This document shows positions 1 to 64,000 of a stretch of 64,000 nt of DNA, in pieces. The position numbers and the translations under genes were made by a program. The DNA comes from Amycolatopsis bartoniae (GTDB lineage: Bacteria > Actinomycetota > Actinomycetes > Mycobacteriales > Pseudonocardiaceae): positions 625,501-689,500 of the forward strand of contig NZ_JACHWH010000003.1 in NCBI RefSeq assembly GCF_014191255.1, written 5' to 3'. Under the pieces are notes generated by a model. That model saw only the letters and a program-made list of their open reading frames with translations. It did no database searches and had not been told where the DNA came from. Positions within the stretch are counted from its first letter, which is position 1; each line of letters begins with the position of its first letter.

Positions 1-960
1 GGCTGGGCGAAACACGCCTGGAGCAACGTGTTCGCGCCGTGGAACGCCGAGGCGACGGTGTTCCTGTACAACTACAGCCGCTTCGACGCGGTCGCGTTGA
101 TGGCCCAGATGGACCGGTGTGGCGTGACGAGTTTCTGCGCCCCGCCGACGGTGTGGCGGATGCTCATCCAGGCCGACCTGACCGCGCTGAAGACGCCGCC
201 GAGCAAGGTGGTCGGCGCGGGGGAGCCGCTGAACCCCGAGGTCATCGAGCAGGTGGCGAAGGCGTGGGGCGTGACCATCCGCGACGGCTTCGGGCAGACC
301 GAGAGCAGCGTGCAGATCGCGAACACGCCGGGCCAGCCGGTGAAGGCCGGGTCGATGGGCCGCCCACTGCCCGGGTTCGCCGTCGCGCTGGTCGACCCGG
401 TGACGGGGGAGCGGGCGAGCGAGGGCGAGATCTGCCTGGACCTGGCGAAGCGCCCGGTCGGGCTGATGACCGGGTACGCCGACGACGACGAGCGCACGGC
501 GAAGGCGTTCGAGAACGGCTTCTACCACACCGGTGACGTCGGTTCGATCGACGAGGACGGCTACATCACGTACGTCGGCCGCACGGACGACGTGTTCAAG
601 GCGTCAGACTACCGGATCTCGCCGTTCGAGCTGGAAAGCGTGCTGCTGGAACACGACGCGGTCGCCGAGGCGGCGGTGGTACCGGCCCCGGACCCGATCC
701 GGCTCGCGGTGCCGAAGGCGTACGTCGTGCTGGCCGCGGGGCACGCGCCGGACGCCGCGACGGCCGAGAGCATCCTCGCGTTCTGCCGCGAGCACCTGGC
801 GCCGTACAAGCGGATCCGGCGGCTGGAGTTCACGGACCTGCCGAAGACGATCTCGGGCAAGATCCGCCGCGTCGAGCTGCGCAGCCAGGAGGAGTCCCGC
901 GCCGACGGCCGCGCGCCGGGCGAGTTCCGCGAGGAGGACTTCCCGGGTTTGAAGTCCTGA
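1..960 (+). CDS. Acyl-CoA synthetase, AMP-forming (5'-truncated)
   Basis: This is the C-terminal 319 residues of an adenylate-forming acyl-CoA ligase. The frame is open from base 1, so the gene begins before the window; the GTG at 28 is an internal codon, not the start. The residues around it (GWAKHAWSNVFAPW) fit the middle of acetyl/medium-chain acyl-CoA synthetases (AcsA/ACSM type). Core motifs seen are GFGQTES (A5), YHTGD (A7), GRTDDVFKASDYRISPFELE (A8 hinge) and PKTISGKIRR, with the catalytic Lys at about residue 287 of the visible part. Such enzymes activate a carboxylic acid to acyl-AMP and then acyl-CoA in the cytoplasm. The substrate cannot be read from this fragment. A strong hairpin follows the stop, so the gene probably ends its transcript here. 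Confidence 0.9.
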   Translation, partial: GWAKHAWSNVFAPWNAEATVFLYNYSRFDAVALMAQMDRCGVTSFCAPPTVWRMLIQADLTALKTPPSKVVGAGEPLNPEVIEQVAKAWGVTIRDGFGQTESSVQIANTPGQPVKAGSMGRPLPGFAVALVDPVTGERASEGEICLDLAKRPVGLMTGYADDDERTAKAFENGFYHTGDVGSIDEDGYITYVGRTDDVFKASDYRISPFELESVLLEHDAVAEAAVVPAPDPIRLAVPKAYVVLAAGHAPDAATAESILAFCREHLAPYKRIRRLEFTDLPKTISGKIRRVELRSQEESRADGRAPGEFREEDFPGLKS

Positions 961-1116
961 CCCGGGCGCCGGGCCCGTCCGCGCTGAGCGGCCGGGCCCG
1001 GCGGTGACTCCGTGGCAGTCGGCTGGATGAGTTCGTGCGGGCTTTCGGGGTCCTGGCCCGGGCGCCGGGCCTGTCCGCGCTCAGCGGGCGGGCTCGGCGG
1101 CGACCTCGCGGCCGTC
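961..1116. repeat. Imperfect direct repeat, two 60-base copies
   Basis: Bases 961-1020 and 1057-1116 align without gaps at roughly 85-87% identity, offset by 96 bases. The first copy is intergenic and forms the perfect hairpin after the acyl-CoA synthetase. The second overlaps the last codons and stop of the lipoprotein gene on the minus strand, and its hairpin is imperfect. A local duplication of the gene end is the simplest reading. Confidence 0.6.
967..1003 (+). terminator. Hairpin terminator after acyl-CoA synthetase
   Basis: Perfect 11-bp arms CGCCGGGCCCG and CGGGCCCGGCG enclose a 15-nt loop, beginning 7 bases after the stop codon. There is no U tract, which is usual for actinomycete terminators. 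It separates the synthetase from the convergent lipoprotein gene. Confidence 0.65.
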
Positions 1117-1491
1117 CTCGGTCGAGCAGGTGGCGGTGGCGACGGAGGCGGGCTCGCTGCCGCACGTCCACTCGCCGACCGCGATCGGGCCGGCGCCGTC
1201 GGGGCTCGCGGCCGCGGCCGGGGTCACGCGCGCGAAATACTGCGTCAGCAGCGTGACCGCCTCCGCGCACTCGACCTCGCCCAGGCGGATCACCACCTTC
1301 GCCTCGTCGCCGTCCCCGGTGGGCACGGTGCCGCACGGGACGTCCTGCGTGGGCGGTTCGGCGAGCACGGCCTCCGCGCCGCCGGTGACGACGGGCAGGG
1401 GCGCCGGGGCGGGCTGGCTGCCGCAGGCACTGAGCGTGAGCACGCACGCGGCGGCAGAACCGATCGAGCGAAGCAGGAACTTTCCGGGCAC
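1081..1491 (-). CDS. Small lipoprotein with four conserved cysteines
   Basis: This is a 136-residue secreted lipoprotein of unknown function. A GTG start at 1491 is chosen because GAGGAA lies just upstream and it places a short Lys/Arg start, a hydrophobic core and the lipobox LSAC at the N terminus (lipidated Cys at residue 23). The frame stays open far upstream, but that extension has no signal-peptide logic. The mature part is Pro/Ala-rich, then carries DVPCGTV, VECAEAV, GEWTC and TATCS, four cysteines likely to form two disulfides outside the membrane. The same pattern occurs in the gene directly upstream (1515-1982), so the two are tandem paralogues probably co-transcribed across a 23-base gap. 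No enzymatic motif is visible. Confidence 0.75.
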   Translation of the reverse strand: MPGKFLLRSIGSAAACVLTLSACGSQPAPAPLPVVTGGAEAVLAEPPTQDVPCGTVPTGDGDEAKVVIRLGEVECAEAVTLLTQYFARVTPAAAASPDGAGPIAVGEWTCGSEPASVATATCSTEDGREVAAEPAR

Positions 1492-1514
1492 GGGGGATTC
1501 CTCAGGGAGCAGGG

Positions 1515-1982
1515 TCACTCGGTCACGACGCCGGCGAACACCGTCTGGTCCTGCCGGCTGCAGGTGGTGCCGCCCTGGGACGCGGGCGGGCCGGAGACGC
1601 ACAGCCAGCCGTCGACGGTGGCGCTCGCGGGCTGGTCCGAGCCCGCGGGCTGGCGGCCGGCAAGCTGGGCCTGGAAGCGGGCGACCAGCTGGTTCGCCTC
1701 GTCGCACGGCAGGTTCGGGGTGGGCAGGACCTGGAGGGTGAGGCCGCTGGCCGCGGCGACGGTGCCGCAGTCGTCCTGCGCCGACCGGCTCCCGGGTGCG
1801 GGGCTCGTGGTGGTCACGGGGGCGAGGGCTCGCGCGGCCGGAGGCTCGGAGCTGCCGGGCGCGGGGGCGGCGGGGCGCGGGGTCGCGACCTGGACGACGG
1901 GGTCGTCGTCCCGCGTGCTGCAGCCGGCCGCGGCGAGCAGGAGCAGGGCTCCCGCGGCGAACCGGCCTGGTCCGGCACCCAT
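1515..1982 (-). CDS. Lipoprotein, paralogue of the neighbouring gene
   Basis: This is a 155-residue protein with a clear lipoprotein signal peptide (hydrophobic residues 8-20, lipobox LAAAGC). The ATG at 1982 is preceded by GAGGGGAG. After the lipidated Cys comes a Pro/Ala/Thr-rich low-complexity stretch (about residues 30-68), typical of a cell-wall spanning tether. A C-terminal domain follows with DDCGTV, LPCDEAN, DGWLC and TTCS. These four cysteines and their spacing match the downstream lipoprotein, so the pair looks like a duplication that has diverged strongly. It is first in the two-gene unit. The domain resembles no enzyme I recognise; a periplasmic binding or envelope structural role is only a guess. 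Confidence 0.8.
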   Translation of the reverse strand: MGAGPGRFAAGALLLLAAAGCSTRDDDPVVQVATPRPAAPAPGSSEPPAARALAPVTTTSPAPGSRSAQDDCGTVAAASGLTLQVLPTPNLPCDEANQLVARFQAQLAGRQPAGSDQPASATVDGWLCVSGPPASQGGTTCSRQDQTVFAGVVTE

Positions 1983-2210
1983 CCCGTGGTCTCCCCTCGT
2001 TCTCCGGCAGCGGAAGGTTACCCGGGGCGACCGCCACCCGCGCGGCCGGAGCCTGTGGGCGTCCTCTGTGGACAGTCACTGATCGTGTGCTTTCTCCACC
2101 GGAGCGGGTGAATTCCTGGCCAGTGGCTAACACTGCGGGCGCCGAAGGCGACAGTCCCGGTGTGCCTGGCCGCACAGGCACGTCCGCCCCATCCCCGAGC
2201 CCTGAGAGCC

Positions 2211-2426
2211 ATGAGCACCGAAACCGAGCACCAAGCCCAGTCCCCGGAGACCGACGAACCCCCGACCGCCCCTTGCACGGTCGTGTGGAGCCAGGGACGC
2301 CCGTACGTACTGGAGCCAGGCACCGGCAACCCCCGCTGGGTCGGCACGGACACCCGAGGCCGCCCGACGACCCTCACGGTCGCCGACCTCCGACGCCGCG
2401 GCTGGAGCTACCACCGGGCCAGCTGA
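2211..2426 (+). CDS. Small hypothetical protein (71 aa)
   Basis: The 71-residue product has an acidic, Thr/Pro-rich N-terminal 25 residues. A compact basic/aromatic part follows with WSQGRPYVLEPG, PRWVGTDTRGRP and LRRRGWSYHRAS. The ATG at 2211 is preferred over an earlier GTG at 2160 because codon use and composition become protein-like only here. The ribosome site is weak (GAGAG). No known family is recognised. It lies alone between a divergent lipoprotein pair and the phosphatidyltransferase gene. About 300 bases after it (to 2711) hold nothing I can assign. Confidence 0.5.
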   Translation: MSTETEHQAQSPETDEPPTAPCTVVWSQGRPYVLEPGTGNPRWVGTDTRGRPTTLTVADLRRRGWSYHRAS

Positions 2427-2711
2427 GCCCGGTTGCCCCGCGGGGCAGTGGCCGTGGTGCCGCTCGGCAGATGGAGTCCCCACGCCGGCGGGTGACGGCC
2501 GTGTCGGAGGGCGGTCGGGTGACCTTCCGGCGGGCCCGGCCGTTGTGCGTTCGGTGGTCACGTTGCGCCGGGCGCCACGCTGGCGGGTGGCGGCCGCTGT
2601 GCCGCCGCCGGGCGAACCGAGCTGTTCCGGCGAGCTGAGCGGTTTCCGGGCGGGCGCGGGCTTTCCGGCCTGCCCCCGCCCGGTCTGCACCGTCGCCGGT
2701 GGCCCGGCGGC

Positions 2712-2717
2712 TAGGGT
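2712..2717 (+). promoter_or_regulatory. -10 box of a leaderless promoter
   Basis: TAGGGT lies 6 bases before the GTG at 2724. This is the actinobacterial TAnnnT box at the distance expected for a transcript starting on or next to the start codon, and no ribosome site is present. Confidence 0.55.
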
Positions 2718-2723
2718 GACCGA

Positions 2724-3503
2724 GTGAGCGACCCGAGCCCGGAACCCCGTATCGACAGCGCCTCGGCCGACGAGGTGGCCACGGGCTCTCCCCATGGGCA
2801 CGCGCCCGCCGCTCCGCTGTCCCCGGCTCCCGACGAGGCCGCCGCACCCGCCGCCGCGGTGTCTCCAGGCGCTGTCGCCGCCGGGCCCGTCACTCCACCG
2901 GCCCCCGAACCCGCCCCCGAGCGGCCCCTGCTGCGGGAGGCCTTCAACGTCCCCAACATGCTGTCCCTCCTGCGGCTCGCCGGGGTGCCCGTCTTCCTCT
3001 GGCTGCTCCTCGGCCCGCGCGAGGACGGCTGGGCGCTCGCGCTGCTGGTGTTCAGCGCCCTCACCGACTGGCTCGACGGCAAGCTCGCCCGGTGGCTCGA
3101 CCAGATGAGCCGCCTCGGCCAGCTGCTCGACCCGGCCGCCGACCGGCTCTACATCGGCGCCACCCTGGTGGCCTTCCTGGTCCGCGGCATCGTCCCGTGG
3201 TGGCTCGTCGTGCCACTCGTGGTGCGTGAGCTGGTCGTCGGCGTGTGCATCCTCCTGCTGCGGCGCAACGGGTTCCTGCCCCCGGACGTCACGTACACCG
3301 GCAAGGCCGCCACCTTCGTGCTGATGTACGCCTTCCCCTTCCTGCTGCTGACCCAGGGCGGCTCGAACGTCGCCGCGGTGGCGCGGCCCATCGCGTACGC
3401 GTTCACGGCCTGGGGCTGCGTCCTCTACGTGTGGTCCGGCGCGCTCTACGTGATCCAGACGATCTTGGCCATCCGGGGTGCCGCCCGCACCCGCGCAATG
3501 TAA
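2724..3503 (+). CDS. CDP-alcohol phosphatidyltransferase (PgsA2-like)
   Basis: This is a 259-residue membrane enzyme that transfers a phosphatidyl group from a CDP-lipid to an alcohol (glycerol-phosphate, inositol-phosphate or a lipid). Residues 1-72 are a disordered Pro/Ala-rich cytoplasmic extension. The rest has about six membrane segments. The full catalytic signature D-x2-D-G-x2-A-R-x8-G-x3-D-x3-D begins at D115, with the metal-binding aspartates at 115, 118, 136 and 140. In M. tuberculosis the gene order pgsA2 ... gcvH-garA is the same, which favours the PgsA2 subfamily, but the alcohol acceptor cannot be told from the sequence. The GTG start has a leaderless -10 box directly upstream. 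Confidence 0.88.
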   Translation: MSDPSPEPRIDSASADEVATGSPHGHAPAAPLSPAPDEAAAPAAAVSPGAVAAGPVTPPAPEPAPERPLLREAFNVPNMLSLLRLAGVPVFLWLLLGPREDGWALALLVFSALTDWLDGKLARWLDQMSRLGQLLDPAADRLYIGATLVAFLVRGIVPWWLVVPLVVRELVVGVCILLLRRNGFLPPDVTYTGKAATFVLMYAFPFLLLTQGGSNVAAVARPIAYAFTAWGCVLYVWSGALYVIQTILAIRGAARTRAM

Positions 3504-3561
3504 GACTTCCCGCGGGCACTTCGCGCAGACCCGCGAACCAAGGCACGAAAGGGGACCGACG

Positions 3562-3945
3562 TTGTCCGCTCCAGAAGAGTTGCGCTACACCGAGGAACAC
3601 GAGTGGGTGGCCACCGGCTCGGCGGGCTCGGTCCGCGTCGGCATCACCGAGTACGCGCAGGACCAGCTCGGCGACGTGGTGTTCGTCGAGCTGCCCGAGG
3701 TGGGCAAGCAGGTCAGCGCGGGCGACACCTTCGGCGAGGTCGAGTCCACCAAGAGCGTCTCGGAGCTGTACGCCCCGCTCGACGGCGAGGTCTCGGCGGT
3801 CAACAGCGCGGTCGTCGACTCACCCGAACTGATCAACAGCGACCCCTACGGCGAGGGCTGGCTCATCGAGCTGAAGGTGACCGACCCGGCCACCGTCGAA
3901 GGGCTGCTCGACTCCGACGCCTACCAGGCGCTGACCGCGGGCTGA
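3562..3945 (+). CDS. gcvH: Glycine cleavage system H protein
   Basis: The product is the 127-residue lipoyl carrier that shuttles the aminomethyl group between the P, T and L proteins of glycine cleavage. The TTG at 3562 is chosen because GAAAGGGG sits 7 bases upstream and the product then starts at the usual place (LSAPEELRYTEEHEW). The lipoyl-lysine is K64 in VESTKSV. The length is normal for the family. It is directly followed by garA, as in mycobacteria. No gcvP or gcvT is present in the window, although an orphan glycine riboswitch lies 3.1 kb downstream, so the partner enzymes must be elsewhere. Confidence 0.96.
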   Translation: MSAPEELRYTEEHEWVATGSAGSVRVGITEYAQDQLGDVVFVELPEVGKQVSAGDTFGEVESTKSVSELYAPLDGEVSAVNSAVVDSPELINSDPYGEGWLIELKVTDPATVEGLLDSDAYQALTAG

Positions 3946-4052
3946 ACCGGCGCGGTCTTGGGGGAGCCCCGGCGGCTGCGACCGGCCGGGCACGGTACGT
4001 TGACAACACACGTTCTTGGTAGACGAACACTTCAGTGGTGAGGAGAGCTCAG

Positions 4053-4517
4053 GTGAGCACGAACGACGGACCCGGCGTTCCCCCGGAGCAGTCTCCGGAG
4101 CGGACCTCGGTCTTCCGGGCCGACTTCCTGGCGGACGCGGAGGGCCACGAGCCACCGGCGCCCGAGCCTTCGGTCGCGGGCGTCGACGCGCTGCCGGCGG
4201 GCTCGGCACTGCTGGTCGTCAAGCGGGGCCCCAACGCGGGCTCGCGGTTCCTGCTGGACCGCGACACCACCAGCGCCGGACGGCACCCGGACAGCGACAT
4301 CTTCCTCGACGACGTCACGGTCTCCCGGCGGCACGCGGAGTTCCGGCGTGAGGGCGGCGAGTTCGTGGTGATCGACGTGGGCAGCCTCAACGGCACCTAC
4401 GTCAACCGCGAGCCGGTCGACCAGGCCGTCCTCGCCGGCGGCGACGAGGTGCAGATCGGCAAGTTCCGCCTGGTCTTCCTGACCGGCCCGGGGCACGGGG
4501 GCCAGGGGGCACGGTGA
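4053..4517 (+). CDS. garA: FHA-domain metabolic regulator GarA/OdhI
   Basis: GarA (OdhI in corynebacteria) binds and controls 2-oxoglutarate dehydrogenase, glutamate dehydrogenase and glutamate synthase according to its phosphorylation by Ser/Thr kinases. The 154-residue protein has a flexible N terminus with the phosphorylation motif ERTSVF at residues 16-21. A C-terminal FHA domain (about 50-150) shows GRHPDSDI, SRRHAEF and NGTYVN. Mycobacterial GarA has ETTSVF, in which the first Thr is the PknG site and the second the PknB site. Here the first is Arg and only T18 remains. GTG start with GAGGAGAG upstream. It overlaps ftsR by 4 bases. Confidence 0.93.
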   Translation: MSTNDGPGVPPEQSPERTSVFRADFLADAEGHEPPAPEPSVAGVDALPAGSALLVVKRGPNAGSRFLLDRDTTSAGRHPDSDIFLDDVTVSRRHAEFRREGGEFVVIDVGSLNGTYVNREPVDQAVLAGGDEVQIGKFRLVFLTGPGHGGQGAR

Positions 4518-5260
4518 CGGCTGCCGGGCGGCCACAGCGCGAGGGGCTGAGCATCGGCGCCGTGCTGGCGCAGCTGCGCGCGGACTTCCCCGACGTCACC
4601 ATCTCCAAGATCCGGTTCCTCGAGTCCGAGGGGCTGGTGCAGCCCGGGCGCACGCCGTCGGGCTACCGGCAGTTCGCCCCGGCGGACGTCGAGCGTCTGC
4701 GGTTCGTGCTGTCCGCCCAGCGGGACCACTACCTGCCGCTGAAGGTCATCAAGGAGCAGCTCGACGCCGCCGACCGCGGTGCCGCCGCGCCCGCGGCGGC
4801 GGCCGTCCGGCTGCCCCGCAAGCTCGTGTCGGTGCCGTCGGTCGGCGGTGACGGGCTGCCCACGGCCGAGGACTTCGAGCCCGGGCGCGAAGTCCGGTTC
4901 ACGCAGGAGGAGCTGCTCGCCGAGGCGGGCATCGACGCGGCCACGCTGGCCGAGCTGGAGCAGTACGGGCTCGTCCGGCCGGGCGCCGCGGGGTTCTACG
5001 ACCCGGACGCGGTGCTCGTGGCGCGCACGGTCCGCGCGATGACGGAGTTCGGCATCGAGCCGCGGCACCTGCGCGCGTTCCGGGCCTCGGCCGACCGCGA
5101 GGTCGGGCTGCTCGAACAGATCGTCACGCCCGTCTACCGGCACCGCGACGCCGACGCGAAGGCGCGCGGGGACGAGATGGTGCGCGAGCTGGCGGCGCTG
5201 TCGGTCACCCTGCACACGTTGCTGGTCAAGGCGGGCATCCGCGGCGTGACCGGCGGCTGA
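4514..5260 (+). CDS. ftsR: MerR-family transcriptional regulator FtsR
   Basis: This 248-residue DNA-binding protein is homologous to M. tuberculosis Rv1828 and C. glutamicum FtsR, an activator of the cell-division gene ftsZ. The N-terminal winged helix shows LSIGAVLAQL, ISKIRFLESEGL and RTPSGYRQF (residues about 10-60). A second helical region with FTQEELLAEAG and LEQYGLVRPG follows, as in that family. A Pro/Ala linker separates the two. It is translationally coupled to garA (GTGA overlap) in an order conserved across actinobacteria. No effector-binding cysteines are present. The target ftsZ is not in this window. Confidence 0.9.
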   Translation: MTAAGRPQREGLSIGAVLAQLRADFPDVTISKIRFLESEGLVQPGRTPSGYRQFAPADVERLRFVLSAQRDHYLPLKVIKEQLDAADRGAAAPAAAAVRLPRKLVSVPSVGGDGLPTAEDFEPGREVRFTQEELLAEAGIDAATLAELEQYGLVRPGAAGFYDPDAVLVARTVRAMTEFGIEPRHLRAFRASADREVGLLEQIVTPVYRHRDADAKARGDEMVRELAALSVTLHTLLVKAGIRGVTGG

Positions 5261-5487
5261 GTGCGGCCCCGTGCCCGGTCCTGGTCGGTAATGACACAGT
5301 TTCATGACTCTGCCTATCGCCGGAGATGCCGTACCGTTGGTGGTGGGTTCCCGGACACCGGACGTGCTTCGACAGAAGCGAAACAAGCGAGCACGGCGTC
5401 CACCGGGCGGGTAGCGTCGGAGTAGTCGGCGCGGGCGCGCCCGGGGTGGCGCTGCAGCCCGCGCACAGGAGAGGGAGGCGAAGTCCG

Positions 5488-5961
5488 ATGAGCGAGATGC
5501 GCGTCGTCGGCGTGCGGGTCGAGCTGCCCGCGAATCAGCCGATCTTGCTGCTGCGGGAGACGGAGGGCGAGCGCTACCTCCCGATCTGGATCGGATCCGT
5601 CGAGGCCACGGCCATCGCGCTGGAACAGCAGGGCGTGCGCCCGGCCCGGCCGCTGACCCATGACCTGCTCAAGGAGGTCATCGGGGCGCTGGGCCGCGAG
5701 CTGGAGCAGGTGGTGATCACCGACCTGCGCGAGGGCACCTTCTTCGCCGAGCTGGTGTTCGACGGCAACGTGCGCGTTTCCGCGCGCCCCAGCGACTCCG
5801 TGGCGCTGGCGCTGCGCGTCGGGGTGCCGATCCACGCCGTGGACTCGGTGCTCGAGGAAGCCGGCCTGATCATCCCCGACGAGCAGGAGGACGAGGTCGA
5901 GAAGTTCCGCGAGTTCCTCGACTCCGTCTCGCCCGAAGATTTTCGCGGCGCCGACACCTAG
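5488..5961 (+). CDS. DUF151 bifunctional nuclease family protein
   Basis: This is a 157-residue member of the DUF151/BFN-domain family (M. tuberculosis Rv1829). It starts MSEMRVVGVRVELPANQPI; the conserved core LPIWIGSVEA, a helix with RPLTHDLL and the RPSDSVALALR strand are present, followed by an acidic C-terminal helix. Plant homologues have nuclease activity, whereas the bacterial role is uncertain. The ATG at 5488 follows AGGAGAGGGAGG, so longer open reading upstream is not used. It sits between ftsR and a second MerR gene in the order gcvH-garA-ftsR-DUF151-merR, typical of mycobacteria and relatives. Confidence 0.9.
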   Translation: MSEMRVVGVRVELPANQPILLLRETEGERYLPIWIGSVEATAIALEQQGVRPARPLTHDLLKEVIGALGRELEQVVITDLREGTFFAELVFDGNVRVSARPSDSVALALRVGVPIHAVDSVLEEAGLIIPDEQEDEVEKFREFLDSVSPEDFRGADT

Positions 5962-6123
5962 GCGAGATTCGCTCGGTCCGCCCGCCGGTGCCGGGAAAAT
6001 GTGGCGGCCCGGGTGCGGGTGTCCCGCAGGACACCGTCGCGGCGCCGACACCTGAGTTATCCGGACGAGTAACGAAGATCGGGTTTAGCGCCAAATAACT
6101 GCTTCCGGCCGCCGCGCGTCGCG

Positions 6124-6152
6124 TTGACCAGCGGGGCCACCACGCTTACCGT
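6124..6152 (+). promoter_or_regulatory. Promoter for the second MerR gene
   Basis: TTGACC (6124-6129) and TACCGT (6147-6152) are separated by exactly 17 bases, a good SigA-type match with the actinobacterial TAnnnT -10. Transcription from about 6159 would give a leader of roughly 100 bases before the GTG at 6256. Confidence 0.55.
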
Positions 6153-6255
6153 CGAAGGCGGTAAATCGCCACCGTGTGATTTCCGCAGGGGTTCCGCTCC
6201 CGGAACCCCGGTGCTTGTTTCGACCGGCCGCCCGGCCGGGCGAGGGGAGGCATGC

Positions 6256-6822
6256 GTGGTCGACGATAGGCCGATCAAGGCGGTCGACGGAGAGCAGGGC
6301 GAACTGTTCCCCGACTCGTCCCTGCCTGATGAGCTGGTCGGTTACCGGGGGCCCGCGGCCTGCCAGATCGCCGGCATCACCTACCGGCAGCTCGACTACT
6401 GGGCCCGCACGAAGCTCGTCGCCCCGAGCATCCGCACCGCGCACGGCTCGGGTTCCCAGCGCCTGTACTCCTTCAAGGACATCCTGGCGCTGAAGATCGT
6501 GAAGCGTTTACTGGACACGGGCGTCTCGCTGCAGAACATCAGGGTGGCCGTCGACCACCTGCGTGCCCGCGGGGTCGCGGACCTCGCGAAGGTGACGCTG
6601 GTGTCGGACGGCACCACGGTGTACGAGTGCACCTCGCCGGAGGAGATCGTCGACCTGCTGCAGGGCGGGCAGGGCGTGTTCGGCATCGCCGTGAAGGTCC
6701 CGATGCAGGAGATCAGCGGCACCATCCACGAGTTCCCGGCCGAACGCGCCGACGGCGGCGAGGTCGAGCCCGTGGTGCCGGACGAGCTGACGCAGCGCCG
6801 CAACGCCCGCCGGACGGGCTAG
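6256..6822 (+). CDS. MerR-family regulator (Rv1830-like)
   Basis: This is a 188-residue MerR-type regulator. The GTG at 6256 is chosen for the strong GAGGGGAGG site 5 bases upstream. After an acidic start (about residues 1-30) comes the winged helix: YRGPAACQIAGITYRQLDYW, then the basic TAHGSGSQRLYSF wing. A long helix with VKRLLDTGVSLQNIR follows, then a C-terminal segment containing VYECTSPEEIVDLLQGGQGV, which is characteristic of the Rv1830 subfamily. No metal or thiol sensor cysteines are evident. It is the last gene of the conserved gcvH-garA block and is followed by a double hairpin and then the orphan glycine riboswitch. Its ligand is unknown. Confidence 0.9.
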   Translation: MVDDRPIKAVDGEQGELFPDSSLPDELVGYRGPAACQIAGITYRQLDYWARTKLVAPSIRTAHGSGSQRLYSFKDILALKIVKRLLDTGVSLQNIRVAVDHLRARGVADLAKVTLVSDGTTVYECTSPEEIVDLLQGGQGVFGIAVKVPMQEISGTIHEFPAERADGGEVEPVVPDELTQRRNARRTG

Positions 6823-6882
6823 CGAGAGGGGCGAGGTGTGTTCGCGGACTGCGCGAACCGGGTCTCGCGCCGTGTGTCTTCC

Positions 6883-6926
6883 GGGGGTCGAACCCCCGAA
6901 CCCCCGCCAGGGGGCAAGCCCCCTGG
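6883..6926 (+). terminator. Double GC hairpin after merR
   Basis: Two hairpins stand in tandem: GGGGGT-CGA-ACCCCC (6883-6897) and CCAGGGGG-CAAG-CCCCCTGG (6907-6926). They lie 60-100 bases after the merR stop and before the riboswitch, so they probably end the gcvH-block transcript. The sequence has the look of a dispersed GC-rich intergenic repeat. Confidence 0.55.
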
Positions 6927-7008
6927 ACCCCCGTTCGTCCCCGGCTTGCGAGAGCCGTGAGGCCCTGAACCCGCCGGGGCGTTACCGTCGGGTACGATCA
7001 ACTGGCAG

Positions 7009-7226
7009 TCGCCGAAGCCGCGCGGGAGAGTCCGAACCCCAACCCGGGTTCGGCGCCGAAGGAGCAAGTCCTCCCCGGAACCTCTCAGGCCCCCGGACCG
7101 CGCGGACGAGACGCCTCTGGAAAGCGGGTCCAGGCCACAACCCGGGACCCCGCCGACGGTGCAAACCCGGTCCAACACACGGGTGAACCTCTCAGGCGCC
7201 CGCACGGGCATGGACAGAGTGGGGAG
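7009..7226 (+). promoter_or_regulatory. Tandem glycine riboswitch, no downstream glycine gene
   Basis: Two glycine aptamers stand in series. The first contains GGGAGAG (7024-7030), CGCCGAAGGAGCAAG (about 7054-7068), CCTCTCAGG and GGACCGCGCGG. The second contains CCTCTGGAAAGCG, CCGCCGACGGTGCAAAC, GAACCTCTCAGGC and TGGACAGAG (7211-7219). The order and the paired CUCUCAGG and CUCUGGAAAG elements are diagnostic of the gcvT-type riboswitch. In relatives this element controls gcvP/gcvT. Here it runs into a perfect hairpin at 7229 and then faces the 3' end of a minus-strand gene, so it has no evident target. Confidence 0.9.
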
Positions 7227-7228
7227 GA

Positions 7229-7254
7229 CCCGGACACCGCCGAGGGTGTCCGGG
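7229..7254. terminator. Perfect 10-bp hairpin behind the riboswitch
   Basis: CCCGGACACC and GGTGTCCGGG flank a 6-base loop. It lies immediately after aptamer 2 and 10 bases from the stop of the convergent SnoaL-like gene, so it may be the riboswitch expression platform, a bidirectional terminator, or both. No U tract is present. Confidence 0.7.
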
Positions 7255-7264
7255 CCCCGGCCGG

Positions 7265-7627
7265 TCAGCCCGGCAACTTGTCGAGAAAACCCTGCACCCG
7301 CCGGATCTTCCCGTCCGCCACGGTGATCACGTCGAACCCGATCGCGAGCGGTTCGGCCGCGCCCTCCGGCCCCAGGTGCCACGTGAACCGCGCGAGGTCG
7401 TGGTGCGCGTCGACCGCGCCGGCGAGCGTGAACCGCAGGCCCGGGAACTGCTGCTGCGCCGCGGCGAGGAACCCGTCGATCCCGTCGAACCCCGCCACCG
7501 CCCCGAGCGGGTCGGTGTAGGTGGCGTCCGCGGTGAACACCTCCTCGACCAGCCCCCGGCGCTTCGCGGGATCGGTCTCGTTGAACGCGTCGAGGTAGCG
7601 GTGGGCGAGTGCGGTGGTGTCGGTCAT
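7265..7627 (-). CDS. SnoaL/NTF2-like small protein
   Basis: The 120-residue alpha+beta barrel protein belongs to the SnoaL/nuclear-transport-factor-2-like superfamily. Features include ALAHRYLDAFNETDP at the N terminus, a central FTADATYTDPLG strand and the closing IGFDVITVADGKIRRVQGFLD. Members range from polyketide cyclases to limonene-epoxide-hydrolase-like enzymes, and many have unknown substrates. The ATG at 7627 is preceded by AAGGAG. It is divergent from the XRE regulator, with a palindrome between them, suggesting control by that regulator. Nothing links it to polyketide synthesis here. Confidence 0.82.
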   Translation of the reverse strand: MTDTTALAHRYLDAFNETDPAKRRGLVEEVFTADATYTDPLGAVAGFDGIDGFLAAAQQQFPGLRFTLAGAVDAHHDLARFTWHLGPEGAAEPLAIGFDVITVADGKIRRVQGFLDKLPG

Positions 7628-7694
7628 CGTGTTCTCCTTGTGCTCCAACGGAAGCTGACGGGAACGACTTTCGCCGCCGCGGCGCGATCTGTCG

Positions 7695-7711
7695 ATTACC
7701 CGTGAGGTAAT
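7695..7711. promoter_or_regulatory. Palindromic operator ATTACC-N5-GGTAAT
   Basis: A perfect 6-bp inverted repeat with a 5-base spacer sits between the divergent SnoaL-like and XRE genes. It is 24 bases upstream of the XRE -10 box, so it probably binds the XRE protein. Confidence 0.5.
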
Positions 7712-7734
7712 GGCGGAGCGGCGCCCGCAGCCCG

Positions 7735-7740
7735 TAGCGT
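7735..7740 (+). promoter_or_regulatory. -10 box of leaderless XRE promoter
   Basis: TAGCGT ends 7 bases before the GTG at 7748, consistent with transcription starting at the start codon. No convincing ribosome site is present. Confidence 0.5.
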
Positions 7741-7747
7741 CCGGGAG

Positions 7748-8521
7748 GTGCAGACCACCACCCGTCCCGTCGGCAGCCTCCTGCGCCAGTGGCGCGAACG
7801 GCGGCGCCTGAGCCAGCTCGACCTCGCGATCTCGGCGGAGATCTCCGCGCGGCACCTCAGTTTCATCGAAACCGGACGCTCGAACCCCAGCCGGGACATG
7901 GTGCTCCGCCTCGGCGAGCACCTCGAAGTGCCGCTGCGCGAACGAAACCAGCTGCTGCTCGCCGCGGGCTACGCGCCCGCGTACCGGGAGAGCGGACTGG
8001 ACGACCCGGACCTGACGGTGGCGCGGGAGGCCGTCCGCCGGGTGCTGACGGGGCACGAGCCGTATCCGGCGGTGGTGGTCGACCGGTACTGGAACCTGGT
8101 GGACGGCAACGAAAGCGTCGCGGTGCTGACCGAGGGCGTGGCTCCCTCACTGTTGCGGGCGCCCGCGAACGTCCTGCGGATCGCGCTGCACCCGGACGGC
8201 ATGGCGCCCCGCATCCGGAACCTGGGGGAGTGGCGCGCCGACCTGCTGGGGCGGCTGCGGCGGCAGGTGGAGGTCACGGCGGACCCGGCGCTGGCGGAGC
8301 TGCTGGCCGAGCTGCGGGACTATCCCGGCGGGGAACAGGAACCCGCCCCCGGCGGCATCTTCGTGCCGCTGCGCCTCGAGCACCGCGGCGCCGAACTGTC
8401 GTTCTTCTCCACGATCGCGACGTTCGGGGCGCCGGTGGAGATCACGCTGGCGGAGCTGGCGATCGAGTCGTTCTACCCCGCCGATCCGGAGACCGGGGAG
8501 CACCTGCGGCGGCTGCGGTGA
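7748..8521 (+). CDS. XRE-family regulator with MmyB-like ligand domain
   Basis: This is a 257-residue transcription factor. Residues 8-65 form a Cro/C1-type helix-turn-helix (LRQWRERRRLSQLDLA, then SARHLSFIETGRSNPSRDMV). The C-terminal 170 residues match the MmyB-like ligand-binding domain (about residues 100-255), including ALHPDGMAPRIRNLGEW and SFFSTIATFGAPVEITLAEL. Such regulators commonly repress or activate an adjacent oxidoreductase or small enzyme; here the divergent SnoaL-like gene is the obvious candidate. The GTG start follows a -10 box by 7 bases. The ligand is unknown; a fatty acid is a family-based suggestion only. Confidence 0.9.
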   Translation: MQTTTRPVGSLLRQWRERRRLSQLDLAISAEISARHLSFIETGRSNPSRDMVLRLGEHLEVPLRERNQLLLAAGYAPAYRESGLDDPDLTVAREAVRRVLTGHEPYPAVVVDRYWNLVDGNESVAVLTEGVAPSLLRAPANVLRIALHPDGMAPRIRNLGEWRADLLGRLRRQVEVTADPALAELLAELRDYPGGEQEPAPGGIFVPLRLEHRGAELSFFSTIATFGAPVEITLAELAIESFYPADPETGEHLRRLR

Positions 8522-8569
8522 CCTTGCCCGTCCGCGCACCATCGCTGCCCGTCCCCACCCGAGTTCGAC

Positions 8570-8591
8570 TTACAGAATCCGTCATCTGTAA
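8570..8591. promoter_or_regulatory. TetR-type operator TTACAGA-N8-TCTGTAA
   Basis: Perfect 7-bp arms with an 8-base spacer make a 22-bp site of the size and symmetry bound by TetR dimers. It ends 10 bases before the -10 box of the cyclase-TetR operon, so autorepression by the downstream TetR protein is likely. Confidence 0.6.
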
Positions 8592-8601
8592 CCAACGGCG
8601 G

Positions 8602-8607
8602 TACGGT
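8602..8607 (+). promoter_or_regulatory. -10 box of the cyclase-TetR operon
   Basis: TACGGT is followed by 6 bases and the ATG at 8614, so the operon is probably transcribed without a leader. The -35 region lies inside the palindromic operator. Confidence 0.5.
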
Positions 8608-8613
8608 CGAACC

Positions 8614-9480
8614 ATGGACACGCTGGACAACTGGGGACGCTGGGGCGCGGACGACGAGCTCGGCACGCTCAACCTGATCACCCCCGAAGCGCGGGCGAGG
8701 GGCGCCGCGGAGGCGCGGACCGGGCGGGCGGTGTCGCTGGCGCTGCCGATCGAACCGACGCCGCTGCTCAGCGGTCCCTTCGCCCGGCTGACCGAGGACG
8801 CCTCCCCGGTGCAGCAGATCATGGCCTACACGGGCTCGCCGGCGAGCGCGACCGCGGACCTCATGCTGGTGACCAACCACCATCCGCGCTCGACGCACCT
8901 CGACGCACTGGGGCACCAGGTGCGGGACGGTCAGGTCTACCCCGGGCGGCCGCTGGGGGAGGCGGTGACCATGGGCGGCGTGCGGCACGGCTCCACGACG
9001 GCGTTCGCCGCCGGGATCGTGACCAGGGGCGTCTTCCTCGACCTCGCGGCCGACGGTCCGGTGCCCGGCGGGCACGGCGTGACCGGGGAGGATCTCGACG
9101 CCGCCGAGGAACGGCAGGGGGTGCGCCTGGAGTCCGGTGACGCGCTGGTGGTCCGCTTCGGCTGGAGCGCGTCGCCCGATCCCGCCCGGCCCATGCCAGG
9201 GATGAGCCTGGATGCCGTGCGCTGGATGCACGAGCGTGGCGTGTCGGTCTACGCCGGGGACATCGCCGACGCCCATCCGCCGCTGGTGCCGGGCGTTCCC
9301 GGGCCGGTGCACGCGGTCGCCCTGCCGGGGCTGGGCCTGCCACTCGTCGACGCGGCCGAGCTGACCGAGCTCACCGCGGTCTGCGCCGAGCTGGGCCGCT
9401 GGGCCTTCCTGTTCACCGCGGCGCCTCCCCGCATCCACGGGCTGACCGGGGTACCGGTGAACCCGCTCGCGATCTTCTGA
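8614..9480 (+). CDS. Cyclase/kynurenine-formamidase-family hydrolase
   Basis: This is a 288-residue member of the cyclase family (PF04199), metal-dependent hydrolases that include kynurenine formamidase and isatin hydrolase. The ATG at 8614 opens MDTLDNWGRWGADDELGTLN, typical of the longer cyclase subgroup. The metal motif appears as NHHPRSTHLDALGH (about residues 88-101), a variant of H-x-G-T-H-x-D-x-P-x-H with Ser in place of Gly. A later VYAGDIADAHP and a C-terminal HGLTGVPVNPLAIF complete the fold. It is translationally coupled to the TetR gene (TGATG). The substrate is unknown; the TetR pairing suggests an aromatic or xenobiotic inducer. Confidence 0.88.
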   Translation: MDTLDNWGRWGADDELGTLNLITPEARARGAAEARTGRAVSLALPIEPTPLLSGPFARLTEDASPVQQIMAYTGSPASATADLMLVTNHHPRSTHLDALGHQVRDGQVYPGRPLGEAVTMGGVRHGSTTAFAAGIVTRGVFLDLAADGPVPGGHGVTGEDLDAAEERQGVRLESGDALVVRFGWSASPDPARPMPGMSLDAVRWMHERGVSVYAGDIADAHPPLVPGVPGPVHAVALPGLGLPLVDAAELTELTAVCAELGRWAFLFTAAPPRIHGLTGVPVNPLAIF

Positions 9481-10070
9481 TGCCCGCCCGGCCCGTCCTC
9501 GACGCGGAAACCATCCTGAGCGCCACCGAAGACGTGCTGCGCCGGTACGGCCCGGCGAAGGCGACGGTGGTGGACGTGGCGCGGGCGCTGGGGGTGACGC
9601 ACGCCAGCGTCTACCGGCACTTCCCGTCCAAGGCGGCCCTGCGGGAAGCGGTCACGCGGCGCTGGCTCGACCGCGTCTTCCGGGACCTCGCGCCGGTCGC
9701 GGCCGACACCCGGCTGGCGCCACCCGCGCGGCTGCGCGCCTGGCTCACCGCGCTGTCCGCCACCGCGCGGAGGATGACGTCCGGCGATCCGGAGCTGTTC
9801 GCCACGTACCAGGTCCTGGTCGCCGAGCACTGGAGCACGGTGACCGACCACCTCGCCGGGGTGCTGGAGCAGCTGCGCGGCATCATCGCCGACGGCGTCG
9901 CGAGCGGCGACTTCGCCGTGCGCGACCCGGCCGCGGCGGCGCATGTCGTCTTCACCGCCACGTCCGCGTTCCACCACCCCGCGCACGCCGCGGAGTGGGA
10001 CACCCCCAAGACGTCCGCGACCCTGGACGACGTGTGCACGCTCGTCCTCGACGGCCTGCGTCCCCGGTGA
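9480..10070 (+). CDS. TetR-family regulator
   Basis: This is a 196-residue repressor. The N-terminal helix-turn-helix shows ILSATEDVLRRYG, TVVDVARALGVTHASVYRHF and PSKAALREAV (residues about 10-60). An all-helical ligand domain follows, with the TetR_C-type segment ADGVASGDFAVRDPAAAA. The ATG overlaps the cyclase stop codon, so both are made from one mRNA. The 22-bp palindrome upstream of the cyclase is the likely binding site. It converges on the next gene with one base between the stop codons. Confidence 0.92.
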   Translation: MPARPVLDAETILSATEDVLRRYGPAKATVVDVARALGVTHASVYRHFPSKAALREAVTRRWLDRVFRDLAPVAADTRLAPPARLRAWLTALSATARRMTSGDPELFATYQVLVAEHWSTVTDHLAGVLEQLRGIIADGVASGDFAVRDPAAAAHVVFTATSAFHHPAHAAEWDTPKTSATLDDVCTLVLDGLRPR

Positions 10071-10071
10071 G

Positions 10072-11511
10072 CTAACCGGCGGTGAGGCCCACCGCGGTGA
10101 ACTCCGGTGCCTGCGCCGGTTCCCGGAGGAAGTCGCGGAACACCTGGGCCGCCCGGGCCTGCACCTCGTCGATGGTGTTGCCTGCGAGGCCGAGGAAGGG
10201 GTAGTCGGCCGAGCTGGCGGTGGCGATGGACTCGGCGGGGGCGCCGACCATGCCCGGCTTCGTGGTCTGCAGCTGGTCGACCCAGTACTCGTTCTCGGGC
10301 ACCCAGGCCGCGGGCAGGCCGCCGATGGTGGCGATGTCCGTCTTGCCGGTCAGCGCGTCGAGCACCTGCTGTGACGGGATCGCCCGCACGTCGATGTGGA
10401 CGCAGTGGGCGTGCACGACGGTGTTGGCCTGGTTCCAGCGGTTCGCGCTCGCCTGCACCGGTTTCTGGATGCTCGGGGTGACCACGACGGTCAGCGTGGA
10501 GTTGCCGTCGGTGCAGGCGTTCGCCTGGGCCTCGGCGCGGCTGTTGAGCACATTGCTGGCCCAGCCCCAGGCGAGCAGCCCGGCCACCACCAGCACGACG
10601 AACACCCCGACGGCGATCGGCCACTTCGCGATCCGCCGCCGTCCGGCGACCTTGCCCATCGCGCGGTGGGTGCCGGTGACCGTCGAGCGCCCGTCGCTGA
10701 CGACGCGGTGGCTGCCGGTGCCGGTGGACCGGCCTTCGCCGACCGGGCGGTGGCTGCCGGTCGAGGTGGCGCGGAAGGAACCGCTGGACGTCGAGCGGCC
10801 CTCGCCCGCGTCCTCGCGGACGGGGCGGTGGCTACCCGTGGAGGTGCCGCGCTCCTTCTTCGCCGGGCGGAACCGGCCGCTGGCGGTGGCGCGGCCCTCG
10901 GCGTCCTCGCGAACCGGCGGGAAGCCGCCACTGGCGGTGGACCGGCCCTCGGTGGCGGGGGAGCTGGTGCCGGTGAACGCGCGGAAGGCGCCGCTGCCCG
11001 TCACCCCGCCTTCGCCGACGTCATCGTTGTCAGCGGTGTCATCCTGGAAGGCCCGGAAACTGCCCGCCGAGGTGACCGGGTCCTCGTCGTCCTGCGTGAA
11101 CGCGCTGAAGCCGCCGGTGTCCACCATGCGGGCGCTCGGCGGCACCGCGTCGACCGGGACGGGGTGGAAGTTCCCGCTCGCCGTGGCGCGGAACCAGCCG
11201 CTGCCGCCGTCGATCGGCTCGCCCCGGCGCAGCGCGTCCGTGCTGCGGAACTCCTCCGGGTCGGGACGGCGGAGGCCGGCCGTGGTGCGGTTCTCGTCCG
11301 TCACGGCGGGGATCACGCGCGTGCGGTCGTCGACGGGAGGAAGGGGCCGCTGCGGGCGCACCGGCGCTACCGGACCCGGCCGCATCGGCGCGCGCCCGGC
11401 CCCCAGCTGCGGTTGTCTCGGATGCCCACCGCCGCCCGCCGGCCGCCGCGACTCCTGCGGTCGCTCGGGGAGGCGAGGAGCGGGATCGTCGTCCCGGCTG
11501 TGACGCCCCAT
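10072..11511 (-). CDS. MGRHS-type membrane protein with truncated substrate-binding-like domain
   Basis: The protein has 479 residues. The ATG at 11511 gives the signature N terminus MGRHSRDDDP found in a mycobacterial/pseudonocardial family (Rv1836c-like), with GAAGGG upstream. Residues 1-105 are basic and Pro/Arg-rich. Residues 108-286 are about ten degenerate Ser/Thr-rich repeats ending in consensus TGSHRPV. One membrane helix lies at about 298-318 (VGVFVVLVVAGLLAWGW). The remaining 160 extracytoplasmic residues begin like an extracellular solute-binding domain (LTVVVTPSIQKPVQ, TDIATIGGLPAAWVPEN). No C-terminal VWA domain is seen, and I believe longer relatives carry one, so the protein may be shortened. 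The repeat region is a plausible kinase target in the cytoplasm. Confidence 0.75.
   Translation of the reverse strand: MGRHSRDDDPAPRLPERPQESRRPAGGGGHPRQPQLGAGRAPMRPGPVAPVRPQRPLPPVDDRTRVIPAVTDENRTTAGLRRPDPEEFRSTDALRRGEPIDGGSGWFRATASGNFHPVPVDAVPPSARMVDTGGFSAFTQDDEDPVTSAGSFRAFQDDTADNDDVGEGGVTGSGAFRAFTGTSSPATEGRSTASGGFPPVREDAEGRATASGRFRPAKKERGTSTGSHRPVREDAGEGRSTSSGSFRATSTGSHRPVGEGRSTGTGSHRVVSDGRSTVTGTHRAMGKVAGRRRIAKWPIAVGVFVVLVVAGLLAWGWASNVLNSRAEAQANACTDGNSTLTVVVTPSIQKPVQASANRWNQANTVVHAHCVHIDVRAIPSQQVLDALTGKTDIATIGGLPAAWVPENEYWVDQLQTTKPGMVGAPAESIATASSADYPFLGLAGNTIDEVQARAAQVFRDFLREPAQAPEFTAVGLTAG
10654..11190 (-). repeat. Coding repeats: degenerate STxTGSHRPV units
   Basis: About ten units of 10-16 residues recur: TASGNFHPV, VDTGGFSAF, TSAGSFRAF, TGSGAFRAF, TASGGFPPV, TASGRFRPA, TSTGSHRPV, TSTGSHRPV, TGTGSHRVV and TVTGTHRAM. 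They become more regular toward the membrane helix. The consensus is (S/T)x(S/T)G(S/T)(H/F)R. Confidence 0.7.
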
Positions 11512-11643
11512 CGGGTTGGTCCCTTCAACTCTCAGTGCCGACTCGGCAAACGAGTTCACCCTAACAGGGGTACAGCGTTAGGAAAACGTGATACGCCCAG
11601 GAAGTCTGAAAAACCCAGCGTCACGGGCGAAATGGTCTGTCAT

Positions 11644-12516
11644 TCAGTTGTGAAGCGAAAGTAAATGATTGCACTGCGCTATGAGCTTGTTGCGCAGCGG
11701 CGCCGCACGGCGGGCGAACTCTCCCTGCATCCGGGCGTATTCCGCGCGCCCGGAAGCCGACTCGACGCGCACCGGCGGATATCCCAGTGCGGAAAGATCG
11801 TAGGGGCTCGCGCGCATGTCCAGCTCGCGGATCCGCACCGCCAGCTCGAAGCAGTCGGCGAGCAGTTCCGAGGGGACGAACGGGTCGAGTTTGTACGCGA
11901 TCTTGTAGAGATCCATGTTGGCGTGGAGACAGCCCGGCTGCTCGAACTGGGCCTGGGTCGCGCGCGTGGGCTGCAGCGTGTTGCGCGGCCGCGCGGGTTC
12001 GGTGAAGAACCGGAATGCGTCGTAGTGCCCGCACCGGATTTCGAGCGACTCCACGACGGCGTCCGTGCCCGTGCCGCCCAGCCGCAGCGGCAGCTGGTCG
12101 TGCCGCACCTGCCCGGCGCGCTGTCGGTACACCATGGCCCACTCGTGCAGCCCGAAACAGCTCAGCCGCGGTGCCCGGCTCGCGGTCTTTTCCAGCAGCG
12201 CCAGGAAGTACCGGGCCGTGTCCGCCTTCTTCTCCGTGAACGCCGCCTCGTCGAGCGCGACCCCGTCGTCCACCCGTACGTAGCCGGGGCGGGCGAGGAA
12301 CCGCCTGGCCTCGGCGCCCGCGAGCACCACGCCGAGGCCGGGGTGCCAGCGCTCCAGGTGCGTGGGCCGGTGCGAGTAGTACTGGAACAGGAAGTCCTCG
12401 ACCGGATGCTTCTCCCCGCGCGAACGCCGCTCCAGGTACGGGCGCGTCCAGCGGGAGACGCGCGCGACGTGGGCGCGCTCGCGTTCGCCCCACTCGTCCG
12501 GCCCCAGCACCCGCAT
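11644..12516 (-). CDS. Conserved actinobacterial protein, often named 3-methyladenine DNA glycosylase
   Basis: The protein has 290 residues and starts MRVLGPDEWGERERAHVARV. It carries the conserved segments KHPVEDFLFQYYSHRP, RWHPGLGVVLAG, FGLHEWAMVYR and GCLHANMDLYKIAYKLDPFV. I recognise this as a widespread actinobacterial family that is annotated as 3-methyladenine DNA glycosylase. I see no helix-hairpin-helix or AlkA/Tag catalytic signature, so that name is weakly supported. Conserved His, Asp and Trp residues suggest an enzyme. It begins 4 bases after the CNNM gene and is probably the third gene of that transcript. The ATG at 12516 has no good alternative. Confidence 0.7.
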   Translation of the reverse strand: MRVLGPDEWGERERAHVARVSRWTRPYLERRSRGEKHPVEDFLFQYYSHRPTHLERWHPGLGVVLAGAEARRFLARPGYVRVDDGVALDEAAFTEKKADTARYFLALLEKTASRAPRLSCFGLHEWAMVYRQRAGQVRHDQLPLRLGGTGTDAVVESLEIRCGHYDAFRFFTEPARPRNTLQPTRATQAQFEQPGCLHANMDLYKIAYKLDPFVPSELLADCFELAVRIRELDMRASPYDLSALGYPPVRVESASGRAEYARMQGEFARRAAPLRNKLIAQCNHLLSLHN

Positions 12517-12520
12517 GGCG

Positions 12521-13564
12521 TCAGGCCGCCACGTGCGTGCCGTCGCGAACCGTGCCCACGTACTCCTCGACCAGGTCCTCCAGCGCCACCACGCCGACCG
12601 GACGGCCCTCGGTGTCGAGCACCCGGGCCAGGTGCGTGCCTTCCGCCCGCATGGCCGACAGCGCCTCGTCGAGCCGCGCGGCCACCGGGAGGTCGGTCAG
12701 CGCGCGGATCTTGTCCGGCGCGATCGTGGTGCCCGGGTCGTCGCCGATCTGGTCCAGCACGTCCTTCACGTGCAGGTACCCGATGAGCTCACCGGCGGGC
12801 GAGCAGAGCGGGTAGCGGGAGAAACCGGTCTCCGACACGGCTTTCTCGACCTCGCCGACCGTCGGGGCGGGGGAGAGGGTGGTCAGCTCGTGCAGGGGCA
12901 CCAGCACGTCCGCCACCGTCTTCGCCACCGACGACAGCGTCTGGCTCAGCCGCTCGTGCTCGGACTGCTCCAGCAGCCCCTCACGGCGCGACTCGCTGAG
13001 CAGCTCGGCCAGCTCCGCCGAGGTGTACGCGGTCTCCAGCTCGTCCTTCGGCTCGACCTTCACCGAGCGCAGCAGGGAGTTCGCCAGGAAGTTCAGCAGC
13101 CAGATGAACGGCCGCGCGAGCTTCACCCACCCGACGTGCACCGGCACCAGCCACAGCGCGAGCCGCTCGGGGTCGGCGATCGCGAGGTTCTTCGGCACCA
13201 TCTCGCCGATCAGCACGTGCAGGACCGTGATGAACGCCAGCGCGATCGCGAACGAGATCGCGTGCACGAGCACCTCGGGCACGTGCAGCAGCGCGAAGAA
13301 CCCGCCGAGGCGGTGCGCCACCGCGGGCTCGCCGAGGCGGCCCAGCAGCAGCGAGCAGATCGTGATGCCCAGCTGCGCGCCCGCGAGCATCAGCGACACG
13401 TGGCGGCTGGCGTTGATGACGATCTTCGCGCGCGTCTTGCCCTGCTCCAGCAGGGCTTCCAGCCGGTCGCGGCGCGAGGAGATCAGGGTGAACTCCGCGC
13501 CGACGAAGAACGCGTTGAGCAGCAGCAGAACCACGACGAGCAGGATCGCGAGCCAGTCGTTCAC
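12521..13564 (-). CDS. CNNM/CorC-type transmembrane protein with CBS pair (Rv1841c-like)
   Basis: The product is a 347-residue integral membrane protein. The GTG at 13564 overlaps the stop of the preceding gene by 4 bases; the frame is open further upstream but that part is shadow sequence. An N-terminal DUF21/CNNM domain (residues 1-190, about four hydrophobic segments) contains FFVGAEFTLISSRR and the conserved LIGEMVPKNLAI. Two CBS domains follow (about 205-340; FSRYPLCSPAGELIGYLHVKDVL and GVVALEDLVEEYVG). The CorC_HlyC C-terminal domain is absent, unlike its neighbour. The family transports or senses divalent cations, mainly Mg2+ or Co2+, and the CBS pair may bind ATP. The two homologues in tandem probably form a heteromer. 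Confidence 0.88.
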   Translation of the reverse strand: MNDWLAILLVVVLLLLNAFFVGAEFTLISSRRDRLEALLEQGKTRAKIVINASRHVSLMLAGAQLGITICSLLLGRLGEPAVAHRLGGFFALLHVPEVLVHAISFAIALAFITVLHVLIGEMVPKNLAIADPERLALWLVPVHVGWVKLARPFIWLLNFLANSLLRSVKVEPKDELETAYTSAELAELLSESRREGLLEQSEHERLSQTLSSVAKTVADVLVPLHELTTLSPAPTVGEVEKAVSETGFSRYPLCSPAGELIGYLHVKDVLDQIGDDPGTTIAPDKIRALTDLPVAARLDEALSAMRAEGTHLARVLDTEGRPVGVVALEDLVEEYVGTVRDGTHVAA

Positions 13565-14901
13565 CGGTCCGCCTCCTCGCCGGCGGGAGCGGGCTCGTCG
13601 AGCCGGTGCACGCTCAGCTCCGCGATGCGGTGCCGGTCCATGGTCAGGACGGTGAGCCGCCAGCCGTCGACCTCCGCGCCGTCGCCCGGCGCCGGGATCC
13701 GGCCCAGGCGTTCGAGCACCAGCCCGGCGATCGTCTCGTAGTCGCCCTCGGGCATGCGGAACCCGGTCAGCTCGCTGACCTCGTCCGCGCGCAGCTGGCC
13801 CGACACCAGCCACGTGTCGGTGTCCAGCCGCTGCGACGCGGGCGCCTCGCCCTCGTCGTGCTCGTCGCGGACGTCGCCGATGATCTCCTCGACCACGTCC
13901 TCCAGCGTGACCAGTCCGGCCGTGCCGCCGTACTCGTCGACGACCATGGCGATCTGGTACCGCGAGTCGCGCAGCCGGGACAGCAGGGCGTCGCCGGGCA
14001 GCGACTCCGGCACGGTCGGCATCGGCCGCATCACCGAGCCGATCCGCACGCTGCCGCGCTCCTGCGCCGGGACGACGAACGCCTGCTTGACGTGCACCGC
14101 GCCCTGGACGTCGTCGAGGTCCTCACGGTAGACGGGGAAGCGGGAGAAGCCGGTGCGCCGCGCGAGCGCGATGAGGTCGGTGATCGTCTCGTCCACCGTC
14201 AGCGACTCGACCTGCACGCGCGGGGTCATCAGCTCGTCGGCGGTGCGGCCGCCGAAGCGCAGCGACTTGTCCAGCAGCTGCGCGGTGGAGGTGTCGAGGG
14301 TGCCGCTCTCGGCGCTGGTGCGCACGATCGAGCCGAGCTCCTGCGGCGAGCGCGCCGAGCGCAGCTCCTCCTGCGGCTCGACGCCGAACTTGCGCACCAC
14401 CCAGTTCGCGCTGTTGTTCATCAGCGTGATGAGCCAGCGGAACAGGGCCGAGAACCGCGAGTGGTAGCCCATCACCGCGCGCGCGGTCCGCAACGGCCGG
14501 GCCACGGCGAGGTTCTTCGGCACCATCTCGCCGAGGATCATCGACAGCGACGTGGCCAGCAGCAGGGCGATGACCACCGCCGCGCCCTCGGCGACGGCCT
14601 CCGACAGCCCGACGCCGGCGAGCACCGGGCGCACCAGCCTGCCGATGAGCGGCTCCGCGACGTAACCGGTGACCAGCGTGGTCAGCGTGATCGCGACCTG
14701 CGCGCCGGACAGCTGGTAGGACAGGTGCGCGTGCGCCTTGCGGACGATCTCCGAGCGGCGGTCACCACGGCTGCGGGCGTCCGCCTCGACGGTGCTGCGT
14801 TCCAGTGCGGTGAGCGAGAACTCCGCGGCGACGGCCAGGCCCGTGCCGACGGTCAGCAGGACGAAGAACAGCACGCCGAGCACGGAGACCAGGACGTCCA
14901 T
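13561..14901 (-). CDS. CNNM/CorC-type transmembrane protein (Rv1842c-like)
   Basis: This 446-residue protein comprises a DUF21/CNNM membrane domain (residues 1-190; AAEFSLTALERSTVE, ILGEMVPKNLAVARP), a CBS pair (about 205-330; ELMTPRVQVESL, FSRFPVYRED, VVDEYGGTAGLVTLEDVVEE) and a CorC_HlyC C-terminal domain (about 340-435; WLVSGQLRADEVSELTG, YETIAGLVLERLGRIP). The family mediates or regulates divalent-cation efflux. An ATG at 14901 is preceded in frame by a GTG at 14904, and either could be used. It is the first gene of the CNNM-CNNM-'glycosylase' unit. The same tandem pair is found in M. tuberculosis next to guaB1, which is not present here. Confidence 0.9.
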   Translation of the reverse strand: MDVLVSVLGVLFFVLLTVGTGLAVAAEFSLTALERSTVEADARSRGDRRSEIVRKAHAHLSYQLSGAQVAITLTTLVTGYVAEPLIGRLVRPVLAGVGLSEAVAEGAAVVIALLLATSLSMILGEMVPKNLAVARPLRTARAVMGYHSRFSALFRWLITLMNNSANWVVRKFGVEPQEELRSARSPQELGSIVRTSAESGTLDTSTAQLLDKSLRFGGRTADELMTPRVQVESLTVDETITDLIALARRTGFSRFPVYREDLDDVQGAVHVKQAFVVPAQERGSVRIGSVMRPMPTVPESLPGDALLSRLRDSRYQIAMVVDEYGGTAGLVTLEDVVEEIIGDVRDEHDEGEAPASQRLDTDTWLVSGQLRADEVSELTGFRMPEGDYETIAGLVLERLGRIPAPGDGAEVDGWRLTVLTMDRHRIAELSVHRLDEPAPAGEEADR

Positions 14902-15082
14902 CACCGCGCCCCCGCCCGGGGGCCGGCGGGATGGTGATCGGGAGAGCCGGGTTCCTCACCCGGCTGGGTACTGTCACCAGGTGACTGCGCGTCGCGCACG
15001 GGAAGAGGTCACTCCTTGACGAAGGGGTTCGCGGTGCCGTCCATGATAGCGGGCGAGCCGGTGACCTGCGGACTCGATCGCT

Positions 15083-15652
15083 TCAGCCGCGCGGGTCGCG
15101 GCCGGCGAGCCCCAGCAGGCGGTCCGCCGCCGGCGCGTCGGCGGGCACCGGCACCTCCTCGCCGAGGAGGTCGGTGCCCTGGATGGCCTTCAACTGTGAG
15201 CCCACCCTGATCAGCAGCTCCTCGGCGAGGTCGTCCGCGATGGGCTGCGGCGCGCCGATGCCCATCGCCAGGTCCCACGCGTGCACCGAGAGGTCCAGCG
15301 TCATCTGCCAGCCGTAGAGGGTCGCGTCGGACTCGCCGAAGGACAGGTGCACCCGCCGGCCGAGGGCGCCGGGCTCCAGCCACGCCTCGCGGGCCGCGGC
15401 GGACGCCCGTTCCCACGCCGCCACCGGGTCTTCGCCCAGCACGTCGCCGTCGTAGCGGTCGCCGACCTCGTCGAGCGTCTGCCCGGCGAGCAGGTGCGGG
15501 ACCCACAGCTGTTCGGACACGAGGTGGTTGACCACGTCCCGCACGGTCCACTCGGTACACGGCGTGGCGGCGTCCCACTGGCCGCCGGTCACCCGGTGCA
15601 CGGTTTCGTCGAACTCTCGCAGCGCGGCCCCGTGGGCGTCGAGCAGGTTCAT
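15083..15652 (-). CDS. DinB/maleylpyruvate isomerase-like metal-binding protein (TIGR03086 type)
   Basis: The 189-residue helical-bundle protein resembles the mycothiol-dependent maleylpyruvate isomerase N-terminal fold. Typical segments are TPCTEWTVRDVVNHLV near the N terminus, which supplies a metal-binding His, and DLSVHAWDLAMGIG, which supplies another. The ATG at 15652 overlaps the stop of the AcnR-like gene by 4 bases, so it is co-transcribed as its second gene. Many actinobacterial members are predicted thiol-dependent transferases using mycothiol or bacillithiol. No substrate can be inferred, and a link to aconitase regulation is not evident. Confidence 0.82.
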   Translation of the reverse strand: MNLLDAHGAALREFDETVHRVTGGQWDAATPCTEWTVRDVVNHLVSEQLWVPHLLAGQTLDEVGDRYDGDVLGEDPVAAWERASAAAREAWLEPGALGRRVHLSFGESDATLYGWQMTLDLSVHAWDLAMGIGAPQPIADDLAEELLIRVGSQLKAIQGTDLLGEEVPVPADAPAADRLLGLAGRDPRG

Positions 15653-16239
15653 GGCTCCACGGAAGCACGAACGCGGTGCCGGCGCACGCTTTCTTCGACG
15701 AGATCCAGCACCGGGCCCAGGTTTTCCGCCGGCAGCCCCATCGCCAGGTGCGAGACGAGTCCTTCGAGGACCAGTTCGAGGTACGAGGTGAGCACGTCCA
15801 CGTCGACGTCGTCGCGCAGGATCCCGGCGTCGCGCTGGCGCAGCAGGCGTTTGCGCGTCGCGGCGGTGAGCTGCTCCGAGCGTTCCGCCCAGCGGCCGCG
15901 GAACTCCGGGTCCGTGCGAAGCCGCCGCGAGACCTCCAGCCGGGTGCCGAGCCAGTCCGCGGGGTGCTCGCCGCCCGCCAGCAGGTCCCGCATCACCTGC
16001 ACCAGCCCCTGGGCGGCGACGACGTCGGCCATCCGCGCCGCGTCCTCCTCGGCCAGCGCGAGGAACAGCGACTCCTTGTCCCGGAAGTGGTGGAAGATCG
16101 CGCCGCGGGACAGCCCGGTCGCTTCCTCCAGGCGCCGGACCGTGGCACCCTCGTACCCGTACCGGGCGAAGCAGACACGTGAGCCGTCCAGGATCTGGCG
16201 CCGCCGCGCTTCGAGATGATCCTGGCTCACCCGTGGCAT
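15649..16239 (-). CDS. acnR: TetR-family regulator, AcnR-like
   Basis: The protein has 196 residues with the helix-turn-helix RRQILDGSRVCFARYGYEGA, TVRRLEEATGLSRGAIFHHF and RDKESLFLALAEEDAARMA. This closely resembles AcnR, the repressor of aconitase in corynebacteria, and M. tuberculosis Rv1474c. In those genomes it sits directly behind acn. Here acnA is 24 kb away (40686-43544) on the same strand. A site matching the published AcnR consensus (CAGNACnnncGTACTG) with one mismatch lies 38 bases upstream of the ATG, and a second lies on the acnA -10 box, which strongly supports the identity. AcnR is known to respond to citrate in C. glutamicum. The gene name is inference from similarity plus operators. 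Confidence 0.85.
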   Translation of the reverse strand: MPRVSQDHLEARRRQILDGSRVCFARYGYEGATVRRLEEATGLSRGAIFHHFRDKESLFLALAEEDAARMADVVAAQGLVQVMRDLLAGGEHPADWLGTRLEVSRRLRTDPEFRGRWAERSEQLTAATRKRLLRQRDAGILRDDVDVDVLTSYLELVLEGLVSHLAMGLPAENLGPVLDLVEESVRRHRVRASVEP

Positions 16240-16276
16240 TCGCCGATCGTGTCACGCGGGGTAGTTCTTACGCAAT

Positions 16277-16292
16277 CCGTACGTACGTACTG
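16277..16292. promoter_or_regulatory. AcnR-type operator upstream of acnR
   Basis: CCGTACGTACGTACTG matches CAGNACnnncGTACTG at every fixed position but one. It lies 38-53 bases upstream of the acnR start, suggesting autoregulation. Confidence 0.65.
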
Positions 16293-16376
16293 TGGCCCTT
16301 CGCGGGCACCTGAAATTGTCGTACCACCCGTGTAGCGTCCGGAACCAGTGCTCCTCCTGACGGAAACAGGTGTGAC

Positions 16377-17630
16377 ATGACAACGGTTCGCCACGTTCCG
16401 GGGTCCGCTCCCGGCGCCTGCGGGATGTCCGCGAAGGTCATCTCCGACCGCGCCGCCGGCGAGGGCTACGTCGCGTCGGTGTGCTTCAAGCACGGCCCTC
16501 CGAGACTGCTCGGGGTCGAGCTGGAGTACACCGTGCACTACGCCGGCGACCCCGCCAGACCCCTGCGGGCTGCTGACCTCGCCCGCGCGCTCGGGCCGCA
16601 CGCCCCGCGCACCCTCGTCCCCGACAGTCCCGCCGAGCCACTGCCCGCCGGTTCCCCGCTCACCCTCGAACCGGGCGGCCAGGTGGAGATCTCGGCCCCG
16701 CCACAGAATTCCCTGCCAGAGCTCGAGCGCGTCGTCTCCGCCGATCTGGCCTTCCTGACCGATCTCCTCGCCCGCGCGGGTTTCACCCTCGGCGAAACGG
16801 CGATCGACCCCTACCGCTCCCCGCGACGGCTGCTGACCACGCAGCGTTACGCCGCGATGGAGCGCCGCTTCGCGCCGCTGGGTCCCGGCGGCCTCACCAT
16901 GATGTGCAGCACGGCGGGGCTGCAGGTCTGCGTGGACAGCGGCGAGCGCGAAGGGATCGCGGCGCGCTGGGCCGCGGTGCACGCGCTCGGCCCGCCGCTG
17001 CTGGCCCTGTTCGCCAACTCCCCGCGGCACGCGGGGCGGGACACGGGCCTGGCGTCCGCGCGCTGGCAGGCGGTGCTCGACACCGAGCGCGCCCGCACGT
17101 TCGCCGGGCCGGTGACGCCCGACCCGGCGGCGGCGTGGGCGAGCAGGCTCATGGACACGCCGCTGATGCTGGTGCGGCGCGCCGAAGGGCCGTGGGACGC
17201 GCCGCCGCGGCTCACCTTCGCCGACTGGGTCGCCGGGCGCGGCGCGGCCGGGCTGCTCGGCCCGCCCACCACCGACGACCTTGACTACCACGTCACCACG
17301 ATGTTCACGCCCGTGCGGCCGCACGGCTACCTGGAGGTGCGCTACCTCGACGCGCAGCCGAAGGACCGGTGGCTGCACCCGGTGGCGCTGCTGACCGCAC
17401 TGCTGGCCCGCTCGTCCACTGTGGACAAATTGCTGGCGGTGTGCGAGCCCGTCGCGGACGCGTGGGAGCGCGCGGCGCGGGCCGGGCTGGGAGACGGCGA
17501 AATCGCCGCGGTGGCGGCGAAAATGGCGGACCTGGGCTGCGCGGCGCTGCCGGCCACGGGCCTGCCGCAGGAAACGATCGACGAGATCAGCGACGGCGTG
17601 CAGCGTCTCGTGCACGCCGGAAGGGGATGA
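16377..17630 (+). CDS. egtA: Ergothioneine biosynthesis glutamate-cysteine ligase EgtA
   Basis: EgtA joins glutamate and cysteine to gamma-glutamylcysteine, the sulfur donor used by EgtB. The 417-residue protein has the GCS2 fold with the ligand-binding motifs LLGVELEYTVHY (ATP/metal glutamates), LEPGGQVEISAPP and the arginine-containing RSPRRLLTTQRYAAME; the C-terminal FTPVRPHGYLEVRYLD is also typical. The ATG at 16377 has a purine-rich GACGGAAACAGG upstream. The stop overlaps the egtB start (ATGA), and all four egt genes are coupled by overlaps, so they form one transcript. The order egtA-B-C-D is that of mycobacteria. Confidence 0.95.
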   Translation: MTTVRHVPGSAPGACGMSAKVISDRAAGEGYVASVCFKHGPPRLLGVELEYTVHYAGDPARPLRAADLARALGPHAPRTLVPDSPAEPLPAGSPLTLEPGGQVEISAPPQNSLPELERVVSADLAFLTDLLARAGFTLGETAIDPYRSPRRLLTTQRYAAMERRFAPLGPGGLTMMCSTAGLQVCVDSGEREGIAARWAAVHALGPPLLALFANSPRHAGRDTGLASARWQAVLDTERARTFAGPVTPDPAAAWASRLMDTPLMLVRRAEGPWDAPPRLTFADWVAGRGAAGLLGPPTTDDLDYHVTTMFTPVRPHGYLEVRYLDAQPKDRWLHPVALLTALLARSSTVDKLLAVCEPVADAWERAARAGLGDGEIAAVAAKMADLGCAALPATGLPQETIDEISDGVQRLVHAGRG

Positions 17631-18982
17631 GCGACGTGACCGAGTTCCTGACCGAAACACCGAGCGCCTTCCGCGACGAGAACGCCGAAAGCCTGCGCGA
17701 GCACGCCGCGCGTGCGCTCGGCCGGGCACGGGAGCGCAGCACCGCGCTCACCGGCGCGGTGGACGACGAAGACCTGGTGCGCCAGCACTCGAAGCTGATG
17801 TCACCGCTGGTGTGGGACCTCGCCCACATCGGCAGCCAGGAGGAGCTGTGGCTCGTCCGCGACGTCGGCGGGCGCGAACCGCTGCGGCCGGACATCGACG
17901 ACCTGTACGACGCCTTCCAGCACCCGCGGGCCGACCGGCCGGCGCTGCCGCTGCTCGGCCCCGCCGAGGCCCGCCGGTACGTGGGCGAGGTGCGGGCGAA
18001 GGCGTTCGAGGTGCTGGAGAAGGCGCCGCTGACCGGGCGCAGGCTCACCGAGGCCGGGTTCGCGTTCGGCATGATCACCCAGCACGAGCAGCAGCACGAC
18101 GAGACGATGCTGGCCACCCACCAGCTGCGCCAGGGCGAGCCGGTGCTGCACGCCCCCGCGGCGCCGGGCCGCCGCACCGGCCCATTGCCCGCCGAGGTCC
18201 TCGTGCCGGGCGGCCCGTTCCTGATGGGCACCAGCGTCGAACCGTGGGCGCTGGACAACGAGCGCCCGGCGCACGAGGTGGACGTCGAGGCGTTCTTCCT
18301 CGACACCACGCCGGTCACCAACGGGCAGTACGCGGAGTTCTTCGACTCCGGCGGCTACGACCAGCGGCAGTGGTGGAGCGACGCGGGCTGGGAGTACCGG
18401 ACCACGCACGACATCACCGCGCCCCGGTTCTGGTACCGGCAGCAGGACGGCTGGTGGCGCAGGCGGTTCGGGGTGCACGAACGCGTGCCGGCCGAGCAGC
18501 CCGTGGTGCACGTGTCGTTCCACGAGGCCGAGGCGTACGCGGCGTGGGCGGGCAAGCGGCTGCCCACCGAACGGGAGTGGGAGAAGGCGGCGCGGTTCGA
18601 CCCGGCCACCGGCCGGTCCCGGCGCTACCCGTGGGGCGACGAGGACCCGGGGCCGGAGCACGCCAACCTCGGGCAGGCGCACCTGAGCCCCGCCGCCGTC
18701 GGCGCGTACCCGGCGGGTGCGTCGCCGCTGGGCGTGCACCAGCTGATCGGCGACGTGTGGGAGTGGACGAGCAGCGACTTCTCGGGCTATCCCGGGTTCG
18801 CCGCGTTCCCGTACCGCGAGTACTCGGAGGTGTTCTTCGGCCCGGAGTACAAGGTGCTGCGCGGTGGCTCGTTCGGCACCGACACGGCGGCGGTCCGCGG
18901 CACGTTCCGCAACTGGGACTACCCGATCCGGCGGCAGATCTTCTCCGGGTTCCGCTGCGCCAGGGACGCCCGGGGTGTGTAG
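17627..18982 (+). CDS. egtB: Ergothioneine sulfoxide synthase EgtB
   Basis: EgtB is a non-haem iron enzyme that uses O2 to join gamma-glutamylcysteine (or cysteine) to hercynine as a sulfoxide. The 451-residue protein has an N-terminal DinB-type domain (about 15-160) and a C-terminal formylglycine-generating-enzyme-like domain (about 185-450). The three iron-ligand histidines are visible: H67 in DLAHIGSQEE, and H153 and H157 in HEQQHDET. FGE-domain hallmarks VTNGQYAEF, RLPTEREWEKAAR and VLRGGSFGTD are complete. The ATG at 17627 follows AAGGGG and overlaps egtA. The length fits the family. Confidence 0.96.
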   Translation: MSDVTEFLTETPSAFRDENAESLREHAARALGRARERSTALTGAVDDEDLVRQHSKLMSPLVWDLAHIGSQEELWLVRDVGGREPLRPDIDDLYDAFQHPRADRPALPLLGPAEARRYVGEVRAKAFEVLEKAPLTGRRLTEAGFAFGMITQHEQQHDETMLATHQLRQGEPVLHAPAAPGRRTGPLPAEVLVPGGPFLMGTSVEPWALDNERPAHEVDVEAFFLDTTPVTNGQYAEFFDSGGYDQRQWWSDAGWEYRTTHDITAPRFWYRQQDGWWRRRFGVHERVPAEQPVVHVSFHEAEAYAAWAGKRLPTEREWEKAARFDPATGRSRRYPWGDEDPGPEHANLGQAHLSPAAVGAYPAGASPLGVHQLIGDVWEWTSSDFSGYPGFAAFPYREYSEVFFGPEYKVLRGGSFGTDTAAVRGTFRNWDYPIRRQIFSGFRCARDARGV

Positions 18983-19733
18983 GCACCTGGCGTACGTCGG
19001 GCCGCCCGTCGCGCCCGCGGAGCTGGTGTTCGGCGCGCCGCATTCGCTGCTGCACCAGTCGTACGCGCCGGACGACATGCGGGGCGGCGGCACGGTGAAC
19101 GCCGACGGCTTCGGCCTGGCGTGGTACGCCGATGGCGCGCCCGTGCGGTACCGGCGGGCGAGCCCGATCTGGGCCGACCACGACGCGCCCGTGCTCGCCG
19201 CGTCGGTGCGCTCGGGCGCGTTCGTGGCCGCGGTGCGCAACGGCACCGCCGGCATGCCGGCGGCCGAAAGCGCGTGCGCGCCGTTCGTCGATGGGCCCTG
19301 GGCGTTCAGCCACAACGGCCGCGTTCCCGGCTGGCCCGGCTCCCTCGCCGGGCTCGCGGGGAAGCTGCCGGTCACCGAGCTGCTCACCCTCGAAGCGCCG
19401 ACGGACTCGGCCGTGCTGTGGGCGTTGCTGCGGGAGCGGCTGCGGGCCGGGGAGCACCCGGCGGAGGCCGTCTTCGACCTCGTCCGCCGCACCGAGCAGG
19501 CCGCGCCCGGCTCGCGGCTCAACCTGCTGCTGACCGACGGCGAAACCCTGGTGGCCACCGCGTGGACCCATTCGCTGTCCTACCGCGTGCGCGGCGACGC
19601 GGTGGTGGTCGCCTCCGAACCCACCGATCCGGGGCCGGGCTGGAGCCCGGTGCCCGAAGGCCACGCCGTCGTCGCGCGCCGCGGCTCGGCCGACCTCGTA
19701 CCCCTCGACGCTGATCGGAGTACCCGTCCATGA
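18975..19733 (+). CDS. egtC: Ergothioneine biosynthesis amidohydrolase EgtC
   Basis: EgtC removes the gamma-glutamyl group from the EgtB product. It is a 252-residue class-II glutamine-amidotransferase-like Ntn hydrolase. The GTG at 18975 puts Cys at position 2 (VCRHLAYVG), which becomes the N-terminal catalytic nucleophile after removal of the initiator Met; any earlier start would hide it. Other features are NADGFGLAWYADG and PWAFSHNGRVPGWP, the substrate loop region. It overlaps egtB by 8 bases and egtD by 4. The start is therefore set both by chemistry and by operon structure. Confidence 0.95.
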   Translation: MCRHLAYVGPPVAPAELVFGAPHSLLHQSYAPDDMRGGGTVNADGFGLAWYADGAPVRYRRASPIWADHDAPVLAASVRSGAFVAAVRNGTAGMPAAESACAPFVDGPWAFSHNGRVPGWPGSLAGLAGKLPVTELLTLEAPTDSAVLWALLRERLRAGEHPAEAVFDLVRRTEQAAPGSRLNLLLTDGETLVATAWTHSLSYRVRGDAVVVASEPTDPGPGWSPVPEGHAVVARRGSADLVPLDADRSTRP

Positions 19734-20710
19734 GCGAACCCGAGCTCGAAGTGCACCGGCACCCCGCCGACCTCACCGAGGCGCTGCGCACCGACGTCCG
19801 GTCCGGCTTCTCGGCGGCGCAGAAGTGGTTGCCGCCCAAGTGGTTCTACGACGCGCGCGGCAGCGAGCTGTTCGAGGAGATCACCGCGCTGCCGGAGTAC
19901 TACCCGACCCGCGCCGAGCGCGAGGTGCTGGCGCGGGAGGCGGGCGAGATCGCCCGCGTCACCGGGGCCCGCACGCTCGTCGAGCTGGGCTCGGGGTCGA
20001 GCGAGAAGACCCGCCTGCTGCTCGACGGCCTGCGCGGGCACGGCACGCTGGAGACGTTCGTGCCGCAGGACGTCTCCGCGTCGGCGCTGGCCGAGGCGGT
20101 CGCGGCGATCCGGGCCGGCTACCCGGGGCTGGCGGTGCGCGGGGTGGTCGGTGACTTCACCGAGGACCTCGGGCTGCTGCCCGGGGAGCCGCCGCGCGTG
20201 GTGGCGTTCCTCGGCGGGACGATCGGCAACTTCTCCCCGGCCGAGCGCGGCAAGTTCCTCCGCTCGGTGCGCGCCGTGCTGGCCGAGGGGGAGTGGCTGC
20301 TGCTGGGCACCGACCTGGTCAAGGATCCGGGGACGCTGGTCCGCGCGTACGACGACGCGGCGGGCGTGACCGCGGAGTTCAACCGCAACATGCTCCGCGT
20401 GGTCAACGACCTGCTCGGCGCGGACTTCGACCCGGCCCGCTTCGCGCACGAGGCGTACTGGGACCCGGAGCACGAGTGGATCGAGATGCGGTTGCGGGCC
20501 ACCGAGGAGCAGACCGTGCGCATCCCGGGCGCGGGGCTGACGGTGTCCTTCGCCGAGGGCGAGTACATCCGCACGGAGATCTCCGCGAAGTTCCGGGCCG
20601 CCGGCGTGGCGGCCGAGCTGGCGGAGAGCGGGTTCGCCGTGGAGCGCTGGTGGACCGACGCCGAGCGCCGGTTCGGGGTGTCCCTGTCCAGGGCGGTTCG
20701 GGAGGAATGA
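19730..20710 (+). CDS. egtD: Histidine N-alpha-methyltransferase EgtD
   Basis: EgtD uses three SAM to trimethylate histidine to hercynine, the first intermediate of ergothioneine. The 326-residue protein shows the family signature KWFYDARGSELFEEITALPE (residues about 36-55), the SAM site ELGSGSSEKTRLLL, FLGGTIGNFSPAER and the C-terminal EYIRTEISAKF, SLSRAV. The ATG at 19730 overlaps the egtC stop. This is the last gene of the operon; egtE, the PLP-dependent C-S lyase for the final step, is not present here, so it is encoded elsewhere or replaced. Confidence 0.96.
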   Translation: MSEPELEVHRHPADLTEALRTDVRSGFSAAQKWLPPKWFYDARGSELFEEITALPEYYPTRAEREVLAREAGEIARVTGARTLVELGSGSSEKTRLLLDGLRGHGTLETFVPQDVSASALAEAVAAIRAGYPGLAVRGVVGDFTEDLGLLPGEPPRVVAFLGGTIGNFSPAERGKFLRSVRAVLAEGEWLLLGTDLVKDPGTLVRAYDDAAGVTAEFNRNMLRVVNDLLGADFDPARFAHEAYWDPEHEWIEMRLRATEEQTVRIPGAGLTVSFAEGEYIRTEISAKFRAAGVAAELAESGFAVERWWTDAERRFGVSLSRAVREE

Positions 20711-20722
20711 TCGAATAGCCTG

Positions 20723-21190
20723 GTGAACCCGTTACCCCGTATCGCACTCTGGCTCGCGTCCCAGCCCTGGTTCATGCGCGCGGCGAAGTTCGTCCCGCCG
20801 CTCGACAAGCGCCTGCACCGGCTGACCGGGGGGCGCGTGTCGCTGCTCGGGATCGCGGGCCTGCCGTCGATGCGCCTGACCACCACCGGGCGCAAGAGCG
20901 GGCTGGAGCGCACGGTCAACCTGCTCTACTTCCCGCGTGGCGACCAGTTCGTGCTGATCGGCTCCAACTGGGGCAAGCCGCGTGACCCGGACTGGGCGCA
21001 CAACCTGCGGGCCCAGCCGAAGGCGCTGGTCGAGGTGCGGCGGAAGAAGGTGCCGGTGCTCGCGACGGAGGTGACGGGCGAGCGGTACGCCGCGTTGTGG
21101 CGGGAGGTGCTGGAGTTCTGGCCGGGATACGCGATGGAGCGTTCGGTCGCGGGCCGGGAACTGCCGCTGTTCGTGCTCGACCGCCGCTGA
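20723..21190 (+). CDS. Deazaflavin (F420)-dependent nitroreductase-family protein
   Basis: This is a 155-residue member of the actinobacterial Ddn/deazaflavin-dependent nitroreductase family (split-barrel flavin-binding fold). Recognisable parts are LTTTGRKSGLERTVNLLYF and FVLIGSNWGKPRDPDWAHNL, plus the strand that places residues against the F420 phosphate. Family members reduce quinones and nitro compounds with F420H2 at the membrane. The GTG at 20723 lies 12 bases after egtD, so read-through from the egt operon is likely; pairing of ergothioneine with an F420 reductase would fit redox protection. Substrate unknown. Confidence 0.88.
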   Translation: MNPLPRIALWLASQPWFMRAAKFVPPLDKRLHRLTGGRVSLLGIAGLPSMRLTTTGRKSGLERTVNLLYFPRGDQFVLIGSNWGKPRDPDWAHNLRAQPKALVEVRRKKVPVLATEVTGERYAALWREVLEFWPGYAMERSVAGRELPLFVLDRR

Positions 21191-21347
21191 TCCCGGCCGC
21201 CCCGTATATCCGATTTGAGCCTGAATGGGAGGAAACCGAGGTGAACTCTCGTTGAACCTCGCGCGGAAACCCCCGGCAGGGGCGTGAAAGTCCCCGCCAA
21301 CGCTTACGCTCCGTTCGGCAATCATCCGTTCGAGCGATAGGAGCAGG

Positions 21348-22514
21348 GTGTCGCGCTGGCTCACGGGCGTGGTGCTCGCCGCCGTGGTGGTGGTCGTCGG
21401 GGGAGTGGTGTTCCTCGCCTGGCAGGGCACTCCCGCGGCCGAACCCGGCGATCCGATGATCACCGTCTCGCGATCGTCCTGCGGCGAAGGCTGGACCGAC
21501 CCGAAGCCGGGCATCCAGTCCTTCCGGCTGCACAACACCGGTTCCGTCACCGCCGAGGCCGACCTGGTCGACCCCGCGACCGGCACCGTCTTCGGTGAGG
21601 TCGAGGGCATCGGCCCGGGCACCACCCGCACGCTGCAGGTCACCCTCGGCAACGGCGTCTACGCCTTCCGGTGCACGCCCGAGGAGACCGACCCCATCAC
21701 CGGCCCCAGCGTCACCATCACCGGCGGCGACGAGCGCTCCGGCCCGGCCGTCGTGCCGGTCTCCCGCAACGACCTCCTCGCCCCGCTGCGCGACTACCAG
21801 ACCTACGTCACCGCGGGCGTCGACACGCTCTCCACCCAGGCCGACGCGCTGCGCGACGCCGTGCACGGCGGGAACCGCGCCGCGAGCGAGGCCGCCTGGC
21901 TCACCGCGCACCTGACGTACGAACGCCTCGGCGCCGCGTACGACGCCTTCGGCGACTCCGACGGCGCGATCAACGGCACCACCGACGGCCTGCCCGGCGG
22001 CACCGCCGACGAGGGCTTCACCGGCTTCCACCGGCTGGAATACGGCCTGTGGCACAACGAGGACCTCGGCGCGCTCGCCGCGGTGGCCGACCAGCTCGAC
22101 GCCGACGTGCACCAGCTGCGCACCGACCTGCCCCGCCTGCAGGTCGACCCGAACGACCTGGGCCTGCGTGCCCACGAGATCCTGGAGAACACCCTGCAGT
22201 TCGAACTCACCGGCCGCACCGACTACGGCAGCGGCACCAACCTCGCCACCGCGCTGGCCAACCTGGACGGCACGCGCGAGGTGCTGACCGTGTTGCGGCC
22301 CCTGCTGACGTCCCGGATCCAGATGTCCGATGTGGACAGCTGGGTGGACCGCACCGACCAGGCCCTCCGCTCCGCGCAGCGGCCCGACGGCGGCTGGACG
22401 CCCGTCACCCAGCTCACGCGTGAGCAGCACGAGAAGATCGACGGCGCGGTCGGCGGGCTGGTCGAACGCCTCGCCCCGATCGCGGCCATCACCGAGCCGA
22501 GGCGGGTCCCGTGA
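21348..22514 (+). CDS. efeO: Iron uptake system component EfeO
   Basis: The 388-residue extracytoplasmic protein has one N-terminal membrane/signal segment (residues 5-25). A cupredoxin-like domain (about 35-127, with SCGEGW and VYAFRC cysteines) and a Peptidase_M75/EfeO domain (about 140-385) follow. The M75 metal motif appears as [10 protein letters not shown] (HxxE), and EILEN supplies further acidic ligands. EfeO binds Fe2+/Fe3+ for delivery to the EfeU permease. The GTG at 21348 follows AGGAGCAGGG. It overlaps efeB by 4 bases. No efeU is adjacent on either side, which is unusual for the EfeUOB system. Confidence 0.92.
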
Positions 22515-23722
22515 CCGCGAACCGCCGGACCTTCCTGCGTGGCGCCGTGCTCGGCGCCGGGGTGACCGCCGCCGCGGCGGGCACGGGCGTTGCCGTCGCC
22601 GCTGCCACCACCGCCACCACTGCCGGCACCGGGGAGTCCCTGCCCTTCCACGGCACGCACCAGGCCGGGATCCTGCGTTTCCCGGCGCCCCAGTCGATCG
22701 TGGCGTCCTTCGACGTGATCGCCGGGAACCGGGCGGAGCTCACCGACCTGCTGCGCGCCGTCACCGACCGGGCCCGCTTCCTGACCACCGGCGGCTCGCC
22801 GACCGCCGTCGGGATCACCGCGCCCCCGGCCGACTCCGGTGTGCTCGGCCCCACCGTTCCGGCGGGCGACCTCACCGTCACCCTCGGCGTGGGGGCGTCG
22901 CTGTTCGACGACCGTTACGGCCTCGCCGACCGGAAACCCGCGAAGCTCACGCAGATGCGGATGTTCCCCAACGACGCGCTCGACGAGGCCCAGTGCCACG
23001 GCGACCTCAGCCTGACACTCGCCGCCAGTGACTCGGACACCGTCGTGCACGCGCTGCGCGACATCGCCCGCGCGACCCGCGGCGCGATGCAACTGCGCTG
23101 GCGCATCAACGGGTTCAGCTCGCGCCCGCGCCCGGAAGGCACGCCCCGCAACCTGATGGGCTTCAAGGACGGCACGGTCAACCCGGCGGCGGACGAGCTC
23201 GACCGGCTCGTGTGGGTGTCCGGCGGCGGCGAGCCCGCGTGGACCACCGGCGGCAGCTACCAGGTGATCCGGCTGATCCGCATGCTCGTCGAGTTCTGGG
23301 ACCGCGTCTCGCTCTCCGAGCAGGAGAACATGTTCGGCCGCCGCCGCGACAGCGGGGCGCCGCTCGACGGCGCGGCCGAGACCGACCTGCCGAACTACGC
23401 CGACGACCCGACCGGCACGGTCATCCCGCTCACCAGCCACATGCGGCTGGCCAACCCGCGCACGCCGGAGACCGACTCCAGCCGCATCCTGCGCCGGGCG
23501 TGCAACTACGACCGGGGCGTCGACAGCAACGGCAACCTCGACATGGGCCTGATCTTCACCTGCTACCAGCAGGACATCGCCCGGCAGTTCGAGGCCGTCC
23601 AAACGCGACTGATCGACGAGCCGCTGACCGACTACATCTCGCCGTTCGGCGGCGGCTACTTCTTCGCACTGCCCGGCGTGACCGGGCCCACCGACTTCTT
23701 CGGCCGGGCCTTGCTGGCCTGA
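22511..23722 (+). CDS. efeB: Deferrochelatase/Dyp-type peroxidase EfeB
   Basis: This is a 403-residue haem peroxidase of the DyP family. It has a twin-arginine signal (NRRTFLRG, R5-R6, then a hydrophobic stretch to about residue 35), so it is exported folded with its cofactor. The diagnostic GxxDG motif is GFKDGTVNP. The C-terminal half holds the proximal His region ([20 protein letters not shown]) and the final FFALPG. EfeB oxidises Fe2+ for EfeO or extracts iron from haem, and may act on dyes and phenols. It is translationally coupled to efeO. Confidence 0.94.
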
Positions 23723-23763
23723 CCGGGGAGAACCCGTTCCCACCCATCCAGCAGGAGGACACT

Positions 23764-25389
23764 GTGGACAGAGCTCCCGGGCGCTGGCGCCGAAAGCGAG
23801 TGCTGTTCGGCGCCGGTGCGCTGGTGACCGCGGCCGGTGTGGCCGTCGCCGTCACCACCGCGGTCGGCGGCGCCGACGCGCAGCCGCTGCAGGCGCAGCA
23901 CGCCGACTGGCTCCACACCGCCACCCCGATCAAGCACGTCGTGGTGATCTTCGGCGAGAACATCTCGTTCGACCACTACTTCGGCACCTACCCCAACGCG
24001 GCCAACACCGACGGCACGCCGTTCACCGCCGCGAAGAACACCCCGAAGGTCAACGGGCTGACGCAGCAGCTGCTCACCGACAACCCGAACGCCTACGACC
24101 CGAAGCGGCTGGCGCCGAGCCAGGCGCTGACGTGCGACCAGAACCACAACTACGGCGCCGAGCAGAAGGCGTTCGACGGCGGCAAGATGGACAAGTTCGT
24201 CGAGAACACCGAGACGGACAAGTGCACCGGGCAGCCGATCCTGTTCGGCGAGCCGGGCCTGGTGATGGACTACTACGACGGCAACACCGTCACCGGCATG
24301 TGGAACTACGCCCAGCACTACGCGCTGAACGACAACTCGTTCAACACCACGTTCGGGCCCTCCACCCCGGGCGCGATCAACCTGATCTCCGGGCAGACGC
24401 ACGGGATCCAGGCCGTCGACCCGGTGACGCACCAGCCGGTCAGCGACTCCTACGTGGTGGCCTCGCCCGACAAGAAGGGCGTCGGCACGGTCATCAACGA
24501 CCCGGACCCGGCGTTCGACGACTGCTCGGACAAGAACCACACCGCCACCGACAACCTGGGTGTCATGCAGGGCACCAACGTCGGTGACCTGCTCAACTCC
24601 CGCCACGTCACGTGGGGCTGGTTCCAGGGCGGCTTCCGCCCGACCGGCACCGCCAACGGCTACGCGGTCTGCGGCGCCAAGCACGCCAACATCGGCGGCA
24701 TCTCCGCGGTCGACTACAGCCCGCACCACGAGCCGTTCCAGTACTACAAGTCGACGGCGAACGAGAAGCACCTGCCGCCGAGCTCGGTGGCCGCGATCGG
24801 GCAGACCGACCAGGCCAACCACCAGTACGACCTGACCGACTTCGACGCCGCCCTGCAGGCCGGGAACATGCCCGCGGTGAGCTTCCTCAAGGCGCCGGAG
24901 TACCAGGACGGGCACGCGGGCTACTCCGACCCGCTGGACGAGCAGCAGTTCGTGGTGAGCGAGATCGACAAGATCCAGCACTCGAAGGACTGGGCGTCCA
25001 CCGCGATCGTGCTGGCCTACGACGACTCCGACGGCTGGTACGACCACCAGGCGTCGAAGATCGTCAACGGCTCGAAGGACGCGTCGCAGGACTCGGCGGT
25101 GTGCACGAGCACGAAGTCGCAGCTGGCCGGTGAAGCCGACCGCTGCGGTTACGGCCCGCGCCTGCCGCTGCTGGTGGTCTCGCCGTTCGCGAAGACCAAC
25201 TTCGTCGACCACACCCAGACGGACCAGACCTCGGTGCTGCAGTTCATCGAGGACAACTGGCTCACCGGCCGCGTCGGCGGCGGCTCGTTCGACACCCGCG
25301 CCGGCGGGCTGTGGAACATGCTCGACTTCTTCGGCCACCGTGCCCCCGCGGTGCAGCTGGACCCGAAGACGGGCGCCGTCGTGCGCTGA
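23764..25389 (+). CDS. Secreted phosphoesterase (phospholipase C/acid phosphatase family)
   Basis: This is a 541-residue exported enzyme of the phosphoesterase family (PF04185). The GTG at 23764 is preceded by AGGAGG; an Arg-rich start (RWRRKR) and a hydrophobic stretch form a signal sequence cleaved near residue 40. The catalytic metal and nucleophile region is VVVIFGENISFDHYFGTYP, where the conserved Glu-Asn and the following His sit. Later motifs include NTTFGPSTPGAINLISGQTH and LAYDDSDGWYDHQ. The substrate could be phospholipids or phosphomonoesters. It lies 41 bases after efeB and may share its transcript, then ends at a strong hairpin. Confidence 0.9.
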   Translation: MDRAPGRWRRKRVLFGAGALVTAAGVAVAVTTAVGGADAQPLQAQHADWLHTATPIKHVVVIFGENISFDHYFGTYPNAANTDGTPFTAAKNTPKVNGLTQQLLTDNPNAYDPKRLAPSQALTCDQNHNYGAEQKAFDGGKMDKFVENTETDKCTGQPILFGEPGLVMDYYDGNTVTGMWNYAQHYALNDNSFNTTFGPSTPGAINLISGQTHGIQAVDPVTHQPVSDSYVVASPDKKGVGTVINDPDPAFDDCSDKNHTATDNLGVMQGTNVGDLLNSRHVTWGWFQGGFRPTGTANGYAVCGAKHANIGGISAVDYSPHHEPFQYYKSTANEKHLPPSSVAAIGQTDQANHQYDLTDFDAALQAGNMPAVSFLKAPEYQDGHAGYSDPLDEQQFVVSEIDKIQHSKDWASTAIVLAYDDSDGWYDHQASKIVNGSKDASQDSAVCTSTKSQLAGEADRCGYGPRLPLLVVSPFAKTNFVDHTQTDQTSVLQFIEDNWLTGRVGGGSFDTRAGGLWNMLDFFGHRAPAVQLDPKTGAVVR

Positions 25390-25412
25390 GTTCCGCCACG
25401 AACCGACACGGT

Positions 25413-25447
25413 GGGGCCGCGCGAATCCCCTGCTTTCGCGCGGCCCC
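25413..25447. terminator. Bidirectional 13-bp hairpin terminator
   Basis: GGGGCCGCGCGAA and TTCGCGCGGCCCC form a perfect 13-bp stem with a 9-base loop between the convergent phosphoesterase and inhibitor genes. Confidence 0.85.
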
Positions 25448-25467
25448 GTTCCGTGTCCGGCGGACGG

Positions 25468-25869
25468 CTAGGAAGCGCAGGCGGTGTTGCTGCTGTAGAA
25501 CGACGAGATCTTGTCGTTCATCGAGTAGCTCCGCAGGTCGCTGATCGAACTGTGCGGATGCAGGCACACGTGTGGCTCGCCACCGTAGGAGTTCGCGTAG
25601 AAGCGGACGTAGTAGTTGCTGTTGTTGGTGATGGAACTCGCCTTGTCGTTCGCGCCGACGTCGCTGATGTTGCCGTCGCTGGAGTCGTTCGGCCAAGTCC
25701 AGGGCTGGCCGCCGTAGCCGATGTCGGGGTAGAGGCAGATGCGGGTGTTGCCGCAGGCGATGACGTCGGGGGTGGCTCCGGTGGCCGGACCCGCGGCGGC
25801 CACCAGTGCCCCTGCCGCGCCGAGAGCCGCGATCCCGGTCGCGAGCACCCGAAGGTTCCTGTTGCGCAT
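25468..25869 (-). CDS. Secreted peptidase-inhibitor I36-like protein
   Basis: The product is a 133-residue secreted protein with a classical signal peptide (MRNRNLRV, hydrophobic to about residue 28, cleavage near GATP). The mature part resembles the peptidase inhibitor family I36/beta-gamma crystallin fold, as in Streptomyces metalloproteinase inhibitors. Evidence is CLYPDIGYGGQPW, the repeated strand HSSISDLRSYSMNDKISSFY, and paired cysteines. The ATG at 25869 follows AAAGGA. It is divergent from the ArsR-type regulator gene, whose product may control it. The protein could inhibit its own or a competitor's proteases; this is family-based inference. Confidence 0.8.
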   Translation of the reverse strand: MRNRNLRVLATGIAALGAAGALVAAAGPATGATPDVIACGNTRICLYPDIGYGGQPWTWPNDSSDGNISDVGANDKASSITNNSNYYVRFYANSYGGEPHVCLHPHSSISDLRSYSMNDKISSFYSSNTACAS

Positions 25870-26065
25870 GGGACGATCCTTTCCGCTCCGGCCCACCGTC
25901 CTTCGGCGGCCGCGTGGAAGCCACGGTCCCGCCACCTCGAACGAGGCACCACCTGTTTCGGGCTGTCCCGAAAGCCCCGGGAAAAGAAGTCACAGCGATT
26001 TCACAGGTGCGGTCGTTGATGCCGATCACGCGGCGGTGCCACACTTTCCCCATTGGGGGCGGCGG

Positions 26066-27037
26066 ATGCTCAGAATCCATTTCACCGGTGACGATCTCGC
26101 CCGCGTCCGGGTGCTGCGGGAACCGGACCCGATGTGGGAACTGGTCCTGAGCCTGCACGTGCTGCAGCGCAAGGACGTCCCGCCCTGGCTGGACCAGTGG
26201 CAAGCCCGGCTGCTCGCGTTGTCCGCCGATTCCCCGGTCCGCGCCGCGATCAGGTTCCTGGCGCCGCTGAACCCGGCCTCGAAGTACTTCCCCGATTTCC
26301 TTACTCCCGCGCCGTCCGGGGGAAGCCCGGACACGGTGATCGACGACGTGCTGCACACCCCGGCCGCGCGGATGCGGCGGGAACTGGCCATCCTGTCGGC
26401 CCATCGGCCCCTGCCGCCGTGGACCACGCAGCTCGCGCGGGGAAAGGCCGATCTCGTCCGTGCGCTGGGAAAGGCACTGCGGACCTACCGCGAGACCGCG
26501 CTGGCTCCGTGGGCGGGTTCGCTGCGCGCCGCGGTCGACGCCGATCGCGCCGTGCGGGCACGAGCTTTCCTGGAGAACGGCGTGGACGGGCTGCTGGCCA
26601 GCTTGCGTCCCACCCTGACCTGGGAGCCGCCGGTGCTGTGGGCGGACTACCCCGTCGAGCAGACCGTGCACCTCGACGACCGTGGCCTCGTCCTGATCCC
26701 CTCGTTCTTCTGCCTGCGCCGTCCTGTCACCTGCGCCGATCCGGCGCTGGCGCCCGTGCTCGTCTACCCGGTCGCGCACGATCCCGCCGTGCTCGGGCGC
26801 GACCAAGGCCGGACGCTCGGCAGGTTGCTGGGCCGGACCCGTGCCGCGGTGCTGGAACTCGCCGAAGCGGGGGCGACGACCGGTGAGCTGGCCCGGCTGG
26901 CCCGGATTTCCCCCGCTTCCGCCAGTGAGCACGTGGGCGTCCTGCGCGCGGCCGGGCTCGTGGCGAGCCGCCGGGACGCGAACTCGGTCCTGCACACCGT
27001 GACCCCGCTCGGGGCCCGGCTGCTGCAAGGCTCCTAG
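26066..27037 (+). CDS. ArsR-type winged-helix regulator with DUF5937-like domain
   Basis: The protein has 323 residues. The N-terminal 230 residues start MLRIHFTGDDLARVRVLREP and contain DPMWELVLSLHVLQ, a pattern I associate with a helical domain common in Streptomyces and Amycolatopsis ArsR-like regulators. The C-terminal 80 residues form the winged helix (RAAVLELAEAGATTGELARL, ISPASASEHVGVLRAAGLV and a wing with SRRDANSVLHTVT). There are no metal-binding cysteines, so it is not a classic metal sensor. The ATG at 26066 is chosen because the ORF upstream is shadow sequence. It is divergent from the I36-like inhibitor across 196 bases and ends at a small hairpin. Confidence 0.82.
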   Translation: MLRIHFTGDDLARVRVLREPDPMWELVLSLHVLQRKDVPPWLDQWQARLLALSADSPVRAAIRFLAPLNPASKYFPDFLTPAPSGGSPDTVIDDVLHTPAARMRRELAILSAHRPLPPWTTQLARGKADLVRALGKALRTYRETALAPWAGSLRAAVDADRAVRARAFLENGVDGLLASLRPTLTWEPPVLWADYPVEQTVHLDDRGLVLIPSFFCLRRPVTCADPALAPVLVYPVAHDPAVLGRDQGRTLGRLLGRTRAAVLELAEAGATTGELARLARISPASASEHVGVLRAAGLVASRRDANSVLHTVTPLGARLLQGS

Positions 27038-27038
27038 C

Positions 27039-27053
27039 ACGAGCGACGCTCGT
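27039..27053 (+). terminator. Hairpin with T-rich tail after the ArsR-type gene
   Basis: ACGAGC-GAC-GCTCGT follows the stop by 1-2 bases and is succeeded by CTTCGTCTT. Confidence 0.55.
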
Positions 27054-27120
27054 CTTCGTCTTACCCCAGCGGATACCTGCCCGCCGCGGGTGCGGCGCGA
27101 ATTCCCGGGGCGAGCGGTGC

Positions 27121-28494
27121 TCAGTCCGCGAACGACGCGCGGAGCACTCCGTCGGGGTCGGTGGACTCGCTGAAGTCCTCCCAGTCCATGTTGGCGATCG
27201 AGAGCTGGGTCTCGACGTCCACCAGCGCGTGCGGGGTCGCGCGGAAGGTCCGTGGCCGGTCGTGGTCCGGGCCGACCTCGATGACGAGCACGGGGTGCTC
27301 AGGCGAGGCGAGGGTCACCGCGTCCACGACGAAGACGAGGTCGTGGTCGGTGCGCGACAGCAGCGCGGCGAGGTCTCCGGCGGTCCAGCCGTCGAACTCG
27401 GGCCGGGCGACGAGGGTGGCGCCGAGGACGACCTCGCCGTCCCAGTACCCCTGGGGCGCCGTGATGTCGCTCCAGGCCGCTTCCCACGCCTGCGGATCGG
27501 AGAAGTCGGTGCGCACGATCGGCGTGGACGCGGCGCTGCGCAACGCCTCGAAGGCGGCGGATGTCCACACGGGAGGGTCGGAGTCCGCCGGCGCGGCGGA
27601 CGGTGGAGTCCGCAGTCCCCGGTAGGCGACGGGGAAGTGGCCCGCGCGCTGGCGGTGGCCGGTGAAGCCGGCGGTGCCGGCGAGGAACCGGACGGCCGCC
27701 AGCTGCAGGTGCGGGGACCCGTTGTTGCCGGTGATGTCGAGGCGGTAGTGGTCGCAGGCGGCGGGGTCGGCGATCCGGTACGTCCTGGACTGGTGCCGGC
27801 CGGGGAAGGACTGGCCGGTGCGGGAGTCCAGCGCGTGCCACCGGTGCCCGTCCGCCGAACCACGCAGCGTCCACGCCGCGGGGTCACGGTCGGGAGCGTC
27901 GTTGCCGGAGGTGAGGACGTACCGCTCCACCACGACCGGCCGCGGCAGCCGGAACTCCAGCGCCGCGCGAGGGTACGGGGCGAACCACTTGCTGTGCGTC
28001 CCGTCGACGAGGTTCGCCGCGACCTCGCCCATCTCGGGGTGGTCGGCGGTCGCCCACACCGAGGTCACCAGGTCCGTGACGTCCGCGCTGCCGGACGGGC
28101 TTTCCGAGCGCAGGGCCAGCGAGCAGGCGCCGCCGGTGCCGTCGCGCCAGGCCACCCACCGCAGCGGTTCCCCGGACCCGTCGTCGACCAGCAAGCGCAG
28201 GCGGCCCGGGGTCTCCTCGAACTCCGTGTCGAACTCGTACCCGCCGCGGGGCTCGTCCTCGCCGCTGAGCTCGCCGCGGACCTCCGCCACCGCACCGGTG
28301 GGCAGGGAGCGGTGGCCGTAACAGGTGGCCAGATCGGGCGAAAAGCCGAGCGAGGTCTGGGCGCCGTCGGCCGTGCCCCACGACAGGTGCTCCGGCGCCA
28401 CGCGCGCACCATCGTCCAAGTGTACCAGCAACGGATGCCCCGGCCGCCACCCGGTCTCGTCGCCCGTACGCCAGAACATGCGGAAGGTCAGCAC
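27121..28494 (-). CDS. Discoidin-like (F5/8 type C) domain protein with DUF6924-like C terminus
   Basis: The protein has 457 residues and no signal peptide. GTG at 28494 follows a -10 box (TAGCCT) by 8 bases, favouring a leaderless start; ATG at 28479 is an alternative. Residues about 1-140 (VHLDDGARVAPEHLSWG, YGHRSLPTGAVAEVRGE) are unassigned. Residues about 150-280 look like a discoidin/CBM32 sandwich (LVDGTHSKWFAPYPRAALEF, YVLTSGNDAPDRDPAAWTLR, YRLDITGNNGSPHLQLA). The last 130 residues (TPIVRTDFSDPQAWEAAW ... LSIANMDWEDFSESTDPDG) match the actinobacterial DUF6924 pattern as I recall it. A cytoplasmic carbohydrate-binding or immunity-like role is open. It is divergent from the PKS operon. 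Confidence 0.65.
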   Translation of the reverse strand: MLTFRMFWRTGDETGWRPGHPLLVHLDDGARVAPEHLSWGTADGAQTSLGFSPDLATCYGHRSLPTGAVAEVRGELSGEDEPRGGYEFDTEFEETPGRLRLLVDDGSGEPLRWVAWRDGTGGACSLALRSESPSGSADVTDLVTSVWATADHPEMGEVAANLVDGTHSKWFAPYPRAALEFRLPRPVVVERYVLTSGNDAPDRDPAAWTLRGSADGHRWHALDSRTGQSFPGRHQSRTYRIADPAACDHYRLDITGNNGSPHLQLAAVRFLAGTAGFTGHRQRAGHFPVAYRGLRTPPSAAPADSDPPVWTSAAFEALRSAASTPIVRTDFSDPQAWEAAWSDITAPQGYWDGEVVLGATLVARPEFDGWTAGDLAALLSRTDHDLVFVVDAVTLASPEHPVLVIEVGPDHDRPRTFRATPHALVDVETQLSIANMDWEDFSESTDPDGVLRASFAD

Positions 28495-28502
28495 AGGATG
28501 CG

Positions 28503-28508
28503 AGGCTA
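28503..28508 (-). promoter_or_regulatory. -10 box for the discoidin-like gene
   Basis: Read on the minus strand this is TAGCCT, 8 bases before the GTG at 28494, consistent with a leaderless transcript. Confidence 0.45.
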
Positions 28509-28700
28509 GTGCCGGTGGCGTCCGATCGGGCAGAAGTTGCCCGGGCACGCCAGAAAATCTGCCTCGGATTCCGGTTCCCGGTGACTTGGGCGGCCTCGTG
28601 GCACGACCAGTCCACATCGGACCCACGGATGCGGTCTGTCTGAACCACACCCCGCGATGGAATTTCGGGCATGGCTTTCCGGTCGAGCGCACCAACCCCA

Positions 28701-28729
28701 TTGACCGGCTCACGGGCCCAACCCAGGCT
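28701..28729 (+). promoter_or_regulatory. Promoter of the PKS operon
   Basis: TTGACC (28701-28706) and CAGGCT (28724-28729) are 17 bases apart. Transcription would begin near 28736, inside the inverted repeat at 28734-28755. AGGAG at 28765-28769 is the likely ribosome site, somewhat far (12 bases) from the ATG at 28782. Confidence 0.5.
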
Positions 28730-28733
28730 GGAG

Positions 28734-28755
28734 AGGTCCGGACCACACCGGACCT
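28734..28755. promoter_or_regulatory. Inverted repeat AGGTCCGG-N6-CCGGACCT at the PKS start site
   Basis: Perfect 8-bp arms cover the predicted transcription start of the PKS operon, the place where a repressor would act. No regulator gene is adjacent. As RNA it could also form a hairpin at the very 5' end of the message. Confidence 0.55.
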
Positions 28756-28781
28756 GCACTGTCTAGGAGCTGTAGCCCCCC

Positions 28782-31700
28782 ATGTCATCTTCCGGGCTTT
28801 CGCACGCTGTCTCCCGTTCGACCGGTTCCCCCGAGGCCGAACCCGTCGCGATCGTCGGCATCGGGTGCCGGTACCCCGGCGGCGTGGCGGACCTGCGCGG
28901 GTTCTGGGAGATGCTCGAAGCGGGCACCGACGCGATCACCGACATCCCCGAAGACCGCTGGCGCACCACCGACTACTTCGACGCCGACAAGGCGACTCCC
29001 GGCCGGATGTTCGTGCGGCAGGGCGGATTCCTGCACACGCCGGTGGACGAGTTCGACGCCGGGTTCTTCGGCATGTCGCCGCGCGAGGCCGCTGCGCTCG
29101 ACCCGCAGCAGCGGCTGCTGCTGGAGGTCACCTGGGAATCGCTGGAGGACGCGGGAATTCCGCCGAGCTCGACCGCGTCCGCGAACGTCGGCGTCTTCGT
29201 CGGCGGCTTCACGTTCGACGCGGCGACCCTGCAGCTGTCCGAGTCGAACCAGCACCTGGTCAGCTCGGCCACGCCGACGGGCGTGAGCATGACGATGCTG
29301 GCGGCGCGGTTGTCCTACGCGTTCGACTGGCGTGGCCCGGCGTTCACCGTGGACACCGCGTGCTCGTCCTCTTTGGTGGCACTGCACCAGGCGTGCACCG
29401 CCCTCGCGCTCGGCGACTGCGACCTCGCGGTGGCCGGCGGCGTGAACGTGATGGTGAACCCGGTCACCAGTATCCTGATGTCCAAGGGGCAGTTCCTCTC
29501 GCCCGACGCCCGCTGCAAGTCGTTCGACCACCGCGCCAACGGTTACGCGCGCGGCGAAGGCGCCGGAATCCTCGTGCTGAAGCCACTTTCGGCCGCGCTG
29601 CGGGACGGCGACCGCATCCACTCCGTCATCCGGGGCACCGCGGTGAACCAGGACGGGCGCACGCCCGGCATCACCGTGCCGAGGGTGGAGTCGCAGCGGA
29701 CGCTGATCGAGCGCGCCTGCCAGGTCGGTGGCGTGGAACCGGCTTCGGTCGGCTACTTCGAGGCACACGGAACCGGGACCGCGGCGGGAGATCCGGTCGA
29801 GGCGACCGCGATCGGCGAGGTGCTCGGCGACTCGGGCGACACCCACTGGATGGGGTCGGTCAAGTCCAACTTCGGGCACACCGAGGCCGCGGCCGGGGTA
29901 GCCGGCGTGATCAAGGCGACGATGTGCCTGCAGCGCGGGGAGATCCCGCCGAACCTGCACTTCGAGAAGCCCAACCCGCGGATTCCCTTCGACCGCCTGC
30001 CCATCCGCGTGCCCACCGAGATGGTTCCGTTCCCGGAGCGGAACGAGCCGCGGCGGGCGGGCGTCAACTCCTTCGGTTTCGGCGGCACCAACGCGCACGC
30101 CATCCTCGAACAGGCCCCGGCCGCCGAGCCCGCGGCCGACGAGGTGGACGACGGCCGTCCGGTGCTCCTGCCGCTGTCGGCGCGGAGCCAGGACGCGTTG
30201 CAGTCGCTTGTGGACAGTTACGCGACTCTGCTGGAGAGCCCGGACGCCCCGGCGCTGCGCAGGATCGCCCGTGCTGCCTCGCGGCAGCGCGACCACCATC
30301 CGATGAGGACGTTCGTCGTCGCCGGGAACAACGAGGAGGCCGCGGAGAAGCTGCGGAACCTCACCCTCGCCCCGGCCCGGACCACACCGCCGCCGGTCGC
30401 GTTCGTCTACACCGGAATGGGTCCCCAGTGGTGGGGCATGGGCCGCGAGCTGCTGGAGACCGAGCCGCGCTTCGCGGAGTTCGTCGCCGCGTGCGACGAG
30501 GTGCTCGCGCGGCACGGACTGTCCATTGCGGACGAACTGCGTCGCGACGAGAACGAGTCGCGGCTGACGAGCACGCTGTACGCGCAGCTCGCGAACTTCG
30601 TCGTGCAGGCCGGGCTCACCGCGCTGTGGCGGGACTGGGGAATCGAACCCGCGGTGATCGTGGGGCACAGCGTGGGCGAGGTCGCCGCGTTCCACGCGGC
30701 CGGCGTGTACTCGCTCGAAGACGCGCTCACCGTGAGCTTCCACCGGGCGAGCCTGCAGGCCCGCACCGCCGGGCGCGGCGGGATGGCGGCGGTCGACCTG
30801 CCCGCGGCCGAGGTGACGCCCCACCTCGTCGACGGCGTGACCGTCGCCGCGGTCAACAGCACGTACGCGACCACCATCGCCGGTGACTCCGACGGGCTGG
30901 CGGTGGTGAGCGAGGCGCTGACCGCGGCGGGCGCGTCGGTGAAGCAGCTGCGCGTCGAGGTGGCCTACCACAGCCCGCAGATGGACGAGATCCACGAGCC
31001 GCTGCTCGCCGCGCTGGCGGGGATCCGCCCGCGCCGCGCGAAGGTCCCGCTGGTCTCGACGGTGACCGGGGACTTCGTCGACGGCTCCGAGCTCGACGCG
31101 GAGTACTGGTGGGGCAACGTGCGGCAGCCGGTGCGGTTCGCCGACGCGTTCCACAAGGTGCTCACCCGCAACGTCGGCGCCGTGCTGGAGGTGGGGCCGC
31201 ACCCCGTGCTGGCCTCCGCCATCGACGAGGCGCTGGCCGGCCGCCCGGCCGCCGTTGCCCGGTTCACCTCGCTGCGCCGCGACCGGCCGCAGCGCGAGCA
31301 GCTCGCGGAAAGCCTGGGCGGGCTGTACGAGGCGGGCGCCGACCCGGCGTGGGACCGCGTGCACCCCGGTCCGCGCGAACACCTCGACCTGCCCCACTAC
31401 CCGTGGCACCGCGAACGCCACTGGATCGAGTCGGCATCCTCCCGCCAGCGGCGGCTGGGGCACGACGGCCTGCGGCTGGGCGGCCGGGCCGTCTCGTCCG
31501 TCGCCCCGATCCGGGACGTCGAGCTGTCCGCGTCCGCGTTCCCGTACCTCGGCGACCACAAGGTCGGCGAGTCCGTGGTCTTCCCCGGCTCCGGCTACCT
31601 CGAAGCCGCGCTCGCGGCCTTCCCGGAGGACGAGCCGTGCGTCCTCGCCGACGTCGTCTTCCACCGGCCGCTCGCGCTCCCGCCGTCGTCGGTCACGACG

Positions 31701-34700
31701 CTGCGCATCGGGCACGACCCGGCGCGGCAGCTGGTCACCCTGCACAGCCGGGTCCAGCCCGACGACACCACCTGGACGCTGCACGCCGAACTCCGCCGCG
31801 CCCACGTCGTCAAGGCTCGCGCCGAGGCGCCCCGGACCGAGACCCTCGACGAGCTCACCGAAGGGCTGCCGGAGCTCGGCCACGACGACGTGTACGAGCG
31901 CCTGGGCGGCACCGGGCTGAACTACGGGCCCGCGTTCCGCGTCGTGCGGCGGCTGTGGTGGCGGACGGAGACACGCGAGGTCTTCGGCGAGCTGCGGCTC
32001 GACACCGTCGAACAGGACGGCCACCGGCTGCACCCGGTGCTCCTCGACGGCGCGCTGCAGGCCGCCATCACGGGCGCGCACCTGCTCGGCGGCGAGGTGC
32101 AGCCCGGCACCTACGTGCCCGCCCGCATCGACGCGCTCCGGTTCTTCCGGTCCCCGGGCACCCGGCTGTGGATCCACGGCCGGGGCCGGGAAGCCACCGG
32201 GCCGGGCACCATCGAATGCGACCTGACCCTCGTCACCGACGACGGCGAGGTGGTCGCGCGGGTCGAGGGCCTGCGGGCCAGCAAGCTCGCCGAGGCCGAG
32301 GAGCAGCGGGCGAACCTGCGCTACGAGCACGTCTGGCAGCAGGAACCACTGGACCGGGTCGCCGGGGCCGAAGGCCGCTGGATCGTCGTCGGCGCCTCGG
32401 CGACGGCGGACGACCTGGCACGCGGACTGTCCGAACTGGACGGTGAGGTCGTCCGCACCGCCACCGCCGACGACCGCTGGCTCGACCAGGTCCTCGCCGC
32501 CGTGGCCGGCGCGGAGAACTGCCGCGGCGTGGTCTACGTCGAGGGTGCGCAGCACGAGGGTGCGCCGTCGTGCAGCCCGGTCGCGGCGCCGCTGCGGCTG
32601 GTCCAGGAGCTGCCCGCCGACGCCGGCCGCCTGTTCCTCGTCACCGCGGGCGCGCAGAGCGTCTCCGCCGACGACCCGACCACCGCACCTGCGGCCGCGT
32701 CGCTGTGGGGCTTCGGCCGCGTCGTCACCGCCGAACGGCCCGAGCTGCACTGCCGGCTGATCGACGTCAGCCCGGACGACCCGGCGGCCGGCACCCAGGA
32801 CAAGGTTCTCGACGCCCTGCTCACCGAGCTCGTCCAGGACGGCGCCGACGAGGTCGCGCTGCGCACCGACGGCCGGTACGTCCGGCGGTTCGCGCACGCC
32901 GGGGAGGGTTCCGACCTCGACCACGTCCGCACCCGGACCGACCTCACGCCGGTGCGCCTGCGGCAGGCCGGGGGAGCGGGGTCCGAGCTCGGCTTCGTCG
33001 CGACCACCCGCCGGGAGCCCGGGCCGGGCGAGGTCGAGATCGAGGTCTCGCACGTCGGCGTGAACTTCAAGGATGTGCTCAAGCAGACCGGGTTGATCTC
33101 GCCGCACGCCATCGAAGGCAGCCACTCGGGCGAGACGCTCGGGCTGGAGTGCTCCGGCACCGTCGTCGCCGTCGGTGCGGAGGTCACCGACCTGGCCGTC
33201 GGGGACGAGGTGTTCGCGCACAGCCGGGACCTGTTCGTCTCGCACGTGACGCTGGAAGCGGTCCGTGTGGTGCGCAAGCCGGCGACGCTGTCCGGCGCCG
33301 AGGCCGCGTCGCTGCTGCCCGTGGTCACCGCGCACCTGTCCCTGGTGCGGCTCGCGAACGTCCGTCCCGGCGAGCGCGTGCTGATCCACTCGGCCGCCGG
33401 TGGCGTCGGCCTGGCCGCGGCGCGGATCGCGAAGTGGCTCGGCGCCGAGGTGTTCGTCACCGCGGGCAGCGAGCCGCGGCGGGAGCTCCTGCGCCAGGAG
33501 GGTTTCACCCGCATCGCCGACTCGCGGTCCACGTCGTTCGCCGACGACATCCTGGAGTGGACCGGCGGCGAGGGCGTCGACGTCGTCGTCAACTCCCTGC
33601 CCGCCGACATGATCGACCACAGCCTCCGTGCGATGGCCACGTTCGGGCGGTTCGTCGAGCTGGGCAAGCCCGGTGACGTCGCGGACCACGCGGTCCGGCT
33701 CGCCTCGGCACGCCGGGCGCTGTCGTTCCACTCCTTCGACTACGACCAGATGATGGCGCTGCGGCCCGAAGACGTCCGCGCGAGCATGCGGGCCGTCGCG
33801 CAGCTGCACGAGCAGAACGCGATCGCCCCCCTGCCGTGCCGGGAGTTCCCGGCCGACGAGATCGGCGAAGCGTTCCGCGTGATGGCGCGCCCCGAGCACC
33901 ACGGCAAGATCGTGGTCCGGATGGCGGCCGAACCGGTGCGGGTCCCGGCGGAGTCGCTGCCCGGCTCCCCGGTCCGGCCGGACGTCACATACCTCATCAC
34001 CGGCGGTCTCGGCGGCCTCGGCCGGACGGTCGCGCGCTGGCTGGCCGACAACGGCGCCCGGTACGTGGCGCTCGTCGGCCGCAACGGCGTCACCTCGTCC
34101 GCCGCGGCGCAGGACGTGGCCGAGCTGACCGCGCGCGGGGTGCAGGTGCGGGTCCTCAAGGCCGACGTCAGCGACCGCGAACAGGTCCGCTCGATGCTGG
34201 CGCGGGTGCGTGCCTTCCTGCCGCCGCTGGGCGGGATCGTGCACGGCGCGGCCGACTTCGACGACGCGATCCTCTCCGACATGGACGCGGCCCGGCTCGT
34301 CGGCGCCACCCGGCCGAAGGCGGACGGCGCCTGGTACCTGCACCAGGAGACCCTGGGCGACCAGCTGGACTTCTTCGTGCTGTTCTCCTCGGTCGCGGCG
34401 CAGCTCGGCGCGCTCGGGGCGGGCGCGTACGCGACGGCGAACGAGTTCCTCAACGGACTGGCGCGCTACCGGCGCGGGCAGGGACTTCCCGCCACCGCCA
34501 TCGGCTGGGGGATGATCGACGACGTGGGCGTGGCGGTGAGCCGCGAGGGCTACGTCGGCAACGTCCTGCGCCGCAACGGTCACCTCGGCATGGCGCCCGC
34601 GCGGCTCGTCGCCGAGCTGGGGACGCTGCTGCGCACCCGGCCGGCCGAGGTGTCGGTCGCCGACATCGACTGGCCGCGGTGGACCCGCGCCAACCGGCAG

Positions 34701-35849
34701 CTGGCGGCGCTGCCGAAGTTCCGCGCCGTGGTGCCGGAAGGCGCCGCGGACGGGGAAGGCGACTTCGGCGGCGAGGAAACGGTCGGCAAGCGGCTGCGGG
34801 ACGCGAGCCCGGCCGAGCGCGCCGCGCTGCTGCCCGCCCTGGTGACCCCGCTGCTGCAGCGGACCACCGGGCTGAGCGAACAGCAGCTCGGCGAGCAGCA
34901 GGCGGTGGACGTCGACTCGCTGACCGCGGTCGAGCTGCGCGTCCTGCTCCAGAAGCAGCTCGGCGTCGCCGTGCCGGCGGCGCGGCTGCAGCGCAGCCTG
35001 TCCGTCGACGTGCTCGCCGGCCTGCTCGCCGAGGAGCTCGACCGGGCGCAGCCCGAGGACGGCGAGCCGGCCGACCGCATCACGGTCCACGAGATCACCT
35101 CGGACGACGGCACGGTGGTCTACGGCCACCTCAGCCTCCCGGCGGGTCCCGGACCGCACCCGGCGGTGGTCGTGTGCATGCCGGGCCACGGTGGGGTGCT
35201 CGACTCCAGGGGCGAGTACCGGCACACCAGCGAGCACGCGCCGCTGACCGCGGCCGGTTTCGCGGTCCTGTCGGTCGACCAGCGGGGCGCGCCCGGGCAC
35301 GGGCCCGAGTTCCGCGCGATGGCCCAGATGGGGGGCGGCGACATCGACGACGTGGTGGCGGCCACCCGTTACCTCGCCGGGCTGCCCGACATCGACGAGT
35401 CGCGGATCCACATCCTGGGCACCAGCCGCGGCGCGTACTCCGCGCTCCTGGCGGTGGAACGAGCGCCCGGGCTGTGGCGGCGCGCCGCGTTGCTGATGGG
35501 CGTCTACGACCCGGTCGGGTTCGTGCTGGCCGACCAGGAACGGCCAGACTCGCTGCTGCCGAAGACCGATCCCGCGGAGGTCGAAAGGTACTTCAGCGCA
35601 CCGGAGCGGCGGCCGCTGGCCGCGCTCGGCGACGTCACCACACCCCTGCTCATCGTGCACGGCGACGCCGACCCGGTGATCCCGCCGGCCGAGTCCGAGG
35701 AGCTGGCCGCCCGGATGCGCGAGGAGGGGCTGCCCGCCGAGCTGGTCACCGTGCCGGGCCTGACGCACGACCCCGACCACGAGGACGCGGTGTGGGCCGA
35801 GTTGTGGCCGCGGATCACCGGCTTCCTCCAGGACGGCGGCGCGCGATGA
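28782..35849 (+). CDS. Fully reducing type I PKS with fused alpha/beta hydrolase
   Basis: The product is a 2355-residue single-module synthase. Order: KS (about 20-440; C194 in DTACSSS, H329, H366), AT (about 540-830; S630 in GHSVGE, VAYHS at 728-731), DH (about 895-1175; H926 in DHKVGESVVFP, D1089 in LLDGALQ), a structural half-KR, ER (about 1395-1725; NFKD, HSAAGGVGLA), KR (about 1735-1960; TGGLGGLG, Y1883 in GAYATAN), ACP (about 2005-2085; S2046 in DVDSL). Last comes a dienelactone-hydrolase/prolyl-oligopeptidase-like domain (2095-2355; S2215 in GTSRG, D2297, H2329). All catalytic residues look intact. There is no loading domain and no methyltransferase. The fused hydrolase stands where a thioesterase is usual and probably releases a saturated acyl product. 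ATG overlaps downstream by ATGA. Whether it iterates is inference. Confidence 0.93.
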   Translation: MSSSGLSHAVSRSTGSPEAEPVAIVGIGCRYPGGVADLRGFWEMLEAGTDAITDIPEDRWRTTDYFDADKATPGRMFVRQGGFLHTPVDEFDAGFFGMSPREAAALDPQQRLLLEVTWESLEDAGIPPSSTASANVGVFVGGFTFDAATLQLSESNQHLVSSATPTGVSMTMLAARLSYAFDWRGPAFTVDTACSSSLVALHQACTALALGDCDLAVAGGVNVMVNPVTSILMSKGQFLSPDARCKSFDHRANGYARGEGAGILVLKPLSAALRDGDRIHSVIRGTAVNQDGRTPGITVPRVESQRTLIERACQVGGVEPASVGYFEAHGTGTAAGDPVEATAIGEVLGDSGDTHWMGSVKSNFGHTEAAAGVAGVIKATMCLQRGEIPPNLHFEKPNPRIPFDRLPIRVPTEMVPFPERNEPRRAGVNSFGFGGTNAHAILEQAPAAEPAADEVDDGRPVLLPLSARSQDALQSLVDSYATLLESPDAPALRRIARAASRQRDHHPMRTFVVAGNNEEAAEKLRNLTLAPARTTPPPVAFVYTGMGPQWWGMGRELLETEPRFAEFVAACDEVLARHGLSIADELRRDENESRLTSTLYAQLANFVVQAGLTALWRDWGIEPAVIVGHSVGEVAAFHAAGVYSLEDALTVSFHRASLQARTAGRGGMAAVDLPAAEVTPHLVDGVTVAAVNSTYATTIAGDSDGLAVVSEALTAAGASVKQLRVEVAYHSPQMDEIHEPLLAALAGIRPRRAKVPLVSTVTGDFVDGSELDAEYWWGNVRQPVRFADAFHKVLTRNVGAVLEVGPHPVLASAIDEALAGRPAAVARFTSLRRDRPQREQLAESLGGLYEAGADPAWDRVHPGPREHLDLPHYPWHRERHWIESASSRQRRLGHDGLRLGGRAVSSVAPIRDVELSASAFPYLGDHKVGESVVFPGSGYLEAALAAFPEDEPCVLADVVFHRPLALPPSSVTTLRIGHDPARQLVTLHSRVQPDDTTWTLHAELRRAHVVKARAEAPRTETLDELTEGLPELGHDDVYERLGGTGLNYGPAFRVVRRLWWRTETREVFGELRLDTVEQDGHRLHPVLLDGALQAAITGAHLLGGEVQPGTYVPARIDALRFFRSPGTRLWIHGRGREATGPGTIECDLTLVTDDGEVVARVEGLRASKLAEAEEQRANLRYEHVWQQEPLDRVAGAEGRWIVVGASATADDLARGLSELDGEVVRTATADDRWLDQVLAAVAGAENCRGVVYVEGAQHEGAPSCSPVAAPLRLVQELPADAGRLFLVTAGAQSVSADDPTTAPAAASLWGFGRVVTAERPELHCRLIDVSPDDPAAGTQDKVLDALLTELVQDGADEVALRTDGRYVRRFAHAGEGSDLDHVRTRTDLTPVRLRQAGGAGSELGFVATTRREPGPGEVEIEVSHVGVNFKDVLKQTGLISPHAIEGSHSGETLGLECSGTVVAVGAEVTDLAVGDEVFAHSRDLFVSHVTLEAVRVVRKPATLSGAEAASLLPVVTAHLSLVRLANVRPGERVLIHSAAGGVGLAAARIAKWLGAEVFVTAGSEPRRELLRQEGFTRIADSRSTSFADDILEWTGGEGVDVVVNSLPADMIDHSLRAMATFGRFVELGKPGDVADHAVRLASARRALSFHSFDYDQMMALRPEDVRASMRAVAQLHEQNAIAPLPCREFPADEIGEAFRVMARPEHHGKIVVRMAAEPVRVPAESLPGSPVRPDVTYLITGGLGGLGRTVARWLADNGARYVALVGRNGVTSSAAAQDVAELTARGVQVRVLKADVSDREQVRSMLARVRAFLPPLGGIVHGAADFDDAILSDMDAARLVGATRPKADGAWYLHQETLGDQLDFFVLFSSVAAQLGALGAGAYATANEFLNGLARYRRGQGLPATAIGWGMIDDVGVAVSREGYVGNVLRRNGHLGMAPARLVAELGTLLRTRPAEVSVADIDWPRWTRANRQLAALPKFRAVVPEGAADGEGDFGGEETVGKRLRDASPAERAALLPALVTPLLQRTTGLSEQQLGEQQAVDVDSLTAVELRVLLQKQLGVAVPAARLQRSLSVDVLAGLLAEELDRAQPEDGEPADRITVHEITSDDGTVVYGHLSLPAGPGPHPAVVVCMPGHGGVLDSRGEYRHTSEHAPLTAAGFAVLSVDQRGAPGHGPEFRAMAQMGGGDIDDVVAATRYLAGLPDIDESRIHILGTSRGAYSALLAVERAPGLWRRAALLMGVYDPVGFVLADQERPDSLLPKTDPAEVERYFSAPERRPLAALGDVTTPLLIVHGDADPVIPPAESEELAARMREEGLPAELVTVPGLTHDPDHEDAVWAELWPRITGFLQDGGAR

Positions 35850-36784
35850 GGTACAGCATCTTCCTGCCCACGGGGTTCGCCCAGGAGTTCGCGGGCTTCA
35901 GCGACCCGATGGTGGCGTTCGCCAGGGTCGTGGAGCTCGCGAAGATGGCCGATGACGCCGGCTACCACGCGCTGCTCGCGCCCGACCACCTCACCACCGT
36001 GCGGCCGTCGAACCACCTGGTGTTCGAGGCGTGGACGCTGATCACCGCGCTGGCACGGGAAACCACGAACGTGCGGGTGGGGCACCTGGTCACCGCCAAC
36101 GGCTACCGGAACCCGGCGCTGCAGGCGAAGATGGCGTCCACAGTGGACGTCCTTTCCGGAGGGCGGCTGGAGTTCGGCATCGGCGCGGGCTGGCTGGAGC
36201 CCGACCACGTGCAGTACGGCTACGACTACGGCACCACCGGCGAGCGGCTGCGCAGGCTCGAAGAGGCGCTCCAGGTGATCCGTGCACTGTGGACGGAGCA
36301 GAAAGCCGAGTTCGCCGGGCAGTACTACCGGGTGCAGGGCGCGGTCAACGAGCCGAAGGGCGTGCAGCGCCCGCACATCCCCCTGATGATCGCCGGCTCC
36401 GGCGAGAAGCGGACGCTGCGGCTGGTGGCGCAGTACGGCGACGCCTGCAACATCATGGACTCCGCTGAGGTGGCGAAGCACAAGTTCGCCGTCCTGCGGG
36501 ACCACTGCGAGGACGTCGGCCGCGACTACGGCACCATCAGGCGCACCGTCACGACGCCCTGCATCATCCGGGACACCGACGCCGACGCGCGGGCGCTGAT
36601 CCCGCTGGCGTCGAAGTTCGTGTTCCCCGGCGACGTGGGAGCGTACGGGCTGGTCGGCACCCTGGACACGGTCAAGCGGCGCATCGCGGAGTTCGAGGAG
36701 GCCGGGGTGCAGGAACTGGTCGTCTACTTCGAGGACCCGACCAGCGTGACGCAGGTCGCCGAGTTCGCGCGGCTCTTCGTCTGA
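35846..36784 (+). CDS. LLM-class F420-dependent oxidoreductase
   Basis: This is a 312-residue luciferase-like TIM-barrel enzyme. The ATG at 35846 overlaps the PKS stop. Family marks are the start MRYSIFLPTGF, the second-strand region YHALLAPDHLTTVRP, NGYRNPALQAKMASTVDVLSG, the FGIGAGWLEPDHVQYG glycine loop and VGTLDTVKRRIAEFEEAGVQ at the end. The GRLEFGIGAGW pattern is common in actinobacterial F420-dependent members, though FMN enzymes share it. Its coupling to the PKS points to reduction or oxidation of the polyketide product. It ends 5 bases before the FAD monooxygenase gene. Confidence 0.9.
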   Translation: MRYSIFLPTGFAQEFAGFSDPMVAFARVVELAKMADDAGYHALLAPDHLTTVRPSNHLVFEAWTLITALARETTNVRVGHLVTANGYRNPALQAKMASTVDVLSGGRLEFGIGAGWLEPDHVQYGYDYGTTGERLRRLEEALQVIRALWTEQKAEFAGQYYRVQGAVNEPKGVQRPHIPLMIAGSGEKRTLRLVAQYGDACNIMDSAEVAKHKFAVLRDHCEDVGRDYGTIRRTVTTPCIIRDTDADARALIPLASKFVFPGDVGAYGLVGTLDTVKRRIAEFEEAGVQELVVYFEDPTSVTQVAEFARLFV

Positions 36785-36789
36785 CAGGG

Positions 36790-38037
36790 GTGGGCACGGT
36801 GACCGGACGGGTACTCGTCGTCGGCATGGGAGTCAGCGGGATCGCCACCGCGGCGCGGCTGCGGAAAGCCGGGTGGCAGCCGGTGCTCGTGGAACGGGCG
36901 GCGGCCCGGCGGGACGGGGGCTACTTCATCGTCCTCTTCGGAGCCGGGCAGGCGGCCGCGGCCCGGCTGGGGATGCTGGACGCCCTCCACGACCGCGCCC
37001 CGGCCACGCGGAAGCTCGACGTCGAACGCGACGGCACCAGCCGCCCTGGAATGTCCTTTTCGGACCTTCCCGGCCACCCGTGGACGATGCTGCGCGGGGA
37101 CATCGAGGCGGCCGCGTTCGCCATCCTGCCCGGCGACGTGGAGATCCGGTACTCGACGGTGCCCACCGCGATCGAGCAGGACGCGGACGGCGTGGACGTG
37201 ACGTTGCTCGACACCGCGGCGGGCACGTCGGTGACCGAACGGTTCGACCTCGTCGTCGGCGCGGACGGGCTGCGCTCGACGGTGCGGGAGCTGGTGTTCG
37301 GCCCGCACGAGCGGTACCTGCGGCGGCTGGGCTACATGATCAGCGCGTTCGAGTTCCCCGGCACGCCGGCCGGTCTCGAACCCGGCCAGGCGGTGACCCT
37401 GCTCGAACCGGGCCGCGCGATGTGGGTGTTCGCCTACCGCGACCACGACCCGACGGTCCTGGTGACCTACCGCACCGACGACGTCGACGCGGAGTTCCGC
37501 CGGCCGCCCGCGGAGAGGTTCCGGGCCGTCTTCGGCCCGCAGGCGCTGGGCAGCACCCTGGGTGCGGTGATCGACGCGGCCGAGGACGCCGGGGAGATCC
37601 TGTTCGACTCGGCGGAGCAGGTCCGGATGGACCGCTGGTACTCCGGTCGCGTGGTCCTCATGGGGGACGCCGCCTGGTGCGTGACCCTGTACGCGGGCAT
37701 GGGCGTCTCGTCGGGGCTCGTGGGCGCGGAGCTGCTCGGCACGCTGCTGGAACGCCATCCGGGCGACCTCGGCACGGCGCTGGCGGAGTGGGAACGGGGT
37801 CTGCGGCCGTACCTCGACCACTACGCCGAGGGCGCGGCGGCCGACCGCAGGATCTTCGTGGTGGACAGCGCGCTGGAGATCCGGTTCCGGCGCGCGGTGC
37901 CGTGGCTGCGCCGGTTCCGGCTGGGCAGGCGGCTGGTCGACCGGCTCGTGCGGATCGACGAGATCGCGAAGTACAAGAACGCGGACATCGTGGGCGAGGT
38001 GCTGGGCGAGCCGCTGGAGCAGGCCGCCGCTCTTTAG
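36790..38037 (+). CDS. FAD-dependent monooxygenase (PHBH/UbiH type)
   Basis: This is a 415-residue class A flavoprotein monooxygenase-like protein. The GTG at 36790 starts MGTVTGRVLVVGMGVSGIAT, the dinucleotide-binding GxGxxG segment. Further marks are the FAD/NADPH-linked VVGADGLRSTVREL (about 155-168) and MGDAAWCVTLYAGMGVSSGL (about 290-310), the GD motif for the FAD ribityl chain, followed by a C-terminal helical tail. Such enzymes hydroxylate, epoxidise or halogenate-like modify hydrophobic substrates using NAD(P)H and O2. It is the last gene of the PKS operon and overlaps the 3' end of the convergent APH-family gene by 4 bases. Its role as tailoring enzyme is inferred from position. Confidence 0.9.
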   Translation: MGTVTGRVLVVGMGVSGIATAARLRKAGWQPVLVERAAARRDGGYFIVLFGAGQAAAARLGMLDALHDRAPATRKLDVERDGTSRPGMSFSDLPGHPWTMLRGDIEAAAFAILPGDVEIRYSTVPTAIEQDADGVDVTLLDTAAGTSVTERFDLVVGADGLRSTVRELVFGPHERYLRRLGYMISAFEFPGTPAGLEPGQAVTLLEPGRAMWVFAYRDHDPTVLVTYRTDDVDAEFRRPPAERFRAVFGPQALGSTLGAVIDAAEDAGEILFDSAEQVRMDRWYSGRVVLMGDAAWCVTLYAGMGVSSGLVGAELLGTLLERHPGDLGTALAEWERGLRPYLDHYAEGAAADRRIFVVDSALEIRFRRAVPWLRRFRLGRRLVDRLVRIDEIAKYKNADIVGEVLGEPLEQAAAL

Positions 38038-38969
38038 GCGTTCGCCCGGCGGAGGCGCTCGGCGGCCTGTGCCCGCAGCGCGTCGCCGCACAGCGGGGCG
38101 GCGTCGTGCAGTACCTCCCACCGGGCGTGGTGGGCGGCAGGCCACAGGCTCGCCGCCCACGCCACCTCCCGCTCCTGCGGGGTGAAGGCACGACCCCGGA
38201 AATCCTGGTACGCCACCAGGAACGCCTCGGAGCTCTCGACGGGCGCCAGCGTTGCCGGTGCGGCACCGGCGAAACCCCCGCTCGCCGCTCCGGCCAGCGC
38301 GGCTTCCGGCTGCCACGCCAGGCTGTCCCAGTCGTGCACGGTCCACACCCGCGGCCCGTGCCACCGGAGGTTCTGCGCCTCGAAGTCGCCGTGCCCCAGC
38401 ACGTTCGGCAGGCCGGCGGCCAACAACCGCTTACGCACCCGCTCCGCCGTGGCGACGACGTGCGCGGGCACGGCGCTCTGGTCCCGCTCGTCGAAGGACG
38501 GGATCGACGGCCACACCCCGGGATCCTCGTGGTCCCAGCGGATCCAGCGCGGGTTGGGCAGCGGCGGCGGCACGCGCACGCCGGCGAGGGAGGCCATCAG
38601 CAGGGCGAACACCTCGGCGTACCGCACGGCCACGCCGGGGGAGTCGCCACGCAGGACGTCCCCGCCGGGCCGGAACTCCTCGGCGTGCACGGCCAGCGAC
38701 CCGACGGCGACGGCCGGCGTGAGCGGTCGCGCACAAGGAAACCCGCGCTCGGCGAGCGCCGCCTGCGCCGCGACACAAGCCCCGGCGCGCCCGTCGTCGT
38801 CCCGCGCCTTGACCACGACGTCCGAACGGCCCAGCCGGAGCCCGAACACCTCCGACATCTGGCGTAGCCGGAACACCACCGCGACCGGCTCGCCACCCAG
38901 GTGCTCCCGGCACCAGGGCGCCAGCCAGTCGGGGAGGTGATCCTGCGGCACGGTCACCACCGTAGCCAC
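38034..38969 (-). CDS. Aminoglycoside phosphotransferase (APH)-family kinase
   Basis: This is a 311-residue protein-kinase-like small-molecule phosphotransferase. The catalytic loop is VLGHGDFEAQNLRW (HGD-x4-N) and the metal-binding DFG-equivalent is VHDWDSLAWQPE. The N-terminal lobe has the ATP lysine in DVVVKARDDDG. The substrate is unknown; family members phosphorylate aminoglycosides, macrolides, sugars or choline. It is transcribed toward the PKS operon, so there is no reason to count it as part of that pathway, though self-resistance or tailoring by phosphorylation cannot be excluded. The GTG at 38969 is the first reasonable start. Confidence 0.85.
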   Translation of the reverse strand: MATVVTVPQDHLPDWLAPWCREHLGGEPVAVVFRLRQMSEVFGLRLGRSDVVVKARDDDGRAGACVAAQAALAERGFPCARPLTPAVAVGSLAVHAEEFRPGGDVLRGDSPGVAVRYAEVFALLMASLAGVRVPPPLPNPRWIRWDHEDPGVWPSIPSFDERDQSAVPAHVVATAERVRKRLLAAGLPNVLGHGDFEAQNLRWHGPRVWTVHDWDSLAWQPEAALAGAASGGFAGAAPATLAPVESSEAFLVAYQDFRGRAFTPQEREVAWAASLWPAAHHARWEVLHDAAPLCGDALRAQAAERLRRANA

Positions 38970-39038
38970 CCGGCCCGGTGTCGTCGGTTCCGGGATCGAC
39001 GGAACGCCCTGCCCCTTCCCGGAGGGCGCTTCGCCGTT

Positions 39039-40220
39039 TCACCACTGCAGTCGCTGGGTCAGCACGTCCTGCTCGGCCGGGTTGGCCGTCAGCGCGAGTG
39101 CGCGGAGGTTGGCGTCACGAGCCTCGCCGTGGCGGCCGAGTTCCCGCAGCAGCTCGGCGCGGGTGGCGTGGAAGAGGTGGTAGCGGTCCAGACCCGAGAT
39201 CGCGTCCACTTCGGACAGTGCGGCGGCCACGCCCTCGGTGTACCGCAGGGCGATCGCCCGGTGCAGCCGCGTCACGGGCGAGGGCGCGTAGCGCAGCAAC
39301 AGCTCGTAGAGCAAGACGATCTGGGGCCAGTCCGTGTCCTCCCAGCAGGCGGCTTCCGCGTGGCACGCCACAATCGCCGCCTGGAGCTGGTACTGGCCGG
39401 GTCGCCTGAGCCGTCCCGCCCTGGTGAGCAGCCGGATCGCCGAGCCGATCGCCTCCCGGTCCCAGCGGCTCCGGTCCTGGTCCCGCAGCAACAACAGGCC
39501 GCCGTCGGCGTCGAACCGCCCGCCCGCCCGCGCGCGGTGCAGCCGGATGAGGGCGAGCAGGCCCAGCACTTCCGCCTCACGGGGCATCAGGTCCGCCAGC
39601 GAAGCCGCGAGCCACTCGGCGTCGGCGGTCAGGTCGCGGGAGTGCGGCTGTGTGGTGCCGAGGTACCCCTCGTTGCACAGCAGGTAGATCACCCGGAGCA
39701 CCCCGTCGAGCCGCTCACCCAGCTCGTCGTCGGCGGGCAGGCGGTACGGGATGACGGCCGCGGTGATCTTGCGTTTCGCCCGTGTGATCCGCTGTGCCAT
39801 CGTCGTCTCCGGCACCAGGAACGCCCGCGCGAGCTGTGCCGTGGTCAGCCCGCAGACGGTTTTGAGCGTCAGCGCGACGCGGGCCTGCGGCGCCAGCGCC
39901 GGGTGACAGCAGGTGAACAGCAACCCCAGCTTCTCCGCCGGGTCCGGCGGGCCGGGATCGGCCAGCAGCGCGAGCTTGTCGCGGAGCCGGGCCTGGCGGC
40001 GCAGCACGTCCAGCCCCCGGCGGCGGGCGACGGTGAACAGCCAGGCGTCCGGCCGGTCCGGGATGCCCTCCACGGGCCAGCGTTCGAGCGCGGCGAGCAC
40101 CGCGTCGGCCACCACGTCCTCGGCAGCGGCGAAGTCGCCCAGCAGTTCGACGAGCGCGGTCGCGAGCCGGCCCGCGTGGTCGCGCACCACGCGGGCCAGC
40201 GTGTCCTCCGCGTCCGGCAC
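39039..40220 (-). CDS. ECF sigma factor of the ECF42 group (DGPF-linked)
   Basis: This is a 393-residue extracytoplasmic-function sigma factor. Region 2 (about 10-75) contains ALVELLGDFAAAEDVVADAV and DAWLFTVARRRGLDVLRR. Region 4 (about 110-165) contains GLTTAQLARAFLVPETTMAQ and RITRAKRKI. A long C-terminal extension (about 175-393) has the conserved RVIYLLCNEGYLG and a TPR-like helical part with LLYELLLRYAPSPVTRLHRA. This extension replaces an anti-sigma factor in ECF42 and is needed for activity. The gene directly upstream encodes the DGPF/YCII partner that always accompanies this group. GTG at 40220. No anti-sigma gene is nearby, as expected. Confidence 0.92.
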   Translation of the reverse strand: MPDAEDTLARVVRDHAGRLATALVELLGDFAAAEDVVADAVLAALERWPVEGIPDRPDAWLFTVARRRGLDVLRRQARLRDKLALLADPGPPDPAEKLGLLFTCCHPALAPQARVALTLKTVCGLTTAQLARAFLVPETTMAQRITRAKRKITAAVIPYRLPADDELGERLDGVLRVIYLLCNEGYLGTTQPHSRDLTADAEWLAASLADLMPREAEVLGLLALIRLHRARAGGRFDADGGLLLLRDQDRSRWDREAIGSAIRLLTRAGRLRRPGQYQLQAAIVACHAEAACWEDTDWPQIVLLYELLLRYAPSPVTRLHRAIALRYTEGVAAALSEVDAISGLDRYHLFHATRAELLRELGRHGEARDANLRALALTANPAEQDVLTQRLQW

Positions 40221-40225
40221 CGGTT

Positions 40226-40567
40226 TCAGAAGGCGATCGGCCGGATCTCGACGAGCGGGCAGCCGGGCCAGCCAAGGGCCATCCGCAGCGCCTCGTCGAG
40301 GTCGGGCACGTCGACCTCGACGTAGCCGCTGACGACCTCCTTGCCCTCGACAAACGGGCCGTCCGTGATCACGGGCTCACCCTCACCGAGCCGGATCGAG
40401 GTCGCGGTGTCCGGTTCGGCGAGCTTCGCGTTGTGCGTGATCCGGTCCGAGTGCTCCGCCAGCCACGCCATCACCCGGCCCGTGGCGGCCTCACGCTCGG
40501 CCTCGTCCATCGCCTCCCAGTCCTTCTCCCACTGTTCGGTCTCGCAGAACAACATCAGGTACTTCAT
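40226..40567 (-). CDS. YCII/DGPF-domain protein
   Basis: The 113-residue protein of the YCII-related superfamily has the signature ITDGPFVEGKEVVSGY. The ATG at 40567 follows AGGAGG. YciI-type folds use a His-Asp pair; here HSDRITHNAKLAEPD supplies candidates. DGPF proteins are encoded next to ECF42 sigma factors and are their usual targets, but their biochemical function is not known. Five bases separate it from the sigma gene, so the two form an operon, preceded by a promoter that matches the ECF42 type. Confidence 0.9.
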   Translation of the reverse strand: MKYLMLFCETEQWEKDWEAMDEAEREAATGRVMAWLAEHSDRITHNAKLAEPDTATSIRLGEGEPVITDGPFVEGKEVVSGYVEVDVPDLDEALRMALGWPGCPLVEIRPIAF

Positions 40568-40590
40568 GCGGTACCACCTCCTGCCCTGTA

Positions 40591-40618
40591 GACGAACGGG
40601 GATCGCCCCGATTCGACA
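40591..40618 (-). promoter_or_regulatory. Candidate ECF42-type promoter
   Basis: On the minus strand TGTCGAA (40612-40618) is followed after 17 bases by CGTC (40591-40594), resembling the TGTCGA/CGTC motif reported for ECF42 as I recall it. It lies 24 bases upstream of the YCII start, suggesting autoregulation. Confidence 0.5.
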
Positions 40619-40630
40619 CCGGCAGGCGGC

Positions 40631-40671
40631 AAAAGAAAAGCGCCGCGAGCCCATCCGGGCCCGCGGCGCTT
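40631..40671 (-). terminator. Rho-independent terminator of acnA
   Basis: AAGCGCCGCG and CGCGGCGCTT form a perfect 10-bp stem with an inner GCCC/GGGC pairing. On the minus strand it is followed by TTTTCTTTT, the best intrinsic terminator in the window. It starts 15 bases after the acnA stop. Confidence 0.9.
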
Positions 40672-40685
40672 CCCGCCTCACCGGA

Positions 40686-43544
<2,859 letters not shown>

Positions 43545-43687
43545 GTCTGTCTCCAGGGGGCTGGGACGCCGCCGCGCGGTGGTGCCCTTGGCGGCGTCCC
43601 GGTCGTCAGTCGGGTCTTTGAAGCGAGTCTCGCGCACGCGCACGACGTCCGCAGACGTGGGGACGGCGCAGGCTCCCTACGAGCCAA

Positions 43688-43716
43688 ACAGTACGCTTGT
43701 CCTTTTTTGCTGGCAA
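43688..43716 (-). promoter_or_regulatory. acnA promoter overlapped by AcnR operator
   Basis: On the minus strand TTGCCA (43711-43716) and TACTGT (43688-43693) are 17 bases apart. AAGGACAAGCGTACTG (43704-43689) matches the AcnR consensus CAGNACnnncGTACTG except for the first base and covers the -10, an ideal repressor site. The leader would be about 137 bases. Confidence 0.7.
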
Positions 43717-43745
43717 GCGCGACACACCCCTGGTCCGCTGTGACC

Positions 43746-44108
43746 TCAGGCGTGCTCCGCCAGATAGTTCCGGTTGGCGTCCATCAGGTCGTCGAGCGCG
43801 GCGCGAGCCGCGGTGAGGCTGTCGATGGCGAGCGAGAGCCGCTCCCGTTCACGCCGCATGGCCGCGAGCGCGCGCTCGGCCCCGGGCCTGCTGGGTTCCG
43901 CCATGCACGGCACCAGTTCGGCGATGGTGTGGCTGGGCAGCCCTGCGGACAGGAACGCCCGGATGAGTTCGACGCGCCGGACGTGCTCCTCGTCGTAGTG
44001 CCGCTGCCCGCTGGGCGCCCGGACGCTGGCCAGCAGCCCCTGTTGCTCGTAGTAGCGCAGGGAGCGCTGGCTGACGCCGGTCCGCTTCGACAACTCGCCG
44101 ATCCGCAT
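43746..44108 (-). CDS. MerR-family regulator
   Basis: The 120-residue MerR protein has MRIGELSKRTGVSQRSLRYY, EQQGLLASVRAPSGQRHY as winged helix and LIRAFLSAGLPSHTIAEL as the following helix. A coiled-coil dimerisation helix (about 80-112) ends the protein. A single Cys in LVPCMAEP lies at the position where effector sensing occurs in some members, but there is no metal-binding pair. It is divergent from the EthD-like gene, with a palindrome and a long-spacer promoter between them, the usual MerR activation arrangement. Confidence 0.9.
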   Translation of the reverse strand: MRIGELSKRTGVSQRSLRYYEQQGLLASVRAPSGQRHYDEEHVRRVELIRAFLSAGLPSHTIAELVPCMAEPSRPGAERALAAMRRERERLSLAIDSLTAARAALDDLMDANRNYLAEHA

Positions 44109-44148
44109 CGTTCCCCCCGGCTGTGCCCTGTGTCACGCGGGCTTGCCT

Positions 44149-44179
44149 TTGACATGAATGTCAACTTTTAGCGTAGCCC
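44149..44179 (+). promoter_or_regulatory. MerR-type operator/promoter of the EthD-like gene
   Basis: TTGACAT-GA-ATGTCAA (44149-44164) is a perfect palindrome whose left arm is a consensus -35 (TTGACA). TAGCCC at 44174-44179 lies 19 bases away, the over-long spacer typical of MerR-activated promoters; TAGCGT at 44169 is an alternative at 14 bases. Confidence 0.6.
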
Positions 44180-44212
44180 GGTTAGCACAGGCAGGGGTGC
44201 AGGAGAAAGCCG

Positions 44213-44548
44213 ATGATCAAGTTCGTGTACCTGGTCGACCGCGTTCCGGGCATGACCTTCGAGGAGTTCGTCGCGTACCACCGGGAGCACCACGCTCCGC
44301 TGTTCACCTCAATCCCGGAAGCCCGGCGGTACGTCAGGCGCTACACCGTCTCCCACCCGGTGCCCGCCCCCGGCTACCCCGGCCCGGCCTGCGACGGCGT
44401 CACCGAGATCTGGTTCGACAGCTGGGCCGATCACGACGCGTTCTTCGGGTCGGCGAACTACCGGGAGCTGGTGAACCCGGACGAGTCCAGGTTCATCGAC
44501 CTCGGTTCCGTGCGCACGGTCGTCACGGACGAGAAGGTGGTGCTGTGA
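44213..44548 (+). CDS. EthD-domain protein
   Basis: The 111-residue dimeric alpha-beta barrel protein of the EthD family has MIKFVYLVDRVPGMTFEEFV, YHREHHAPL and a C-terminal FFGSANYRELVNPDESRFID. The ATG at 44213 follows AGGAGAAAG. EthD supports ether-degrading P450 systems in Rhodococcus, and other members are enzymes of quinone or polyketide chemistry. The divergent MerR gene is its likely activator. No ethABC homologues are present, so the function is open. Confidence 0.88.
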   Translation: MIKFVYLVDRVPGMTFEEFVAYHREHHAPLFTSIPEARRYVRRYTVSHPVPAPGYPGPACDGVTEIWFDSWADHDAFFGSANYRELVNPDESRFIDLGSVRTVVTDEKVVL

Positions 44549-44549
44549 C

Positions 44550-45899
44550 CTACCCGGCCGCGTGGAGCAGGGCGGTGATGTCGCCGGGCTGGAGGCTGCG
44601 CAGGATCGTCATGCCCTGTTCGGTGAGCGTGCGGACGGGGCTGACGTAGTACTTGCCGTCCACCTTCGTGGTGACGACACCGACGCCCTGGCGCAGGATC
44701 CCGCTGCTGAGGTGCTTGAGCACGTCACGCACCGCGGTGGGCAGCTCGCCCGCCTCGCTCTCGATCTGGTCGGCCAGCTCGTCGGCGCACAGCCGCTGCG
44801 TCCGGCCCTCGCCGGTGACCTCGTAGCAGTCGTCGGTGCGGGTCACCGAGTACGTGCCGCCCGAGGGGTCCTGCAGCTTCAGCGACGTCAGCGTGGCCCG
44901 GGTGCCGCCGGTGACGTCCGAGGTCGCGGTCTGCAGGTCCAGCACCTTCGCGCCGGTGGGCTCGGCCTGGCCCTTCGCCGCGTCGACGAGCGCGGGGCCG
45001 GCGTCGTGCAGCACGCCCATCTCGTCCGGCGGCAGCAGCTCGATGACGCGCTGCACGTCGGCGTCGAGCCCGGCCTGCACCAGGTCCTTCACCGCGTCGT
45101 TGGCGGACGCCGCGCCGTTGGCCGGGATCGACGTCGACGGCCACTGCTCGCCCGCCTCCCGCAAGGCGTAGTCGGCGATCGTGTAGAGCAGGCTCGGGTA
45201 CCACTCGCCGTCGACCTCGACGGTCGCGATGCGCACCGGCTCGCCGCTCTTGCGGACCTCCTGGCCGATGTCGATGGTCTCGGTCTGCTGCCCGGACTTC
45301 GGCGTGTCCGGCAGCTCGCCGAGGAACTGCTTCGCGAGCGGGAGCTTGCTGAAGTCACTGTTCACGGTCAGCGTGCCGCCGGTGAGCTTGGTGATCGTGA
45401 CGTGGCCGTTGACCTTCTGGGCCCCGGCCTCGTCGAACGTCAGGTTCTGCGACGTGACCTTGATACCGGACAGCGCGTTCGGGTCGGCGTTGCCGTCGAG
45501 CACGCCGAGGCGCTTGAGCTCGGCGGTACCGTCGTTCACCGGATCGGTGAACAGCGCGGCCTCGGCGGGCGCGAGGCTGTCGAGCACGCCGACGAGGTCA
45601 CCGTTGCCGAGCGAGCCGGTGAGCTTCAGCGCCGCCTCGGTGGGCGTGTCGGAGCCCGAGCCACCCTGCGCCAGCAGGTACCACGTGGTTCCGCCCCCGG
45701 CCACCGCGACCAGGGCGATGACCAGCCCGATGATCAGCCCGCGGCGGCGCTTGCGCGGCGGCTGCTGCGGCACGCCGTAGCCCGGCTGCGGCGGGGGATA
45801 GCCGTAGCCCGGCTGCTGCTGGGGCGGATAGCCCTGCTGCGGCTGCTGGTACGGCTGTGGCTGCTGCTGCCACGGGCCGGGCTGCTCGGGCGTGGTCAA
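44550..45899 (-). CDS. Membrane-anchored protein with Pro/Gln-rich N terminus
   Basis: The protein has 449 residues. TTG at 45899 overlaps the stop of the preceding membrane-protein gene by 4 bases. Residues 1-48 are PQ/GY-rich low complexity (repeats of QPQQGYPP kind) ending in the basic PRKRRR. One membrane helix follows (about 54-74). The remaining 370 residues are extracytoplasmic and look like two related halves: both contain a segment of the type 'length of helix, then PVRxxTVEVDGEWYPSLLYTI / VGVVTTKVDGKYYVSPVRTL'. This suggests an internal duplication of an NTF2/DUF4878-like domain. It has no recognised catalytic residues. A cell-envelope role is plausible from its place next to ripA. 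Confidence 0.72.
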   Translation of the reverse strand: MTTPEQPGPWQQQPQPYQQPQQGYPPQQQPGYGYPPPQPGYGVPQQPPRKRRRGLIIGLVIALVAVAGGGTTWYLLAQGGSGSDTPTEAALKLTGSLGNGDLVGVLDSLAPAEAALFTDPVNDGTAELKRLGVLDGNADPNALSGIKVTSQNLTFDEAGAQKVNGHVTITKLTGGTLTVNSDFSKLPLAKQFLGELPDTPKSGQQTETIDIGQEVRKSGEPVRIATVEVDGEWYPSLLYTIADYALREAGEQWPSTSIPANGAASANDAVKDLVQAGLDADVQRVIELLPPDEMGVLHDAGPALVDAAKGQAEPTGAKVLDLQTATSDVTGGTRATLTSLKLQDPSGGTYSVTRTDDCYEVTGEGRTQRLCADELADQIESEAGELPTAVRDVLKHLSSGILRQGVGVVTTKVDGKYYVSPVRTLTEQGMTILRSLQPGDITALLHAAG

Positions 45900-46363
45900 G
45901 GGTGGCCCCCAGTTCTCGCGGTCGTCGGGTGGTGGCGCGCCGCGGCCCGGAACAGGACCGAGGCGAGCGCGCCGGCCAGCGCGAGGCTCGCGCCGGCCAG
46001 GGTGGTGGCGGGGCCGGCCGGGGAGATCCCGATCGGCCCGTCACCGCTTCGGACGACAGCGAGCAGCGCGACGGTTCCCACGAAAGTCGCGAAGAGACCC
46101 GTGACTGTTGCAGCCGTTCGAGTGACCCCGAGCACTAACAGGCCCAGGCAGACCGCCGTCACGAGCGGCACGGCGACCCACGCGTGCAGCACCGCCCGCA
46201 GGGCCGGGGCACCCGAGAGCGCGAGCCGCCCGGCGACGTCGGCGGCCTGGTAGCTGTGCCGCTCGACGGCGCCGGAGTGGAACCAGGGCAGGAAGGTGCC
46301 CGCGACCAGCACGGCGAGGCCGAGTGCGGCCACCACCGCGGGGATCCGCCGGAAGCCGGCCAT
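45896..46363 (-). CDS. Four-helix membrane protein, function unknown
   Basis: The 155-residue hydrophobic protein has four predicted membrane segments (about residues 8-25, 58-78, 83-105 and 115-135) and a short basic tail with AAARHHPTTART. Between helices 1 and 2 is an outside loop, FHSGAVERHSYQAADVAG. The ATG at 46363 follows AAGGAG. It is translationally coupled to the downstream anchored protein by overlap, so they may form a complex. It is divergent from ripA. No family is recognised. Confidence 0.7.
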   Translation of the reverse strand: MAGFRRIPAVVAALGLAVLVAGTFLPWFHSGAVERHSYQAADVAGRLALSGAPALRAVLHAWVAVPLVTAVCLGLLVLGVTRTAATVTGLFATFVGTVALLAVVRSGDGPIGISPAGPATTLAGASLALAGALASVLFRAAARHHPTTARTGGHP

Positions 46364-46526
46364 GAGTCTCCTTCCACGCCGGGGATGTCCTCTTCGGACG
46401 CTGGATCGGCTGAAAAAGGTCCCCCGGACGGGCAATTGTTTCACCAGTGAAGGAAGTTCCTGGTGGTACTTCTGATACGACTGTGACGCAAGGGTGGGGA
46501 GTTGTCTCAGTGGTCGGAGGTGGCAG

Positions 46527-47861
46527 GTGGGCACGAACACGCCCGCGCGGGGGTCCCGCTGGACGGCTGCCGGGGTGCTGGCGCTGGTCATCGGGCTGGG
46601 GATCGGGGGCACCGCCGCGGCCGTGCCGCCCCCGCCCGCCAACCCGAGCGACTCCGAGATCAGCTCCAGCCAGGCGCAGGCCGACGCCAAGGCGGGCGAG
46701 GTCGGGCAGCTGACCAACCGGCTCGCCGAGGCCGAGGCCCGGCTGTCGGACCTGCAGGACCAGGTCGAGCTGAAGATGGAGGAGGCCAACAAGGCACTCG
46801 TCGACCAGCAGACCGCGCAGGACGCCGCCGACCAGGCCCAGGCCGACGCCGACGCCGCGCGGCGCGAGTCCGACGCCGCGGCCCAGCAGATCGAGACCGC
46901 CCGCGCCCAGCTCGACGCGTTCATCGCCGGCAGCTACCAGCAGGGCAGCACGATCGGCTCCATCTCCGCCTACCTCGACTCCAGCAGCCCGCGGGACCTG
47001 CTCGCGCGGGCCCAGCTGCTGTCCTCGGTGAGCGGGAGCCAGCTCAACGCGCTGGAGCTGATGGAGCAGGCGCAGACCGACAAGTCCAACAAGGACGCCG
47101 CCGCCCGCGCCGCGCTGGAGCGGGCCCGGCAGAAGCGGGCGGCGGCCGAGCAGGCGAAGCGCACCGCCGACGCCGCGCAGGCCACCGCCGTGCAGGCCCA
47201 GCAGAACCAGGCCGCGCAGACCGCGGCGCTGGAGTCGGACCGCAACGCCGTCGAGCAGCAGCTGTACGACGCGCAGCAGCGGGTCGCGGGCCTGCAGGGG
47301 CAGCGGCAGCGCTACGAGGACTGGGTCGCGCAGAAGCAGCGCGAGGAGGACGAGCAGGCGCGGCAGGCCGCGCTCGCCGCGAGCAAGGGGAGCTCGGGTG
47401 GTGGCGGCGGGGGTTCCGCACAGCCGGTGTCCGGTTCGGCGTCCGCGATCATCGAGCGGGCGATCGCGCGGGCCATGTCCCAGCTGGGCATGCCGTACGC
47501 GTGGGGCGGCGGCAACGCGAGCGGCCCCACGCGCGGCATCCACGACGGCGGGGTGGCCGACTACTACGGCGACTACCGCAAGATCGGGTTCGACTGCTCC
47601 GGCCTGATGATCTACGCCTACGGCGGCGCGGTGGCGCTGCCGCACTACAGCGGTTACCAGTACGACGTGGGCCGCAAGGTGCCGCTGTCCCAGATCCGCC
47701 GCGGCGACCTGCTGTTCTGGGGTCGCAGCGGCATCCACCACGTCGCGCTGTACCTCGGGAACGGGATGATGATCGAGGCGCCGGAGTCGGGAATGGTCGT
47801 GCGGGTCGCGCCGGTGCGCTACGGCGACATCCTGCCGTACGCGGCCCGCGTGGTGGGCTAG
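46527..47861 (+). CDS. ripA: RipA-like NlpC/P60 peptidoglycan endopeptidase
   Basis: This 444-residue secreted cell-wall hydrolase cleaves the D-Glu-mDAP bond of peptide stems during daughter-cell separation. GTG at 46527 follows GGAGG; the signal sequence occupies about residues 1-35 (cleavage near TAAAVPP). Residues about 45-290 are a long Ala/Gln/Glu coiled coil that autoinhibits or targets the enzyme in this family. A Gly/Ser linker follows, then the NlpC/P60 domain (about 320-444) with the catalytic Cys357 in FDCSGLM and His405 in IHHVALYLG. It is divergent from the membrane-protein pair and followed by mobA, whose -10 box overlaps the ripA stop. Synteny with moxR and fabG1-inhA supports RipA. 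Confidence 0.9.
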   Translation: MGTNTPARGSRWTAAGVLALVIGLGIGGTAAAVPPPPANPSDSEISSSQAQADAKAGEVGQLTNRLAEAEARLSDLQDQVELKMEEANKALVDQQTAQDAADQAQADADAARRESDAAAQQIETARAQLDAFIAGSYQQGSTIGSISAYLDSSSPRDLLARAQLLSSVSGSQLNALELMEQAQTDKSNKDAAARAALERARQKRAAAEQAKRTADAAQATAVQAQQNQAAQTAALESDRNAVEQQLYDAQQRVAGLQGQRQRYEDWVAQKQREEDEQARQAALAASKGSSGGGGGGSAQPVSGSASAIIERAIARAMSQLGMPYAWGGGNASGPTRGIHDGGVADYYGDYRKIGFDCSGLMIYAYGGAVALPHYSGYQYDVGRKVPLSQIRRGDLLFWGRSGIHHVALYLGNGMMIEAPESGMVVRVAPVRYGDILPYAARVVG

Positions 47862-47864
47862 CCT
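47859..47864 (+). promoter_or_regulatory. -10 box of mobA overlapping the ripA stop codon
   Basis: TAGCCT begins with the TAG stop of ripA and ends 6 bases before the ATG of mobA, so a leaderless mobA transcript is likely. Confidence 0.5.
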
Positions 47865-47870
47865 TCCCGG

Positions 47871-48416
47871 ATGGGGAAGCTCGCCGGGATCGTGCTCGCC
47901 GGCGGTGCCGCGCGGCGGATGTCCGGTGTGGACAAACCGATGCTGGAGGTCCGCGGCAGGTCCTTGCTGCGGCGGTCGGTCGACGCCCTTGCCGCGGCGT
48001 CCCCGGTCGTCGTGGTCGGGCCCGAGCGCGACGGTTTTCCCGGGGTGCGCTGGACGCGGGAGGACCCGCCGGGCGGGGGACCGGTGGCCGCGCTCGCGGC
48101 CGGGCTCGCGGTGGCGGGCGACGCGGAGCTGGTGGCCGTGCTGGCCGGGGATCTCGCCGCGGTCACGCCGTCCACTGTGGAGCGTCTGGTCGCCGCTGTC
48201 GAGGCCGACGGAGCCGTCGTGGTGGACGCCGGAGGGCGGCGCCAGTGGCTGCTCGGGGTGTGGCGCACGGCCCGGCTGCGGTCGGTGCTCCCGGCCGGGC
48301 CCGCGGGCGTCTCGTTGCGGTCCGTGTTCGGCGCCCTGCGTGTCGCGGAGGTGCCGGAGCGCGACGGCGAGGCCGCGGACGTCGACACGCCCGAAGATCG
48401 ACTACGGCATTCGTGA
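47871..48416 (+). CDS. mobA: Molybdenum cofactor guanylyltransferase MobA-like
   Basis: This 181-residue nucleotidyltransferase attaches GMP to molybdopterin. The nucleotide-binding loop is IVLAGGAARRMSGVDKPMLE (residues 7-26). VAVLAGDLAAVTPSTV supplies the metal-binding Asp, and VDTPEDR is the typical C terminus (DIDTPED in relatives). The ATG at 47871 has no ribosome site but a -10 box 6 bases away. It sits between ripA and moxR; the MoxR AAA+ family can act in cofactor insertion, but no other molybdenum gene is nearby. Confidence 0.87.
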   Translation: MGKLAGIVLAGGAARRMSGVDKPMLEVRGRSLLRRSVDALAAASPVVVVGPERDGFPGVRWTREDPPGGGPVAALAAGLAVAGDAELVAVLAGDLAAVTPSTVERLVAAVEADGAVVVDAGGRRQWLLGVWRTARLRSVLPAGPAGVSLRSVFGALRVAEVPERDGEAADVDTPEDRLRHS

Positions 48417-48480
48417 AGCTCACAGCCCTCACACCGGCGCCGGTATGTACTACCGATACGGTCGCACGGGAGAGGCGAAC

Positions 48481-49566
48481 GTGAGCGAGGAGGGAACCGT
48501 GACCGAGCCCGGCTACGCCGAGGGCACCAACGGGCGGCAGGCCGCGACTCCGGCCGGTGACGGCCAGCTGCTGGAGCGGACCGTCTTCGAGGTCAAGCGG
48601 GTGATCGTCGGACAGGACCGGCTCGTCGAGCGGTTGCTGGTCGGCCTGCTGGCCAAGGGTCACCTGCTGCTGGAGGGCGTGCCCGGCGTGGCGAAGACCC
48701 TCGCGGTGGAGACGTTCGCGCGGGTCGTCGGCGGCACGTTCTCGCGCGTGCAGTTCACCCCCGACCTGGTGCCCGCCGACATCCTCGGCACCCGGATCTA
48801 CCGCCAGGGCAGCGAGAAGTTCGACGTCGAGCTCGGCCCCGTGGTGGCCAACTTCGTGCTCGCCGACGAGATCAACCGCGCCCCGGCGAAGGTGCAGTCG
48901 GCGATGCTCGAGGTGATGGCCGAGCGGCACGTGTCCATCGGCGGGAAGACGTTCCCGATGCCCGACCCGTTCCTGGTGCTCGCCACGCAGAACCCGATCG
49001 AGAACGAGGGCGTGTACCCGCTGCCGGAGGCGCAGCGCGACCGGTTCCTGTTCAAGATCGTCGTCGACTACCCGACGGCGGAGGAGGAGCGGGAGATCAT
49101 CTACCGGATGGGGGTCACCCCGCCGGAGCCGCACGAGGTGCTCAGCCCGGCGGAGCTGGTGCGGCTGCAGGGCGTGGCGTCGAAGGTGTTCGTGCACCAC
49201 GCGCTGGTCGACTACGTCGTGCGGCTCGTGCTGACCACCCGCACGCCCGCCGAGCACGGCCTCACCGACGTCGCGGGCTGGGTGTCCTACGGCGCCTCGC
49301 CGCGCGCGAGCCTCGGCATCATCGCCGCCGCGCGGGCGCTGGCGCTGGTGCGCGGGCGGGACTACGTGCTGCCGCAGGACGTGGTGGACGTCGTGCCGGA
49401 CGTGCTGCGCCACCGGCTCGTGCTGTCGTACGACGCGCTGGCCGACGCCGTGCCGCTGGACCACATCATCAACCGCGTCCTGCAGACGGTGCCGCTGCCG
49501 CAGGTCTCGGCCCGCCCCCAGGCCGGGCCCGGCCAGCCCGCCCCCATGGGCGCCGCGGGCTACTGA
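48481..49566 (+). CDS. moxR: MoxR-family AAA+ ATPase
   Basis: This is a 361-residue AAA+ chaperone-type ATPase. Walker A is GVPGVAKT and Walker B LADEINRAP, with the MoxR-typical QNPIENEGVYPLPEAQRDRF (sensor and arginine finger region) and the C-terminal lid SYGASPRASL, RDYVLPQDV. GTG at 48481 follows GGAGAGG; a second GTG at 48499 with AGGAGG in front is an alternative. It starts the conserved moxR-DUF58-VWA unit, in which the ATPase remodels a VWA-linked target. In M. tuberculosis the same set (moxR1-Rv1480-Rv1481) lies between ripA/B and fabG1. Confidence 0.95.
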   Translation: MSEEGTVTEPGYAEGTNGRQAATPAGDGQLLERTVFEVKRVIVGQDRLVERLLVGLLAKGHLLLEGVPGVAKTLAVETFARVVGGTFSRVQFTPDLVPADILGTRIYRQGSEKFDVELGPVVANFVLADEINRAPAKVQSAMLEVMAERHVSIGGKTFPMPDPFLVLATQNPIENEGVYPLPEAQRDRFLFKIVVDYPTAEEEREIIYRMGVTPPEPHEVLSPAELVRLQGVASKVFVHHALVDYVVRLVLTTRTPAEHGLTDVAGWVSYGASPRASLGIIAAARALALVRGRDYVLPQDVVDVVPDVLRHRLVLSYDALADAVPLDHIINRVLQTVPLPQVSARPQAGPGQPAPMGAAGY

Positions 49567-49569
49567 GAG

Positions 49570-50514
49570 ATGGCGGGCGAGGACAAGGGCAGCAGGCCCG
49601 CGTGGGCGCCGCCGGTGCTGCGGGGCGACCGGCTCGAAGCCGGGCTGCGGACGCTGGAGCTGGACGTGCGGCGCCGGCTCGACGGGCTGCTGCAGGGCAA
49701 CCACCTCGGCCTCGTGCCGGGGCCCGGGTCCGAACCGGGGGAGGCGCGGCCGTACCAGCCCGGTGACGACGTGCGCCGGATGGACTGGGCGGTCACCGCG
49801 CGCACCACCGTGCCGCACATCCGCGAGACGGTCGCCGACCGCGAGCTGGAGACGTGGGTGGCCGCGGACCTCTCGGCGAGCCTCGACTTCGGCACCGCGC
49901 TGTGCGAGAAGCGCGACCTGGCGCTGTGCGCGGTCGCCGCCATCGCGTACCTCACCGGGGGCGGCGGCAACCGGCTCGGCGCGGTGCTGTCGAACGGCGC
50001 GGACACCGTGCGCGTGCCCGCGCGCGGCGGCCGGCCGCACGCCCGGAGCCTGCTGCGCCGCATGGCCGAACTGCCCCGGGCGGCCGAAGGCACGCGCGGC
50101 GACCTCGCCGCGATCCTCGAACAGCTGCGCCGCCCGCCGCGGCGGCGCGGGCTCGCCGTCGTGGTGTCGGACTTCCTCGGCGGCCTGGAGTGGCAGCGCC
50201 CGCTGCGTGGCCTGGGCGCGCGGCACGAGCTGATCGCGATCGAGGTGCTCGACCCGCGGGACGTGGACCTGCCGGAGGTCGGCACCATCGTGCTCGCCGA
50301 CCCGGAAAGCGGCCGGCAGCGCGAGGTGCACGCCTCCGCGCTGCTGCGCCGCGAGTTCGCCGCCGCCGCGCAGGCGCACCGCGAGCAGGTCGCCCGCGCG
50401 CTGCGCCAGGCCGGGGCTGCGCACCTGACGCTGCGCACCGACTCGGACTGGATCGCCGACACCGTCCGGTTCGTGGTGGCGCGCAAACGCCGGTGGTCGG
50501 GAGGGGCCGCGTGA
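49570..50514 (+). CDS. DUF58-domain protein
   Basis: The 314-residue soluble DUF58/VWA-fold protein (Rv1480-like) has GLLQGNHLGLVPGPGSE, the family core EARPYQPGDDVRRMDWAVTA (about 57-77) and the degenerate MIDAS-like WVAADLSASLDFGTA. A C-terminal VVVSDFLGG strand follows. The ATG lies 3 bases after the moxR stop and its end overlaps the VWA gene by 4 bases. It is the middle member of the moxR cluster and likely an adaptor or substrate for MoxR at the membrane. Confidence 0.93.
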   Translation: MAGEDKGSRPAWAPPVLRGDRLEAGLRTLELDVRRRLDGLLQGNHLGLVPGPGSEPGEARPYQPGDDVRRMDWAVTARTTVPHIRETVADRELETWVAADLSASLDFGTALCEKRDLALCAVAAIAYLTGGGGNRLGAVLSNGADTVRVPARGGRPHARSLLRRMAELPRAAEGTRGDLAAILEQLRRPPRRRGLAVVVSDFLGGLEWQRPLRGLGARHELIAIEVLDPRDVDLPEVGTIVLADPESGRQREVHASALLRREFAAAAQAHREQVARALRQAGAAHLTLRTDSDWIADTVRFVVARKRRWSGGAA

Positions 50515-51491
50515 GTCTCACCGGGTTCAGCGCCCCGTGGTGGTTCCTGCTGCTGCTCGTGGTGGCCGCCGTCGCCGTCGGTTACGTGCTCGCGCAGCGC
50601 GCCCGCCGCAAGCGCACGATGCGGTTCGCCAACCTGGCGTTGCTGGAACGGGTCGCGCCGCGGGCGCAGGGCTGGCCGCGGCACGTGCCCGCGGCGTTGC
50701 TGATCGTGGCGCTGCTGCTGCTCACGGTCGCGCTCGCCGGCCCGACCGCGGAGCAGAAGGTGCCGCGCAACCGGGCCACCGTGATGCTGGTGGTCGACGT
50801 GTCGCTGTCGATGGAGGCCACGGACGTCAAGCCCACCCGCATCAAGGCGGCCCAGGACGCGGCGACGCAGTTCGCGCAGGGGCTCACGCCGGGGATCAAC
50901 CTGGGCCTGGTGTCGTTCGCGGGCACCGCGACCGTGCTCGTCGCGCCCACCACACAGCGGCAGAGCGTGGTGGCCGCGATCGACAACCTCAAGCTCGCCC
51001 AGTCCACCGCCACCGGTGAGGGGATCTACGCGGCTTTGCAGGCGGTGCAAGGGTTTTCGGCCGTCGTCGGCGGGGCCGAGGGGCCACCGCCCGCCCGCAT
51101 CGTGCTGATGAGCGACGGCAAGCAGACGGTGCCCGAGGACCTCTACGCCCCGCGCGGCGCGTTCACCGCCGCGGAGGAGGCGAAGAAGGAGCAGGTCCCG
51201 ATCTCGACGATCTCCTTCGGCACCAACCACGGCACGGTCACCATCGACGGCCGCGAGGTGCCGGTGGACGTCGACGACGGGTCGCTGCAGGAGGTCGCAC
51301 GCCTGTCCGGCGGGGACTTCTACCAGGCGGGCTCGGCCGAGCAGCTCAAGGAGGTCTACGCGGACCTCGGCGAGCAGATCGGTTACGAGCTCAAGGAAGC
51401 CGACGCGAGCCGCCCGTGGGTGGTGCTCGGCACGCTGGCCCTCATCGCCGCGGCGGGCAGTGCGCTGTTCCTGGGACAGCGCCTGCCCTGA
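50511..51491 (+). CDS. VWA-domain membrane protein
   Basis: The 326-residue protein (Rv1481-like) has an N-terminal membrane helix (about 8-25) and a second one at about 57-75. An extracellular or cytoplasmic VWA domain (about 85-295) with the intact metal-ion site DVSLSM (DxSxS) and SDGKQT follows, then a C-terminal membrane helix (about 302-322). GTG at 50511 overlaps the DUF58 stop. Together with MoxR and DUF58 it forms a membrane-bound remodelling complex whose substrate is unknown. This gene ends the conserved unit; fabG1-inhA-hemH, which follow in mycobacteria, are 9.5 kb further on. Confidence 0.93.
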   Translation: MSLTGFSAPWWFLLLLVVAAVAVGYVLAQRARRKRTMRFANLALLERVAPRAQGWPRHVPAALLIVALLLLTVALAGPTAEQKVPRNRATVMLVVDVSLSMEATDVKPTRIKAAQDAATQFAQGLTPGINLGLVSFAGTATVLVAPTTQRQSVVAAIDNLKLAQSTATGEGIYAALQAVQGFSAVVGGAEGPPPARIVLMSDGKQTVPEDLYAPRGAFTAAEEAKKEQVPISTISFGTNHGTVTIDGREVPVDVDDGSLQEVARLSGGDFYQAGSAEQLKEVYADLGEQIGYELKEADASRPWVVLGTLALIAAAGSALFLGQRLP

Positions 51492-51498
51492 GGCGACG

Positions 51499-52224
51499 TC
51501 ACCAGGGCACCACCCCGTCGTCCTCGAAGAAGCCGCCCGTCGGGCCGTCGTCGGGCAGTGTCGCGAGGTGGAGTGCGATCGCCGCGCCCTGTTCGGGGGT
51601 GCGCACGCCGCGGAAGCCGTTCAGGTCGGTCGCGCAGAAGCCCGGGCAGCCGGCGTTGATCAGGATGTTCGTGTCGCGCAGCTCCTTGGCGTACTGCACG
51701 GTGACGGCGTTGAGGAACGTCTTCGACGGCGCGTACGCGACGGCGATCGGGCCCGTCTCGGCGCCGGGCGTGCTCTGCCGCGTCAACGAGCCGACGCTGC
51801 TGGACATGTTCACGATCCGCGGCGACGCCGAGCGGCGCAGCAGCGGCAGCATCGCGTTGGTCACGCGGATGACGCCGTACACGTTGGTCTCCACCGCGGT
51901 CCGCACGGTCTCGATGTTCGCGGTGGTGGGCAGCTGGTCCATGCCGCCGGTCACGCCGGCGTTGTTGACGAGCACGTCGAGCCGTCCGGCGTGCTCCTCG
52001 ACCAGCTTCGCGGCGGCGGTCACGCTCACGTCGTCGGTCACGTCGAGCGGCACGCCGAACGCGTCGACCCCGGCCGCGCGCAGCTTCTCCACCGCCGCCT
52101 CGCGCCGCCGGTCGTCCCGCGCGCCCACCCCGATGCTCCAGCCGAGCGTGCCCAGGCCCGCCGCGATCTCGTAGCCGATTCCCTTGTTCGCGCCGGTGAC
52201 CAGCGCGGTCGTGTTCTCGTTCAT
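51499..52224 (-). CDS. Short-chain dehydrogenase/reductase (SDR)
   Basis: This is a 241-residue classical SDR. Cofactor loop TGANKGIGYEIA (residues 11-22); the NNAGVTGG motif; catalytic Ser in VNMSSSVGSL, Tyr and Lys in YAPSKTFLNA; and CPGFCATDLNG. The residue after the second strand (GVGARDDRR) favours NADP. The sequence ends in EDDGVVPW rather than a typical substrate loop. It is divergent from a LysR gene with an LTTR box between, the standard arrangement for activation by LysR. The substrate is unknown. Confidence 0.92.
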   Translation of the reverse strand: MNENTTALVTGANKGIGYEIAAGLGTLGWSIGVGARDDRRREAAVEKLRAAGVDAFGVPLDVTDDVSVTAAAKLVEEHAGRLDVLVNNAGVTGGMDQLPTTANIETVRTAVETNVYGVIRVTNAMLPLLRRSASPRIVNMSSSVGSLTRQSTPGAETGPIAVAYAPSKTFLNAVTVQYAKELRDTNILINAGCPGFCATDLNGFRGVRTPEQGAAIALHLATLPDDGPTGGFFEDDGVVPW

Positions 52225-52278
52225 GCCTCGATCCTGTCCCGGACCCCGCCGCGGCCTCCAACACCGATCGGGTCCGCG

Positions 52279-52299
52279 GCGATACCGCACCGGTATCGC
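52279..52299. promoter_or_regulatory. LysR-type operator, GCGATACCG-CAC-CGGTATCGC
   Basis: Perfect 9-bp arms with a 3-base spacer contain the T-N11-A pattern of LysR binding sites (TACCGCACCGGTA). It lies between the SDR gene and the LysR gene, 7 bases upstream of the lysR -10 box. Confidence 0.65.
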
Positions 52300-52305
52300 T
52301 GCCGG

Positions 52306-52311
52306 TAGCGT
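52306..52311 (+). promoter_or_regulatory. -10 box of leaderless lysR
   Basis: TAGCGT ends 7 bases before the GTG at 52319, with no ribosome site. Confidence 0.5.
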
Positions 52312-52318
52312 GGAGAAC

Positions 52319-53155
52319 GTGGAAACACGCGAGCTCCGGTACTTCGTCGCGGTCGCCGAGGAACTGCACTTCGGGCAGGCGGCCCGGCGGCTCGGCATCG
52401 CCCAGCCCCCGCTGTCGCGGGCGATCCAGCAGCTCGAACGCCGCCTCGGCGCGACGCTGCTGGAACGCACCAGCCGCGGGGTCACCCTCACCGAAGCGGG
52501 AGCGGTGCTGCTGCGCGAGGGCCGGGCGGCGCTCGACGCGGTGGACGCCGCCGACCGCCGCACCCGCCGCGCCGCCGGCCAGGGCGGCGTCGTCCTCGTC
52601 ACGAAGGCCGGGGCGTCCGGGGAACTGCTGGCGAAGCTGCTCGACGCGTACGCCGCCGAACCCGGCGCGGTCCCCGTCGACGTGCTCCTGTGCGGGCCGG
52701 GCGAGCAGGAACGGCTGCTGCGCGACGGCCGGGCCGACGTCGCGCTGCTGCACCGGCCGTTCGACTCGACCACCGGGTTCGACGTCGAGGAGCTGACCAC
52801 CGAAGGACAGGTCGTGGTCCTGCCCGCCGGGCACCCCCTCGCCTGCCGGACCTCCGTGCGGCTGGCCGAGATCAGCGAGCTGCCCGGCCTGCCGCTGCCG
52901 CGCTGGCCCCGCGCGGACGGCACGTCCCCCGACGGCCCCGGCCCGCGGGTGCGGGACAACGTGCAGCTGCTCCAGCTCGTCGCGCTCGGCCGCGCCTCGG
53001 TCGTGCTGCCGGAGTCGGTCCGGTCGCACCTGCGCGACGACGTCGCGGCGGTCCCGGTGCTGGACGCGCCGAAGGTCACGACGGTGATCGCGTGGCCGCC
53101 GCACAGCCGGTCGCTCGCCGTCGCCGGACTGGTCCGGGCCGCGACGCGCCTCTAG
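52319..53155 (+). CDS. LysR-family regulator
   Basis: This is a 278-residue LTTR. The helix-turn-helix VETRELRYFVAVAEELHFGQ, ARRLGIAQPPLSRAIQQLER and LEARLGATLLERTSRG-type segment occupies residues 1-60. A linker helix and a periplasmic-binding-like effector domain follow (about 90-275) with LLLCGPGEQERLLRDGRADV and VVVLPAGHPLACR. GTG at 52319 is chosen because the -10 box 7 bases upstream makes it the first codon of the transcript. It is divergent from the SDR gene, its presumed target, across a palindromic LTTR box. The effector is unknown. Confidence 0.92.
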   Translation: METRELRYFVAVAEELHFGQAARRLGIAQPPLSRAIQQLERRLGATLLERTSRGVTLTEAGAVLLREGRAALDAVDAADRRTRRAAGQGGVVLVTKAGASGELLAKLLDAYAAEPGAVPVDVLLCGPGEQERLLRDGRADVALLHRPFDSTTGFDVEELTTEGQVVVLPAGHPLACRTSVRLAEISELPGLPLPRWPRADGTSPDGPGPRVRDNVQLLQLVALGRASVVLPESVRSHLRDDVAAVPVLDAPKVTTVIAWPPHSRSLAVAGLVRAATRL

Positions 53156-53159
53156 GAGG

Positions 53160-54776
53160 TCACCGGCCGAAGGTGGTGTAGAGGGACCGGAGCCGCTGTT
53201 TGGAGAACTTCCCGGTGGCGGTCCTGGGAATCTCGTCGCAGAAGAACACCTGGTCGGGCAGCCACCAGGAGGCCACCCGGCCCCGGAGGTGGTCGCGGAC
53301 GTCCTCGGCGGTGAGCGTGGCCCCGGCGGCGGGCACCACGCAGGCCACCGGGCGTTCGCCCCACTTGTCGTCGGCCACCCCGATGACCGCGGCTTCGGCG
53401 ACGCCGGGGTGGGCCATGATGGCGTTCTCCAGCTCCACCGAGGAGATCCACTCCCCGCCCGACTTCACGAGGTCCTTGGTGCGGTCGACGATGCGCACGT
53501 AGCCGTGGCGGTCGATGGTCGCCACGTCCCCGGTGCGCAGCCACCCGTCCTCGGTGAAGGCGGCGGTGCCGCCGTGCTCGCCGAAGTACCGGGCGGCGAT
53601 GGTCGGTCCGGCGGCCTGCAGTTCGCCCGGGGTCCGGCCGTCCCACGGTGCCTCGCTCCCGTCCTCGCCGACGACGCGGACCTCCGTCAGGGGAACGGCG
53701 GGCCCCGGCGTGGCGAGCAACTCCCGCTGCTGCTCGGGGGTGAGGTGGTCGTGCGCGGTGGCTATCCGGGAGGTGGTGACCACCGGGCTGGTCTCGGTCA
53801 TCCCCCAGGCGTTGGTCAGCGGCACGCCGATGGCCTCGTCGTAGGCGCGGGTGAGCGCCTCGTCGACCGCACCCCCACCGGAGACGATCTGCCGCACGGC
53901 GGACAGGTCGTGCCGGCCGAGCAGGGGCAGCAGGCCGCGCCACACGGTGGCGACCGCCGCGCCGAAGGTGACCCGGTGCCGGGCGAGCATGCCCGCCAGT
54001 TCCGGTGGGCTCATCGCCGGTCCGGGGAGCACGAGATCCGCTCCGCAGAGCATGGCGCTGTAGGGCAGGCCCCAGGCGTTGACGTGGAACATCGGCACGA
54101 TCGGCATGACCACGTCGCGTTCGTTGATGCCGAAGGTGTCCACCATCAGCAGCAGGGCGGCGTGCAGCACCACCGAGCGGTGGCTGTAGAGCACGCCCTT
54201 GGGATCGCCGGTGGTACCCGAGGTGTAGCACAGCGCGGCGGCGGTGTTCTCGTCGTCGACCCCGAACTCCCGGCCGGTGTCGCCGGCCCGGGCGAGGAGT
54301 TCTTCGTAGTCGAGGACGCGGGGGTCGTCGGGGATCTCCGCGTCGCTCCCGTCGTCCATGACCACCACCGCGCGCACGGTGGTGAAGGTGCCGGCCAGCG
54401 GCCAGATGACGGGCAGGATCGAGCGGTCCACGAACAGCACGTCGTCGGCGGCGTCGTTGACGACGTAGCTGATCTGCTCACCGAAGAGCCGGTGGTTGAC
54501 CGTGTGCAGCACGCGCCCGGTGCACGGCACGGCCAGGTACAGCTCGACGTGCCGGTGGCTGTTCCAGGCGAACGTGCCCACGCGGGCGCCCGCCGGCACG
54601 CCGAGTTCGTCGAGCGCGGCGGCCAGGCGCCGTACCCGCGCGCACACCTCGCCCCACGTCATGGTCGTCTCCCCGCCCACGCGGCCGGACACCACGCTCT
54701 TGTGCCCGAAGTAGCGTTCGACACGCCGGAAGACGTGCGGCAGGGACAGGGGACGGTCCTGCATCAAGCCGAGCAT
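53160..54776 (-). CDS. AMP-dependent fatty/aryl acyl-CoA ligase
   Basis: This is a 538-residue adenylate-forming ligase. The ATG at 54776 follows AAGGG. Motifs: CYTSGTTGDPKGVLYSHRS (P-loop), VPMFHVNAWGLPY, NAWGMTETSP, WLRTGDVATIDRHGYV, VDRTKDLVKSGGEWISSVEL and the catalytic Lys in IPRTATGKFSKQRL. The pattern fits medium/long-chain acyl-CoA ligases of the FadD/AlkK type, which also activate aromatic acids. It is the last gene of a three-gene operon (MFS, tannase-like esterase, ligase). In that setting it probably activates the acid released by the esterase, for example a hydroxycinnamate, to the CoA thioester. Confidence 0.92.
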   Translation of the reverse strand: MLGLMQDRPLSLPHVFRRVERYFGHKSVVSGRVGGETTMTWGEVCARVRRLAAALDELGVPAGARVGTFAWNSHRHVELYLAVPCTGRVLHTVNHRLFGEQISYVVNDAADDVLFVDRSILPVIWPLAGTFTTVRAVVVMDDGSDAEIPDDPRVLDYEELLARAGDTGREFGVDDENTAAALCYTSGTTGDPKGVLYSHRSVVLHAALLLMVDTFGINERDVVMPIVPMFHVNAWGLPYSAMLCGADLVLPGPAMSPPELAGMLARHRVTFGAAVATVWRGLLPLLGRHDLSAVRQIVSGGGAVDEALTRAYDEAIGVPLTNAWGMTETSPVVTTSRIATAHDHLTPEQQRELLATPGPAVPLTEVRVVGEDGSEAPWDGRTPGELQAAGPTIAARYFGEHGGTAAFTEDGWLRTGDVATIDRHGYVRIVDRTKDLVKSGGEWISSVELENAIMAHPGVAEAAVIGVADDKWGERPVACVVPAAGATLTAEDVRDHLRGRVASWWLPDQVFFCDEIPRTATGKFSKQRLRSLYTTFGR

Positions 54777-54802
54777 GCGGCACCCTTCTGTTCGGGGGAT
54801 CT

Positions 54803-56428
54803 TCAACGCGTGCAGACGAAGCTCGACGCGCTGTCCGGATCACCGGCGCGGTAGCGCGGCCACTCCGGGTACGCGCAGAGCGGACGCGTGCGGTCGTCGT
54901 TCACGTCGGTCACCACCGGGTCCACAGGGGACTGTCCTTTTTCGACCCAGTGGTCGAGCGCGGAGAGCGAGTCCCAGCCCGCGGCGAACGCGGGCGTGCC
55001 GAAGTTCGCGTGGTTCGCACCGGGCACCAGGTAGTACCGCAGGAAGGCGTCGGTTCCCCGCGGCCCCGCGACGTCGCGGACGCGCTGGTAGTAGTCGCTC
55101 GTCGAGCGGGGCGAGACGAGCTCGTCCGCGGCGCCGTGGAGCAGGATCAGCTTGCCGCCGGCGGCGGCGAACGGGCGAAGGTCCGCGTTGTTGCGGTCCT
55201 CGATCGTCGACAGGTAGCTGATCCGGCCGAGCCACTTCCCGGGGTCACGCGGATCCACGGCGAGGGAGTCGTGGTCCGGGTCCCGGGTCAGGAAGTACTT
55301 GACCCACTGGTCCCAGTACTGCATCCCGTAGCCGCTCGTCACCGGCATCGGATCGGCGGGTGCGGTGGTGCCGAACCCGAGGAACGGGGTCCGCATGTCC
55401 GCCCCCGAGAGGAACGGGAAGCCGGGATATCCGGTCTCGCCGCTGGCGACCCGGTAGGGCCACCGGAACGGGGAGGACAAGGCGAGCACGGCGGCGATCT
55501 GGGCGTCGGACAGGCAGATCGCCCCGGTGTCGGCGCCGTCCGGGCAGCGCAGCGTGCGGGGATCGAAGTGACAGCCGGCCGGGTTCGAGACGACGTGGTC
55601 CCTGACGCCGTCCAGGCCGTCGCACGCCTGGATGACGCTGTCGTAGAGGAGCGTCTGCTTCTCCGGTCCGGGGAAGGCGCCGGGGCGGGACAGGACCTGC
55701 GCCAGGTACCCCAGGTCCAGGACCTCGGCCAGGTTGTTCCAGGCGGGGTAGGCGGAGATCACGCCGTCGAACGCGGTGGGCCACCGCTGCGCGACGGTCA
55801 GGGCTTCGCGGCCGCCGGTCGACCCGCCCGCGAAGTACGTCTCGGCGGGGTTCGTCCCGTAGGCGTGCCGGATGAGGAACAGGCTCGCGTCGCGCGTCTT
55901 CTTCAGCGCGTCACCGGCCGCGAAGTTGAGCAGGGCCTCGTCGTTCATCCCGAACGAGCCGTCCAGCGACGGCGGGGACGCCGGGTTCTGCTGGTGCCCC
56001 GAGTCGCTCGCGAAGGTCGCGTACCCCCGCGCCAGCGGCACCGGCTGGTCCGCGGGGCCGAACGGCACGTTCGCCGTCAGATCGGGAATCGTGCCGTCGT
56101 AGCCGCCGCCACCGAACATCAGCGCCTTGCGGTTCCAGCCGGCGGGCAGGTCGACGCGCATCTTGATGGCGGGCGCGGCCGGATCGACGGGGAAGATGTC
56201 GGCGTCGGCCTGGCAGTAGGTGATCGTCCTGCCACCGACCGGGCCGGTCACGACCGAGGTGGCCGTGACGCGCCCGCCGGTGGTCGGCAGGCTCATCACC
56301 GAGGCCGGGATCCGCAGCTGGTCCAGCCCCGCGCACGCGGGAGCCGCCTGCCCGGCGGTGGCCGGGGGGAACCCGCTCGCGCCCACCAGCACGAGCACGG
56401 CCGCCAGCACGGTTTTCGTTCTGTTCAT
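54803..56428 (-). CDS. Secreted tannase/feruloyl-esterase family hydrolase
   Basis: The 541-residue exported esterase has a signal peptide in residues 1-26 (MNRTKTVLAAVLVLVGASG, cleavage after ATA or AAP). The alpha/beta-hydrolase core of PF07519 is visible: FAGGSTGGREALTVAQRWP with the nucleophile Ser, a lid region with CDGLDGVRDHVVSNPAGCHF (cysteine pair, Ca2+-binding), LLHGAADELVSP with the Asp and PGANHANFG with the His. Family members split gallate, ferulate and related aromatic esters; the plastic monomer esterase MHETase also belongs. The ATG overlaps the MFS stop by 4 bases. The likely role is to release aromatic acids from plant material outside the cell. The exact ester is unknown. 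Confidence 0.92.
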   Translation of the reverse strand: MNRTKTVLAAVLVLVGASGFPPATAGQAAPACAGLDQLRIPASVMSLPTTGGRVTATSVVTGPVGGRTITYCQADADIFPVDPAAPAIKMRVDLPAGWNRKALMFGGGGYDGTIPDLTANVPFGPADQPVPLARGYATFASDSGHQQNPASPPSLDGSFGMNDEALLNFAAGDALKKTRDASLFLIRHAYGTNPAETYFAGGSTGGREALTVAQRWPTAFDGVISAYPAWNNLAEVLDLGYLAQVLSRPGAFPGPEKQTLLYDSVIQACDGLDGVRDHVVSNPAGCHFDPRTLRCPDGADTGAICLSDAQIAAVLALSSPFRWPYRVASGETGYPGFPFLSGADMRTPFLGFGTTAPADPMPVTSGYGMQYWDQWVKYFLTRDPDHDSLAVDPRDPGKWLGRISYLSTIEDRNNADLRPFAAAGGKLILLHGAADELVSPRSTSDYYQRVRDVAGPRGTDAFLRYYLVPGANHANFGTPAFAAGWDSLSALDHWVEKGQSPVDPVVTDVNDDRTRPLCAYPEWPRYRAGDPDSASSFVCTR

Positions 56429-57828
56429 ACCGCCCTCTTCTCGGCGTAGAGGTGCGCGCCCGGGACGGCGTGCGGATCGGAGCGGACCGGGGCGGGGTTC
56501 GTCTCGGGCAGGAACCACGCGCTGACGAAGGTGATCAGCCCCATGAGCAGGATGTAGGCGGCGACCGGCATGGTGCTCCCGGTCGCGGCGATGAGCGCGG
56601 TCATGAGGAACGGCGTCCCGCCGCTGACGATGATCGCGGATAGCTGGTAGGCCAGCGACGCGCCCGAGTAGCGGACGGCGGGCGCGAACAGCTCGCCGAG
56701 GAAGCTCGCGATCGGGCCGTAGGTGAGGCACTGGAACACGAAGCCCACCACCACCGCGACGAAGATCAGCGGCAGCGACGCGGTGTCGACGAGCCAGAAG
56801 TACGGGAAGGCCCACAGCGCGACGCCCAGACCACCGATCAGGATCAGCGGACGGCGGCCCACCCGGTCCGAGAGGTGCCCGGACCAGGGGATGGTGGCGA
56901 GCATCGCGACGGAACTGACCAGCACCACCGCGAGCAGGGGGTTGCGCGGGAGCCCGAGCGTGCCGGTGCCGTAGCTCAGCAGCCCGGAGATGCTGACGTA
57001 GAAGAGACTGTTGGTGGCCGAGAGGATTCCGCAGCCGAGCAGGATGGTCAGCCACTGGCTTCGCAGGACCTGGGCCAGCGGAGCCCGGACCACCGGCTTC
57101 TCCTGCCGCGACGCCCGCCGCTGCAGCTCGCGGAACTCCGGCGTGTCCTCGACCTTGGTCTGGATGTAGAGGACCACCGCGAACATCACGACGCTCACCA
57201 GGAACGGGATGCGCCAGCCCCAGCTGAGGAAGGGCTCGTTCGGCATCAGGCTGCTGGCCGCCACGAAGATCAGGTTCGAGATGATCACGGCGACGGGCAC
57301 GCTGGTCTGCCCGAAGGTGCCGGCGAAGCCGCGCCGCTTGGGCCCGGCGGACTCGGTGAGCAGGAGGACGATGCCACCCCACTGGCCGCCGGCCGCGAGC
57401 CCCTGGACGAAGCGCAGTGCGACGAGCAGCGCCGGGGCCAGCGAGCCGACCGCTGCCGCGCTGGGCAGGCAGCCGATCAGGAAGGTCGCGGCCCCCATGA
57501 GCGCCAGGCAGGTGACGACGACCGGCTTGCGCCCGTACTTGTCACCGAGGTGCCCGGCGAGCACCCCGCCGACGGGCCGGGCCACGAAACCGGCCCAGAA
57601 CGTGCTGAAGGCCAGGAGGGTGCCCATCAGGGCCGAGGAGTGCGGGAAGAACACCTTGGGGAACACCAGCGCGGCCGCGGTGCCGTAGAGGAAGAAGTCG
57701 TACCACTCGATCGAGCTGCCGGCGAGCCCCGCGGCCAGCAGCTTGCGGAAGGAGCGGCGCTGGATCGGGGTCGGGCCGGCGCCGAGCTGTCCGGATCGTC
57801 CTTCGGGTTGGGCGAGCGGGCTTGCCAT
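56425..57828 (-). CDS. MFS metabolite:H+ symporter
   Basis: This is a 467-residue transporter with 12 predicted membrane helices of the MHS family (ShiA/KgtP/PcaT-like). N-terminal SSIEWYDFFLYGTAAALVFP is the family hallmark. The loop GDKYGRKPVVV between helices 2 and 3, RFVQGLAAGGQWGG in helix 4, and the second-half loop GHLSDRVGRRPLIL are present. ATG at 57828 is chosen because the upstream segment is not membrane-like. It is first in the catabolic operon, divergent from the CdaR-type regulator with a palindrome between. By context it imports a product of the esterase, an aromatic or dicarboxylic acid. Confidence 0.92.
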   Translation of the reverse strand: MASPLAQPEGRSGQLGAGPTPIQRRSFRKLLAAGLAGSSIEWYDFFLYGTAAALVFPKVFFPHSSALMGTLLAFSTFWAGFVARPVGGVLAGHLGDKYGRKPVVVTCLALMGAATFLIGCLPSAAAVGSLAPALLVALRFVQGLAAGGQWGGIVLLLTESAGPKRRGFAGTFGQTSVPVAVIISNLIFVAASSLMPNEPFLSWGWRIPFLVSVVMFAVVLYIQTKVEDTPEFRELQRRASRQEKPVVRAPLAQVLRSQWLTILLGCGILSATNSLFYVSISGLLSYGTGTLGLPRNPLLAVVLVSSVAMLATIPWSGHLSDRVGRRPLILIGGLGVALWAFPYFWLVDTASLPLIFVAVVVGFVFQCLTYGPIASFLGELFAPAVRYSGASLAYQLSAIIVSGGTPFLMTALIAATGSTMPVAAYILLMGLITFVSAWFLPETNPAPVRSDPHAVPGAHLYAEKRAV

Positions 57829-57896
57829 ACATGCCGCCTTCGTTGGGAGCACGGGAAGGTGATGGCGGTCAGGTTAGGAGCGCCACTACGGTGTGG

Positions 57897-57923
57897 GTGA
57901 GGTGTGCATCGTCCACACCTCAC
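57897..57923. promoter_or_regulatory. Perfect 10-bp palindrome between MFS and CdaR-type genes
   Basis: GTGAGGTGTG and CACACCTCAC are separated by 7 bases (CATCGTC). It lies 69 bases upstream of the catabolic operon start and 50 upstream of the regulator, the natural operator for the PucR/CdaR protein. Confidence 0.7.
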
Positions 57924-57972
57924 GCCGTTCCGGTGGGTGTTTCCACCACCCGGTGCGAGGAGGGAGGGCATC

Positions 57973-59760
57973 GTGGCCGGCCCCGGTGGCGAGGCGGAGT
58001 CGTCCTCGCTGGTGCGCCGACAGCGCGAGCTGGCGTCGTTGTACGCGATCGCCAAGTCGCTCACCGCGCTGGGCGAGCTCGACGAGGTGCTGCGGTCGAT
58101 CGTGCGCCACGCGCACGACCTGATCGGCACGGACTTCACCTACCTGTCACTGGTGGGCCCGGACGGCAGGCTGTCGGCCAGGGCGTCGGAGGGCACGATC
58201 TCGGCCTCCTTCCTCGCCGCGGGCATACCGGCGCACGTGGGTCTCGGCGGCAAGGTGCTGCGCACCCGCAGCCCGCACTGGGTCAGCGACTACGCCGTGG
58301 CGACCCTCTTCGACCACGACCCGGACTTCGACCGGGTGGCCAAGGTGGAGGCGCTGGTCGCGCTCCTCGGCGTGCCGCTGGTCATCCGGGGGGAAGCGGT
58401 GGGCGCGCTGTTCGCCGCGGACCGCTCCGAACGCTCGTTCCAGGCCGACGAGATCGCGTTGCTGAGCGCGTTCGCCGACCACGCGGCGGTGGCCCTCGAC
58501 AACGCCCGGCTCTACGACGCGAGCCGGACCGCCCTGCAGGAGCTGCGGACCGCGTACCGGAAGATCGAGGACACCATGGCCGTCATGGAGCGGGCGCAAG
58601 CCATCCACGAGGCCCTGACCGGTGTGGTGCTGCGGGGCGGGACACCCGACGACGTCGTGCAGCTGCTCGCCGACCAGCTGGGCGGCAGCGTCGCACTCCT
58701 CGATCTGACCGGTGCCGCTCTCGTCCGCCGGGCCTCGGCGTCGGTCCCGTGCCGGACTCCGCCGGAGACCGACCTGGCGGACGCCGTCGTGAACGCGCGC
58801 CGGTCGGGCCGGTGCACGACCTCGGTCGACCCCGCCGGAACCGCCCACAGCGTGGCGTCGATCCAGGCGGGCGACAGCTACCTCGGCGCACTGGCGTGGA
58901 GCCGGGAGGCGGGTCTCGGTGCGCCGGACGACGCGGACGTGCGGACCCTCGAACGGGCCACCCACATCCTGGGGCTGCTCATCCTCAAGGAGCGGGCCGT
59001 CGCCGAGGCCGGCGAACGGCTGAGCGGGGAGCTCCTGACCGACCTCATGGTCGGCGGTCCCGGCATCAGCCCGGCCCAGCGCGCCCGCACCCGGGCCCGC
59101 AACATCGACGCCGACCGCCTGGACCTGGTCCTCGTCGCGGACTCGCCCACGTTGTCGCCGACGGACCTTTCGCGCTACCTGCACGACATCGCCCGCGACC
59201 GCTCGGCGCTGGCGGGCGAACACCTGGGCCGGGCCACGATGGTGCTGCCCAGCGACGACGACGACCGGACCGTCGAGGAGGTCCACCGGCGGCTGCGCCG
59301 CACGCTGGGCGGCCCCGTCGTCGTGGTCGGAGAACGCGCGGTGAACCACGACTGGGCACGCGCCTTCTCCCTGGCCAGCCGGTGCGCGGCGGTGGTGCGG
59401 GCGCTCGGGCACACCGACCTGGGCGCCACCACGGCCCGCTACGCCCTCTACGCGATGGTCTTCGACACCGAACGCGTCCGCGACCTCGACCGGTTCATCG
59501 CCGGTTCCCTCGGCCCGCTCCTGGACTACGACCGGCGGCGCGGTACCGATCTCGTCGGCACCCTCGGCGCCTACCACGTCCACCGCGCCAACGTCGCGGC
59601 GACGGCCCGCGCGCTGCACCTGCACGTCAACACGCTGCTCAAGCGACTGGACCGCGCCGGTAAGGTGCTCGGCCTCGACTGCCGCCAGGACAACGACCTG
59701 GAACTGCGGCTGGCGCTCCGGCTGCACCAGCTCAGGGAGGTCGTGCCCGCCCCCGCGTGA
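57973..59760 (+). CDS. GAF-domain PucR/CdaR-type transcriptional regulator
   Basis: This is a 595-residue regulator. An N-terminal GAF domain (about residues 18-180) shows LASLYAIAKSLTALGELDEV, GVPLVIRGEAVGALFAADR and FADHAAVALDNARLYD. A coiled helix follows, then a second sensor-like part (about 215-330). A PucR-type C-terminal helix-turn-helix (about 535-590) has TLGAYHVHRANVAATARAL and LHLHVNTLLKRLDRAGKVLG. GTG at 57973 follows AGGGAGGG; upstream open frame lies inside the palindrome. It is divergent from the MFS-esterase-ligase operon and is its likely activator, the GAF domain sensing a small aromatic or CoA ester. Confidence 0.9.
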   Translation: MAGPGGEAESSSLVRRQRELASLYAIAKSLTALGELDEVLRSIVRHAHDLIGTDFTYLSLVGPDGRLSARASEGTISASFLAAGIPAHVGLGGKVLRTRSPHWVSDYAVATLFDHDPDFDRVAKVEALVALLGVPLVIRGEAVGALFAADRSERSFQADEIALLSAFADHAAVALDNARLYDASRTALQELRTAYRKIEDTMAVMERAQAIHEALTGVVLRGGTPDDVVQLLADQLGGSVALLDLTGAALVRRASASVPCRTPPETDLADAVVNARRSGRCTTSVDPAGTAHSVASIQAGDSYLGALAWSREAGLGAPDDADVRTLERATHILGLLILKERAVAEAGERLSGELLTDLMVGGPGISPAQRARTRARNIDADRLDLVLVADSPTLSPTDLSRYLHDIARDRSALAGEHLGRATMVLPSDDDDRTVEEVHRRLRRTLGGPVVVVGERAVNHDWARAFSLASRCAAVVRALGHTDLGATTARYALYAMVFDTERVRDLDRFIAGSLGPLLDYDRRRGTDLVGTLGAYHVHRANVAATARALHLHVNTLLKRLDRAGKVLGLDCRQDNDLELRLALRLHQLREVVPAPA

Positions 59761-59770
59761 AGGGGAGCGT

Positions 59771-60235
59771 CTACTCGCCGCCGGCGAAGTCGTGCTGGCG
59801 CCACGCCTCGTAGATCGCGATCGACGCGGTGTTGGCCAGGTTCAGCGAGCGCGAGCCCGGGCGCATGGGCAGCCGCACGCGTTTCGTGATCTGCGGCGCC
59901 AGCTGCACCTCGTCGGGCAGCCCGACCGACTCAGGGCCGAACATCAGCACGTCGCCCGGCTGGTAGGCGACGTCCGTGTAGCGGTGCTCCGCCCGCGCGC
60001 TGAACGCGTACACGTTCGCCGGCAGCAACGCGGCCCACGCCGCGTCCAGGTCCGGGTGCACCCGCACGTGCGCGAGGTCGTGGTAGTCCAGCCCGGCGCG
60101 GCGCAGGTGCTTGTCCTCGAAGGCGAACCCGAGCGGCTCGACCAGGTGCAGCTCGACACCGGCGTTCGCCGAGAGCCGGATCGCGTTGCCCGTGTTGGGC
60201 GGGATCTCGGGTTGGTAGAACAGCACGCGGAACAC
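59771..60235 (-). CDS. trmL: tRNA (cytidine(34)-2'-O)-methyltransferase TrmL
   Basis: This 154-residue SPOUT-class enzyme methylates the ribose of the wobble base in tRNA-Leu using SAM. It has the minimal knotted fold with no extensions: FYQPEIPPNTGNAIRLSANA at the N terminus, LMFGPESVGLP (SAM site) and the C-terminal knot MRPGSRSLNLANTASIAIYE with the conserved Ser and Asn. GTG at 60235. The length equals that of E. coli TrmL. It converges with the CdaR-type gene with 10 bases between and follows the cysteine hydrolase gene on its own strand. Confidence 0.94.
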   Translation of the reverse strand: MFRVLFYQPEIPPNTGNAIRLSANAGVELHLVEPLGFAFEDKHLRRAGLDYHDLAHVRVHPDLDAAWAALLPANVYAFSARAEHRYTDVAYQPGDVLMFGPESVGLPDEVQLAPQITKRVRLPMRPGSRSLNLANTASIAIYEAWRQHDFAGGE

Positions 60236-60247
60236 GGGGAGATCGTC

Positions 60248-60850
60248 TCACCGCAGGGCTTCCAGCACTTCGGCGGTGGTCATCACCCGGCCGAAGAAGG
60301 AGCGCATCGTGTGCAGCGTCGCCTCCTGGGCGGCCTCCGACAGCGCGCCCGTGGCGTCCGAGACGAAGGCGACCTTGTAGTCCCGCATGAAGGCGCTGCG
60401 CGCGGTGGACTCGCAGCACACCTCGGTCAGCGTGCCGGTGATGATCAGCGTGTCCACCACGTTCAGGCCGCGCACGGTGGCCAGCACGCTTTGCAGCGGC
60501 GTGTTGTGGAAGGCGTCGTACCGGTGCTTGCGGACGACGTGGTCGCAGGGCTCGGGCCTGAGCTCGTCGACGATCTCCGCGCCGTACGTGCCGTCCCGCA
60601 TCCCCACTTCGCGCAGCTTGGGCTGGTACGCGGTCTCCAGCGGCGACACGTCGAACGAGTCGTACAGGATCTGCTGCGTGTACACGACCGGCACGCGCCT
60701 CGCCCGGCAGGCGTGCACCAGCGTGCGGATGGCGGGCAGCCGGCTGCGGGCCATCGGGACCTCCATCGGGAAGCCCTCGCGCACGAAGTCGTTCTGCATG
60801 TCGATCACCAGGAGCGCGCAGGACTCCGGGTCGAGGTGCCAGGGCGTCAT
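60248..60850 (-). CDS. Isochorismatase-family cysteine hydrolase
   Basis: This is a 200-residue cysteine hydrolase of the isochorismatase-like superfamily. The catalytic triad is visible as Asp in LLVIDMQNDF, Lys in HVVRKHRYDAF and Cys in TGTLTEVCCESTARSA; the cis-peptide before the Cys region is kept. Substrates in the family include nicotinamide, N-carbamoyl compounds, peroxyureidoacrylate and isochorismate. The ATG at 60850 is preceded by GAAAGGAGGG. It lies 12 bases before trmL and is divergent from fabG1. Nothing in the surroundings fixes the substrate. Confidence 0.9.
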   Translation of the reverse strand: MTPWHLDPESCALLVIDMQNDFVREGFPMEVPMARSRLPAIRTLVHACRARRVPVVYTQQILYDSFDVSPLETAYQPKLREVGMRDGTYGAEIVDELRPEPCDHVVRKHRYDAFHNTPLQSVLATVRGLNVVDTLIITGTLTEVCCESTARSAFMRDYKVAFVSDATGALSEAAQEATLHTMRSFFGRVMTTAEVLEALR

Positions 60851-60887
60851 CGCCCTCCTTTCCGTCTGTGACGCCGGTTATACGTGA

Positions 60888-61694
<807 letters not shown>

Positions 61695-61721
61695 GTTTTC
61701 CCACTGTAGAAAGGACTGGCT

Positions 61722-62489
61722 TTGCCCGGACTGCTCGAAGGTAAGCGGCTGCTGATCACCGGTGTCATCACCGACGCCTCGATCGCCTTCCACGCCGCCA
61801 GGGTGGCGCAGGAACAGGGCGCGAAGGTGGTGCTGACCGGCTTCGGCCGGATGTCACTCGTGGAGCGCATCGCCAAGCGGCTGCCCGAGCCCGCGCCGGT
61901 GATCGAGCTGGACGTGCAGAATCAGGAGCACCTGGACACCCTGGCCGACCGGGTGCGCGAGCACGTCGACGGCCTCGACGGGGTGCTGCACGCGATCGCG
62001 TTCGCGCCGCAGACGTGCCTGGGCGCGCCGTTCCTGGACGCGCCGAAGGAGGACGTCTCGGTGGCGGTCCAGGTGTCGGCGTACTCGCTCAAGTCGCTGG
62101 CCGTGGCGTGCCTGCCGCTGCTGGGCGAGGGCTCGTCGATCGTGGGCTTGGACTTCGACGCCCGCGTCGCATGGCCCGCCTACAACTGGATGGGCGTGGC
62201 GAAGGCGGCGCTGGAGTCGGTCAACCGGTACCTGGCGCGCGAGCTGGGCCCGCGGGGCATCCGCGTGAACCTCGTGTCGGCGGGCCCGCTCAAGACCATG
62301 GCGGCCAAGTCGATCCCGGGCTTCGGCGAGCTGGAGGGCGGGTGGGGCGACCGTGCGCCGCTGGGCTGGAACGCCGAGGACGCCACCCCGGTGGCGAAGA
62401 GCATCTGCGCGCTGCTGTCGGACTGGCTCCCGGCCACCACGGGCTCCATGGTGTGGGTCGACGGCGGGGTGCACGCGCTCGGGCTGTGA
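61722..62489 (+). CDS. inhA: Enoyl-ACP reductase (InhA/FabI)
   Basis: This 255-residue NADH-dependent reductase completes the FAS-II cycle. TTG at 61722 follows GAAAGGA, and the product begins [20 protein letters not shown]. The Tyr-x6-Lys pair lies in [13 protein letters not shown]. The long substrate-binding loop of the InhA type is present ([20 protein letters not shown]). The motif AIAFAP replaces the mycobacterial SIGFMP near the isoniazid-NAD site, and the C terminus [13 protein letters not shown] is close to InhA. It is coupled with fabG1 and hemH. Confidence 0.96.
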
Positions 62490-62531
62490 AGTTCCGGCCC
62501 GGCCGCGCGTGGGGCGCGTCATAGCGGCAGG

Positions 62532-63575
62532 ATGGTCACCGTGAGTTTCGACGCGCTGCTGTGGTTGTCGTTCGGCGGGCCCGAGGGACCCGGCGAGGTC
62601 ATGCCGTTCCTGGAGAACGTCACGCGCGGCCGGGGCGTGCCGCGGGAGCGGCTGGCCGAGGTCGCCGAGCACTACCAGCACTTCGGCGGGATCTCGCCGA
62701 TCAACCGGCTCAACCGCGAGGCCATCGCGGCGGTCGAGAAGGAGCTGGCGGCGCAGGGTGTCGACCTGCCGGTGTACTTCGGCAACCGCAACTGGCACCC
62801 GATGGTGGAGGACACCCTCGCGCGCATGAAGGCCGACGGCGTGCGGCGGGCGCTGGTGTTCCCCACGAGCGCGTACGGCGGCTACTCCGCGTGCCGGCAG
62901 TACGACGAGGACATCGAGCGTGCGCGGGCCGCCGTGGGCGAGGGCGCGCCGGAGCTGACGAAGCTGCGCCAGTTCTTCGACCACCCGCTGTTCGTCTCCG
63001 CCTTCGCCGACGCGCTGCGCGACGCCCACAAGGGCCTGGAGAACGCCCGCACCGTGTTCACGGCGCATTCGGTGCCGGACAGCGCCGACCTGGCCGCCGG
63101 GCCGCCCGAGGAGGGCGGACGGCGGTACTCGAAGCAGATCGCCGAGGCCGCGCGGCTCGTGGCCGCCGAGGCGGGCGTCGCGGAGTACGACGTGGTGTGG
63201 CAGTCGCGGTCCGGGCCGCCGCAGGTGCCGTGGCTGGAGCCGGACATCGTGGACCACCTCGACGCGCTGCACGCCCAGGGCGTGCCCGCGGTGGTCGTCT
63301 GCCCGGTCGGGTTCGTGTCCGACCACCTCGAGGTGATCTGGGACCTGGACAACGAGGCCGCCGAGCGCGCCGCGGAGCACGGCATGGGCTTCGCCCGCGT
63401 GGCCACGCCGAACGCCGACCCGCGGTTCGCGGAGCTGGTGGCCGAGCTGGTGCGCGAGCACCTGTCGGGCGCCCCGGCGCGGAAGCTGTCGGACTTCCCG
63501 GCGGCGGGCTGCACGGTGAACGGCGCGCCCTGCGCCGTGGGCTGCTGCCAGCCGGTGCGGCGGCCCTCGCGGTAA
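62532..63575 (+). CDS. hemH: Ferrochelatase (coproporphyrin-type, [2Fe-2S])
   Basis: This is a 347-residue cytosolic chelatase that inserts Fe2+ into the porphyrin; in actinobacteria the substrate is coproporphyrin III (CpfC). Features are [20 protein letters not shown] at the N terminus, [15 protein letters not shown] with the metal-site His, [20 protein letters not shown], and [20 protein letters not shown] with the catalytic Glu. The C terminus [14 protein letters not shown] holds the cysteines of the [2Fe-2S] cluster typical of actinobacterial enzymes. ATG at 62532. It follows inhA by 42 bases in the conserved fabG1-inhA-hemH order. Confidence 0.96.
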
Positions 63576-63579
63576 GCCC

Positions 63580-63993
63580 TTACTGCGGCCGGTCGGCCTG
63601 GTCGGTGAACAGGCGCACCGCTTCGTTCACCGCCGCGTAGCGGGCCAGGCGGACGGCGTTGCCGAGCGGGCGCAGCGCGTCCGCGCGCAGCGTGGCCGCC
63701 GACGCGGACAGGGCGCCGCCCGGCTCGTCGATCTCCGCCACGGCCAGGATCGCGCCCACCTCCTCCGCCCGCTGCAGCACGCGCAGCGCGCGGCCGGGCG
63801 TGCCCGCGGGCCACTGCGGCCGGGGCCGCGCCCGCAGCCACGCCGACAGCTCGGCCCGCACCCCCGGCCGGTCCTTCGCCACGTCCAGCGCCTGCAGCGC
63901 ACCCGCGGAGTCGCGGATCGCGTCGGTCAGGCCGTGCTCGGCCTCGGCGAGCCCCACGTACTCCGGCCCGAGCGGACTGTCCACTTTGTACAC
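63580..63993 (-). CDS. Hypothetical protein, possibly running past the window edge
   Basis: This is a 137-residue alpha-helical, Ala/Leu/Arg-rich protein (VYKVDSPLGPEYVGLAEAEH, DAIRDSAGALQALDVAKDRP, NAVRLARYAAVNEAVRLFTD). The GTG at 63993 is only the first start inside the window; the two codons before it are open, so the true start may lie beyond base 64000. It converges with hemH with 4 bases between. No family recognised; the helical repeats could be a coil or a small adaptor. Confidence 0.6.
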   Translation of the reverse strand: MYKVDSPLGPEYVGLAEAEHGLTDAIRDSAGALQALDVAKDRPGVRAELSAWLRARPRPQWPAGTPGRALRVLQRAEEVGAILAVAEIDEPGGALSASAATLRADALRPLGNAVRLARYAAVNEAVRLFTDQADRPQ

Positions 63994-64000
63994 CGACCAG

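What the first reader, a model, noticed from the sequence alone, without database searches (positions are those of the whole stretch)
28782..38037. PKS with built-in alpha/beta hydrolase plus F420 and FAD tailoring enzymes
Seen: one 2355-residue protein with KS-AT-DH-ER-KR-ACP all apparently intact, ending in a 260-residue hydrolase with S2215-D2297-H2329 that looks like dienelactone hydrolase/prolyl oligopeptidase rather than a type I thioesterase. It is translationally coupled to an LLM-class oxidoreductase, followed 5 bases later by an FAD monooxygenase. Known: single-module fully reducing bacterial PKSs usually have no releasing domain or use a classical TE. Inference: this three-gene operon makes and releases its own reduced acyl product, then oxidises it. 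I do not recognise a described pathway with this set.
Basis: partly seen in the sequence, partly recalled or inferred. Interest (0 to 1): 0.82.

Follow-up and report, generated by a model that had tools for sequence, protein, structure and literature searches.

The report
Polyketide synthase with swappable oxygenase partner
A small gene set in an actinomycete in which one giant enzyme appears to build a fatty-acid-like molecule, cut it loose with a peptidase-like release domain and pass it to an oxidising enzyme whose type was swapped between related bacteria; the product is unknown.

Summary
Window 28782-35849 encodes a 2355-aa KS-AT-DH-ER-KR-ACP protein ending in an alpha/beta hydrolase with Ser2215, Asp2297 and His2329. 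The hydrolase matches the peptidase S9 catalytic domain (92 bits); DLH is below cut-off and no Pfam thioesterase is reported. An LLM oxidoreductase follows at an ATGA overlap, and an FAD monooxygenase 5 bases later.

I collected 17 distinct loci of this PKS, 16 actinobacterial and one myxobacterial. The triad is kept in 17 of 17. In 11 of 17 an in-frame ATG of the next gene overlaps the PKS stop as ATGA. That gene is a type I Baeyer-Villiger-like monooxygenase in 6 and the LLM in 5, 4 of these with the FAD gene. The LLM loci form one clade (100/99); the Baeyer-Villiger loci do not. So the window shows an oxygenase exchanged in a fixed slot of a PKS family for which I found no product in print.

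Most likely it makes a partly reduced chain, releases it at Ser2215 as acid or lactone, then oxidises it. Product, iteration, LLM cofactor and reaction are not shown.

The parts
28782..35849 (+). PKS-hydrolase, 2355 aa: KS-AT-DH-ER-KR-ACP-S9 hydrolase
28839..29966 (+). KS, residues 20-395
   Evidence: Pfam; Cys and two His kept in 17 of 17
30402..31304 (+). AT, residues 541-841, motif VAYHS (malonyl-type by recalled rule)
31518..32306 (+). DH, residues 913-1175
33021..33917 (+). ER, residues 1414-1712
33987..34520 (+). KR, residues 1736-1913
34905..35024 (+). ACP, residues 2042-2081 (Pfam match at cut-off; motif VDVDSLTAVEL)
35073..35831 (+). S9-type hydrolase, residues 2098-2350, Ser2215-Asp2297-His2329
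   Evidence: model and fold matches
35846..35849 (+). ATGA overlap of PKS stop and LLM start
   Evidence: same overlap in 11 of 17 loci
35846..36784 (+). LLM-class oxidoreductase, 312 aa, TIGR03560
36790..38037 (+). FAD monooxygenase (PF01494), 415 aa; nearest PDB sequences are tetracycline destructases and 6-hydroxynicotinate 3-monooxygenase

Best explanation
A self-contained biosynthetic unit. A single-module reducing PKS, most likely used iteratively, extends a chain on its own ACP. The chain moves to Ser2215 of the fused S9-type hydrolase and leaves as a free acid or a lactone. The product is then oxidised by the co-translated enzyme in the slot behind the PKS. In 6 of 11 coupled loci that slot holds a type I Baeyer-Villiger-like monooxygenase; in the window's clade it holds an LLM enzyme, mostly with an FAD monooxygenase behind it. 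Shown: gene order, domains, hydrolase class, conserved triad, the ATGA slot, the LLM clade. Inferred: iteration, thioester cleavage by Ser2215, order of steps, direction of the swap (BVMO to LLM), and that slot enzymes act on the PKS product.
For: Domains and motifs. Triad kept in 17 of 17. Hydrolase is S9-type by Pfam, PDB sequence and model. ATGA overlap in 11 of 17 loci, with BVMO in 6 and LLM in 5. LLM loci one clade, BVMO loci rejected as one side of a branch; one LLM/BVMO change among the coupled loci. Slot BVMOs score 953-1046 bits, the next relative in 297 genomes 728, and that one lies directly behind another PKS. LLM profile finds the window and one 54% relative in 230 genomes at E<=1e-110.
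Against: 6 of 17 loci lack a coupled oxygenase: a P450 lies nearby in 2 and none was seen in 4 by crude ORF calls. Coupling needs 3 changes on the tree and the three-state label 4, so it was gained or lost repeatedly. The FAD gene is not specific: 57 of 297 family genomes have a relative at E<=1e-90, and L038 has the LLM without it. The ACP match is only at cut-off. The window's genome also holds a more distant BVMO relative elsewhere (599 bits). No biochemical data.
Confidence: 0.6

Rival explanations
1. Functional replacement: the LLM, alone or with the FAD enzyme, performs the same Baeyer-Villiger-type oxygen insertion as the type I BVMO of sister loci, on a chain that keeps a ketone (for instance a methyl ketone formed when a released beta-keto acid loses CO2).
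For: Same slot, same ATGA junction, one change on the tree, no locus with both slot types. PDB relatives of the LLM include FMN monooxygenases. Some LLM enzymes are type II BVMOs (recalled).
Against: NCBIfam places the LLM in an F420 family, whose members are often reductases or dehydrogenases; PDB relatives are mixed F420 and FMN. RslO9 of rishirilide, thought a BVMO, does another reaction (abstract of PMC12903851).
Confidence: 0.3
2. Different chemistry: LLM and FAD carry out an unrelated redox step (F420H2 reduction, hydroxylation), so the swap changed the product.
For: TIGR03560 label; FAD relatives occur widely alone, three inspected ones away from any LLM or PKS of this family.
Against: Position and co-translation are conserved, which suggests a substrate in common.
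Confidence: 0.4
3. The hydrolase is a lactone-forming release domain rather than a hydrolytic one.
Confidence: 0.25
4. The hydrolase is an editing or self-protection domain, not the releasing one.
For: S9 relatives cleave amides and esters.
Against: Always fused behind the ACP in 17 of 17 loci, with intact triad; no other release gene is shared by the loci.
Confidence: 0.1

Closest known systems
Mycocerosic acid synthase / Pks2-type PKSs
   Same: Nearest full-length solved structure is mycocerosic acid synthase (9d2z, residues 19-1919); KS-AT-DH-ER-KR-ACP order
   Different: NF041183 (Pks2) 1119 bits against a cut-off of 2400; the hydrolase extension lies outside that match
Fungal reducing PKS with separate hydrolase (DcsB; LovG recalled)
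   Same: Reducing PKS released by a non-classical alpha/beta hydrolase (function recalled); fold match to DcsB
   Different: Here the hydrolase is fused to a bacterial PKS; 17% identity to DcsB
Peptidase S9 (acylaminoacyl peptidase, prolyl oligopeptidase)
   Same: Catalytic domain and Ser-Asp-His order
   Different: No beta-propeller domain; ACP in front instead
Monomodular type I PKSs of bacteria
   Same: One module on one protein; described as abundant and in part without characterised members (passages of PMC10308959)
   Different: The passages seen do not mention a hydrolase domain (0 occurrences)
Rishirilide RslO1 (LLM) and RslO9 (FAD)
   Same: An LLM and an FAD monooxygenase in one actinobacterial polyketide pathway (passages of PMC8093152; abstract of PMC12903851)
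   Different: Aromatic type II PKS; that LLM is paired with flavin reductase RslO2, none is adjacent here

Membership tests
Single-module reducing type I PKS | KS, AT, DH, ER, KR and ACP on one protein with active-site residues | tested here: met
   ACP exactly at Pfam cut-off
Single-module reducing type I PKS | Iterative use of the module | not testable with these tools
   single PS-DH match in the genome fits, but another PKS fragment exists on contig C20
Pks2 / mycocerosic acid synthase group | NCBIfam equivalog score | tested here: not met
   NF041183 1119 of 2400 bits
Type I PKS thioesterase | Match to the Pfam thioesterase family | tested here: not met
   not among 22 families at E<=0.001
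Type I PKS thioesterase | Thioester cleavage on the ACP | not testable with these tools
   needs assay
Peptidase S9 catalytic domain | Pfam PF00326 over cut-off and Ser-Asp-His | tested here: met
   92.2 of 22.6 bits; triad 17 of 17
Prolyl oligopeptidase proper | N-terminal beta-propeller | tested here: not met
   ACP and linker precede the domain
Dienelactone hydrolase | Pfam PF01738 over cut-off | tested here: not met
   19.4 of 21 bits
F420-dependent LLM | TIGR03560 over cut-off | tested here: met
   274 of 231.4 bits
F420-dependent LLM | Use of F420 rather than FMN | tested here: inconclusive
   PDB relatives of both kinds; CofD present twice but its control also rings in 10 of 14 genomes
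Type I BVMO (sister loci, not the window) | FxGxxxHxxxW fingerprint (recalled) and relatives among BVMOs | tested here: met
   5 of 5 aligned sequences; nearest PDB chains steroid and phenylacetone monooxygenase; the sixth, L068, by tblastn 70%

The most novel reading that the evidence does not exclude
A bacterial reducing PKS family with a fused S9-type release domain carries a fixed oxygenase slot at an ATGA junction, in which chemically different flavoenzymes are exchanged. In the window's clade an LLM enzyme (with an FAD partner) took over the Baeyer-Villiger step from a type I BVMO, which would make it a type II-like or F420-linked BVMO acting on a polyketide.
Probability: 0.3. Interest if true: 0.75.

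Novelty: new variant of a known kind. Interest (0 to 1): 0.55.

Why it matters
It points to a PKS family (17 loci, two phyla) with no product that I could find in print, small enough to express whole (9.3 kb in the window). Closely related PKSs carry a BVMO or an LLM in the same position, a natural experiment in which the two enzymes can be exchanged and compared directly. It would also show a peptidase-type domain releasing a bacterial polyketide.

Tried and rejected
Literature: nine searches found no paper on this gene set among the listed titles, and one for DcsB found none; only open-licence papers are held and some lists were capped (15 of 16, 15 of 23), so this is weak. Seen of papers: PMC12903851 abstract and section list, PMC8093152 passages, PMC10308959 passages, the rest as listings.

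Ordinary thioesterase rejected by Pfam; no chain named as a PKS or thioesterase among 44 PDB sequence matches or the 60 shown of 135. The structural comparison lists DcsB but cannot rank release types. LLM model discarded (pLDDT 38). FAD gene as a PKS-specific marker rejected. Plasmid records: the 10 listed of 3137 end at query residue 2108 or earlier, so no hydrolase there. In 26 other PKS loci no hydrolase was found, but many are cut by the locus ends, so only those reaching past the ACP are informative. 'No partner' for L041, L042, L069 and L071 rests on crude ORF calls. The first caller missed genes in lower-GC loci and was replaced. Start codons are inferred: L039 has three candidate starts.

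Full report
What is there. The window encodes a 2355-residue protein at 28782-35849. Pfam places KS, AT, DH, ER, KR, a PP-binding site exactly at cut-off and a peptidase S9 domain in that order. The LLM gene (35846-36784) starts inside the PKS stop as ATGA, and the FAD gene starts 5 bases after the LLM stop. The flanking genes do not look like part of a cluster: a lectin/DUF6924 protein upstream and an APH-family phosphotransferase downstream, both on the other strand, then a sigma factor, a YCII protein, aconitase and a MerR regulator. The genome (7.76 Mb, 23 contigs) has one PS-DH match, in this gene; another PKS fragment lies on contig C20.

The family. A profile of the domain was searched in genome samples. 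In the order sample 4 of 397 genomes carry the PKS-fused type; the other 75 genomes with a match at E<=1e-25 reach 106.5 bits at most. In genus, class and family samples at E<=1e-40 the counts are 2 of 19, 1 of 394 and 10 of 297. A scan of named genomes gave 8 loci: four Amycolatopsis, Actinoallomurus spadix, Streptantibioticus ferralitis, Streptomyces fumanus and the myxobacterium Pyxidicoccus caerfyrddinensis (two peptide patterns only, so incomplete). With the window and without duplicates there are 17 distinct loci. Identity to the window is 42-85% over the protein and 51-79% over the hydrolase, and the triad is kept in 17 of 17. Against 24 other KS sequences the 17 KS domains need two label changes on the free tree, but one clade is not rejected (AU p 0.654); the 16 actinobacterial members group at 100. 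Core and hydrolase trees broadly agree, the hydrolase tree with weaker support. This fits an old fusion.

The partner slot. Gene comparison and a look at start codons show that in 11 of 17 loci an in-frame ATG of the next gene overlaps the PKS stop as ATGA. Six encode a type I BVMO-like enzyme (L033, L039, L053, L066, L068, L070) and five the LLM (window, L035, L036, L037, L038). Four of the five LLM loci add the FAD gene; L038 has none in the 20.8 kb held. None of the other 6 loci has such an overlap; a P450 lies nearby in two (L034 upstream, L040 downstream) and I saw no oxygenase in L041, L042, L069 or L071. On the core tree the LLM loci form one clade (100/99), and the BVMO loci are rejected as one side of a branch (AU p 2.6e-8). 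Among the 11 coupled loci one LLM/BVMO change suffices. BVMO loci branch both just outside the LLM clade and deeper, so replacement of BVMO by LLM is the natural direction; the root is at the midpoint only. Over all 17 loci coupling itself changes at least 3 times.

Specificity of partners. In 297 family genomes the five slot BVMOs sampled score 953-1046 bits; the next hit has 728 bits (G938) and lies directly behind a different PKS with FabA-like domains. The wider BVMO family is common (174 of 297 at E<=1e-170), and the window's genome holds one such relative elsewhere (599 bits). The LLM profile finds only the window and a 54% relative, with no PKS of this family in its 19 kb, among 230 genomes at E<=1e-110. 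The FAD profile hits 57 of 297 genomes at E<=1e-90, three of them the PKS-linked copies. Three other copies (74-75% identical) lie near no LLM or PKS of this family. The FAD gene was therefore probably recruited from a stand-alone gene.

Mechanism (inference). Malonyl units (AT motif, recalled rule) are added and reduced by the single module, probably over several cycles. Ser2215 takes the chain from the ACP and releases it. The slot enzyme oxidises it. A Baeyer-Villiger-type partner in sister loci argues for a ketone in the product, so reduction is probably incomplete in at least one cycle. Whether the LLM does the same chemistry is open: TIGR03560 suggests F420, whereas the best PDB relatives are FMN-type and F420-type enzymes mixed. 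In the rishirilide pathway an LLM and an FAD enzyme act together (passages of PMC8093152), and the FAD enzyme RslO9, long held to be a BVMO, does a Hooker-type rearrangement (abstract of PMC12903851). Such labels need assays.

Extended loci. In L037 the trio sits between an MFS transporter and a glycosyltransferase plus aminotransferase, which would fit a secreted, decorated secondary metabolite. The distribution is patchy. L053 lies among transposases and a group II intron reverse transcriptase, L066 near an integrase, and one member is myxobacterial. This fits horizontal spread.

Verdict. Each component belongs to a known family; the fused release domain as a family trait and the slot exchange are the news. 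New variant of a known kind.

Noticed in passing
window 27121-28788 (-): Protein joining an OAA-family lectin domain, a weak F5/8 type C match and DUF6924; its ORF overlaps the PKS start head to head by 7 bases.
   Followed up: no
window 38034-38969 (-): APH-family phosphotransferase gene, convergent with the FAD gene and overlapping it by 4 bases.
   Followed up: no
window 19730-20710 (+): Histidine-specific methyltransferase (384 bits), an ergothioneine-type gene by recall.
   Followed up: no
L054 (G104), about 3900-5200: A second, apparently decayed copy of the PKS-hydrolase in G104: the hydrolase match breaks off at position 163 in a 203-aa frame.
   Followed up: partly
L083 8274-17325 (G938): A BVMO 58% identical to the slot BVMO of L033 directly behind a different PKS with four FabA-like domains.
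   Followed up: partly
L037 2075-16922 (Amycolatopsis oliviviridis): MFS transporter, PKS, LLM, FAD, glycosyltransferase, aminotransferase and a 371-aa protein without Pfam match in a row; a relative of the last lies near the PKS of L033.
   Followed up: partly
L042 3524-10837 (Pyxidicoccus caerfyrddinensis): Myxobacterial member of the family (42% identity) followed by a cytochrome c gene rather than an oxygenase.
   Followed up: no
L038 3755-10774 (Amycolatopsis decaplanina): ER motif altered (ITFED where the other actinobacterial copies read NFKD), in the one LLM locus without the FAD gene.
   Followed up: no
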